Below are positions 1 through 64,000 of a DNA stretch of 64,000 nt, in pieces. A model generated the notes under the pieces. That model was not told the DNA's origin and did not search any database. It saw only the letters and a program-made list of their open reading frames with translations. Each line of letters opens with the position of its first letter. The stretch's first letter is position 1. The position numbers were made by a program, and so were the translations under genes. Origin of the DNA: Daphnia pulex (taxonomy: Eukaryota; Arthropoda; Branchiopoda; Diplostraca; Daphniidae); NCBI RefSeq assembly GCF_021134715.1, contig NC_060017.1, positions 5,084,001 to 5,148,000 on the forward strand, given 5' to 3'.

Positions 1-126
1 CGTGACACGGGAGTATAGGGTACTCGGGTCATAGGGTAGGGTCGCAAAAACGTAAGTACACCATCTCAAGAAATAACTTTTTTTCCCTCCAGCAATCAAC
101 TAAAGAATCAGACATGGAGATACACA

Positions 127-655
127 ATGTCTTCCCATGTAATCGGTGGAGAGACCGAAAAGGTTGTTCGGCAAGGAATGCATCAATTGGCCAAGGTAAA
201 TGACAAATCTCAATTAAACCGTTTAATAGTCGAGGAGATCTCGGTAAGATATCTAATCGATTGGCTCAGCTAAACTGATATGAAACGTATCGAAAACGGG
301 AAAATACCCCCCAAATTTAAGTACCTCCTTACAAAACGACTTTCACGTGGAATTTATCGTGACAATCTTTCGTTTGGTGAACACGATTCGCCTCTCAGTG
401 ACACTAAAGCAATCTGAGATGAACTTATGTATAATCTAATGTCATTACATAGGAAGATAACAACTCCAGCAGTCCTTCCTACTTTTGGGATGTACACTAA
501 CAGGGTAGTACTACTGCGAATATATTCTATTTATTCGCGAGGCACAATTTTGGAAATTGAAAATTTTATGGCGGAATCGATTCACCTATAAGGACACATC
601 CATTGCACCATCGGCCACCAGACGGGAAGAAATTGATATAGTCAGACTAAAAGGT
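127..655 (+). other. Two exon-like coding scraps, unrecognised
   Basis: An ATG at 127 opens 23 codons ending at 195 directly before a GTAAAT donor. A second open stretch (about 541-655) encodes a basic peptide containing WRNRFTYKD and ends before GTTTGT. Joined in phase they give about 64 codons before a stop in the next plausible exon (after the CAG near 800). I recognise no family. This may be a tiny gene or a remnant; the acceptor at 540 is weak. The rest of 1-1490 shows nothing convincing. Confidence 0.2.
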
Positions 656-1492
656 TTGTCTTTACATTATAAATTGTTGGTCTATCATCTCAATATACTC
701 TTGAACTTTATTTTAGGGTTATTTGTCGAAACGAAGAGTATAATATAGGATATTTCACAATTCAACGTAATTTTTTCAACAAGTTTTTGTTTCTACAGTT
801 TAAACTTGACGAACATGACGTAGGACAACGAAGACAAACACAACATTCTTATTAGATAGGCAGGTCATATTGCGTGATTTCAAAAGTTGAGTTTTTAGAA
901 TGAAGCTTTCAAGAATCTATGTCAGTTATTATTGAACCCTTCAGACCATTACAATATTTGTTGTTACTCTGCGACGTAGACAAGAAACGGATGTATACTG
1001 AAATGTTTGACTACACATTCGAGACCCACCAGTTTTATGCACCGCAATTTTAAAAGCTCTTTACCTCTTTTATTTTATCATTTACATACTAATATAACTT
1101 GACACACAGCGAGCTAAACGCATCTGAAACTAGGACAACTAGGTTTTTATCATCTACCGTCTTAACTAGCAGCTGTTCATGAAGACGACTTGATGTCATG
1201 TCATTTACGAGCCGAACTGGCAAGAAATGTAGGCCAATTACGCACTAACGCTGCAGAGGGAAATTTTGCAACCATACCAATCCTTAAAATACAAAACCAA
1301 TAATAAAACTCCAGTTGGCTGGGCCTATCTAGTTATTTTACTTAAATATTATTAGAGAACTTGTGTATGAAAAAAAATAATACAACCAGTTAAGATGTGA
1401 CTCCTATGTATATTGATTCTTGAAACTTTTACACTGCCAAGGAATTTCATCAGCAGACTAACATCTGTACAGTATTGGACAATTTTGGGGCT

Positions 1493-2210
1493 TTAGAAAT
1501 TTGGAGGTACTTTGACACCAGCCTGATCAGCTAAATACAAGAGTTCTTCACGGTTCAGTCTTGTCTTCTCTGTAGCCTTTTGGGCATCCTTGACAATCTT
1601 TCGTTCAGCTTCTTCTACTCTCCAAGCAGTTTCAGAGGCCTTCAGAGTGCTGTAACGATGGGATCCCCACATGATACCCAGCAACAGGGCTGACCAGCGA
1701 CCAAACTGTAAAAGATATAAAAAAGGAGTTTAAATACCAATCTGAAAATTCACTAAAATAATTTGACTAAGTAATTGTAAATTGTTTGGAACTTGGCAAT
1801 AAGGCAAACTAGACATTTGTTTGCCTCATAACACACAAAGCCTCCAATTTTTGTCGTCCCCAAGCGAAACTCTTTTAACCAGAAGTTGACGTTAAAGAGA
1901 ATTATATAGGGACACGAACTCATATACTTATTACTAACATGCAAAGGCAACAAGAATTCATCTTAACTATGGTATCACGCCGAACGTGTCGTACATTTTC
2001 AACCCTATTTTAGAAGCGTTGGCATGCAACATAGGGCTCTCTTAACTTAACATGAATTCTGTTTTTAACATGATACAATCTACAAAGAAAGTTCCAACTT
2101 AAAATTCACACATACGAACAATTTTTTTTCTACACATGAAATCTATAAGTGCTATAAGAGACAATTACCTTGATCAGGGGAGAGACTTGGACTGGAGCAA
2201 GAGCGGCCAT
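1493..2210 (-). CDS. ATP5ME: ATP synthase subunit e, mitochondrial
   Basis: This encodes the small inner-membrane e subunit of the mitochondrial F1Fo ATP synthase. The subunit sits in the peripheral membrane region and promotes dimerisation of the enzyme and cristae shape. There are two exons (2210-2169 and 1705-1493) giving 84 aa. The start MAALAPVQVSPLIK matches the family's N-terminal PPVQVSPLIK signature. It is followed by a short hydrophobic helix with the GxxxG-type motif GIMWG, known in this family for dimer contacts, then a charged helical tail with EEAERK. Length is normal for the family (about 70-90 aa). The start is fixed by the conserved N-terminus in a separate 14-codon exon. The identification is confident from sequence alone. 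Confidence 0.93.
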
Positions 2211-2910
2211 ATTTATTGTATTTTGACGGCCAACTGGGCTGAACGTTGTCGACGTTGTCACATTTGTTTGTTGCATTTGTAACTTTCCAAGTTGCCAGAA
2301 ATTTATTTAAATCTTGAAAAACATTTGACATGACATTCAAGTATTCAACTTGTAAAAAAATGAAAAACAAAAAATTAATTTGAATGCATAATACAAGGAG
2401 TTTCTTTAGTTGAATATTTAAAAACGTATATTTTACGTATATTCTGACAACATAGACAATGGCTCCGTTTTTGAATTTCTTTTTGGCCGAGAAAATCTTT
2501 TCGTGCTTTTAATAAAATAATTACGACATCAATGTTATTATTTTGTATTGATGTATTACTTCCAATTTCAAACCAATTATTTATTCAAGTTTAATAAAAA
2601 AAACTGTTTCTGACATCCGAAAATTTGTCAATGTCTTTCTTTAGAGACTTTTTTAAATTTCTGTTCCCCCGATCTCTGATCCCCCGATAGTGGACGCATT
2701 TGAAGAAGAATCCGGTTGACTTTTACTTGTTGAAACGCCTAATGAATCGACGAATAAATTATTTTCTTTCGCTTAATTGGTTTTATGGTTTCCATCACCT
2801 GGATAGGATTCCAGAATATTCTGTAACTTCTCCCACAAGTTCATCACTTTTTCTAGTTTTTGATACCCTAAAACAGAAATGGTTTAAAATTGAAACACGA
2901 CCAGAGGTGA
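2211..2910. other. Intergenic, AT-rich
   Basis: This lies between the 5' end of the ATP synthase e gene and the 3' end of the secreted Thr/Ser-rich gene. A possible further exon in reverse orientation near 2780-2870 (an acceptor TTTTAG followed by an open Lys/Glu-rich stretch) could not be joined in phase to the neighbouring gene, because either join meets a stop within a few codons. Confidence 0.3.
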
Positions 2911-4893
2911 CTATGAAATGCTTGTCGAATCGAAGGTTTTGAAAGGTGTTACTGAAACATTTTGTAAAATATCTGGTTTACGTTGGATTTTTTCAGTAAA
3001 ATCAGTAAACAATTTAACATTACTTTTTACTTCCTCCGCGTTCGAAAGTAGAAAGCGGGCATAGCGCGCAGCGATATTGTTTGATTTGGATCCGGGCACC
3101 AAGGAACCATCAAGTAAAACTTGAAAATTGCCCAAGTTTCTTTCACTTTTTCTAATTGTTTCTCTGAAAGGAAAATGAAACGGTATGTTCGTAAGTAACT
3201 ATAAGCACTGTCTGAAAACAAACATAGTATACTCCCAACGTTTTGTGAAATAAAAAAGATGTGAATACCTACCTCTATTGCTAAACCTTTTTATATAAGA
3301 TCTCGTACTCAAAGAAACAATAATGGCAAAATAGTAATAAAAACCTATAGACAAAATTTGCTTACCTGAGGAGTGCTCTAATATCTTTTAATCTCTTAAT
3401 TTGATCTTCAATACTTTTATCAAATGCGTTCGCAGGAAAACTTGGTGGAGTACTGGTTTCTATTGGAATAAATATTGGGTCAATTAGATCTATATTCCTT
3501 AAAAAGACAACAGCAGATTATTTAAAGATGGTTCATTTCGAATAATCAACATTGTTATAATAGTTTGTCTTAAGCACACACACGTTATTGTTAATTTTCC
3601 TATTAGAAGGAAGGATATTAACGCAAATTTCTTAAATAAATGTTGAGTTTGAATATCGCCATTGGCATGATTAGTATTTTTTGTGACGAATGAAGTCGTA
3701 TGAAAAGGAAAGTATTAATGTTCTGCTAGTTAAAGGTTAGTGTTTTACCAGTCGTGGTTTCTATTGGAATAGCCGATTCGGTAGTTAAAGTTATTTTCAT
3801 GTCATCAGTGATCGGAACGTCATCCATATCCGTTGTTTTTTCTTCTGAAGCCGGATTTTTTGCTGAAGGTACTACTGGGACCGCTTCAATTGAAAGATCG
3901 TCAAACAGAGTTCCGGCAGGCGGTTCAACAGCCACAAATGTCGTTTCCAGAACCGGAATAGTCGATTCGATAGGTACCGAAGTTAGTTCAGCAGCCGGAA
4001 TACTCACTTGTTTCGGGGCAACAGTTACAATCATTTCCAGAGCGTCCAGAGCTCCCGAGGAAAGATATACATTACTTATTGTAGAAATTGAGGTCAATGT
4101 TTCTCCATCTGCTCTTTCTGCTGGTTCTGACGACGGAATAATTTCACCGGCTGTAGTCGCTTCATTAATCGAATTTTTCAGTGTGTCGACAGTCGGTTGG
4201 TCGGTCAGAATTGACGTTTCCGCAGCCAGAGTTGTTGATTCCGTACTGGGATTCACTGCCCAGACTGTAAAAGTGGGATCACCTGTGGAAACCGAGAGCG
4301 TGCTGGGCACTTCTGTTGTTGTAGCGGTTTCTTCGGAAGTTGTTGTCAATTCAGCAATAGTTGTCATGGGTGCAGATGGAATTTCTGCGGCCGGAGTTAT
4401 TTCATCTGTAGACACATCAGCAGTTGGATTCGCTATCTCCGTGCTGATGGTAGAGACAGAATCAATCTAGCGGGGAAAAGGAGATAGCTATGCTTTACAC
4501 TTGTGTGTCTAGTCTGTCTATTATAAACACTATAGGCTACCTCTCGTTTTTGGCGGCTCAATCCAATCGACAGGTGCCTTAAAAAAATATTCAGTAATAA
4601 ATGAAATAAGACAAACATTCTAACGTCATACGTATCTCATAAGATTAAGGTTCCGTTTACTATTAAAATCTTTATAATAGTTAGAATAAAATGTACAATA
4701 CCGATTCTTTGGATGTTCCCCTAATGTCTGAATGACGAATTTCAGTTTGTCAAATTCAATTTTAGAAGCGGATGCGATCGCAAAAAGCGATATGAAAAAA
4801 ACGAGCTGTAAATAAAATAGGATTAGTTTTCACACTGTCTCTAAAAATGTAGGAACAAACATTTGCTGGATATATAATTACCAAAAGCTTCAT
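2911..4893 (-). CDS. Secreted Thr/Ser-rich (mucin-like) protein
   Basis: There are six exons: 4893-4882, 4805-4702, 4577-4541, 4466-3749, 3459-3366 and 3163-2911. All junctions are in phase, giving about 405 aa. The first residues (MKLLLVFFISLFAIASA) form a clear signal peptide. A furin-like RQKR site follows near residue 49. Residues about 52-290 come from one large exon and are extremely rich in Thr, Ser, Glu, Pro and Val, with degenerate repeats of the type TTTE, ESTIP and AAE. This is a composition typical of O-glycosylated mucin-like spacers. The C-terminal about 115 residues are of ordinary composition, with Lys/Arg/Asp-rich helical stretches. I recognise no catalytic domain and the product is probably extracellular. 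The 3' end is less certain: a stop at 2911 closes the frame, but alternative splicing into 2780-2870 cannot be excluded. No homolog name is offered. Confidence 0.7.
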
Positions 4894-6010
4894 TTTTTGG
4901 GGCTCTGTAGATCTACAGTTGGTTGTCACAACACAAGTAAAAAATTAGCAGTGTTTATTGGACAAAGTTTGAATTGCAAATGGTCTTCAATAGTAGTGGT
5001 AGTGGATGCTGCCTTTATTTCGATGCTTACTCACTTTAGGTGGATTTGGTAGCCTTGTTTATGACATCATCTTGAACGCTATTAAAGATTCTTTTGGGTT
5101 TATTAGAGATTAAATGTCGAGTCAACTTTATTGGTCATGCAACTATCACCGAGCTTACACATCACGTGAAGAAATGCAAATTGAGCCGAGTAGTGTCAAA
5201 CAAGACACTTTTGTTTGACTTCCGTGACGAATATCGAGGCACGAAGTCACGATCGAGTAATCCAAATAAGCCAATTTTTTGGGGATATGTGTTCCAAAAG
5301 TCTGCTATACGAGCCGTGATTGAAAAAAATTTATAAAGTCACGTTATTTTATTCAAAGAAGTTTCTAAATTCGGACAATTACAAAAATTATTAATAAAAA
5401 ATTGTTTTGAATCATTGTTTCACCCAACGATGGGAAGATCGACCTTTTTGAAATTTATCGTCATATTCAAATTACCCGCTATACAAAATGGCCTTCAGCT
5501 GATTGGCGTATTGCAAAAGTGAGGTAAAGTGAGTCGCTCGCCATTCATTATTCCATTGAATTCTTTCATTGATTATAATTTAATGCACTGCATATCACAA
5601 AATCCGGGCGTAGCGGCCAAATTTGACGGTGGCCTCTTCCGTTTTCGGCTACATCAGCGCCGATTGGTTTTCACGTTCTCTCTTTTATTGCTAGAAACAA
5701 TAAGTATGAACTTGGGCGCATTTATTTAAATAACTTAGTGTACACTGTTCAGAGATGTTTTCAATTGATTTTGAAAACAATCAACGAGACTACAATTCTA
5801 GTTTGAATCACGGCCTTCCCCCGCTCAGAAGAGATTGACATTTCTACCGCTAGGTGACAGTGGCTGCTGTTCTTGTAATCCTGTTTGCGATCAAAACGAT
5901 GAAAACATCGTCTGCAAGTACAACTGTTCCTTTCTGTTTTCACGTCTCGTTTAGGTTTAGTTCCGTTCATGACATGGCACAGTTGGTTTGTTATCTGTGT
6001 TGTTCTGTAG
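4894..6010. other. Intergenic, no gene seen
   Basis: This is the upstream side of the secreted Thr/Ser-rich gene. Short open frames occur on both strands but none has a recognisable product or convincing splice structure. Confidence 0.4.
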
Positions 6011-7450
6011 ATTGAGTTAGGTGTTAAACTTAGGGAACCAATTCTTCAGACCCTGAAAGATGTTAACTTCACGAAAATGTCACCCGTTCAAGTAGGCCTA
6101 CTAGTTGTTTCATATTGAAAATTAAAAATTGGGGATTTAATTAAGACTTTTTTTTTAGGCTGCATGTATTTTTAGCTGTTGCTGCTAAAGAAAGATTGTT
6201 GGCTGAAGCAGTCATAGGCTCAGTCAAAACATTACCATTTATCATTCCCATTTTAGAAATTTTGCTGGCATGGTCTGCTCCACTTAAAAAACATAAAATC
6301 GGTGCCAATATACCCTACAAGAGAATAAGTGTCACAAATTCATGATTTTTTTACAAAGTTTCTTATTAAACTGCCCTAGTTTACCCTCCTTCAAATGATC
6401 AGAAGTGCCCATACTGTTGAATGAGATATAAAGGTTTTTATCAACCATGGAGCCCATCTTATTTAACACTAGACCTGGATGCTTTTCATGGATCTTCTTA
6501 TTCAGCAGGGTGACGGTGACCATATCAACCTACCTGGAGGATTAAAGTCATTGGTATTTGTTATTACTTAAATTTTTATCTTGATTTTATGTTTTCAGGA
6601 AATTCTTATCTAGTATGAAGCAGATGGTTGAAAGGGACCAAAAATTAGCTGTTTTAAAAACTTTGATGAAAACTAAAGCTCCCGTCCAATTCATGGGTTT
6701 CATGTTCACTTGTGCAGCGGTTGAATATTTTTCACTCATTTTCAAACAGTGTAAGATGAAAAACTACATGTAATTTCAAAAATTTTAGTAACACCTGATT
6801 GTATGTAAGCAGTTTTTTGCCTTTTTGGTGTTGAGTATTCACGAAAAACGGAAAAGACTGCCCGCATCGGTAATCGGTGAACAACACTATTAGCCTTACT
6901 CCAACGAAAGAGCCTTACGTTCACTTCATTGAAAAACATCAACGAAAAGGTAACAGAAAAATCTATAGCCCCAAGAAGCCTATCCAGCTGACTTGGTCTG
7001 TTGCCCTTTTTTTCAAAAATATCGATGGCCGACAAGTTAGATTTAACCCGAGTAATTGTATAAGTAACTTTGTTTGAACTTACCTGCAATTTACCCATGC
7101 AAGGAATCTAATAACTATGTCAGGACCCTAGAATCGATTATGAAGTTGTCCGTACATTATTTTCAGGTGAGGTTAACACAAATGGCAGCAGCAAAACGAT
7201 CGCTCTTCATTACATCATGGACAAGGCCACTAGAGCGTTTGTTTCTAACATACAATCTAACGTCAAACACGAATATTCTGTTCTATTTCGAGTCAAAGGT
7301 ACTTTATTTACGGTGTGCCACGATTTGATTAATTTTCAATACGTTTTATTGATTTTGTTGACTCGTGTCACTCCAGATTTAGATTTCGGTCGTTTGGCCG
7401 CGGGTTTCGGTCTCCTTACGCTCCCGAAAATGCCCGAACTCGAGAATTGA
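6011..7450 (+). pseudogene. Decayed DDX55/Spb4-type DEAD-box RNA helicase
   Basis: Four separated pieces resemble successive parts of the DDX55/Spb4 ribosome-biogenesis helicase. About 6011-6092 resembles the Q-motif region (ILQTLKDVNFTKMSPVQ). About 6160-6320 is motif I and downstream, where the family's GSGKT reads GSVKT and is followed by FIIPILEILL. About 6600-6752 is the start of the second RecA domain (FTCAAVEYF in place of the usual STCACVEYY-like motif). About 7217-7448 is the family-specific C-terminal segment (FGLLTLPKMPEL). An in-phase intron of about 80 nt (7299-7377, GTACTT...CCAG) is still present in the last piece, so this is a DNA-level duplicate and not a retrocopy. Motif II (DEAD) and the HRxGR box are absent and frames are broken between pieces. 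I infer a dead gene copy. The functional parent is not in the window. Confidence 0.7.
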
Positions 7451-8380
7451 ATGACGGGATTTCTTTCAGCCGATGAATATTGATCTCTACTTTATCACTT
7501 ACAAGTAATTGATTCAGTTCTTAGGATTTATCACGATTTTTCACCTAGTATTTATTTATTTTTTCTTGGTCGAAATTCACAATGACTATTGGGATAAGGC
7601 TCGAGAAAACAATTGACAAGAGAAATTAACCATCTACTGCGAGACGGGAGTTAACGAGGAAGCCATTGGCTCATTACTGTAACCATTAACTTGAATCTGT
7701 AATAACTTTAGAATGCATCACATGTTCACATCACCATCTGTGCAAATATTTTAAAACAGGATGTTGAACCTGGCAAACGCGACAAGAAATGATGCAGCAC
7801 ACTTCAGTTTCATTCAATCCAAGAGGTCACACTATTTTACATTAATCATTATTGTTTAATTATCTATATCTATATTAGTTATCGTTTTAAAGATCTGATC
7901 ATAATCCCAGATTTACTAACCCTCTGAATGAATGATTATCAACAGGCAATGAGAAAGCAGTTATGCCAAAGGCAAAAAATCTTCATGCATCAACATGACC
8001 AGTGAGAGTCAAGTGACAATGTTGAGTTGGTGCTTCTTCTTCAGGATGACATCAAGACAAGACGTGGTATAACTTAACCTAACCTAACTTTCCATTTCAG
8101 CACTACTTAATCAAGGTTTTTCTGACTCTTTAAAGTCTATCTTTTAGGCTATTGTAAAGTATTTAATTAGAAGTACACATAATCATGGGTAGTTTAGTTT
8201 ACTAAATTGATCCACCGATGCAGATATTGAAACCTTTTTTCAGTTCCAGACTAAATAAAATTTGTCTATTCAGGAAATATTAGTCATCGTGCCCGTTAAT
8301 ATGGTGCCCTTGCCAGTAATAGTAAAGCAGGGGGGGGGGACAACCGGAACAGTAACAGCGGCGAGATTCTCAAAAGTGAC
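7451..8380. other. Intergenic, no gene seen
   Basis: This is an AT-rich stretch after the helicase remnant. A short G-run lies near 8331-8339. No open frame with recognisable content was found. Confidence 0.4.
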
Positions 8381-9030
8381 CAGTTTGACAATTTGAAAGC
8401 AGCTGCTGAATGGTCCTGGGATCACGAATTTATTCGCCCATTTGTCGCAGTGTTGTTGGAGCAATTATTTGTTTGGCCGTCGGTCATGTGGGATCGCTTC
8501 GAACTCAAACATCACCGCAATGAACCGAGACTAGGACGCTATTTGGTAGACGCAAGGGACAAAAGATATCCTACCGGGTAAGATTCCATTAGAACTATTT
8601 GTGACTCAAATGTATTCAGTTGCGTTGGGTTTTACAGGAGATCGAGTCTTTTCTCAGTGTGATCCTAGTTCGCCCCCAGTCAATCCCGTTGAACAAATTG
8701 CGTCGCAGATGGGAACTTCTTTTAGTTATTCCATGGAAATTGGTGGGTACAAATGCTATCTTTCTTGAAACTTGAAAATTTGAATCTGACGTATTTGTAT
8801 TGATATTTGTTAATAACGTGAATTTATATGTGTTCTGCTCTTCGTCTTTACTTTTTTTAGGGGGACCATTGAGTCGCATTTCCGAAAGCGTCAGCCAGTT
8901 GGTGTTGGCACAGCCGAAGCCAATGTAGCTAATGGGCACAAGTAACAATGGTTACATGGCCGCTGGAGAAAGTCTGATTGACGGCGGTGTTGCGTCCATG
9001 GCCAGTTTTAGTGATGAAAAGCTGCCGTAA
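8381..9030 (+). pseudogene. Exon-like remnants of an unrecognised gene
   Basis: Three adjoining stretches look protein-coding in bias. About 8390-8579 encodes a Trp/Arg/His-rich segment (including WDRFELKHHRNEPRLGRYL) and ends at a GTAAGA donor. About 8637-8740 follows an acceptor-like CAG and reads VFSQCDPSSPP ... FSYSMEIGG. About 8860-9030 follows TTTTTTAG and reads LSRISESVSQLVLAQP, with a later frame containing MAAGESLIDGG. The third stretch needs a frame change near 8930-8945. I do not recognise the family. It could be a decayed copy of a real gene, like the helicase remnant just upstream, or a rapidly evolving gene with an unusual intron. Confidence 0.35.
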
Positions 9031-9417
9031 TTGAATCCCCCTTTGTTAAGTTTTCACCGTAATTATAAAATATTTCGTTTTTAATACGAAACAAAAGGTC
9101 TCATACGTCATACCGGTCTGTTACAGCGCTCGAGTACAACAGCGTTCAAGGTTGTCACACGTCTTACGATGATAGTTGATCTGGCGTCCCCTTTTCAACA
9201 ACACGTGATATATCAGCTTGACATTTCAATATCTCAAATTCAAACTGAAATATGACCTTCCGTTTCTTGCAGCTGACAGGCCAGCAGATAGCTGTAATGC
9301 AAATTTGCCAAACTCTTCGTTATGCTGACTGAAATTGTCTCTGTTATCCATCAGTTCCTTAGTCTACTGTCCAGTACGGAATACGAAATCGCATTACAAC
9401 TGTAAATTGAATTAGGT

Positions 9418-11470
9418 TTGGAAGATAAAATTGTTGATAAACACATTTTTTTCTCCATTTTAGGGTTATTGGTTTGGAACCGGAAGAATGTTGTTTTCAA
9501 AACTGAAAAAGATCATCGAAGTACTCTTCGTCAACAGCAATTTGTTATTGCCAACAAACAGTGCATGAAGAGTTCATCCCCTAACCGCTATTTCATGTTC
9601 CGTGACACGCGGGATGCGAATTACTTGAAATCTAAACTCAGGCAAAGGAGCAACCCGGAAGCGGCTCACCTCTGGAAGTTGAATGTTGAGCGAAGATGAG
9701 TACTCTATAAAGTTCAAATGAATTTTATTTAAATCTTAAACGTGTCATCTAATTTAATGTAAATTCTAGTTTAACAATCGTCACAGATAATGTTGCAGTA
9801 GAATATTTTAGTTTATTATTTGAATTGATATAATGTAGGTATGATAAAATTTTTTTTTTCATACAACATTTCCAATGAGATTAATTTTATTTTTGTTATA
9901 GGTTCACGTTTAGCGTTGATGTTGCTGTCAAATGTGGCATGTTGTTGCAGCCTTAGGTGGTGCTGCAAAAACAGTGCAGGACGAATTCAACTCGTGATTG
10001 CTGTTTCATGTGCGCCGTCACGCAGGGTACGAATTAGGGAATTACTTGTAATCTAAAATTGAGCGAAAATTGTGAACGAGAGTAGCAACGCGGAAGCGGC
10101 TCACTTCTGGGAGACGTTGAACGATGATGAAATGGAAGTGAAATGCAGTCCGTTCCGTTTCCGTTCCTGCCAAAAATCAGTCGCTATGCTTAGAGCCTGA
10201 TTAAAGTGTTGACGAATCTGGTCAATCATTCCACCCATCAAATTGGCATAAGTAAAATCAACTATTTTTTGTTTAATGATGGCTGAGATACTGAGAGGAC
10301 ATCTGGTGGCCAGGTCTGGAGTTGTTGGGCGTAGTCTAGCTGTTTACCGTTTAGCCCCTACCTTCTTCTTGGTTTTTCGTTAGAGTTCTGATGGAAGAGA
10401 CGCCATTTTCCTTTGTTTGGGGTTGTGATGTTAGAATTTGTGATAGGTTTTAGTTAGTTCGGGTTGGCGGTTGGTGATCTTGCTATTATTCTTGGTATTG
10501 ATTCGATTAAATTGTCGTGCAGTGAAACTGCCCTGAAAGCTGCCTGAATGTGTTAAATGTAATTTTTTATCTGTAGATGAATTTTGATGCTTAAGACTTG
10601 GAAACATGCTGTCCACCACATCCAGAAGCTGAGTAACATTTTACATGTGGATGTGGAAAGTTCTGAATGGTAAAATCATTGATTAAACTGATTGAAATTT
10701 TGATCATGACATTTGTAATGTTTGATTGCAGGCATCTTTTAAGGTCCATCTTTTAATACAAGGAGCTTCCACCAACCAGTCTAGGACTTGCATCTAATTG
10801 TGCAGGTTTCGTGGAGTTCTCATTTACCTTTGCTGTGAACATCATGAACACATACACTATTTGAAGGTGACAATCTTATCCAGTTTAGATTTTACAATTA
10901 AAATGTGATCAAACTTTGCATCCATTGGTTAGTTTTAACATTTTGGGATTTCGTCAAGTCGACAGCTATTTCCTTCAGTCATGTGTTCTGTTGTGGATTT
11001 TTAAAGGGGAGTTTGTTGTAAGCAAGAAAGGCAGATACTGAAAAAGGTTTTGTTTATTTGTTTCACTGTAGAGTATTCTTCAAAGTTTTGCATTTAAATC
11101 TTAAATGAGTCATCTAGTTTCATGTAAATTTGAGTTTCAATGTTAGGTATAATATAATGTTGCCAAATAATATTTGGGTTGAATATTTAAGTGATATAAT
11201 GTAGCATATTATTTTTAGTTTCGTACAGGATTTCCAATGATGCTGAAGATTATTTTTACTTTGGTTATAGGTTCATGTTTACGGAGCAGTGGTGTTGCTG
11301 TCCAATGTGGTGTGTTGTTGCAGCCTATGGTGGTGAAAGATATCTGCATCAAGTTGCTGTTCCTTGTGCATCCAAGGTGCTGGTTTTGTTCTACAGAAGT
11401 GACATCCAATATTGTGTTTAATTGCTATTTGTGCCTTTGCAGTTTTATCTTTATATATTGAGAAGGAACA
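9418..11470 (+). repeat. Locally multiplied, diverging AT-rich unit
   Basis: Several blocks recur in direct orientation. About 9600-9700 (ACGCGGGATGCGAATTACTT ... GGAAGCGGCTCACCTCTGG) recurs at about 10016-10115. About 9700-9970, including GATATAATGTAG and a TTATAGGTTCACGTTTA block, recurs at about 11060-11340 with the equivalent TTATAGGTTCATGTTTA. The first copy keeps a 93-codon open frame (9418-9699); the frame of the later copy is interrupted. The frame resembles no family I know. The pattern is that of segmental tandem duplication followed by decay. Confidence 0.6.
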
Positions 11471-11919
11471 AAAAAAAATTATTACGGGGAGGTTTATGTC
11501 AAACAAATAATAAACATGTCCGGGATGGGGGAATGAGGAGGAAGTTGGAGTGGGGTATTTGATTATGATTTACTAAAAGAAGTGAGGTATATTTTTAATG
11601 AATATGCAATACTTGGTGATAAAATCTGTTGTTAACCTATACCTTCTCGTCAACCTATACCTTCCCTACTTCCACTTACACATCCATTCCTCAAACCCCA
11701 TAAGCATCAACATCAAATCCCACATCCACTCACATCCATTCCTAAAACCCCACAATCTCCAACAACAAATTCACACAATAGTTGTATATCTATAATCATG
11801 TTTATATGTAAATAAATAAAATGCCTTGTATATAATATGTGTAAACTATATTTATTCTGGAACATTTGCAAAATAAACAATTCATTAAACAGAGCGTCCG
11901 GTTCAAGACTATTTTTTTT
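11470..11919. other. Short imperfect tandem repeats, AT-rich
   Basis: Small direct repeats occur here: CACATCCATTCCT followed by an A/C-rich tail is present near 11679 and again near 11728, and AACCTATACCTTC occurs twice near 11635-11665. No gene was seen. Confidence 0.45.
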
Positions 11920-12439
11920 TGTGCGAGGCTTTTTAGAAAGCAATCTGCCACCCACTTTGACAAAAAGTGATAGTTTGTTTTCACGGAAATTGCGTCAGAC
12001 GGTTAAAAAATTTCTAGTTCAAAAATCTCATGTAGAAATTAGCATCTAGTCTACTGGTGCAAATTGCGATTCTTTAAGCTTGATTAATTTAGGTGATGTG
12101 TTAAAAGCGATTGTGGGTAGCTAAACAATTGAACTAATCCACTTTTTCTGAATATTTTGGTTTTAGATCACCGTTGTTTTTAAATTTTCTTGTGATCTTT
12201 CTTCAAATTATTCTGAAAAAGCGAATTAGTCAATTTATTGGCTACTCACAATAGCTTTTAACACATCACATAAATTAATCAAGCTTAAAGAATCGCAATT
12301 TGCACCAGCAGACTAGATGCAAATTTCTACATGAGATTTTTTAACTAGAAATTTTTTAACCGTCTGACGCAATTTCCGTGAAAACAAACTACCACTTTTT
12401 GTCAAATTGGGTGGCGGATTGCTTGCTAAAACTCGCACA
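11920..12439. repeat. Long near-perfect inverted repeat (foldback)
   Basis: The left arm (11920-12171) and right arm (12192-12439) are reverse complements over about 250 bp with scattered mismatches and small indels, separated by only about 20 nt. The outer ends read GTGCGAG and CTCGCAC. Examples of matching inner blocks are GTGATGTGTTAAAAGC against GCTTTTAACACATCAC and TCACGGAAATTGCGTCAGAC against GTCTGACGCAATTTCCGTGA. No obvious target-site duplication is visible and no open frame is shared. It could be a foldback-type non-autonomous transposon or a hairpin-RNA locus. Confidence 0.85.
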
Positions 12440-15400
12440 TGCAGTGTCGGCGTAGATCCAGGGAGATTACCTGGAAATGGAAGAGGAGAGAAGAGTGCGA
12501 GGCAAGTTTTACTGGGGAGCGATTAGTCACTACTAGGCTTCCGGGTTAGACTCATGACCCTCTAAAAGTTTTCATCGGATCATGCGCCTTCCAAGTCCCC
12601 GTTCGACCAGAGCCCTCCCCTCCTCCTGGTTTCACAGCGGGTGAGTGACCACCGGCGGGCGTTGGTTAGTGGTTAGTTAGGGAAACGGGGCCACAGAAAA
12701 GAAGGGAGCCCAGATATGCACTTGTCATTTATCTACATCTACATAATTTTTTGATCAGACTTGAATTTCAGCATTCTCTCCTCAGTTTCACCAACGGGTC
12801 TTTGGATCGGCGACGAAAACCTGGAAGTAGAATGGAGATTTATATAGAAGACAATAATTTCCAAATGAGATTGTAGCAACAGCAAGCATTACCTCAAATC
12901 AAATATCTTGGTCTTAAATTAGAACTAGTTGTGATGGCCACTTTAGGGCAACCTCTGGAGTGGCAGCGTTATGGTCCCATGGAACTGATGAGAGCTGCAA
13001 TCTCTGGAGTAATAATTAACAGCGAATAGATAACCTGAAATATATAATGAATGTACATTTGGTTAGACAATGAGAATTCGCTCGAATTCAATTAGAGACT
13101 AACAGCAGGGTCACTACAATGAAAGCATGACTGCAGACTTATTATGAGATCAGGCAAAGAAAATTACGGAGAAAGAAATTTTTGAAATTACCAAATCACG
13201 ATCTTGCATCAATTGTTCTTCTTTCCATGTCAAGAGATGATCCTTTGTTGGACAAACACGATACATTTTCATTCAATGTCTAAAAAAAAATGGCGGAAAT
13301 TGTCTCTAAAGAAAACACTCGGCCATAATTTTAACCATCTAGGAAAACCAACAGATTCCCTTTCATCCACGAACGACTGGACGGAACGGCTGAAAAATTT
13401 GTCGAGGATCTAATTATGTAATACCATTACAGCCATCTAGACGTGACGTAACCTCATCTGCGTACAGAAAAGAAACAAGAAAATAATGAATGATAAAGTT
13501 TATTGATTCTGAAAATACCTGAGGATACCAGAGCAAGAAGTGGGACTCTAGTAGGGGGATTAGCTTTCCGGTTTTTGTCTCGTAGAAAGAGGACGTTTCA
13601 CAAAGATTTCCATCGTTGCGCAGGATATGTTCTTAATTGAAATGCTTTGCCTGGAAGTAGACGATGATATCGGTAGGTCATGTTGACGATCAAAAGTAAA
13701 ATTACTACCCATGATCTTTTGAAAAAAAAGGGAGGCAGTTAAATTGTATAAACACCTTATACTCGTTTGCCAACTATATCGTGGTAGTCACCTACCTCAG
13801 ATAGTACAGCTTGTGGTGTTAAAGGGGCTTTTCAAATTCCGTCTTGGCCAAAACCATAGCAACAGTTCATTTGATGGGGGCTCGAGTATTGTCACGTATT
13901 ATTTTCCTCCTTGGCAAGAGTTTCATTACCAAAGCCAATTTCTTCCAGGATTTCAGTTTTTTCGGCAAAGATGCGTTTTGAAATGAACCTGCATTCGCGC
14001 TGTCGGTCGTGACCTAAAGATTCCAGAGTCTGAAAAGAGAATCAAGGAATTTCGTTAAAATATCCAGGAAGAAGTTATTTTTACTTAAAAACACAATCAC
14101 GAGTTGCTAAAGTCTTACTCAATAATCTTGTTTTTCACGTTGTAAGAGATTGGCTGCATAGAAGATGTTGAATGAAGATTAACAAATATGATTCTCAACT
14201 TTCTTCTCCGTTGATCCTTGAACACGTAAAAGCAAAATCTGGGTGACCATTCGTCGATTCCGCACTTCTTTTCAGACGTTCTTATCACTGGCTTTCCTTC
14301 AACACTGATACTTTGTTGCCTGATGTGGAACTGTAATCCATGCCAGTTCCCATGTAGAATTCCTTTAGTTAAGGCAAACTTTGTGTCTGGCAGTTCACGT
14401 AGGTAGATGTTGCTGTAACTGAATGTTTATGTTCACTTACTTGTTCTACATCGCTGGAATACTTCACGAGAAGAGGTAACTTCAACAGCACACTGTACTA
14501 GAAAAGCTTAGACTTGAGGCTGTTGCATTGTAGCAAAGTGTTGGAGTGGTTTCAGTCTAATAAAAACACACAGAACAAAATTTTCTTGCAGCACTCATTT
14601 TGGTTTAGCAAGTACATTGAAAAATCTGATGCAGGTGAAACACTCCATGCCTTCATGCATCAATTGATGTGATCTGGGCACATGGGCTGTTTCAAACATT
14701 CTTGATTTGACTACTTTGTCACGGAATAAATTCTATACGTATCGTGGCTTTGTTTCAAGTTTTCAATCACGTTAGGGGGTTTAGGGACACCTGTAGCCTC
14801 AGCCTCACTTTGGTAAAAATATGTCCACCTTGTTTTTCATACTGCAGAATGCAGACGAACTTTCGTGACAACTGGAAAGCGCTGTTGCCCTTTTACGAAA
14901 TTCAGTAAATTACCCGAATGATTTTTGTCTTTCTGAGTTCTTACTTAAGTTACTTTGTGAGAGCACAGATAAAGACTAAAAACAGCCCCTTGGGTCTTGC
15001 TAACGCAGGTTGCTGACAATTTCTAAATCCTAAATGTGTGACAAAGCGTTCTTCGCTAAAGTGAGTTTTTCTCGCTAGATGTCTCGTTTCCAGATCACGC
15101 TAGCACGAATCACGAACACGCCCTCCCCCTTTGATCAAATTGGCACTTTTACAAAACACCCAAATTATGTATCATGTATCCAATCTATCCATAACATTTT
15201 ATCTATAGTTTAGACGAGTTTTTTCTTATTTTTTAACGAGTCGCAAAAAACGAAGAAACGCGACTCGTTAAAGTTAACGAAACGAAAAACGAAACGATTC
15301 AGAAATTAGAACACAACCAGGAGGTGCCGGAAAAATTGATCAGTCTCTCAAATAAAAACAACTGGAAAACTTAATTCAATTTTGTGAAATTAGATATACA

Positions 15401-15839
15401 TCTTATATTTTCTCGTCACATATTCAGAAGGTCTCATTTATCATACGGTACCACACGATGCAATGGTGTGCCAGCATTATTTTCAGAGTATTACCTCCTT
15501 TTCATCACCCGGTTTGTCGTGCTACAGCGAATTAAAATAAAGAAAGTACCAACTGTGACTTTCCCGTCATACTTTACGAAGACTCAAGTCAAAGTGGTTA
15601 AAGAAAGTCATTGATATGATTCAAATAAAAGTTGGCAAAAACTGTTTATACAGACGTCCAGCGTATTCAAGATTTCCCAATTGATTACATTACTGACCGA
15701 AATAATTTTCGAAATCGTAGCACCCATGATTATACAACTTTCTCATCAAAAATCCAAAACATTGCGTGGGAGGGGAGGGCATTCTTCATTTTCGTCGATG
15801 TTTTTTGTCATTTTCTTTTTAGTCAGCATAACTTTTGAT
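12440..15839. other. Gene-poor stretch, probably repeat-derived
   Basis: This covers 3.4 kb without any open frame longer than about 95 codons and without a recognisable product. A short palindrome of the form AACGAGTCGC...GCGACTCGTTA lies near 15235-15270. A GC-richer block at about 12440-12720 stands out from its surroundings. The last few hundred bases are downstream of the peroxidase stop and may include its 3' UTR. Confidence 0.4.
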
Positions 15840-18800
15840 TTAACTGAAACCAAGCTGATTGGGGTCTTGTGCAGCAGCGACTTGTGGGAAGGCTCGGAAA
15901 GCGAAAGCGCATTGCACCTTACATACGTGATCGTTCAAAATTGCGGCCGGGCTGAATGTCTGCGCTAATTGGAAACAGTTGACCACCTTCAATGACTGGC
16001 AAATAGGCTGTAAAATAAACGTTACACTGTTAATTTACGATTCATTCATGACTTAATTATCGTAAATTTACCCCTTCTCTTGTGCAGGTACACATGACAC
16101 AAGGTGAAATCCGATCAGCCTTTCCAACTTCGATGTTGGTCGATCCAACTGTGCAAGAGACGCGTTCCTTCCACAGTTCCAAATCAATCGATGGCAAAGA
16201 TCGACAAGGTACGCGTGGATTCCTGTTACAAAAAACGAAAATTAGATTATTCAATTTTTGTTTAAGAAGAACTTAAAGCTAAGCACTTACAAAAATGGTT
16301 CGCTTTGATCGAAAGCTGATCGTTGTGTAGTGTCGATTCCGTCAGAGTTATCACATATCAACTTGGACACCGTAGCTTTACGAATCTCTGCCAACTGAGC
16401 CTCAGTGAAACGGATCAATGGATCACCGTTTTCGTACCTGTCAAAATTCAAGGAATATTCAAAACCCTGCACTGAATAAGAGATGAATAAATAGAGCTCA
16501 CCAGAAACGATCGCATTTTCGCAGTTGACGGAACTGCATGGCAATAATGCAAGCGAAAGTAGGACCGACAAGACCACCGTGCAAGGAAGTCTCAGCCAAA
16601 CCGCCGGGGAAAAGGTCAATGTCGTCGACGTGCTCGTACGTCTGCTTCAAACGGGTAATGATTTCTGGCGTGACCTCGCGCGACAAATCTTCAAAGGTCC
16701 TGGCACGTTTCAGATTACATAGAGCACGATAATCGTTGTATGGACGGATGCCATGATCGCGAGCTCTTTGAATATTCAGGGCCGCCAGATCCAATCCAGA
16801 GAAGGGTTTGGTTTTCTCTTCGAACAAGTGGTTTGTAACTTCATGAGTAATAAACTGATCCATCGTTTCCATGGAAGTTCCCAACATGCCACGCATAAGA
16901 TCGTCGATCATACCAACTTGATAGATGACATCTGAAAATTCACAAAGAGTTTAGATGACAAGTAATTTTTGATCAAATGGAAATAAGTTTTACCAGGATT
17001 CATGAACACATCGCGCAATTTAACGTTCTGTTTACGATCCACAAAATTAGCTCCCATGCGCTTAAATTGTTCTTTCAGCAACGAGTGTCCGAAGCGGAAG
17101 GCCGCAGAAGCGAATTCGGTAAAGACGGTGGGATTGCAGGTGGCATCGTATCCTGTTAATTAAACGAAAAGTTGTAAATTTGTTTCACAAATCGATTCAC
17201 AATATTCCTACCATTGTAATATCCTTCGGTGAGGACTTTAAGATCGTAAAGCTGGACGGCATTCCATCCGAGAACGCGTGGCAGGAATTCGTTGTAAGAC
17301 ATGTGTTGAAATTCGGCGCCCATAATGCGTCGACCGTTTTGGAACAGCTGTTCGTCGTTCCAGTGAGGATTGATCTTGGCCAATTCGGTAACAATTCTGT
17401 TGTGTTCTCTCATGAACATGGTATGGATTGAGGTCAAACCCGGTTGTTCGCTGGCTCGTGTATCTCCTGCACATAAAAAAAAATAATCAGATTTGATTGT
17501 TGAATAAATCAAATTTTATAAAAAAAAGCGGAAAGATTTTACCTCCTGTGAAGCAGACGCCGGATGGGGATTTGCATTCAAGATGTTCGGAAGTTAGCGG
17601 CAAGAGATCCTTTCCGCGAATCGGGTGACGGGTTGAGTTCATTCTGCCTCCGACAAAGGCACGCAACTTGCGCATTTCGCAAACGTCACTGCCGTAGGTG
17701 TGCGATCCATCGACAAAGGCAGTCACTTGATTCAGCTGCTCACGGTGACCTGAATAAAAAGGAGGCAATGAGTTTCCATTCAATAACCTATGAAATGGTA
17801 TGTAAACAAAATAAGGCTGTACCAAGAGTCAGCTGTCCAGGTAAAGATCTGGTGAATGGAATACATTTTGGACGACCAGTAGACCGGTCAATATGAGGAA
17901 ACCAGGGATCGTTGGGAGGTACAGAAATTGGGGCACATTCCGGATGAACTGTTTTGGCTGAGTCGCAGCTGTTGCAGTCGATAATGGAGCCACCGAAACC
18001 GCGGTTGACTGGTGTGAATGTCAAGTCGTGATCCAGCAACTGGGCGTACTGCATGACCATGAGAGAATAGCGGGTGTGTGGGGCACTGACGTCATTGTGA
18101 ATGTTGGCCGAAATCATTCGAGCGCTGGGTAGCGGACGACCCGAAACGGCAGTGGCACGCATAGTGGAGAGTCCTAAAATAAATTATTAGAAAGATATAG
18201 ATGGAATGCGATAACAAAAGTGAACCGGCACATTTTTTACCATCTTCATATTTGGGTGGTAAAAGGCGTACGAACGCCCTCAAAGATTTGCCCAATTCGG
18301 GGAAATTGAGATTGTTACACCAGCCGGTCATGGTGCGGAATTTGCTGGTGTGATCACAGGGCAGCGTCTGTTCGTCACACTGGAACACCTTGGGAATATC
18401 GACGACTTCACTGACGTCAATATTGGGTAGCACTTTCATTAGTTCCTGAAGAGTGGACGGCTGAGGTTGCGATTCAACATCCTTTTGATTGACCCTGGAT
18501 ATTTTTAAAAAGGTGAATTAAAATTCGCTGCTTAATTTAAAAGGGGGGATAAAATGAATCAACTTACAGATTGAGGAAACTATTGACGAAGCGCTTTGAA
18601 GCAAACTGGAGGACACGTGAAATGTTGGCGATGGCACTCGCTTGACGTTTGGGTCGGCTGAAGCTGAAAGCTGTGCCCACTGCAGATTTGGGATCAGCTC
18701 CTTTGCCTGGTGAAAGAAGTAACAAGACCATTGAAATTTTCGTTACAGTTACAGCAACTGTGTGATCATTCGACAATTGATCATGCATAATCTGTTCCAT

Positions 18801-21800
18801 GCTCTCCGTGCGTGGATGCACAGAGAAGCCAGGCCAGCCGATTGGCCCAGTCATTTTTTTTTTCCTTGATCAAAAGTCTTATTTTTTTAAAAATATTATT
18901 TAAACATATAAACAAGAAACACTTTGAAAGATCAAATGATTAACAAAATCAGCAACACACCACCGCTTTCCTAGCATCCCATGCATTTCCACATCCGTTT
19001 CGTGACCCGGTGTAAAACCAAATTAGAGTGTTTTCCTTTCACACACAGAGTTATATTGCATAGGTTACGATTTGCCCAGTTCAGTCACGCAGTTGGGGTA
19101 TGTGAATGGCGAAAATACAAGCGTCAAAGCGTTTTTGTTGTTGTGTGGGATGAGGGTTTTTTTTTTGTGTTTTTGGATTCCGGAAAGGAGAGGTGAGTGG
19201 AGGAGTGCGTCCCCAGCGTCAGGCGAGGTGGGGAGGGAACTTACGTTGACTCTCGTAATCGGCCAACAAGCCGTTCACGTGATGAGCTACCCGGGCCGAG
19301 TCTTGAAGCACGTCCACTGCCTCTCGTTTCCGTGGTCCGTACAAGTCAGTCTCAACGTCGCTTTCATCATAGTTGGCCAGCAGCAGGTTCAGGAGGTGCT
19401 GGTCGAGGTTATACTGATTGAGCACCTGCTGCCCGCGATGGCGGGGTGGGTCGAAGCTCTGCCGTTCCAGGAATTCGCCATCAAAGTGGTGATGGTGGTG
19501 ATCGTCGTGAAAGTCGTGCTGGTGATCAGTACGGAGTCTAGGGAAGATGAGCGGGGCCAGCCAAGCTCTCAGGGAAGGATGAATGGTTGTTAGGATGGTT
19601 TGGGGGGACATTTGGCGGCGGTGGAGCGGTGCCGGTGTTACCAGCGAGTGCAAAGTTAGGTAGTTGGCCGTCTTGTCAGTTTTGTGATTGGCAGTTCGGG
19701 TCCAGGCACTCAAGTTCGTTATGGGGTTGAAGTGTGAAATCTGTCTCTTGGGTCGAGTAGAAGCAGCAGCAGCAGCTGTGTAGTCAGTTACACACACAAG
19801 TCTCGTCATTGTTTTCAACGGTAACCGTTTGGTTCGTTTATGCGTCTCGTCATTTTTTACGTAAAAGCAATCGTGTCTACTGTACGAGCTTCATTTTCAG
19901 GCTCAGAGTCTTTCAAGGTAAAACACTTACCAGCTGTCAGTTGTAGGGTTTCTTCCAAGGTCAGGTAGTCCTCGGCTTCTCGTTTAGCCCGCACCACAGA
20001 CTCTTCCAGCAACGTTTCCGGAATAACAAAATGCGGGGAGGCCGTCTTCCAGGCGCCAAGGTCCATTTTAGGGATGACTCCGTCGTGGCAAGACATGTCA
20101 GCGTTTCTTGAGAAGCAAAACAAAACCGGATTGGATGAGAAAATGAAATTCCAAAACCCACCAGCCAGTAGAATAATTACAAGAAAGGATCGTTGATCAA
20201 GAAGACGCGTGGTTGGATTTGATCGATGGAATCGCTGTTGTCGCAAACCAAGCGAGCCAGGGAAACTTTCCTGATGGCATGAAGTTGATCTGCATTTGAT
20301 GTAAAATGAATTAACAACCACTTTGATTTAATGATTGAAAATGAATTTACCTTTGGTGAAAGATGAAGGAGGAAGTTCGTTCTCATACCAGTAGCGATCA
20401 CCTCGTCTCAGATAATGGAACTGACGTCCGATCAGGCAGCCAAGAGTCCGACCGACCACAGCACCAGCATTGGGGGTTTCAGCCAATCCACCGGTGAACA
20501 AATCAATGTCGTTGATGTGTCGATAGATGCTCTTCAAAGTGGCGATCGTGGCACCGTTCATCACATCGCTAAGTTGGTCAAAAGTCGTGACAGCAGGAAG
20601 ACCGCAGAACTCACGCCACTTGATGTAGCCCGGAATACCGTGATCACGGCCGTGTTGGATAATTTGAGCAGCCAAATCCAATCCAGCGGCTGATATTTCA
20701 AAAAGAAAACAATTCGTTAGAGCCCATCAATGTCGAGAAAGATTTCGGTACAACTTACTTCCGGGTTTTTCCTGGAACATGTGGTTGGTCATGACATCGT
20801 TGATGGATGGATCTTCAGATTGCGAAAGGGTTCGGGCAAGGCCTTCGATGATTTCATCTAATCCATTTGGTTCGTACAGTTCGAAAGGAGCGTAAAAGCT
20901 GGAGCCCATCTTTTGTTCGGAGATTTTACGGCCATTGCGGTAGAGGCCCATCTTTTTTGGCAAAAGCGAAGCGACAAAGCGAAGAGCTGAAGCCGCAACT
21001 GAATTGGCAACGCCAGGATTGATGTTGATATCGTATCCAGTGAAATAACCGCTGAATTCCGGCTCAAGTCCATATTTCTCCATGATGGTCTGACCGAGAA
21101 TGACTGGCAAGAATTCGGAATAAGTGATGTGCTGCATCTCGGCGCCGACGATCCGGCGGGCTTCCTGGAACAGCGTCTCGTCTGACCAATGCGAATTGAT
21201 CACGGCCAATTCCTCTGCCAAGCGATTGTGTTCACGGATCAAAATAACGTGAAGGGCCGTTAGTTCCGTATGCTCGTTAACTCGAACATCTCCGGCTTTG
21301 AAGCACCTATAAAAGAAAAGTATCAAAAAATTAATAGGCATTATTGAGAAAGCGCAATAAAACTGAAGGAGAGAGTTACAAGCCTCTATATAGTTTCCAT
21401 TTCATATCATATCGCATGTGAAAGTATTAGGTGAAAGGCTTTCACTTCCTCAGAAAATCATAATGCTGCTATAAGAATTCTTTCTTATGAATTCTCACAC
21501 CTACTTTTATAGTCTGCGCTTCTCCATTAAATAAAATCGTGGGAGGAAATTCAAGCTGCTACTCTCTCTCCTGCTCCCGAGTGCATCAACAACCCCAGCA
21601 GTTGCTGCACCATGTTTCGGCTATATTTGATACTTTCGAGACTCACTTGACATCCTTATTTTTGGTGTTGCAGTCGATGATGTTGTCGTCGGGAGGCAAA
21701 AGTCCTTTGGTCGTGCCAGCAGGGCCGGGCTGAGTTTTCATTAGGCCGGCACGGAAGAGGCGCAAGTCGTTGGCCTCCTCGACCGAGCTGCCGTAGATGG

Positions 21801-24358
21801 TCGATCCGTCCATAAAACTCGTGACCTGGTTAATTTGCTCACGAGGGCCGAGCGTGCAGCCGACTCTGGGGGCCGTTCCCGATCTGACGTACTCTTGGCA
21901 TTTGATGTTGATTTGACCGTTGACAGGATCCGTGTCTGGCAGCCGGATTGGGTAGCATTCGGGATGAAATTCGTGCAAATTCACGCCGCAACACCTGAGG
22001 CGCTGACCCAGAAAACCTGGAAATAAACAAACCGAGTGAGTTGCCGGCCACGTTGAGAAAACACTGCAAGAGACTTGGACGCAAGTCAATGGAGGCCAAT
22101 CCTCCGAGATACGAAGAGAAAGTTGCCCAACACCAACAACAGCGTTCATCGTGACGTGGCGGAAAAAGCAGAAACATTTAGAAGAGGGGTGAGGAAGGAG
22201 GAGAGGGGGGTTGAGGGTATATCGGAATACCACGCACGGTGGTTCACCAACTAGAGAAGAGAAAACTATAAACTCACCAGCCATTTGTGGTGTGTGGGAG
22301 ATGTCGTTGTGCACCAGTTGTCCCCAGATGGCCGCCATGGCCGTTAGATGAAGATGTGGATTGTCCACGTCTTTGTGGACGGCTAGGGAAATATCTCGGG
22401 CGCTGGGCAGGAATGTTCCATCACTGGCCTGACGGGGAATGCTCACACCTGTGCTCATTGAGGACACACAACACACATTTGTTATTCATCCATCAGAAAC
22501 TCAATTTCTTGTCCACCACCAAATGTCGACACAACGTCCCAACCAAGTTGGAAAAATGAATAATTACGGGCGGCAGGTTCTTTCTTGGTCATAAAATAGA
22601 TTAAAGTCAATCATTTTAAATTGAATTTTACCTTCAGCTGAATTTTGAATGTCACCATTCCATTTTGCTTCTTATATTAAACTTCTCATTTTTCAAACAA
22701 AACAAAAGCAGACGAACCTTTTGTCTTTGATGAATCGAAACTATTAAAAATCGTCCCCCACCCCCCTGCGCGCTTGATACCCGCTGAATTATTCTGGATT
22801 ATTACGGGTATTCAAAAATAGTTTCGTTTCAACAAGTTCCACAAAGCCGCTCTACCACAGACAAGACAAAAGTCAAAAGACAAGACAAGACAAAAGTAAA
22901 AAAAAAATTTGCACGAAACCCGCGCAAGACAATTGACCAAAACCGCACACAATAAGACCCTCCAAGACCTTCTTGGAAGCCAAGAGTGAATTATCATCGT
23001 CAACTATACTTTGCTAATTTCTTACCGTCACTGTAATCGGGTGGGAGGAACCGCAGGTAGCGGGTGTTGGCGTTTCCCCAGCGCGGGTTCTGAACGTTGT
23101 TGCAATAACCGTTGTAGGCTCGGTATTTGCGCGGTTGGCACGGGAAATCCACTTCGAGTGGGCACTGATCTGCCAATACCGTGTTGCGGACGTCCATGGT
23201 CGGCAGGGCGAAGGTGATCTGCTCCTTGGTCAATTTTAATCTGCGCGTCCGTCAAAAAGAAAATGAAAGTCACAATCAGCCTCTGTTGACGGATCGTCGG
23301 AGCGTTTCCACAGAAACGTGATATAGTTACCCTTGAGCAAAGTATTTGGTCGCCTCTTCGGCCATCAGGGCGATGCGAGAGATGTTTTTAGCCACAACCT
23401 TGGTCTTGTGAGAGGCCGCCATAAACCACGCAGCGCTTGACGTTTGCAGTCGGCTATCTGCAAGAGGCGGAAACAATCAAACATTTACACATTTTCCGTC
23501 GTCAACTGGAATTAGCTTAGATATTTGGGTTTCTTTTATATTTTTAATTGAGCGAATCGTCGAATCCTTGGGCCTGAAACCCGAATGACTTCCGTTTCAC
23601 ACGCTCATTGAGTTCTCCAAGACAACCCTGAAAACTCATTTCGAATGCAGCGCAGAATAATGATAAAGAGGTCGCCAAAAAATGGTTGCGCTGCGGCATT
23701 CCAAATGTTTGCGCAAGCGAAATCAACAACCGAGAGGAAAAGAGAAAACGACCCGCGCTACTAGAGCGACTAGAATCTATCGAACTGGACACACGGAGAA
23801 GGGAAAAGCCAGAAAATGATGACAATGCCCAATAGACTAAGACACCGGTATTTAATTAGAAATTAAAAAGCAAAAAAAAAAAAGGAAAACTCGGACGCAT
23901 CGCGTCTAAGTATTACGATGGCCCATTCAGACAGCAGCGGAGAGCTTTCCCCTGTCGACTTTCACGCGTGTCACGGATTGCAGGGGATTCATCGGGAAAC
24001 GGGCCAAAAGCTTACCATTGCTGGCCAGGAGAGTGGGCTCGAAATCGTCGAAACGGGCGGCGATGGCGGCGGCCGCCTGGTTGGCGTAAGTCGTCAAGTC
24101 CTGCACGTTGAAATGGGGCATCGCCACCCTGACCTTTTCGTTGATCGGCTCAATTTCGATGGCCGGTTTCAAGTGCTGCGTCTTGTGCTTGACGAGCGTG
24201 TCCCTCCGTGAACGCACCGACTGTTGCTGGGCATCGATGATGACTTTGTCGGTGAAGCCGGACTCGAAGTGGATGGCATGGCAGACGCAGGTGAGCAGCC
24301 AGATGACCACCAGAAATTGGGCTAATGGAAAGCAGTAGCGCATCTCTTTCGGCGCCAT
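15840..24358 (-). CDS. Secreted tandem-domain animal haem peroxidase
   Basis: There are twenty exons: 24358-24016, 23457-23331, 23240-23026, 22448-22278, 22016-21647, 21306-20759, 20689-20351, 20289-20181, 20106-19931, 19775-19245, 18706-18568, 18494-18241, 18173-17823, 17749-17543, 17466-17212, 17152-16994, 16931-16502, 16437-16291, 16222-16072 and 16007-15840. All phases match, giving about 1729 aa. An N-terminal hydrophobic segment ([14 protein letters not shown]) acts as signal peptide. Peroxidase domain 1 spans about residues 175-760, a linker 760-1045, domain 2 about 1050-1650, and a short Cys-rich VWC-like tail 1670-1710 (CTCTREGPICQSL). Domain 2 has distal DHD (H1156), catalytic R1313 in MFMREHNR, proximal H1401 in FRFGHS and the Asn of [10 protein letters not shown]. 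Domain 1 keeps R433 (ILIREHNR) but reads QLVHNDI, RFVAS and [10 protein letters not shown] at the His, His and Asn sites. It likely oxidises halides or phenols outside the cell. The join between exons 9 and 10 is the least certain; two separate genes are the alternative. Confidence 0.88.
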
Positions 24359-27300
24359 TCTTCAAAACCTGTGACAGGTGAAAGGAATTTACGTTCATGG
24401 AAATTGAATTATTATTATTATTTCATTTTTGGCCATTTGCCCATATTGGGACCATCAATTTTATCATTTCGCTAAATTGGCACAAACATGGAGCATCGCG
24501 TTTTTGAAAGATCCTCTCACAACTACCGGAAGGTTCAAGGTGAACTTGTCAACAGCGCGCAGTGCCGACTTGTACCCGTCACGTGGCTGGATGTCTTTCA
24601 CTTATACCTACCCAGTTACAATCTCCAATACTGAGAAGACGACCCACTAAACCAACAAATATTCCACATTTCAGCAGACACCAAACAACCAAAGACAAGG
24701 AAGAACAATTTTTTTTCTAAATTTGTCTTCAAGGTTTAGCTGAGTCACGTCCCCTTTTCACGCAAAAATCATTTGTTTCCCTTTCAATCTCAGCCGTTTT
24801 AAATGTGGAAATTCCTGACGAAACAAAAGAGTTAAATGTAATAACCGACGATGACTGTTAACCTGCGAGCGTAGGTGCAAGAAGCTGACGACATCCGGAA
24901 ATCCTGCTCCCTATTAACATGAAAACTAACCAAACTAGTCGCGACCTTGCAACGTGCCAGAATGTCGTTGGTATATTATAATACGTTCGCTCCTTAAAGA
25001 AACTTTCGTTCGCTTTAGTGCCTTTTATGTTTATAGACGCTGACGTCTAACAGATAGGACGGATCCGCATAGAGTCTAAAAGTTCTGAAACAAAAGAGAT
25101 ACCGAAATGACACCAAGGTGACCTTTTCAAAGATGGAAGTGATGGCTATCGAAAGCGTTCGACTGAAAATTGAAAAATAAATTTAAAATAAAAACACGCT
25201 GCGATGCCACGAACCAGGTGCGGTAGGTGAATGACTCACGCTCTATTTTGCGACACCGCATGTCACTGTGTTATTCAGTCCGTGAGGGCTTCCGGTGACG
25301 AAACAGTGTATCGTACACATCTGAATTGTGTGTTGAAACGCGATAAAACTCGACGGAGAAAGAAATGAGAGCAAATGAATGAAAGGCAAACATATCGCGG
25401 CCTTTTAAAAGAAAAGAAAAAAAACCCCGAAAATAATAATGATAAAAAAAGGAAGAGGTAAAAAGAAGAAGATGGAATCTCTTGTACATATAAGAGTTAG
25501 TAGTTGCAGGCTATACTGCTGAAGTGGAGAAAGCGCTAATATGCCGCCAGCTGGAGAAAGGACGACCCGGAGATATGGAACTTCTTCACATTCGAAGAAC
25601 GGGGAAATGTGTGTTTCTATTCAAGAAAAAAAAGGAGAAGAAGAAAGAAAAAGAGAAAGAAACCCAAACATTTTCTTTTCCTTCCAGAATAAAAAAAAAA
25701 AGGAGGGGGGTAGAGGAAAATAAATAAAAAGGAATAAAAAGAGAAGAAAGAAAGTCGCCAGAACGAACGTGAAAAACGTGAGGTGCCCGGGAACAGGCGT
25801 CCTCAATTTCTCCCCTCTCCTATAACCCTCCCTGGTCTTCAGCCCCTCTTTTAAGGGGGGGGGGGATCCTCCTCCCATCGTCGACCGAGATTCGGAAGAA
25901 GAAGAAGAGCCGAGGCCACTTTCTATGGCCCGACAGACTTGGCACACGGACAACAACACAATGAAAACACACGCAAGAGATAGAGACTTTTGACCACTTC
26001 ATCATGTAACTACAAATGACGTGACAAAATAATGAAATCAAATACACACACAAGTGCGCTCACCTCTTATTTCGCCTGGGATGATTCACCTGCTGTTAAA
26101 ATTGCTTGAATGTCGGATTTTTATTCTTCTGGCGTGAATGGGTCGATTATTTTGAAAAAAAATTCCACTTTCTTGAATATTATTGGGTCCCGTCAGTGGA
26201 TGAACATGATCAAAATTATTTTGTCTGGTGGTTATGTTTTTCTCTTACTTCAATGTGTTGAAATGTCTTCGACTTGGGTCCGGAAGAAGACTTCAACAAT
26301 TGACACCGAAAATGTTTCTGTCGCGGGACGACACTTGTTGTTTGTTGTTTGAGCAACAAACTTTCGCGCGATGGTTCCAGGTTGGATGTAGGCAGCGAAC
26401 TGGCGTCCGTTCGGTGCGGATCAAGACTGAAGTCAGTTGGTTGCCCGGCTGGAGGATTTTAGATGCCCCTGCAACAACTTTCACTGCCGGTGCTGGAAAC
26501 AAAAAAAAAAAAAATAACAACCCAGCCCCTTATTCCCCCCTCCCCTTCCAGTCGACCAAGTCTCCTCTTCTTCTCTCTTCGGGGTTCCTCCTGGGCACCT
26601 ACAGCTCACGCGGGCCGGCGCGCTGTCGACGGCGAACGCTCCCCATTGGCTGATAACCAACTGAGCCACCCGCTGTTCTTCGAAGATGGTGAATTATATT
26701 CTCCGATTTGGCTTCCACATCCCTCTCGACACACTGGGCACTGGCCGCCACACAAACGTCACAGGCGATGGCGTTTTTACGCCAACAACAAAAATCTAAA
26801 AAGAAATGGGAATGAGAGATGTGCGTTTCATTCAGGCTTATTTATCTATTATATACACAATTTCCAAAAGATAGTATACGTACGTCTTTCCAAAAGTACC
26901 ACCGACACAAAGTATATATACCAGATGATACTATACAGATGGCAGGGCTAATGTTCATGCGGCTCATCGTCCACGTCAACCTAGAAAATAGAAATGAGGA
27001 AATAGAGTCTTGGAAAACTCCAGAGGAATGTTCTAATAAATGCCACCCCAAATTATTTCTTTATTTTTAATGATTTTCCCTAAATAAAAAAAAAAGAGAA
27101 ATGCAATTCAGTCCATCAGTGGAGAAATGAGAGCATCGCGATATCGGCGCTCCGGTTCGTTTAAATCACCTGACGTCAATTTGCAAATGAATCTAAAAGA
27201 ATTATGTTGAAAAAAAGGTGACGACGAGTTCATTATCTCCCCCCTATAACATAGAGTTACATTCGTAGCCCCCCCCCCCCCTATTGGTGGAATTTAATAG

Positions 27301-28484
27301 TCGGCATGGAGCGTCTAAACGCACGCAGTCAGCGAAATTTCAGCACGAAAGGCAGAAACAAAAGAAAAACCGCCTATCACGAAGTGAAGGTAAAGACCTC
27401 GCACAGCGTGTGAGCGCGTGCGCGTTGTCATTTTCTTATTTATACCTTCAACACAGAAATCCATCCACGGTTGACGGGCGAAGATCCACTTCATCATGGA
27501 ATAATAGAAATATACGTACAAGAAAATCAAACAAATTTCGAAGGTGAAATCAGTCCCGTAGTAGTATAATAATAAATATACGCAATGCCTTATTGTAATA
27601 GATGGAAAGAAAACAGAAACTGATGGCTCTCAAGGTTTAGAGGCCATTCCGGCAATGAAGCAACAATTTTTTTTTTTTATGATAATGGCGTAGTTTGGTA
27701 TATACACACCATCCTACATGACGGAACAACATACACAGCAGAGCCGGAACCGACGGAAAAAAAAGCAAGAGCCTGTCTGGTGTGCCGCACTCGTAATCCC
27801 AACTTAAAGAATTCGTTGTCGATATATGCGAGAGAGTTGGCGGGTGGTGTTGAATTTTTGTTTTGCATTTGAAAACAACAACAACAACAACCGGAATTCA
27901 ATGCGAAAAATGGTAAAATTCTGAAAGAAGGCAGAACAACGACCTTTTTTGTTTTTGTTTTTGTCTTTCCCCAAAAAATGCCGGAAACGTTTCCACTAAG
28001 ACTTTCTGCTCTGCTCGTAAACATTCCAAAGTCTCTCTCTCTCTCTCTTAGAGATTCGCCGTCAAATAACGCCAAGTGACGTCATTTTGAAAAGCAGTTT
28101 TGCGTACGAAAAACTCGTTAAATGACATCAAAATCATCGGAGAAAGAAGGGGGGAGGGGAAGCCCTCGTATTGATGATCCTATTTTTCTTGTTGGGTGCA
28201 GTTTCCTCAAGACTAAATAATAAGAAGGTGGAAGAGAAAGGACGAGAAATTTAAAATATTTCGGGTTCTTCTTCTTATTATTATTATTCTTTTTGTGTTA
28301 TTTTCTTCATCATTTTGGGGTTTTTTTTAAAAAGAAAAGAAAAAAGAGGGGAGACGAGTGAGAGAGAGAGAATAACCGACAGACCGTCCAATCAGTTACA
28401 TCTGTGCGTGCGGTAAAGGTGCCTAAAAGTAAGTCAGTATGTCAGGTCGCAGCCTGTTTTGTGCCCGACTTGTGCATACCGTTA

Positions 28485-28504
28485 ACACACACACACACAC
28501 ACAC
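28485..28504. repeat. AC dinucleotide microsatellite
   Basis: About ten uninterrupted AC units, flanked on the left by GTTA and on the right by CGACTGCG. Confidence 0.9.
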
Positions 28505-31500
28505 CGACTGCGTGTGTCTGTACATACACCTCATTTTCTCTCGGCTCTAGCTCATCGCCGGAGTAAGGTGTCGGAGAATAGACTCTATAGCAACTAGCAT
28601 ACATACATCTTCTTTCTACACGAAATGAAATCATTGACGGATCGTTGGTAATAGCATTGCAAGTAAGTAGCCTGTAGCCTAGTTCATCATCCACATGTAG
28701 CCTAAGTCTCCAGGTGTGCCCAACCATCATGAAAAGTATTACACTCATCTGTATAGAAAAGGAGAGAAAAAAGGCTGATGATATTTTCGGATGGGCGCAA
28801 ATTGGAAGATGGCGAATCGTTGGCTGTTTCTCTCTTTTTTCGTCCTTGACTCCCCTACACACAATGTAGCATACAATTATTATTTCTCTTTTGTTGTTGT
28901 GTTTCTCTCTCGCTTTTTTTCTTTCTTTCGCAATCCGAAACGTATAACGCCACGAACGCACGAACTCGGCAATCTAAATAGGTAGTCGTAGTCGGATTAC
29001 GCATATGTGTTTAAGGTCTAATGACATGTTAAAGGGAAAGACACCAAAGACACATCGGTTGTTGGTTGTTGTTGTCGTTGGCCAAAAGGGTAACGAGCCA
29101 GGTTTCAACTTGGCGTGTTATTGTGACATCACGCAAGTGATATTACACTACTCGAGCGAATCACGAAAACGCCAAAACCAATGGGGCGTAAGTTGATACG
29201 TATGTAGTATCCCATTTTGGCCAATAAATTTTAAAGGGGAAAAAGAAAAGGAAAGAAAAAAAAGGGAAAAGAGTGTACAGACTATTATTTTCGAAGAAAA
29301 GCCAACGCCTATATCGTCTATGATCTCCATCAAAGTGCCTATACTGCCCTTTAACGGCTTGACACTGTGGCGATGTGACCGAGATCGGCCGCGTGAAATC
29401 TTACACCGACCTCTAAAAAAGCGAAAGCATCGCGTCGTTGGCGCAAGCAGGGGCCAGCACACAGCTGCAGCAGCAGCAACTCTCCAATGGGAAACGAGTC
29501 CCGGTACGACCCCCTTCGACACTATTATGTATACACACGCTAGATAGATACTATAATACTGTGCAACATTAAAAAAGAAGAAGAAAAAAAAAAGAAAACT
29601 TTTGGGGGAAATTTTTCGAAATTTTTGCTATGTTGGTTTTCCTTTGTCGCCGTTGACATCAAATCCTTTTGGATTCATTCCCAAATAAAAAGCGACGACG
29701 ACTCTCACAATAGACGAGGATGGATTTTAAAAAGAAAAAAAAAACGCGGCACAGGATTTCGCCGAAACGCGTGTATAAATAAATAAGATTGCTTTTTTCC
29801 TGTTTCATATTTAGATTTTTGGGGAGATATAATACATTCATCTTGTTAACACTTTCCCTCCGTCGTGCCTGTCGCGCACTGATATCAATATAAAATTTTT
29901 AAAAAAAAGTACAGACAATAAGAGAGAGTAGATATTCTATGGTGATAAGTTTTTCGCAGATGCCTCTCTCACCTTTCCCTCATCAGCCCGTCCGTTTGGC
30001 GACGCGGTCACTCAGTGGAACATCCTCGGTCCGATTCGACAATCATAAAATAAAATTCCGCCCGATTACGAAGCGACTCCGTATAAATGAGTCGATAAAT
30101 TGACATTTTACGGCTCCGTTCTCATTCGTTGCACGCAAGGTTACGCAAATATGCACGCACCAACAATCGGCGCGGGCGACATGTCTGCGCGCTTGTTTAT
30201 GAAATCACATTTTCTCTCTTTCTCTCTCTCTCTTTTTCTTGTGTGTGTGTTTGTGTGTTCATCTTCTTCTTGTTTGAGGTGCTGGACGAGAGAGTGAGAG
30301 GCGCGAGTGATGGCCTTCGCATCGCCCGGCTGCGCGAGATAGATTTCTCGACGGCATCACGGCGGATGAGAGCAGCGGCGGCCTTGCCGGCGGGTTGCTG
30401 AAGAAGATCCCTCATCTATACAGATTGCTTTTTATGATTCCCATCCACATACCTTTGATAAGATTGTTGTTCGCCCACCCCACCCCCATTTTCAGCTTGG
30501 GCCTGATGAGTGCGTGCACTTTTCTGTGCATAGCTCGAAAGGGAAAAAGAAAGAAAAAAGGTTCCCAGAAGAAAAGTTGTGTGTGCTGTATTATAACGAG
30601 GACAAACACCGAGAAATTCCGCGTGTTTTGGACTTTGGAACCTGGCTAATCACCTGCTTCATCAATGGAAATAAAGAAAGAAAACCAGGCATTGTGTAAA
30701 GCTAGCAGCTCGGGAAAAGAGAAAAAATAAGAACGCCTTCGGAATGAAGAGGAGCACGTCTTATGAATAATTCACGAATCATTTGGATTTCGTCATGACT
30801 AGACTATGCGGAGGCCGCACGGCCTTGGGCAGCATGGTTAGTCTTTTCTCTCTCTCTCTCTTTCTCTACGGCGAAAAACAAGCGACTCGCAACGGTGGGC
30901 TTTCGGTTGATTAGATTCTTACATAAGACTCTTCATTATTATGTAGTCGGCCGAGGATCGAATTGCAATCAATTTGGTGTGTCGTTATATCGACATTACG
31001 GCCAGCACCATCACAGTTGGCGCTGGGTATTTTCTTCTCATCATTCGTGATTTTCTAAAAAGAATTTCACCAACGACTTCAACGCAAGAGATATGACCCC
31101 CCCCCCCTTCGCCAGATAGTTGAAGAGAAAGTCCGCGTTCATCTGGCGCCATCCAGAGCCCAAAAGTCTGATTTTTTTTATTAGTTGTTATTTTTCTCCC
31201 ATCTTGGTTTCATAACGCTGTTATTCAAATGGAAAATAAAAATTTGGATCAAGAGTAAACCACCTATAGCGTAACAACTGTCATGATCGCTATTTGGCGA
31301 AATTATGCATCCGCGCCCGCTCCACCCCAGCTCCGCCGAGACATTCTCTTTTTTCTCTTCTCTTCACGCGGGAACCTCTCCCGTAGGTACACGATTTGAG
31401 ATAAAGAACGTCGTTTGTAAACGGATGCGTGAAGGTTGGGATCGGCAAAAGGGACGCGACAATGTCGGAATTTTCTTTATCGATTCCAATTTGTGTTGGG

Positions 31501-32853
31501 GATTTTAAAAATTTTTCGGTAAAGTGTTCCTAGAGGCAAAATATCTGGGACCTTGTCGAAATCGATGCCGTTCAATACATGGGGAAACATGTTGCTGGAG
31601 CCCTTCTTTCATCCATCTCGCCGATGTCCTTGTAGCGGTTTGTCTTCCCCAACTGACATTTCAATGGTCGGGCATGGAAAAATTTCCCTGCCAATTTGGT
31701 CGGAATCAAATGTCGAAAGCGCCGCTATGACGAATACGGTAACGAAGAATATTGGCAGAAATTCTATTTGGAAATCGGTTGATTGCGCAATCAATAAGGG
31801 ACGCTCACGCTGTTGTTGCTTCGCGCGAAAGCGCCCAGCAATACAGCCAACACCTTGTGTTTGTTTTCGTTGCCGCTTCGGGAAAACGGAAAGCCAAAAA
31901 TCAAGGCATAAAAGAAAAGTTGCCATAAAGATGGACGGTGCTGGGTTTCCCCAATTCAGCATCTCGTAGTCGTATGCAAGGTGACAGTTCTTTCAGCTTC
32001 TTCAACTTTCTTTCATCAATAAACGTTATATCCATTTTGAAAGAACAATATAGCACGTATACACCTTTCAGTAGAAGGCCAAAAAAATCCGCTTGAAAAA
32101 TTAGACGAATTACAAATTATGACACCATTCTTTGTTTTCTCTTTTGACTACGTAATGTCGTTTTTCAACCTTAAGGAAGAAAAAACCTTAAGTCAAGACT
32201 CAAGATTCTGAATATGTTAACGAGGAGGTGCCAGATGTGGTGGCAGGTCCCTCTTGGTTAAAAAAATGTTCTCGTTGAACTTTGATTTTTAAATATTTTT
32301 CAAATTTGATTATTTGTCCACAGACAAAGTTGTGATACAAAATAAACCAAGCCTGATGTGCAGTCATTCTTCAAGTGAGTTATTTAAAAAAAAAAAAAAA
32401 ACCCTAACTGATTAAACAAAAACGGCAAGAGAAAAACAGTTCCAGTCAATGGCATAGGAATAATCGTATTCCGTACTATGTTACGATTTACAACGCCACC
32501 AAGTGGTCGAAAATGAAAAATAGAAACAAGTTTTTCCTACCTTTAAACCTGGGAAGTACGGCCAAGCATCCATCCATCCGCTGATAAGTTGAATCCTCCA
32601 GGCAGAATAGGGAAAAGGGGGGTCCTCATACATGATGACAGAGGGGAAATTGAAAAGGAGGAACAAGAGATCCGTAACTCAAATTACATAGGCGGTTTCT
32701 CCAATCAAACTGGATGCTGTTTATCTAAACAAAAAATAAAAAATGGATTACGAAAAAAATTTATCACACATAAAAAAATACATCACTGATAAGTGGTAAC
32801 TACAGAATGGCCATTATTTGCAGAGAAATAACAAAACAAGTATTTTGAAAGAT

Positions 32854-33024
32854 GAAAACCTATAATCATTACTTATAGCACCAATGAAATAAAATTAAAG
32901 AGATAAATTAACGTGTATGTTATGTGTTGTAAAGAAGTGGTGGAATTTAGGGTAGAGGTGGGACAATAAAACCATTAAAAACCTATAATCCTTACATATA
33001 ACATCAATGAAATAAGATCAAAGC
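32854..33024. repeat. Imperfect direct repeat, about 50 bp, two copies
   Basis: The block AAAACCTATAATCATTAC followed by a TATAGCACCAATGAAATAA segment (about 32854-32902) recurs at about 32977-33024 as AAAACCTATAATCCTTAC plus TATAACATCAATGAAATAA. The offset is about 123 bp. Confidence 0.7.
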
Positions 33025-33341
33025 GATCAGCAATAAAAGTTTACGAACAAAATGAGGAATACATCAGACTGTATAGGTAGCAAGAGATATTTCAGCTCAA
33101 ATCGACAGCAGTTTTAGCAACAGGATCTCCACTACCCTACCATTCCAAAACAAAATCATTGGAATCAGGATGACTAAATAGATTTAAAAGAAACAAATAT
33201 TATTGGCAGCTTCATAATCAATGAAATATCTAACACATTGACTTTATTTGTTTGCAACAACTGGATTTCCAGGAGATACCATTTACTTGTTGTTACTTGT
33301 ACGACGACTTGTACGACCCCCTCCCCAATTATGAAAAATAT

Positions 33342-33437
33342 ACTCTAGTTCTAGTCCTGCCGAAGGAAAATCCACAAATATAGCATAAAACTCTAGTTCT
33401 AGTCCTACCGAAGGAAAATCTACAAATATAGCATCAA
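33342..33437. repeat. 48-bp tandem repeat, two copies
   Basis: The unit starting ACTCTAGTTCTAGTCCT is present at 33342-33389 and again at 33390-33437 with only about three differences. It lies in non-coding sequence beyond the 3' end of the F-box gene. Confidence 0.9.
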
Positions 33438-34176
33438 AATGTTGGAACTTCATATATAGTTAAAAATAAGTTATCCAATTGTCATTGGATTAAGCGGTCC
33501 CCCAGCATTTTCTTGATGATTTCCACTTAAGTATATTGGGTGGAATTTGAATGATAAGAGTTGCTGATTTTGTTCAAGATGTCTTCAAGCTCTCAAAACT
33601 GCTGTATGCTTCACTAGAGCTAAAGGAAAACTGGAAATTACCATTACTAAGGTGATAACGGTTGAAATCCTTGTGAAGTGTCTTCTCTCCAAATGAGACT
33701 ATATTGAAACAGCTTCACAATCCTTATGTGATAATATTCTTTAAGATACTTTTGCATAGTGATGATTAAACCTTGGACTGGACTATCACCTAGTCTAATT
33801 TCATCGTAGCGACAGCATGATCCTGTACATATATAATATTTAAAGTATTGTTGGTTGGCTATAAGCAAAATTAGGTAGCATTATTCATCTTAAATGTATA
33901 GGTAAAAAGTTACAGTTTTCCTTTAAGTTCTTGTGAAGCATACAGTAGGTCTTTACACTCTTTACTAAAAGCGTTTTGACTATTTCACACTGTGTTGTAT
34001 TGTGAAACTGAGTGACTGCAATAAACTGAGCCAACTTAACAAAATCAATATTCAATTATAGCAGACAAGAAAAACAAACAAAAACAAATCGGGGTTGCCA
34101 CACAAAATACAAATTATTAACATGCGCAAATTTACCTGAATAATTTGAAAAACCTAAGTACATTTGAAACATACGA

Positions 34177-36482
34177 TCAAAATTCGGGAACCAAGTAGTT
34201 GATAGGGCATACAATCTCGTCATAATGAATTCGAGGGACTGTGGGATCCCATGCACTGGGAAGCGAGTAACTTTGAACATGGCACCAAAAGGCCGGTCGA
34301 ATTGGGACAATCAACTCGTAAAATTTCTTTTTCAGTTCGGCAACCGTTCCTGGTTCGATTTCTGATGCCGTGATGAAACAGAAACAGACGAGATCTGGCA
34401 TACTGCTTACAAATTTGAATAGAACGTCTTGCAGTTCCTGACTTTTCCACGGAAATTTTGAGCCGTCATCCACCTCCTCGTAGAGAACAATTCTTTCCAA
34501 TCTTTTAGAATAGAGAAGAGCATTCAGTACGGCCCGATTCGGGTTTTCTCCTAAGTACTCGGAGTCGTAGTCGTACTGCAATCTAAATTTATTCAGAATG
34601 TAAACATTGTCAAATCTGTATTTTAGTTAAACCAAAGTACTGACCTAAAATCTCGCAACTTTTCAGCCAGAGGTAAGTACCGACAAAGATTTTCGAAGGA
34701 TTTAGCGCAAGTAAGACCACCGCAAATATGAAGATTTCGAAGTAATGGGCAGCTACTGAATATCTGAAATAGAATGAGTCAGTTTGAATTCCATATACAA
34801 AAATTTAAATCTTGTGCATATACCGTTTCAAAGAAATCTCCTTCGAACAAATTGAAAGCATTTAACCTTAACGTAGTCAATCGGCCACAACGTGATATCG
34901 TTTTCAAAAAATCAGTGTTAGGAGGTTCTACGGTAGTCCAAGGAGAACGAGCAGTTCGATTTGAAAGACCAATATGAAGCACTTCAAGATTGGGAGCGGC
35001 TTTCAGAAATGGTTCTAAAATATCTGAGAAGATAAAGAAAAATAACGCGCAACTTTGCAGTTGCGTAAAAAGGAGCATTAGAATTGTATAGGGTAAAAAA
35101 AACGCACTACCTATTATTGGATAACCGCAAGTGTAAACCAATGTCTTTAAATGATTCAACATCCAGTCAGCTTTCATACAAAAAGGATATTTAACATCGT
35201 TGTCATCCAAATGTAAATGTTCCAACTTTGGATGTGCTCTACACAATTCGTCAACTCCCTTAATAATAAACAGAAAATACATTTAGTCCCAAACTTCACG
35301 ATCACAAGAAGAAACATAAGTTACTTGTGAACTGATGCAATAGCCATAAACGTAGCGAAGGTTAGGCAACAACCCGCCCCAGTGTTCTAGCCCAATCCTA
35401 CCACCGATGTGTTGCAACTGTTTAAATGGCCCATCGCCGTCGCAGTCAAAACTTGACAGCTCATTGCAACATAAAATTGATTTTAGTTGACTTTCTGAAG
35501 GGATCATATAACTCATGATTCCATCATTTTCCATTATCCAAACACGTTCAATGCAGTTCATGTCATAATGGGAAAATACCCATTCGACCAGCTCCTTGAC
35601 ACATAAGTCTTGACATATTATAGTTTCACCCCTTTTCAAAATGATAAAATTTTTCAATAATGCCATCCAACTCAAATTTGGGAAAAATTCGTCTCTAGCA
35701 CGATTGACGGATTCATCATGACCACATAATAATGCCTCAGACACATCTTCATGACTATAGACAATTTCCAGGTGCAAATCCACACACTTTCGGCAATAAC
35801 TATAAATAACAATAACGGCACTTAGTTATAACAATATAAACCCAATAAAAGTAATTAGATACCTTAATAGCTGCAGGATTAAAAGCCAAGAGTCTGTATA
35901 ATAAGCACCATTGAATGCAAGGATTTTTAAGTGAGTCAGTTTTGAGAAACCATTTGATAATGTTTGAAGAGATGGTGATTCAAATTCTTTCATTTTATCA
36001 AAAATAGGTTCATCATACTCCGACAAGCTAATACTAAGTTTTACAATATGATGACAGCTTTTAAATATCTGCCAAAGATGTGACATGTTAAGCTTGGTAT
36101 CTTGAATTTTTAATGCTACCAAGTGACTCATTGAAGTTACAACGTCAAATAAAAAGTCACTTGGCAGCCAATAACAGTGGCTTGTATCGAGACTTGTTAA
36201 CATTTCCGGGCAAACCCATCTACTAAGATATTTACGAAATGAATTATGGGTGACAAAAAAACACTGATGGATTGATAGGTTTCTGTACGGTAGTTAAAGA
36301 AATCAGAATTACAATTTGCTGCAAAGTTTCAGTACCAATATGTGTTACCTTCTTTCTCCCCATAGACATGAAAATCTGTCAGACACCCCTGAGATCGAAA
36401 AGGTTAAACAGTCTTTTTCATTCATGTAGTTGAAAAGGTGAAGAAGTATGTCAACAGGAAGACTGTCAAAATGTGTCTCCAT
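34177..36482 (-). CDS. F-box / leucine-rich-repeat-like protein
   Basis: There are seven exons: 36482-36349, 36282-35863, 35799-35325, 35258-35111, 35023-34824, 34763-34645 and 34582-34177. All are in phase, giving about 633 aa. Residues about 6-30 (FDSLPVDILLHLFNYMNEKD) match an F-box, the SKP1-binding motif of SCF ubiquitin ligase substrate receptors. The remainder contains irregular leucine-rich repeats of the RNI/FBXL kind: LVALKIQDTKL, LTHLKILAFNG, LEHLHLDDNDV, LEVLHIGLSN, LTTLRLNAFNL and LLRNLHICGGL. The last 135 residues are a more divergent tail. There is no signal peptide or membrane segment. The substrate is unknown. Arthropod genomes carry many such lineage-specific FBXL genes, so I give no symbol. 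The start is supported by the F-box only a few residues downstream of the ATG. Confidence 0.85.
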
Positions 36483-38750
36483 TTTTGTTTCCAAACAAAT
36501 CAAAACTCCACTGTCGCACTCGCACCACAGACTTATTATAAAGACTAAAAGACTACGATCGTAAGTCGTATCATCGACTACCTTCGTCCTATGCCGTGTG
36601 GTGGCGCGTCGAGCTCATTTTCGGAAAGCCATTATTTGTAATTACACTCACAAGGCTTAAATTGAAAACCTATACAGACGCAGCATGCAGGGATGCAGCT
36701 TATTGTAACCCGAGTTCAATTTACGCCATAACTCACGAATATCATGATTATCTTTTACCGTCACTTTTATTTTAAGATTTCAAGGAACAAACAATCAATC
36801 AGACTACCTGTGCAGTTCCTCAATTCCAAGTAGCGTTCTACCAGGTGCCAATTATGCTTTTCAAGAAGTATCAAGGATTTGCCAAAGCGTTGTTAGACGA
36901 TAGATCATAAGCGACATTTCCCACGAAATTAGCCTCATCTCGAGTTCTCGAAAATCAAAATAATAATTCCTTGGAGATTTATAGACATTTATAACCTGGA
37001 CGTCTCAACTTTATTTAATGTACAACTGCCGTACCCGTATCGTAATACTCATCACGATTCGTCCATCGCTTATTCCACTTATCTAAAAAAAAGTCATTCG
37101 AAACCCATTGAAAATGAAACTTGAGTCCAAAATTCACGAAAGGATGTCATGCTAACGTCTATTGGCATTATAGTAAAAGTTGGCGCAAAAAAAAATGTCG
37201 ACGATGTTGCGAAAAAAAATTTTACGAGTTAAACCGCTTTAGTATTTATAAAACTTTCCAACCGATTGTACATTGCCAGATATGAATCGGCTAAGAAAGG
37301 GATGACTGAAAAGATTTAAGAGCGTTGGAAACCCAAACCTTATTGGTGGACCCAAGCGTGCTCGTCACCTACCAGTCCTCAACATCTCCAAACCCATTTC
37401 TTTGCCAAACAATTTTGCAAGGCACGTTCGCAGAAGAATAAGCAATAACGGCGGCATTTCCGATGGAACCTACAAACATCTGAAGAGAGACCATCTCTTT
37501 TTATAACCAATTCGTATAATTAACGAAAGAAAATGGTACAACTGAAGAGAGAATGATTTTAACTCATTCGCTCGAATGGAAAACTGGAACTTAATCATCC
37601 CAAATGTAATATTACGACAGGTGCCGTTACCATGTAGAAGAGGCTTCGAACAAAAGTTTAAATAAACGGGAGAGAGAACAAGTCATGGAAAAAGTCAATT
37701 GCTGATAGGATATTACATAATAGGATTGTTCTGCCAGGTAATTGTACAAACGATGGAGTAAACCGTTTTGGTATTTAATTATTTCCTGCCTATATCAAGA
37801 TTGTTTCATAATAAATTATAAAGATGCAGACAGGGTTTCTATGGTCGGTTTATTCATGACGAACCCTTCAATTTGGTGTACAGAATTTCTTTCGTTACCC
37901 TCCCACCGTAAGATGTCGTGTAGAGGTTGAATATTGGACAAGAGATGCTCCGGTTAGGATAGTAGTTTTTATTACGAATATTGTTGCCGTGCAACCCAAA
38001 CCAATCCGTTTTCGACTCCGTTTATGGCCCTTATGTTTTATAAATTCATGGTAATCCCATGATATGCTTATCAAGATTCTAGCAGATTCAAGCAGAAAGA
38101 TCAGGATAAGCATACCAATTTCGATTTTAGGGACCTGTCGTTATATAGTCGCGATAGTATATATGCGTCAGTCAACGACACGGTTTTTGTTATTCATCAA
38201 AGCGCTAGTTTCGAGAAATGGAAGCAGCCGGAAAAGCGACAGATTCTTCGCCGAGGATGGAATATTAAGCAGTCCAAAAAAATATGCAATCAAGCCGCTT
38301 GGAGGTGTGTTTGTTGCGCAGTGTGTAACGCCGCTGGCGATTTTATACACCAAGTCTCACGAAAATTGGGCGTCGCGTATATACTCCGGCGAAATAAGAT
38401 GAGTAAAAGGAGAAAATTTTGGGAAGGGCCAACACAAGCAACGTAGGACGGGTACTAGAATTCTCTGAAGTAGAAACCGCCTCCATAAAACAAGTCCCTC
38501 TCCCCGTTGCCGCCCATTAAGTCGGACTGCGTGCCTACCTGTTGAACAACGCAGCACGCGCAACCTTCTTACTATAGTATCTCAGCTTCTCAGTGTGTTT
38601 GTGTCGGGTGTTGGTGCGGGTTTATTTCCAGTGTTTTAGAAGCGCTCCTTCCATCAAATCATTTCGGTTCAATTCGGGATATTTTTTCTTCGGTTTTTAT
38701 CTCTACGCTGTTGTCTGCCGGTTATATAACGCGGTAAGTGAGAAAACATC
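36483..38750. other. Intergenic, promoter side of two divergent genes
   Basis: This is 2.3 kb between the divergent F-box gene and the first MARVEL gene. No supportable coding exon was found. The last about 170 bases (38580-38750) are probably 5' UTR of the MARVEL gene. Confidence 0.4.
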
Positions 38751-40452
38751 ATGGAACAGGAAAACGGAATCAGGAAGCAGCAGCCGGCCACCATCACGGT
38801 GTATCCGCAGCATCAGCAAGTCATCACTACCGTCACCGTCAATCCCAATGAGCCGCCACCCGTTTCTTCCGACCCGGGAATCACGTATGTGCAACTCAAC
38901 CCAGGACACTTCACCACATTCAGCGGAATTTTGAAATTAGTTGAAATCGTGAGTTTTTGTTATATACTGCTGGATCAACTAGTTTAGAATGGATAGGAGA
39001 TGCATGTCGTGCAGAAACGTCGTGTTCGTTTAGATTATTCAATTTGGCAAACAAAATCAACAAGTAGAATGAGGGGAGTCTATTAGTGCTAATGATATTT
39101 TCCTGGTTTTTTAAGAGCACTCTGTGTTGACTGATCAAAGATCACAACTGAGCTCATGTTAACGTATTCACGTAAGACTAGCTATCTCTCTCTCTAAGGC
39201 AATGTTGATCAACATTTCTCGTCGTTCGCGTGACTCTTGATAAAGGAATCAAACGAAAAACGGGTTGGGTCATTAAATATATGTTAACTGCTGGCTGAGA
39301 CCTACAACTTCTCCATCCTGAACCTCAGATCCTTGATTTGTTCTTGTATGTGCTTTCCCCCAAAAAGGATGCGGCTCTTTCGAAAAAAAAAACACCATTT
39401 CCATTTTTGGGCTTGAGCGTGATTTGACCCACTGACGAAGCATTTCTAGCCTTGTGCGGTATCAAACTTTCACTCGCTCCTTTCGGAAGACTCCAGCGGG
39501 GAGGAGAAACGCGGACATTTCAAATGTGTAGAGCTGTGGGAGGCACCGATTTCCTTCTTATTTGGGTTTCACGCCCAGAATCGATCCAACGAACATGACC
39601 GCGCTGCTGTCGTCACCGGTCGTCACCCCTTTCCTCGTGACCCGGCTTGCCGTACTTACTAAACTGGGCAGTCGTTTAATCTTGAAAATAAAACAACAAT
39701 TCTTTCATCTGTTCAAAAATATAAATAATTATGGACTTTTCTTTATGTCTGTATCTATACCGCCGAGAAATCAGAGATGGAGAATTTTGTGTAATGTTGT
39801 TGTACATAAAGATGACTAGATGATCTTTTTGACTTTTGATAACTGATCTCTTTTTTCTTTTTTAAAAAATATAAAACGACAGTTGTTTGCTGTTATTTGC
39901 ATGTCTTGCGCTTCACCGGCTTGGAAGCCTGGAACATCTTGGTGAATAGAAACACATTTTTGTGAACATTTGATATGATTTTAGAATTTTGTTATTCTGT
40001 TTTTATAGGTTTCTCTTCGTGGTGGTTATTTGCTTCATCTTGACTCTGTTCTGGATATTTGCTCATCTTCTGTCACTCGTCAGCAGCCTCAAAATCGGCG
40101 CCAATTGGCTTTCAATTGTATACGACATTTCCATGGATTTCGTCTTTTCTCACATTATTAAAAAAATTCTATTTTGATTTGTGTTTTGATATTATCAGGA
40201 GTATGGATACAACATTGTGGCTAGCATTCTCTATTTTACGGCTTTTATCGTCCAACTAGCCGTCTGGGCTCCAGCCGCTAGCTATTTTACAAATTCGAAT
40301 GTCGCTGCTGGGGTAATCTTGTGCACTATGCATAAAATAAGTAGATTCACTCATTTCTCAATTTCTTTTTCTCTGTATAGGTTTTCGCGCTGTTCAACTT
40401 CGTCGTTTACGCTTTCGCCACTTTCCTCCTACACAGGGAAGTGAAAAATTAA
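38751..40452 (+). CDS. MARVEL-type four-helix membrane protein (copy 1)
   Basis: There are five exons: 38751-38948, 39883-39941, 40009-40117, 40199-40312 and 40381-40452. All are in phase, giving 183 aa. A Pro/Thr/Val-rich cytoplasmic N-tail of about 55 residues is followed by four hydrophobic segments. Helix 1 spans exons 1-2 (GILKLVEI/LFAVICMSCA), helix 2 is in exon 3 (FLFVVVICFILTLFWIFAHL), helix 3 in exon 4 (VASILYFTAFIVQLAVW) and helix 4 in exon 5 (VFALFNFVVYAFATFLL). The leading FSGILKLVE is typical of CMTM/MAL-like MARVEL proteins, which act in membrane apposition and vesicle trafficking. The protein resembles the next gene (42160-43640) in exon phases and helix layout, so the two are probably an old tandem duplicate. 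The precise function is unknown. Confidence 0.85.
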
Positions 40453-40634
40453 AGGAAATATTAGGAGTGACATCATCCGTCAAATTTTCTCAATTTTGTT
40501 ACCACTCTCACGCAATTGTTACATTAATGGTTCGAACATGTTTGTTTAACTATATTAGGAGCCTCATCATCATTGACCTCTCTACATCTCTCTCCTCTCA
40601 CAAAGAAAACGCTTTTCTTTTTTTCTTTATGACA

Positions 40635-40640
40635 AATAAA
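40635..40640 (+). terminator. Poly(A) signal AATAAA
   Basis: A canonical AATAAA lies about 180 nt beyond the stop of the first MARVEL gene, in sequence context typical of a 3' UTR end. Confidence 0.5.
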
Positions 40641-42159
40641 TTCTATTCAATGTTGATTTTCGAGTTTTGCTGCTACAACAAACACCAGCAACCGTTTATT
40701 AGCATTTAAGCGAAACTAAAGTGGCGATGACGAGTCACCAAATGACGCACACACGTGCTAGAGTCTATATGCAAAGATAACGCATTATATTGTTATCTCA
40801 ATGTCAAATAGTTAAGACCACACGTCCGCCTCTCAGTCCCGACCCTTGTGAGTTTGAATCAAGAAATATCTTATACTGCCGGATGTCGAGACGATATGAC
40901 TCATCCTGGGGGTGCGATAAGGTCGTTGCACCGATTCGTTCCAAACTTCCTAAGAAAACAACAGCCAACAAGATGTGAATATGAATAATCGAAATAATAA
41001 TTCGTCATACATACGTGAGCGCATGCGCCAACCGTCTCCAGCCCGACGGCAGTAAAAACAAGACGGGACATTGGGAGAGAAAACGAGAGAGAAAGAGAGT
41101 GGGTCGCGTCGGGGTGAAAAGGAGGTTTTCACTTATATAAGAGAGAGAGAGATGGAGGAGAATGAGGAGGATAGATAGGAATGAAACAGGCAGCAGCAGC
41201 CCACTAAACCTCCCACAACAGTTTCATCCATCCATTCGCCAACACACACAAAAACAAATCGTGCCCGCCTGTGTTGCTGGAGCCTTGGTGACCTACTTGG
41301 GACGCGACGACTCGGTGGTCGAAGAGACGCTTCACTCCCGCTGCACGCTACACACAAGGCAAACGCAGCTGCACACACGCACACTCGTCTGGGAAAACAA
41401 GCTGTCGACGAATTAAGTCGGGCGTGTTCGTGGAATCCTTCGCATTTCTTTGGATATTCCCATCAAACGGTAACGCACTATCTCCGAATGGTTTTATTAA
41501 AACAAATTAATGTGTTCATAATGCTAAGTCTATACACTCGATGGCTGGCATATCTTTTGGCATATTTTTCCCGTCAGCTGGGATTGTGAAAGTGTTGATT
41601 CGCCACATGACAAAAGGAGTTAAAAGTGTCGGAATGCGCCGAGACGAGAAGGACGCCAGTTGGCTCAAACACAAACTCCTTAAATTGTGACAAGTGTTAT
41701 ATTCGACTTCGATTCATTCGTTTTCACGGGACGAGAGACTTCCTTATTTGGTGTGCACGAAAAAAAAAAACGAACGTTTCTCTCTTTGCCAATTGCATTT
41801 CATTGTTAGCTTGTGCTGAAGACTGATGGACCGCTCCCATCTGAAACATTGCCGCTTTAGGCGCAAAGCCAAGACTTTAAGGGCGACGACTCGTTTTGGT
41901 TTTACACTAGGTTGTTGTTTACTTCATTTCAAACATAGGAAGAACTACTACCGTAGATATTTTTATATCCGAAAGGGGAAAAAATAAAAGGCGTGGTTCA
42001 TTGTGCTGGGCGCGGTCCGGAAGTTTATTACCAATTCTATAAATGAATTAGGTTTAAAAACAGAGATATAGACTGACGTAGTTAATTAAAATTCAATGAA
42101 AGTAGTAAAACTAATTAATTTCATTTTTTGTGGAAATTTAAAGGAGAACAGAAGGCAAC
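40641..42159. other. Intergenic / 5' untranslated region
   Basis: This lies between the two MARVEL genes. It contains GA-rich tracts near 41080-41170 and no recognisable coding exon. Part of it is probably the promoter and 5' UTR of the second gene. Confidence 0.4.
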
Positions 42160-43640
42160 ATGTCTCACAACGTCACCGTCACCCGGACGACAACAACCGT
42201 GACCACCACTTCGGCTATCCTGCTGAACACGGGCTATTTAAAGACGACGTCCGGAATCCTCAAACTCTTGCAACTGGTGGGTTTCAGTCGTTAGATGTAT
42301 ACTGGAAATTTGTTTTCCAGTTTTTTTTCCTCTTTTCCCTTTGCCTGAATGTTGTTGTGTCAGTGCTCGAAATAGCCCCTCCGCACCAAATATACTTTCC
42401 ATATGTATACAATACATATATAGCTCGAGCCAAAAAATGCGGACATGATTGGTCATTCAGCGAGAGCGAGAACCATTTTACAAAACAAGAAACAATCGAC
42501 GAGTTTCTTCATGATTGATGATTCTTATTAATAATTCACAGATTCTGGGATGCGTCATCGTCGGATTGGTCGGCCACTATTTCGTCCGCAGCAACCCGTA
42601 TTACTTCACGGTAAAATTACAAATCTTTCAAAAATGGAGTCGATCGAATAATAATACTCACGGCCGCGATTGATGTTTGAACAGGCGGAGCTATTTCTAT
42701 TATTGATCGCCACAACCTGTTTGATCACGACGACCTGCTTGCTGATCAGCTGCCTTTTGTCCATCTCAACGGCCACCATTATCGCCAAGACCATGTTTGT
42801 AAGTTTGAATTTATAGTTCATTGTTCTGTTTCTTCCTATCGTCGACGGAACGTAGACGATGGTGTAGTAGAGATGGGGGCGAATTGAGGTCACTGGTTCA
42901 CGTTTCGGGAGGTGCGTGACGAATGAGACGCCAACCGAAAGTTCACATTTCATTACATATCAAATGAATGGGGGTTTCTCAGGAACTAGTCTACCATGGG
43001 ATCGCCTTCTGTCTTTACCTGGCGTCATCCGTCTACATGCTCGTGCAGGCGTCGCCCTATCAGAATTACAGAGATCCGAAGATAAGCGCCATGATTGCGG
43101 CCGGGGTGAGTCTCGTTTTCAGCCATCACTGATTGTTGCGTCTCTTTTTTGTTTTTCTCTTGGGGTCGCGGTCCTCTCCTCCCCCTTCTTTAACCCACCA
43201 CCTCTCCTTACCATCACACATTTCTTCGGGGCTACTGGATGTTCCTTCGGGCTGGATGTTATCCAGGTCAGCATGCTTCTCATTCCCGAAAGTGTCCTCT
43301 ACCTGTGTGCCACTATATACCACTTGACGATCATTGTATCGCGTAATGCCGGATACTCCGTCGCAGAGTACGGCTACAACAATAAAATTTTCGCCGGGGT
43401 AAGTTAACGCTATTTCCAGAATGAAATACTGACCAAAGCTTCAACATTCCCATGACCCAACTTAACCCTATTGTTAGTCCCTTTGGCGATGCAATTTTAT
43501 TGGGATGTTTTAAAAAAAGTTAATAATTCACTACGTAAAACTAAAATCAACCATTTGTATTCCAGGCATTGGGAGCCATCAACACAGGATTATATTTCTT
43601 AAGTGCTCTCCTGGCCTTCCGCATTTACAGACGTGTATAA
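42160..43640 (+). CDS. MARVEL-type membrane protein with alternative helix-3 exons (copy 2)
   Basis: The exons are 42160-42276, 42542-42610, 42685-42798, then 42983-43105 (4a) and/or 43267-43398 (4b), then 43566-43640. Every junction is phase 0. Using 4a the product is 165 aa and using 4b it is 168 aa. Helix 1 spans exons 1-2 (SGILKLLQL/ILGCVIVGLVGHYF), helix 2 is in exon 3, helix 3 in exon 4a or 4b, and helix 4 in the last exon (INTGLYFLSALLAFRIY). Exons 4a and 4b encode alignable segments: both place LYL at residues 11-13, both have a hydrophobic helix next, and they end in AAG and FAG. Including both would give five helices and break MARVEL topology, so mutually exclusive splicing is the natural reading. 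The family acts in membrane trafficking and junctions; the specific role is unknown. Confidence 0.85.
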
Positions 43641-43965
43641 GCAACGCCCAAACGAACCAAACGCGAGCTTGAAAAAAATCGAATATTCAAAATCTCATCT
43701 TTCTATCTTTATACGTGTTTTTTTATTTATTGCAGTCGTGACATCACCGATGATCGCTTTCTAGTTATTCACTTCAAGCTCACTGTCTAGAATATGTTCA
43801 TCATTGATTCATACTACCATTTCATTCTTTTTTCAAGAGTTGATTAAACTGCATTAACCTGGCATGGTGCTGTAAACGCAATGTTCAAATACAGAAAAAA
43901 AAGAGCTACGATGACCCATTCTTTTTATTCAATCTCAATCTCCAACTACACGTGTTGCAAAACAA

Positions 43966-43971
43966 AATAAA
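43966..43971 (+). terminator. Poly(A) signal AATAAA
   Basis: AATAAA about 325 nt past the stop codon of the second MARVEL gene. It lies in the convergent gap (43641-44200), which otherwise holds no coding sequence. Confidence 0.45.
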
Positions 43972-44200
43972 GAAAAACTATCATCATAATTCTTAATTAG
44001 TGTTGGGAGAACGAATCAACATTCTCAAGTGATATAGTATCTGATCACCGATAAGAAGAAAATATATATCACTTCATCTCTAAATAACAAGATGAGATTT
44101 AAAAAAAAAGAGCACTGTTGGTTAAGAATTAACGATGGATTTGAGTTACGAACTGGTTTTGGAGATTAGCATACTTTGTTCCAACAACTCTTGATTCCCA

Positions 44201-45088
44201 TTACTTTGTCTCACCGAGAACATGTTTGACGTTTGGCTGCGGAGTGATGGTATTGTACCAGCGCAAGACGTTAGATGATTTCGAACGAGTGGCAGCGTCC
44301 ATCACACGATCGAAAACCGGAACCAGTGTGCAGACAACGGATACATCAGCGAGAGTTACAGTTTCGCCGACAAGGTAAGTGCGGGTCAGCAGAACTTTGT
44401 TCAAAACGTCCAAGTAGTGAAGAATTTCTTGTCGAGCGCGATTTTGCGACGGCTTAGCAGCAGCAGAGTTGTCTGTCAAAGCCAAGACGGCGGGCAGAAT
44501 TTCATGTTCGGCAAGATTAATCCATTGCAGAATTTGTGCTTCTTCGAGCGAGTCTTTTCCCTTCAAAGGCTTAGGTGCCAGAAATAGGGCGATCGAGGAT
44601 ATTCCCGAAATGGTGACATCTCCGGCAGACAGCGCAGGTAACTTTTGAATTATGCACAATCAATTCAGGAGAATTCAAATCGCGAAATTGACAATAACGT
44701 ACCTTATTTGTGATGAAAGTTGATGACGGTAGATCGGTCGAGACATTCAGTTTGATGTTAGCGTATTTGGCGGTAATCAAGGCGATATTCGTACGAATAT
44801 TTCCAGATTTCGAAAACAACGTTGGCCCGTCCACACGTTCAGTCCTGTTTAGGAGAAAGATTATCCGTCATACCCTTGAACTTTTGAACTGAATTTAAAA
44901 CTAGTTCTTCACATGCGAATCACATGGCGGGATAGGAGAAAACTGGGTTTCAGACAAGTAAGTTAATCTCATTCACTGGGAAGAATTTACCATAAATCAA
45001 TTGAAACCAAACCAACTTACCAGACGACATGCAGTTCAATGAGATAAAAAGTTGGAAAATGACATAGAATAATCAAGCACTCAAGCAT
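44201..45088 (-). CDS. EF1-gamma/ValRS-type GST-fold protein
   Basis: There are three exons, 45088-45021, 44844-44703 and 44641-44201, giving about 216 aa in phase. Residues about 28-75 resemble the thioredoxin-like half of EF1-gamma or the N-terminal domain of valyl-tRNA synthetase (GPTLFSKSGN, KLPALSAGDVTISG). The rest is the all-alpha GST C-domain with the signature LVGETVTLADVSVVCTLVP and the ending VLGETK, which matches VLGEVK where the EF1-gamma GST domain ends. The EF1-gamma conserved C-terminal domain and any synthetase core are absent. Such domains act as assembly scaffolds in translation complexes. The gene starts only 59 nt beyond the alanyl-tRNA synthetase stop on the same strand. 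The first exon (hydrophobic, MLECLIILCHF) is the weakest part. It was chosen because it is the only upstream ATG I found that gives the required phase. Confidence 0.72.
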
Positions 45089-45146
45089 TAAAACTGGGTA
45101 TGGATGTATTTGGTCAAGGGAACGTGCCGACACTATTATTTAAGAA

Positions 45147-49271
<4,125 letters not shown>

Positions 49272-50030
49272 ACTGCTGCACTTTAGGTATCTATTGTGAA
49301 AACCAAATTAGGGAATTAGGTAAGAAATCACAAGTGGCAAGTTCATAGAAATAGAAATAACTAATAATTTTTGACAGAAACAGGGCGAATTTGCAACAGC
49401 TGTTAGCCTTTGGCATACAAGGGTTTGTTTTAGAGAAGACGGAATCAAATGCAAATCTGCGACAAGAACACGAAATCAACTAAGGGGAATATAGTTCATC
49501 AATACATACATGATTTTAGCTTACGCAACAATGTTATTTTAACTGATGTAATCAAATGCAAAATTACTTTTACCGATCAGTCACAGGAAGGTTCCACGTG
49601 TCTCACCGCTAGGGTAAAGAACAATCTTGTGTTGCCTATTTGCCGGTACCCGGTAGCGCAGTAGTGCCCGGTGGATCGTCTTGATTTTTCAGCGCCCCCT
49701 TGGATAAAAAAAAATTTACGATTGCTAAGTTAATACAAAATTTTTCGATAGAAATATTCATGAGGGATCATGGAAAAAAAAGTTGCGTACGATTTTTGAT
49801 CGTTCACCGTGAGTCCGTGAATTAGCATTCGTGATTTGCTAAATATTCTACTGCTGAGCTTCTCGCTAGGTGGCATTCGATTTCCTTGAAATGAAATTGT
49901 AAACAAACGAAAAAGACACACCATTTGAACTTTGAAGTTTGGTTTTTCATTTTTATTAAGTGAGAAGTTTCAGTTTTCACATCTGGGTAATTGCCATAAT
50001 TTTTCAAACAATTCAATATTCTAGAACTTC
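49272..50030. promoter_or_regulatory. Shared divergent promoter region, AARS / ARV1
   Basis: This is 759 nt between divergent start codons. No coding exon was seen. A GC-richer patch with a GTACCCGGTAGCGC stretch lies near 49645-49660. The layout suggests a bidirectional housekeeping promoter; no TATA box is obvious at either start. Confidence 0.4.
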
Positions 50031-51268
50031 ATGGCAAAGAATCATTTCTACTTGTGTATTCATTGTGGCGCTCGAAATGAAGCCTTGTTTCGAGTATTTA
50101 CTAAAAGTGCATTAACCTTGCAAACTTGTGTAGGTTTGTTGATTTTTATTTTTTAATTCTACATTCCCTGCATAAAATATGTTTAATATTTGATTTATTC
50201 AGGATGATTGCAATATGATTATTGATAAGTATGTTGAATATGACTTCACAACAATCTTTATTGACATATTGTTACTTAAATTATCTGCATACAGACATGT
50301 TTTGTATAACTCCAACACAAAGGTAAAAGCTAAACCATAAATGATAATAGTTGTCCACAAATTAATGCAACAATATATTTTTTTAGTCTTATCTATCAAG
50401 ACTTGTGGCACTCACACTACTTTCCTTTAGCTATGTTGAATGGGTGCATCAGAAAGGCAAAAAGGAGCACAGATCTGAACCCATTTTCTATGAACTTGAA
50501 TGGGGGTATTATCTTATCATTGGCCAGGAATTTATCAGTAAGTATATAAAGCTGTATATTTTTTTAACAAACAATCAAAACATATGGTTTCATTCTATAA
50601 TAATGTCCATTGTCACTTTGAACAATAGAAGCTGCTTTGTTTTCACTTACTTTCCTGCTCTTTGGATTCATCTCCTCAAAGTTAATCATGCAACAGGAAC
50701 TCTTTTCTTGTAAACATATGCTGCATGGAATGGCCATGAGCTACTGTTGGTAAGAAACTGTCATATATATTAAGCAATAAAGAAATAACCAGAATGGCTC
50801 CATGCAGTAGTTGAATGTCATAACTCATAAGACACACATTTAAAATATCTCATTATATTAAAATAATGTTTGAAAAATAGCCTAATGCATTTTCACATGA
50901 AGTGAAAATTGAAAATTAAATAGGATGTGTTCGACAAACTAATAAACCTTTTTTTAATCCCTAGGAACCTTGTAACTATTCCTTCATTAGTATGGAACCA
51001 CTATTCAACTTACCATATTTTAAGCCAAATAGCACTTTTAATAAGCTGCAACCACACATTTCATGGTCAGTTTATCTAAAATAGCACTTAACTTTTTCGT
51101 TACTTTACTTAACTAATAATTTACTTCACGCATAATATTTTTTTTTTTTTCTATTTTTCAGTTTGTATCTGTCCAAGTTACATGTTATCCATTATCACGA
51201 TTGTGTGTGCTTGGGGAGTCCAGTGGATTGCAGCGCACGGGTTACAACGTATGCATTTGTTTTCGTAA
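50031..51268 (+). CDS. ARV1: ARV1 sterol/GPI homeostasis membrane protein
   Basis: There are six exons: 50031-50129, 50203-50322, 50387-50537, 50629-50749, 50965-51065 and 51162-51268. All are in phase, giving 232 aa. The N-terminus carries the ARV1 homology zinc-ribbon-like motif, CIHCGA then TCDDCN about 20 residues later. It is followed by the family segment DKYVEYD ... IDILLLKLSAYRHVLYN. Several hydrophobic segments follow, with the conserved LVTIPSLVWNH near residue 165-175. ARV1 is an ER membrane protein needed for sterol distribution and GPI-anchor synthesis. The fourth exon was extended through an internal GTAAAC to the donor at 50750, because only that keeps phase with exon five. Length is usual for the family (about 230-320 aa). 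Confidence 0.93.
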
Positions 51269-51273
51269 AATTT

Positions 51274-51309
51274 AATAAAAACAAAAAAAATTGTATTTTA
51301 CCCAATAAA
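51274..51309 (+). terminator. Poly(A) signals of ARV1
   Basis: Two AATAAA hexamers, at 51274-51279 (directly after the stop) and 51304-51309, lie in the short ARV1-MIS12 gap. Confidence 0.5.
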
Positions 51310-51432
51310 GTATATTTAACACGAGTGCTAAATTAGACATAGATACGGTACATACTTAAATTTGTTTTCTATAGTAAGTAGCTCTGGGATAATTCAGGGG
51401 TGATGGGGTGGGGTGGGTAGCGATGGGGTGGC

Positions 51433-51512
51433 CAATGGCCAATGGGAACGTAAAATCGATTTTAACGATCACGTGATCACGATTGGTCACGTGATGTGGT
51501 CATTATGGACGG
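51433..51512 (+). promoter_or_regulatory. Compact MIS12 promoter with CCAAT and CACGTG boxes
   Basis: Within the 413-nt ARV1-MIS12 gap there is a dense cluster: GGCCAATGGCCAATGG (two CCAAT boxes) and, just after it, GATCACGTGATCAC and GGTCACGTGATG (two E-boxes with core CACGTG). It lies about 170-250 nt upstream of the MIS12 start. CCAAT pairs are typical of cell-cycle gene promoters bound by NF-Y in animals; function here is inference. Confidence 0.55.
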
Positions 51513-51681
51513 TGGACCAGTCAACAATGCTTTATTAAGAGCCGGCAACGCTGTTCGTTCAAACACCATCGTCAACTGACAGCTGAAATAAAAACGTTTT
51601 TCAAAACATCTCAGGCGAAACTTTTAATAGTTTAATCTGAGTTTAATAAGGTTATTGTTTATATAAATCGTCAAGTGTATC

Positions 51682-52569
51682 ATGGACACGACGGAGACTA
51701 CCGTTTATGCTACGCAGCTACTTGATCACCCACCGAAAATAATTGTGGATTTAGGTATTTATACCAAATTGGTGTTTTTATCATATTTGAGACGATATTC
51801 TACTGTTAGATAATCAAAATTGGCGTATAGTGCTAGGAACATTGGATTCGACCTTTACTGATTGTATGGAAGCCATGGAAGAATCATTGGTGTCGCGTGA
51901 AGATGTTCCCAAAGAAAACCTCATTAAAGGAATTGGACTTCTAAAATCAAGATTCTCACAAAAAATGGATCCAATCTGCAGCAAACTTGAAGTAAGTAGC
52001 AGTATATCTTTGAAAAGTTACTATTTTGCTTTTGAAATTTGATAAAAATTTGTTAACAAATGAGTTTTTCCACAGAGGTTTATGTTGGAGGTAATATTCA
52101 AAGTCCCAGAACATGTGCTTTTGCCCGAAGATGTAGCTCAAAGAAAAAAGCACAGTGTGAAAGGCCACGAGAAAATTCTGAAAGAAATTGAAAGTCTCAA
52201 AGCAGAAATCCAAACGGTATTTACTTACTTTTTTACATATAATTTTCACCTCTTACTGGTTTAAAGTATGAAACTATTTTCATTTAGGAAAAGTACAAAA
52301 AAGTAGTTTTTAATGGAAAATTAAAAGAAGCAACAGAAACCCTTGAAAACCTTAGAGCTGCTGCCTCCGAAATTGAAAACACTTCACATAAAATTTTATG
52401 GGAAAACCAAAAAACAGATGTTAAGGAAAATTCTCAATATATTGTTGACAATATTGAGAAATACAAAACCCAACTGGACGGATTGCGAGAACTGGTTCCT
52501 CCACCTGAGACACCTGATAATGTAACAGTTTTTCGTCAGAAAGAAAACGATCTGTTTAAACGCTATTAA
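51682..52569 (+). CDS. MIS12: MIS12 kinetochore complex subunit
   Basis: There are four exons: 51682-51754, 51810-51991, 52076-52216 and 52288-52569. All are in phase, giving 225 aa, against about 205 in vertebrates. The N-terminal half has the MIS12 pattern: YATQLLDHPP, an acidic helix, then LERFMLEVIFKVPEHVLLPED. The last corresponds to the family's LQLILRIPSNILLPED. The C-terminal half is coiled-coil rich (LKEIESLKAEIQ, LKEATETLENLRAAASEIE, DNIEKYKTQLDGL). The MIS12 complex links centromeric chromatin to the NDC80 complex and spindle microtubules. The next genes on the strand are a zinc-knuckle RNA factor and the mitotic kinase MELK. Confidence 0.93.
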
Positions 52570-53029
52570 CTGTGCAGATCCTACTTTCATTATTCATATT
52601 CTTATTTTTATATTATTGCCGTCACATCGGATTTGGGATTTCCCATGTGTGTCCACTCATTTTCTGATGTGTAATGCAAATATAAGGGGCCGTCCATAAA
52701 TGACGTCACGCGTTTTTCCAGTTTTTTCAACTCCCCTGTCTCTCCTGTCCACCATACCCCTGCCCTGCTCTCGTTTTCATTAATTAGGAAAAAAAACAGT
52801 ATCTCAAAACAGAATTTGTGGCAATGCTGTGTGCGTTAACAGTGTTGTTCTGTCGTCTGCAACTGCAAAACTGCAAGTTCTTTTTGTTGAATGTTGCTGA
52901 AAACCACGTGAGATGCTTATTTATAGTTAGAAATTGTTCGTCTTTTTATTTAGCTTCCTAAGTAGTAAGTAATACCAAACTTTTCGTATCTAGGTATAAT
53001 TACATTGTTGAAGGTCCAGTTCGATAAAA
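52570..53029. other. MIS12-ZCCHC7 gap with transposon-like motif
   Basis: This is 460 nt without coding sequence. Near 52687-52710 it holds GGGGCCGTCCATAAATGACG followed by TCACGCG. To my recollection this kind of string recurs in arthropod repeats, so it may be the edge of an old mobile element. The end of the gap is the ZCCHC7 5' UTR. Confidence 0.35.
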
Positions 53030-55387
53030 ATGGAGATGAATGTGGACGATTTCAGTATGACTTCTGATTATTGTAGCATTGATGAATTGGATTCAGAAGC
53101 TCGAGAAGATTTGGAAGTTGCACTTTATGGAATGCTTCATCATGCTTCAAATGATGAAGAACATTTCATTAATTCTTCAAGTAACACTGAAAACACTTCA
53201 TCTTTACCCACTGTGAATAAAGCAAGCGAAAATGCTAGTCCCCATGCTGTGAATTACAGCCCAAAACTTTCAAGCAAAGACAAATCTAAGGCAGTCATTT
53301 TGGCATCTGCTACTCCAACAAGTGTGTCATCAAATCGAGGTTCTCGGCAATCAGGCAAAAAGTCTGAATACCCAAAGCAAGCAAAGATACCACATCCAAG
53401 TAAAACCAACACAATAAAAAATTCTAAAAATAGAGATCTTAATTTAAAGAAAAATCCATATTCTGAATATTTGATAATAGAAGAAAGCAGTAATTCAAGC
53501 AAGTTGAAGAATCCTTGTGAGGTAATAACACTTTCTGATGAAGAAGACTCAAAATATGCCTCAATCAACAAATCTTCTAAATTAAGTGCTATCAAAAGGG
53601 GATTGCAAGCTTCAGTGATGAGGGACAAAGGGAAAAATTTTCCAGAAATGTCACTTGTTACTTCCATTCCATCTTCCGTAGAAGGCAGTGAATCTGACAG
53701 CTCCATCACAGTGCTACCATTACCAGACCCCCCACCAGGACCTTCCTACTTGAACTTGGATTCAACTGATTCCTCTGACTCTGATGTTGAAGTATTGAAG
53801 CCCTCTAAAATCAACTACGGAAAAGTGAATATCAAACTGAATGTCAGTCAGCCTGATATTGAAAGCTCACTATTCACTTCAGTCAATCCATCTGAAACAG
53901 CTTTGAATTGGGAAAAATATTCCAGTACCAAATGGACACCAGAAATGATCAAATTCTATGATAAAGATGGATTTGATAGGGATTTGGATTGCATATTAAA
54001 ATCATTTCCGAAAAATGTCAAGTGGTATTTAGATATTGAGGATCGTCGTGGCACTGACTTACAGAGAAATCGTTATTTCGGTAAATCAGCTAAAATGCGA
54101 TGTACCAACTGTAACCAGTGGGATCATGTAGCCAGGTACTGCACAGAAGCCAGAAAAATTATTAGTTGTAGCATCTGTGGTATGCCCGGACACAAACAAT
54201 TTGGATGCCCAAAGAAAATATGTTTGGGTGTAAGTAATACAAACTGTAATCTTCAAATTTTCCAAATAATTTATGTTATTTTTGTGTCTTATTTTTATTT
54301 GCTTCAAAATAGTGCGGCCGTCCGAGTAAAATCCTTATTGAATGTTGTCCTGAATGTCGACGAGAAAAAGACATTGTTTGTATGATATGCCGGTCCAAAC
54401 ATGTCACTCAACGATGTCCTGATCTGTGGAGGCGGTACCATTCAACGACTTCGGATGAAGTTGAAGAGCTGAACAACACAGGGAACACATTAAAACCTAG
54501 GAACGAGTTGTACTGTTGCAACTGCTCAAGTATGATATATTCTTGTCATTTTTAAATCTTCCAGCATTAACTATTTGTTAAACATAGGTCGTGGTCATCT
54601 TGTCCACGAATGTCCCGAGAAGCGTTGGAGCAAATATGTGCCTTCAAACCCAACCATATGTTCATATGAGAATCCCCGACAATTCCTTAACAACGTAACC
54701 AGCAATGGCAAATCTTCAGTTTCAATTAGTGAAGATAAAAAAGAAGTTTGGGTCATTGGAACTAATGGGCAATACCAGTCGCCTAAAAAGGGAGGGCGCC
54801 TTACTCATACCATGCATTACCCACTGGATAGTCAGCCAAGTGAACATTCAATGCAAGCTGCTAGAAACTCGATATTTCGTGAAATCAAACATGTAGAAAT
54901 CTCCTGGCGTAAGCAACTAAAGAAAGGTCGTATGTTAGTAGAGTTTTCCGGACATGGAGATACAAAGGAAGCGAAAAACAGGTTTAAAAAACTCGTCACT
55001 TTTAAGAGGAAGGCTGAATCAAGGAATATCTCTGCCAAAGATGAGTCAAATCCACGAAGTCCCAGTAAACTAGTGAAAGAGACGAAGTTAGTTGCTCCGA
55101 AAGTTCTGCCTTTCTTTATATCTGCAATTGATATAAACCATGTGAGTCGAGAGGGAAAACATATGCATCGACACATCCCCGTCAGTATGAGTGAAAAAGA
55201 GAAACGAAATGTAGGGAAACTATTGGCAAAGTTAGAATTCAAACATCGTGTTCAGATCACTTCTTGTTATGTGGGGAAAAAGTGGGAGGTTACGATACAC
55301 AAACTTCCCAACGGTAATCCTCTTTCTGCTGTCAATTCCATCGTCAGTTACTTGGATGCATCATCGACAAGACCTGGGGGTGCTTAA
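53030..55387 (+). CDS. ZCCHC7: ZCCHC7/AIR-type zinc-knuckle protein
   Basis: There are three exons, 53030-54229, 54313-54529 and 54588-55387, giving 738 aa. The first about 350 residues are Ser/Lys/Asp-rich and probably disordered, with acidic patches (SDEEDS, SDSDVEVL). A run of CCHC knuckles follows: CTNCNQWDHVARYC, CSICGMPGHKQFGC, CMICRSKHVTQRC and CCNCSSRGHLVHEC, with the WKYLD-like segment (VKWYLDIEDRRGT) just upstream. This is the layout of ZCCHC7/Air1-Air2, the RNA-binding subunit of the nuclear TRAMP polyadenylation complex that feeds RNA to the exosome. The C-terminal about 250 residues are basic and of unknown fold. The start gives an acidic N-terminus and follows a plausible 5' UTR; an upstream intron cannot be excluded. 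Confidence 0.87.
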
Positions 55388-55486
55388 TAATGTTAAGTGC
55401 AAAAAAAAAATAATAATAAAATTACGGGAACTCTTGTGTGAGAAATATGATCCTCTAACTGACAATTGATTTCGATTGAACTGGGA

Positions 55487-55492
55487 AATAAA
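55487..55492 (+). terminator. Poly(A) signal AATAAA
   Basis: AATAAA 100 nt after the ZCCHC7 stop. The remaining 55493-56148 shows no coding sequence and contains the MELK promoter and 5' UTR. Confidence 0.6.
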
Positions 55493-56142
55493 ATGCCTCA
55501 AATATTTTGTTTTCAATTCTTGTCGTTCATTTTCCTCCATACTTTCTAATCAAATGCAGTCTAAATGTATTTTGTCCTAAAAGTTTAAACAATTTCTTCT
55601 TAAGTTTTGAAAAAAAAACGGCATGGCAAAGAATTTTTCCTATTTAATTCTAATACACAACTGTACAAGTTTATTCATGAAAAAAAACACGGTCCCGTTT
55701 TTAAGTTTTTTTCTCTTTTTTTTCAAACCTAAGATTTTGTGTTGGGATGGCATAGCAGTGGCCTAGCAGTTTCACATTCTTACGATAGGTGGTGATCAGC
55801 CTTCTTGCCATTGGTTGGTATTCAAATAGTCTCAACTGTTTCAATCCAAAAGTTAAACAGCCAGACAACTCGGGTCCTGCAGAGGAGGGCTCAATAGAAA
55901 TTCCGTAAAATTTTAATGTGTAAGTTACCTTTATTTAATATTTATGAAGCAAAATGTAGAAATGATTTAGTTCGTTTAAGTTTTACTCATTTTTGGTTTG
56001 TGTGACCTAAACTAGACCAAATAGTTCATTGAGAAGCATGCCAGTGTGACACTGCACTCTGCAGATGTTTGCCATTGCCATTCAGTACTTAAATTAATCA
56101 TATCATTTTATTTTGGGATAGGCCTTGGATATTTTAAAGTGA

Positions 56143-59331
<3,189 letters not shown>

Positions 59332-59960
59332 AAGCCCTTACGACACAATGCAACTGGATCAAATTACGCCAAGATTTTTTTAGAATTTCTTATTCATTTG
59401 CATTTGAAAATTGCCGACGTATTTTTTTTTCCTTTTTATCTTTCTTCTAACGAATTTTTACTTCTTACTCTTTCCGTTCTTTCTTGACCGTAAAAAAAAC
59501 GCCTTTCTCCATTCCCTAGCCCGCTTGTAAAACCATTTACATTATAATTCACAAATTTTAGTGCATAACAAATTCCCTTACAGGAAGGTGAAGGGTTGAA
59601 TTAATGTCTGTTGGATTCAGATTGGGTTTTCAATGTGTGCCCTGTTAACTTGGTACTGTCTGTGTATATTAGAAATGTCTTTAATTGATTTTTTCCTTTC
59701 TCTTCAGTCTGTTTCCACCTTATGACTCGTTAATACAAGAGAAGAACCTTGCGGAACACAAGCCAAAAGGATGACATGCTCAAATTTTGACAATGATTCC
59801 AAGATTCTATTGGGATTTTTTTTTTTTTAATATTTTATCAAATGATTGAAAAAATTTTTTAACGAAAACGATTTTATATTTTCTGTCCCGTGTCTTCTCG
59901 GTCAACAGCAACATTGACATAGAATATTAACAATTTTATGTGGGACTGTTACTTTTCCAG

Positions 59961-60031
59961 GCTTATTTCTGTTGCTCCAGCATCATCTCGTAAAGCGCTC
60001 AGTCATTCGGCCGAAAATCAAACAAGCTCAA
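59961..60031 (+). pseudogene. Decayed copy of MELK exon 9 end
   Basis: About 630 nt downstream of the MELK stop, a 71-nt segment bounded by CCAG and GTATAA reads TTTCTGTTGCTCCAGCATCA then TCTCGTAAA. It nearly matches the 3' part of MELK exon 9 (TTTCTGTTGCACCAACACCA then TCTCGTAAA, about 58048-58076) and keeps the splice-site context. The downstream bases have diverged. It is probably a remnant of a partial MELK duplication. The alternative is an unused or rare alternative exon. Confidence 0.55.
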
Positions 60032-63000
60032 GGTATAATTTGTAATATCATTTAAAACAAAATTGCAGTTTATAGTAAATAATGGAGACGGAGACCCCTT
60101 ATTCTTATTCTTATTCTTGAAAAGGGTATCAAACAATAAAAATATTTTTAAATAGTTTTTTAATTGATAAAAGTTCGAATGGTTTTTTGATCCAATTTTT
60201 ATGTTTATGACTTGTTAATAACAGAAAGAACAGTATTTCATTGACCAGTTTACAATCAACTAAGTAGGTACGTCTCTTCTTACTGTGCTCGCTAACCCAA
60301 TAAGTTGGTGCTAATCATATAATTTTATTTAATTAGTCACCATGTTCTCACGATTAGATTTTTTACTTGTCGGGGGGTTGCACAAGGTTCATCTATTTCT
60401 ATTCGTCGAAAATTCAAAAAGTTTACAGAAACGCATTCGGCATTCGTCATAGTAGTCAGTTTGAAGTTTCTACGATAGATGGCTTTTTCAATATTTTGTT
60501 ACTGAAATTTAAAGAAAAAGCGAACTGTACAGTGTAACACGAGTTCTTGCACATTTACACACACTCATACATTGCTAATATACTATCCTCGAATCAGATA
60601 AGATATTTAAGTTCGTCCTTTTAATCAAAACATGATGCCTGGATGCCTTGTAAAACCTAGTAAGAAGTTGAAATGTTACAGTTCATCATGCAATGGCCAA
60701 ACGAAACGATATTTTCTAACATAAACAACTTCCCCCCACTAAAAAAAAAAGCTTTCAAAGACCCTTTCCCTTTGAATGTTGTATTATTTTGGTTGACATA
60801 TCGTTGTTGCTGTGTGTCTTTCGATGATCCAACGTGAGTTGAGGCCATGTGTGCTCACACCGTAAAATGAAGCTGTCAACTTGTTAATGCTAAGTCGTCC
60901 ATCATTTGTTGAACAGTTAGGCTTTTTTTTATTTGTCAAGTAAGATTTAACCAAGCTTCTTTATTGTAACTCCTCCATTGTATTTCAATTTAATTCAGGC
61001 GAAGAAATGATGAACACTGATGGATGGGTGTAGTACACGTTCTGGGTTGTGTTGGCGAGACCCCAAAATCAACACGACGAACAGGAAATTTTCATCAAGA
61101 TGAACCAGCAAGGTAGGCCTACTTTAGTTTCTACATGAGGCTGACATTTTCGCTATAGTTTTGCATTTCGATGTTAACGTAAGTTAAGCCATCTACTTAA
61201 AGAGTGTTGTCGATGTTTCGGTGTCAAGTCGGTAAAAAATGAATTGTCGAAGTCACTGGAGTGGTACGTAGCGGTCGTCCACACCCAACTGCACGCGGCC
61301 TTTACCTTGCAAACTGAATGGCCAACTAAAAGGCTCCTTCAAAATGAATGCATCAATATGCAACGGTTGCCGACCTCTTGTTGTCATCAAGTTACGCCGA
61401 GCGTTTCCAAAGAGCCAGAAAAAAGGGGTTCCTTTTTTTTTCGTTCGTGCCCTTTTCAACCGTTTGAAACGAACGAACTAACTGTTAATCTCTCTCTTAA
61501 ACTGTGATCATATTTTCATTTTTAAGGCGAAAAAAAGGAGGGTTGAGATTCGTTATTTTTATTATTATTTTTCTTCTTCCTGCAACGTCACTGCATTTTC
61601 CCTGTCTTTGAGCTTTTTATTCTTTTCTATTGCAATGTTTTTTTTTCTTCTTGTAAATTTATTTTTGGCAAGGAAAAAAAGGTGTCTGGGGAATTTCCTT
61701 ATCCTTGGTATAGTAGATATGCACATCATTCGAGGGAGTAAAGGGAGAGAGAGATATATAAAGAAAGCTGTTTTCCCACCTGGTTTCTCACGGTAACGCC
61801 AATCTTTATTTCGTCAGTGACGGCCGAAGTGGGAATGGATAGAGTGAGAAAGAGAAAGGAAACTGGCTGGAACAATCAAGGCTTCTATTTTGCTTAGCTG
61901 CTGTCGAGTTGAACGTTTTCGTGTGTCTCAAGATAGGCTAAAAGGTCCTTAGCTCCTCAAAGTGTTTCTTCTTGTTTTCTTTCGTTATGGGAATCACACG
62001 ACGACGAACGGGAGCGGGCAACGAAGAAAAAACACGACCCAAGTTTTGTTTTCTAATCTGGATCACTCAAATTGTTTTATTAGTCGTAATTCAATTGCAA
62101 GCCCAGTTGCTTCTGCTATTGTCTCAACAGTGACGCGACAAGTTGTCTGATTTCGTCAAAACAAATTCAAATCGTTTTTCATACCAATGTCCTATAGTTA
62201 CGTTATTAAGTAGGTACATAGTAGCAGTAGTAGCAGCAGTGCATCCTATTTTTTTTTCCCGTGACGAGTGTTTTGTCTCACCTGAAGAAGGTAGATTGTC
62301 ATTCATCAAAAGAGTTTTTTTTAAGCGGTGCCCAACAATGCTAACTGGTGTTGATTTTTTGCACTTGAGCATAGGGTAATTCAATCTGTGAGCTGACGTC
62401 AATGCCAGCAAGCAAGAGCCTAAAGAGAAAAAAAGGTATGAATTGGAAGGCACTGCTGCATTATTCGCGGTATTTTGTTCTGGGCTCTAACGAATGGTGC
62501 CAACAGGAGAGGGATCGAGACAGGGAGGCAGGCCGTCAGAAAAAAAAGTTTTGTAGTATCCGTTTACTGGCATTTATTCTTGATGGTCAGTTGTTTGCGT
62601 GAAACAATGGCTACATAAGTTTCGGCTCAGTTACAGTGACTAACTACTAACAAAGAGGCTACCGAGTTTCGAATTTCTTGTATTGTTACCGTCTGCGCTC
62701 CCGTAACCAAAGACAGGTGCTAAAGGTATTCTTTCCCTCCGCCCGCTTTTGTGTCCGTTTTCCAACCTTTTTCTTTCTTCCTTTTTTTACTTGGACAGGA
62801 GAGAGAAGGTTTTTTCTTATTTCTTTTCTCCAAGAGGAGACGGTTTAAAATTCCGAGTGCTTTTGTCAACGACCCAAGTCTAGGATAGCAGCGACTTTGA
62901 TTTCTTATTTCGGGAGTCATCGCAAAGCAAGTTTGAGCGAGTTCTGCCAACCGTATCGTTTGTTGTTGTATAGTTTTTCTTTGGAGAAACAGTTTTTTTC

Positions 63001-64000
63001 AGATTCTCTGTTTCTCATTTCTCGGCTCGTCTTCTTCTTCTTTTGATTTCGTATTTTTTTTTAATTTTCATTTTAGTCATTTCACACCGAAATCTTTTTG
63101 AAGAGATGACTTTTTTTTTTGTCCGCCACAATGTCTCGTCTCTCCCGCCGACTTTTCTAAAAACATTTACTCGCTGGCATTGTGTCAAACCGTTGAACTT
63201 CTTTTGTGTTTGGAATAAAAAAGGAAAATTTTTGTTTCATCTTAGTGACGTTTTGCTATGGTTTTGAATCCACAGCTCGCTCTCCACTGGACTCGTTTGC
63301 GTCACAACCTTATTTTCTTTCTATGAACCAACACGACAGGTTTGCTCTTCTCTACCGCATCTAACCGTGATCCGGATTTCGTTCTTTGATTCAAATTTCC
63401 CAAAACAATTCCTGTCGGAATCAATGGAAAGAAAGGCTTTTAAAGTTGGTGGTGGGTAGTCACATGTGTAGTCTCTCGGCCATCTGGATCGATGACGATG
63501 TGGTGCCGTACCTGGAAACGGCTGCCGTGAGCAAGACACGTTAATTGCAGGTTCGGAAATAGTCGCCCCCCCAGCTATCGAACCTGCTTTTTTTATTTGG
63601 AAGCGATGTTACTGGACGTAAATGACATAGTCTGTGCTCATGATAACTCGACGGGTCGGAGGGATATCCCCCTGGAAAAAAAAGAGAGAAATTAAATAAA
63701 AGCAGCTGCCCGTCTGTCACAATATTAGCAGCGCGTGCTCCAGCAGCAGCACCTGCTTCTTGACCCTTTTGACGCCGACTGCAGTTGGGTCCGAGAGCAT
63801 TTAAGAAACCACCGGCCAACTCGGCCTCCGACAAGATATTTTCATGTATAATATAAACCCAGCGGGCTCCGGACGTGGTTTTGTCTCAAAGGATTGCGTC
63901 ATTAACATTTCGGCGTCGCATTATTCGATCCCATTTCTTCCCGTCTTTTTTTGTTTCAATTCTATTTTTCGGTTAACAAGACAATCATGATATAGCCGGG
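60032..64000. other. Mostly non-coding tail with isolated exon-like scraps
   Basis: No complete gene was found. A short open start (ATGAACCAGCAAG at about 61101-61113 before GTAGGC) could be a first coding exon of a plus-strand gene running off the window, but the following sequence offers no clear partner. A long 3' UTR for MELK may occupy the left part. Homopolymer T runs are frequent. Confidence 0.35.
63615..63887 (-). CDS. Possible terminal exons of an unrecognised gene (partial)
   Basis: On the reverse strand, an open stretch at about 63727-63887 encodes ILSEAELAGGFLNALGPNC and then an Ala/Gly-rich segment. A GTGACA donor candidate and a pyrimidine-rich acceptor ending TTTCCAG at 63672-63675 lead to a final short exon reading GDIPPTRRVIMSTDYVIYVQ and a stop at about 63615. 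The donor is weak and no family is recognised. If real, the gene continues beyond 64000. Confidence 0.3.

Follow-up and report, generated by a model that had tools for sequence, protein, structure and literature searches.

What is a peroxidase domain for once it has lost the residues that hold haem, if it stays joined to a second copy that has kept them? The question is raised by a gene, here called gene A, in the window, a stretch of 64,000 nucleotides of Daphnia pulex DNA. Its predicted coding chain has 19 introns, all GT-AG, and the spliced frame is open from the ATG at the 24358 end to one stop at the 15840 end. The gene and the parts of its predicted protein are as follows.

15840..24358, minus strand: gene A, double peroxidase coding span; GT-AG chain of 20 coding exons, single terminal stop, 1,729 aa
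24016..24358, minus strand: exon 1; start codon, hydrophobic signal-like stretch at aa ~7-33, RSRR at aa 49
20025..23240, minus strand: domain 1 (aa ~157-768), a putative pseudoperoxidase; exons 3-8 and the start of exon 9, by PF03098 and myeloperoxidase alignment
18570..20024, minus strand: linker (aa ~769-1022); end of exon 9, exons 10 and 11, with no Cys and three RX[KR]R sites
16144..18494, minus strand: domain 2 (aa ~1023-1650); exons 12-18 and part of 19, with D1155, H1156, R1297, E1300, H1401, N1484 and R1487
15840..16143, minus strand: C-terminal Cys-rich tail (CVMCTC...), von Willebrand type C-like, below the Pfam cut-off

The full protein matches the animal haem peroxidase profile PF03098 at 1313 bits over two stretches, the best of which covers profile positions 1-530. 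Domain 1 alone scores 644.5 bits over the whole profile (1-530 of 530). The two domains are 42% identical (256 of 616 aligned positions), and myeloperoxidase aligns over nearly the full length of each. Gene A, as predicted from the DNA, thus has two peroxidase domains in one reading frame, the criterion for DBLOX/DBLPX proteins, and on its predicted protein it is an arthropod double haem peroxidase of this kind, which is already known in insects and copepods.

PF03098 was the only family above cut-off in a Pfam scan of the whole protein. The scan found no EF hands or NADPH oxidase core, by which dual oxidases are recognized, and no LRR or Ig domains, which define peroxidasin. The tail reached 19.8 bits (E 7.8e-4) against PF23333, whose cut-off is 27, and an NCBIfam search with domain 2 gave no match. 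The hydrophobic stretch in exon 1 holds the only 19-aa Kyte-Doolittle windows of at least 1.6 in the protein (none exceeds 2.06). Kinship of domain 1 with DUOX was considered because DUOX1 scores 154.8 bits against domain 1 versus 113.7 against domain 2. It was set aside, since the match with domain 1 is longer (query 41-583 versus 163-580), there is no oxidase core, and myeloperoxidase scores far above DUOX1 for both domains and for a two-row profile of the first domains.

The sites that set domain 1 apart were located by alignment to myeloperoxidase, to the columns of the wider family, or to both.

22306..22311, minus strand: H275 N276, replacing the ester Asp and the distal His (myeloperoxidase alignment, family columns)
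20970..20972, minus strand: A521, replacing the proximal haem-ligand His (myeloperoxidase alignment, family columns)
20661..20663, minus strand: I601, replacing the proximal Asn (myeloperoxidase alignment, family columns)
21273..21284, minus strand: R417 and E420, which retain the catalytic distal Arg and the ester Glu (myeloperoxidase alignment)
21802..21822, minus strand: calcium loop T351-S-F-M-D355-G-S357, kept, with D277 (alignments)

The proximal His column holds His in 36 of 36 active rows, where domain 1 has A521, and the distal His column holds His in 28 of the 30 active rows that cover it, where domain 1 has N276. Arg stands in the distal Arg column of 35 of 36 active rows and is matched by R417. 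The GCT codon of A521 lies two substitutions from a His codon, which rules out a single base error for the key loss; for N276 (AAC), H275 (CAC) and I601 (ATT) a single substitution would restore the usual residue. Domain 2 has a complete catalytic set in D1155 and H1156 (distal Asp-His), R1297, E1300, H1401 (proximal His) and N1484, and so by its predicted residues keeps what a competent animal haem peroxidase has.

The sequence-only reading had placed two peroxidase domains in one spliced frame, which the exon chain with its single stop bears out, and all eight residues that it named stand at their numbers in that frame. It was mistaken in taking R433 and R1313 for the peroxidase Arg pair. 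Both lie in a REHNR motif, and alignment with myeloperoxidase instead gives R417 (AGDVRVNEH) and R1297 (GGDTRASEQ) as counterparts of mature R239, which we take, in number and in role, to be the catalytic distal Arg. Because R417 and R1297 are both kept, the conclusion on domain 1 is unaffected: with iron ligand, distal His, ester Asp and proximal Asn all lost, it is well supported by the sequence that domain 1 is not a working haem peroxidase.

A candidate cation site survives in domain 1, where D277, T351, F353, D355 and S357 match the calcium positions in sequence; the site is presumably the calcium site of myeloperoxidase. The same loop positions correspond to cation site 2 as reported for DUOX1 (PMC7794343).

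A second double peroxidase, gene B (locus L009), lies on another contig and has the same domain order, with a dead first domain (D1b, by analogy with D1a for domain 1 of gene A) and an intact second (D2b). Its model is partial, lacking the first exon or exons, and its frame is open. D1b has lost the same four sites as D1a; in both, Asn has taken the place of the distal His and Ile that of the proximal Asn, and both keep the calcium loop. They have four intron positions in common, one offset by one alignment column, and the two genes have linker and tail intron phases in common. An internal stretch of D1b is missing in the alignment, and the gene B tail reaches 16.6 bits against PF00093, whose cut-off is 27.6. 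The loss in the first domain is conserved across two paralogs. The sequence-only reading had proposed to look for conservation of the loss among arthropod orthologs and had allowed that assembly error might explain the loss; the same four sites lost in an independent gene, together with the two substitutions at A521, argue against such an error.

Among the other peroxidase-family loci covered in this genome, the proximal His is the rule. At least 44 such loci were found, a lower bound, as 81 of 274 candidates were scored and 45 of 52 places covered; loci do not equal genes, since L022 and L034 each hold more than one. The proximal His is shown by 42 of the 44; in one the site is uncovered, and one is cyclooxygenase-like with its own YHWH. 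The chained column of L045 has Asn there, and it was considered as a peroxidase without the proximal His. This was rejected, because its frames are cyclooxygenase-like with YHWHP by eye, and another alignment setting puts the YHWHP His in the proximal His column. The family rows are chained from tblastn pieces and are not full gene models. In L023 and L033 the distal His is replaced by a Gln that may be intron sequence, as the chain runs into a stop after it.

Thirty-seven of the 44 loci reached the 330 residues set for the tree (L024-L026, L045 and L050-L052 fell below). With the four domains of the double genes they made 41 rows, reduced to 38 by dropping the multi-gene chains L022 and L034 and also L032, which by motifs and scores looks like a near copy of L029. 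In this tree D1a and D1b form a clade with support of 100/100, as do D2a and D2b, so that the fusion would be older than the split between genes A and B. Raw identity places D1a no closer to D1b (41.5%) than to D2a (42.2%). The Asn at the distal His and the Ile at the proximal Asn common to D1a and D1b favour one ancestral loss. A query with exon 6 had no match in viral contigs, found three bacterial loci in genome contigs, and gave no useful ortholog outside animals.

We consider it probable that domain 1 is a haem-free, cation-stabilized pseudoperoxidase that assists domain 2 in folding, positioning or assembly; the broader suggestion of a regulator, scaffold or substrate module goes back to the sequence-only reading. 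Gene A would encode one secreted or membrane-tethered protein, with a signal-like N-terminus, domain 1, a Cys-free linker, domain 2 and a Cys-rich tail. Most simply, the iron ligand, distal His, ester Asp and proximal Asn were lost in the ancestor of both double genes, and domain 1 was afterwards retained as a folded, cation-binding structural partner. In the most likely mechanism, it would fold around calcium without haem and, from within the same chain, help domain 2 to assemble or take up its position. Dual oxidase offers a comparable case, in that its haem-free peroxidase homology domain packs against the enzyme and organizes it. Cleavage at furin-type sites of the linker may afterwards part the two domains.

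The linker has RX[KR]R sites at aa 780, 807 and 994, and there are none within domain 1 or domain 2. The count of three compares with a shuffle mean of 0.19, and 5 of 5000 shuffles were as high; the sites suggest possible cleavage between the two halves. Of these sites, one belongs to exon 10, for which the evidence of coding is weak.

19245..19775, minus strand: exon 10; 531 nt, phase 1-1, a possible cassette with a poly-His run

The codon score of exon 10 weakly favours the frame used. The genome search brought up no second match to it, and gene B has no counterpart. Gene B has a single RVKR, at aa 695 of its partial model, shortly before domain 2 and at a position that differs from the gene A sites.

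Domain 1 might instead be a large propeptide or folding partner that is cut off in the linker, leaving domain 2 alone, or a non-covalent pair, as the mature enzyme. We regard this as possible, if doubtful. It would suit the placing of the sites in both genes, and furin processing has been demonstrated for peroxidasin (PMC8533639). The differing positions in genes A and B and the weak standing of exon 10 argue against it, as do PXDNL, whose cleavage sites are reported as present but unused, and inactive peroxidasin, which is cut less (PMC8533639). Still more tentatively, gene A could make a two-chain enzyme in which the linker is cut by a convertase and a haem-free domain 1 stays on as a calcium-dependent subunit, gating the haem loading, secretion or substrate access of domain 2. 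If true, a pseudoenzyme and an enzyme would have arisen as a pair from a single fused gene and been kept since before the duplication into genes A and B.

It is unlikely that domain 1 is a decaying passenger that has drifted since the fusion while only domain 2 mattered. Some relaxation of constraint is indicated by longer end branches for the first domains than for the second (0.41 versus 0.27 in one gene and 1.25 versus 0.52 in the other), by the flagging of D1b as a long row, by its internal gap, and by its loss of 16 of 85 conserved columns (those conserved in at least 90% of the 36 active rows). However, D1a keeps 76 of the 85 and D1b 69, against 84 in each second domain, and both keep the calcium residues and all seven conserved Cys columns. 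Both frames have stayed open over a separation long enough to saturate dS. By the NG86 method D1a and D1b differ with dN 0.60 and dS 2.34, and dS between D2a and D2b is undefined; with such saturation dN/dS is indicative only. Pseudogenisation, also raised by the first reading, is unlikely within this genome on these grounds.

The losses are also concentrated. Six conserved columns are lost in D1a and D1b alike, and these include both the distal and the proximal His, the Gly that precedes the latter, and the proximal Asn. In a set of seven haem columns, chosen from recall after the residues had been seen, D1a lost four, against 5 of the 78 elsewhere (Fisher p 0.0019), and the losses common to both first domains number 3 of 7 against 3 of 78 (p 0.0063, same post hoc set).

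It is very improbable that domain 1, though lacking the proximal His, is still active in redox or lipid chemistry, or that it binds haem by another ligand such as H275 or H604. R417 and E420 are kept, and D1a has new His residues at 275 and 604, but D1b has Gln and Arg at these positions, neither first domain has a proximal His, and DUOX1, which lacks the ligand His, is reported to show no haem density (PMC7794343). Equally improbable is that two adjacent genes have been merged in the model: the frame entering exon 11 from upstream has Met codons and a short hydrophobic run, which could be an alternative start, but the joined exons 10-12 lack a strongly hydrophobic stretch, gene B repeats the fusion and intron phases on another contig, and an open frame of 1,060 aa is reported to cover both domains in the salmon louse (PMC10579435).

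What domain 1 does matters, as double peroxidases are already under physiological study. Anopheles DBLOX (AGAP008350) is described as expressed in oenocytes and needed for lipoxin A4 synthesis in immune priming (PMC13043729, PMC9754258), and larvae of the louse died after moulting when its double peroxidase was knocked down (PMC10579435). The first domain is given no job in these accounts, as far as they describe the proteins. Since this genome has two genes that both join a dead first domain to an intact second, deletion of domain 1 offers a direct test of what it does. If domain 1 controls the maturation of domain 2, a pseudoenzyme regulator would have evolved from its own partner.

A literature search on pseudoenzymes and animal heme peroxidases found no report, which does not prove absence. 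Gene A adds to a known group, and a first domain without haem sites is already in print for LsPxtl-1 of the salmon louse, a partial sequence of 3,186 nt (PMC10579435). According to that account, LsPxtl-1 resembles gene A in having two peroxidase domains in one open frame, calcium sites in both, a first domain without Prosite haem sites (InterPro made the opposite call) and a second with DHD, RxxE and GHS. It differs in that its first domain has AHD and RxxH, keeping the distal His and losing the Glu, the reverse of the HND and RVNE of gene A. The louse first domain is not a case of both His residues kept, which would have told against the loss, because the proximal GHS is reported for the second domain. 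As far as it bears on the protein, the louse account names no second double gene and no linker sites; it lists one uncharacterized two-domain protein each in D. magna and D. pulex, at 49.2% and 48.4% identity to LsPxtl-1.

MpPxd14 (20 exons) and MpPxd23, the DBLPX proteins of Myzus persicae, likewise have two domains, and are described with an N-terminal transmembrane segment and a C-terminal VWC, which in gene A falls below the Pfam cut-off (PMC11673278). AGAP008350 is likened to gene A by its description as a named double peroxidase, and orthology is a lead. Peroxidasin and PXDNL are reported to be secreted and processed by convertases, as gene A may be, and PXDNL has no measurable activity; unlike gene A, it is changed at Gln and Asp positions and has no fused active domain (PMC8533639). 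A structural parallel to domain 1 as we read it is the peroxidase homology domain of dual oxidase, a peroxidase fold without the haem-ligand His that has cation sites and a structural role (PMC7794343, PMC4654585). DUOX1 has two putative cation sites, at which the authors could not distinguish sodium from calcium, and mutants of these sites fail to assemble (PMC7794343). Dual oxidase is fused to an NADPH oxidase, which the Pfam scan did not find in gene A; there, the partner that a haem-free domain may organize would be a second peroxidase.

Gene A, the double peroxidase gene of the window, was modeled as follows.

Window 24358 down to 15840, minus strand: 20 exons separated by 19 GT-AG introns

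When spliced, these exons form a single frame, 1,729 codons long and closed by a terminal stop. Animal haem peroxidase is the sole Pfam family above cut-off in the protein, matching two stretches for a total of 1313 bits, and the two halves are 42% identical across 616 positions. Strongly hydrophobic windows occur only at the N-terminus (aa 7-33), which is read as a putative signal peptide or anchor. The Cys-rich tail resembles von Willebrand C with a score under the Pfam cut-off.

On alignment to myeloperoxidase, domain 2 carries the complete set that this enzyme uses (D1155, H1156, R1297, E1300, H1401, and N1484). In domain 1, H275 occupies the ester Asp position, N276 the distal His position, A521 the iron-ligand position, and I601 the position of the ligand-holding Asn. 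The sequence-only reading had named these four domain 1 residues, as well as D1155/H1156, H1401, and the Asn of domain 2, and all were borne out. Its choice of R433 as the catalytic Arg was mistaken, since this residue belongs to REHNR, which is conserved but different. The catalytic Arg position is R417, and domain 1 retains it along with E420 at the ester Glu position and the putative calcium residues D277 and T351/F353/D355/S357. H604 of domain 1 stands at a column that holds Arg in 36/36 active rows (aligned peroxidase domains other than the first domains of the two double genes). Because the A521 codon, GCT, is two steps from His, a single base error cannot account for this residue.

A PF03098 scan of the 133-Mb assembly (13 contigs) gave at least 154 exon-level matches, from which 45 loci were examined: L009, where gene B resides, and 44 others, including L045.

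Gene B (L009), C7:10791500-10799500, minus strand: a further double peroxidase of the genome, on a different contig from gene A, likewise with its first domain dead
L045, C9:9268500-9274500, minus strand: gene resembling a cyclooxygenase, recognised by eye, that has its own YHWHP motif

The gene B model is partial, with 12 exons and a C-terminal tail rich in Pro and Gln. Its second domain (D2b) is intact. In its first domain (D1b), the distal site is FVQNDIS, where Gln replaces Asp and Asn the distal His, and the Arg-Glu site is GDARVNES. The proximal site of D1b is SFSLAML, with Leu in place of His, and the Asn site is EILMRGRDHG, with Ile in place of Asn. The proximal column holds His in 42 of the 44 other loci; L050 does not cover this column, and L045 reads as a cyclooxygenase. 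The distal pair, uncovered in many of these 44 loci, is looser, with Asp changed to Thr, Asn, or Ala in several, and Glu is changed to Gln or Val in some. L049 (C5:11198000-11201200), a peroxidase, keeps DHD and the proximal His; in a chained alignment, Asn occupies its columns for the catalytic Arg and the ester Glu.

A 38-row maximum-likelihood tree groups the first domains of genes A and B (D1a and D1b) in one clade and the second domains (D2a and D2b) in another, each at 100/100. Therefore, the fused gene predates the split between A and B. Four intron positions are common to D1a and D1b (in one case with an offset of one alignment column) and two to D1a and D2a, which fits an old internal duplication, though the first and second domains are not sisters in the tree. 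Because both first domains have the distal His replaced by Asn and the proximal Asn replaced by Ile, their sequences favour a single ancestral loss, after which the other lost sites (Ala versus Leu, His versus Gln) would have drifted apart.

At 85 columns, conservation across the 36 active rows reaches at least 90%; D1a keeps 76 of these, D1b 69, and D2a and D2b 84 each. D1a and D1b have both lost six of these columns, and four of the six make up the distal His, the proximal Gly-His pair, and the proximal Asn. D1a losses fall at 4/7 haem positions versus 5/78 others (Fisher p 0.0019), and joint losses at 3/7 versus 3/78 (p 0.0063), where the seven haem positions of both tests were picked after the residues were known. 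Pairwise NG86 estimates are dN 0.60 and dS 2.34 for D1a-D1b, across which distance both frames are still open, and dN 0.40 with dS undefined for D2a-D2b. The first domains have end branches 1.5 and 2.4 times as long as the second domains, and D1b is without an internal stretch; both observations count against full constraint.

Exon 10 of gene A is 531 nt long and flanked by phase-1 introns, so the frame is intact with or without it. It has no counterpart in gene B, a genome search gave no second match, and codon scores place the used frame only slightly ahead (0.432 versus 0.352 and 0.214). On these grounds, exon 10 is a candidate coding exon, which may be either a cassette specific to this lineage or a stretch joined in error. 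Long open frames lie on both strands here (window 19027-19593, plus, opposite 19219-19890, minus), along with a poly-His run. Elsewhere in the window are minus-strand exons of an alanyl-tRNA synthetase-like gene (48204-48683; PF01411) and with a glutathione S-transferase C-terminal domain (44201-44659; PF00043). A mucin-like Ser/Thr-rich frame of 246 aa lies at 3726-4470, opposite an equally long frame; Pfam gave no match to the minus-strand frame.

The cysteine-free linker of gene A contains three RX[KR]R sites (0.19 expected from composition; 5/5000 shuffles as high), so the halves could, judging from sequence, be separated by cutting. Gene B has one such site ahead of its second domain. Furin cutting is demonstrated for peroxidasin and reduced in an inactive form, and PXDNL is uncut despite its own cleavage sites (PMC8533639).

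Gene A belongs to an already known kind, since louse, aphid, and mosquito double peroxidases are on record. LsPxtl-1 of the salmon louse shares this architecture; Prosite haem sites are absent from its first domain and a GHS motif is reported for its second, InterPro gave the reverse haem-site result, and knockdown larvae died after moulting (PMC10579435). The same source lists one uncharacterised two-domain protein each in D. magna and D. pulex. In aphids, DBLPX proteins carry a membrane segment at the N-terminus and a VWC at the C-terminus (PMC11673278), and mosquito DBLOX has a role in lipoxin synthesis in oenocytes (PMC13043729, PMC9754258). In the parts of the open-licence literature available, we found no report of a second dead-first-domain gene within one genome, of replacement residues common to two first domains, or of linker RX[KR]R sites in double peroxidases.

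The nearest precedent is dual oxidase, whose peroxidase homology domain is missing the ligand His and has no haem density. This domain contains two putative cation sites, for which the authors leave sodium versus calcium undecided; cation-site mutants do not co-assemble (PMC7794343). Because of this precedent, and because domain 1 retains residues matching one of these two sites, we favour a reading in which domain 1 would be a haem-free, cation-stabilised structural partner of domain 2.
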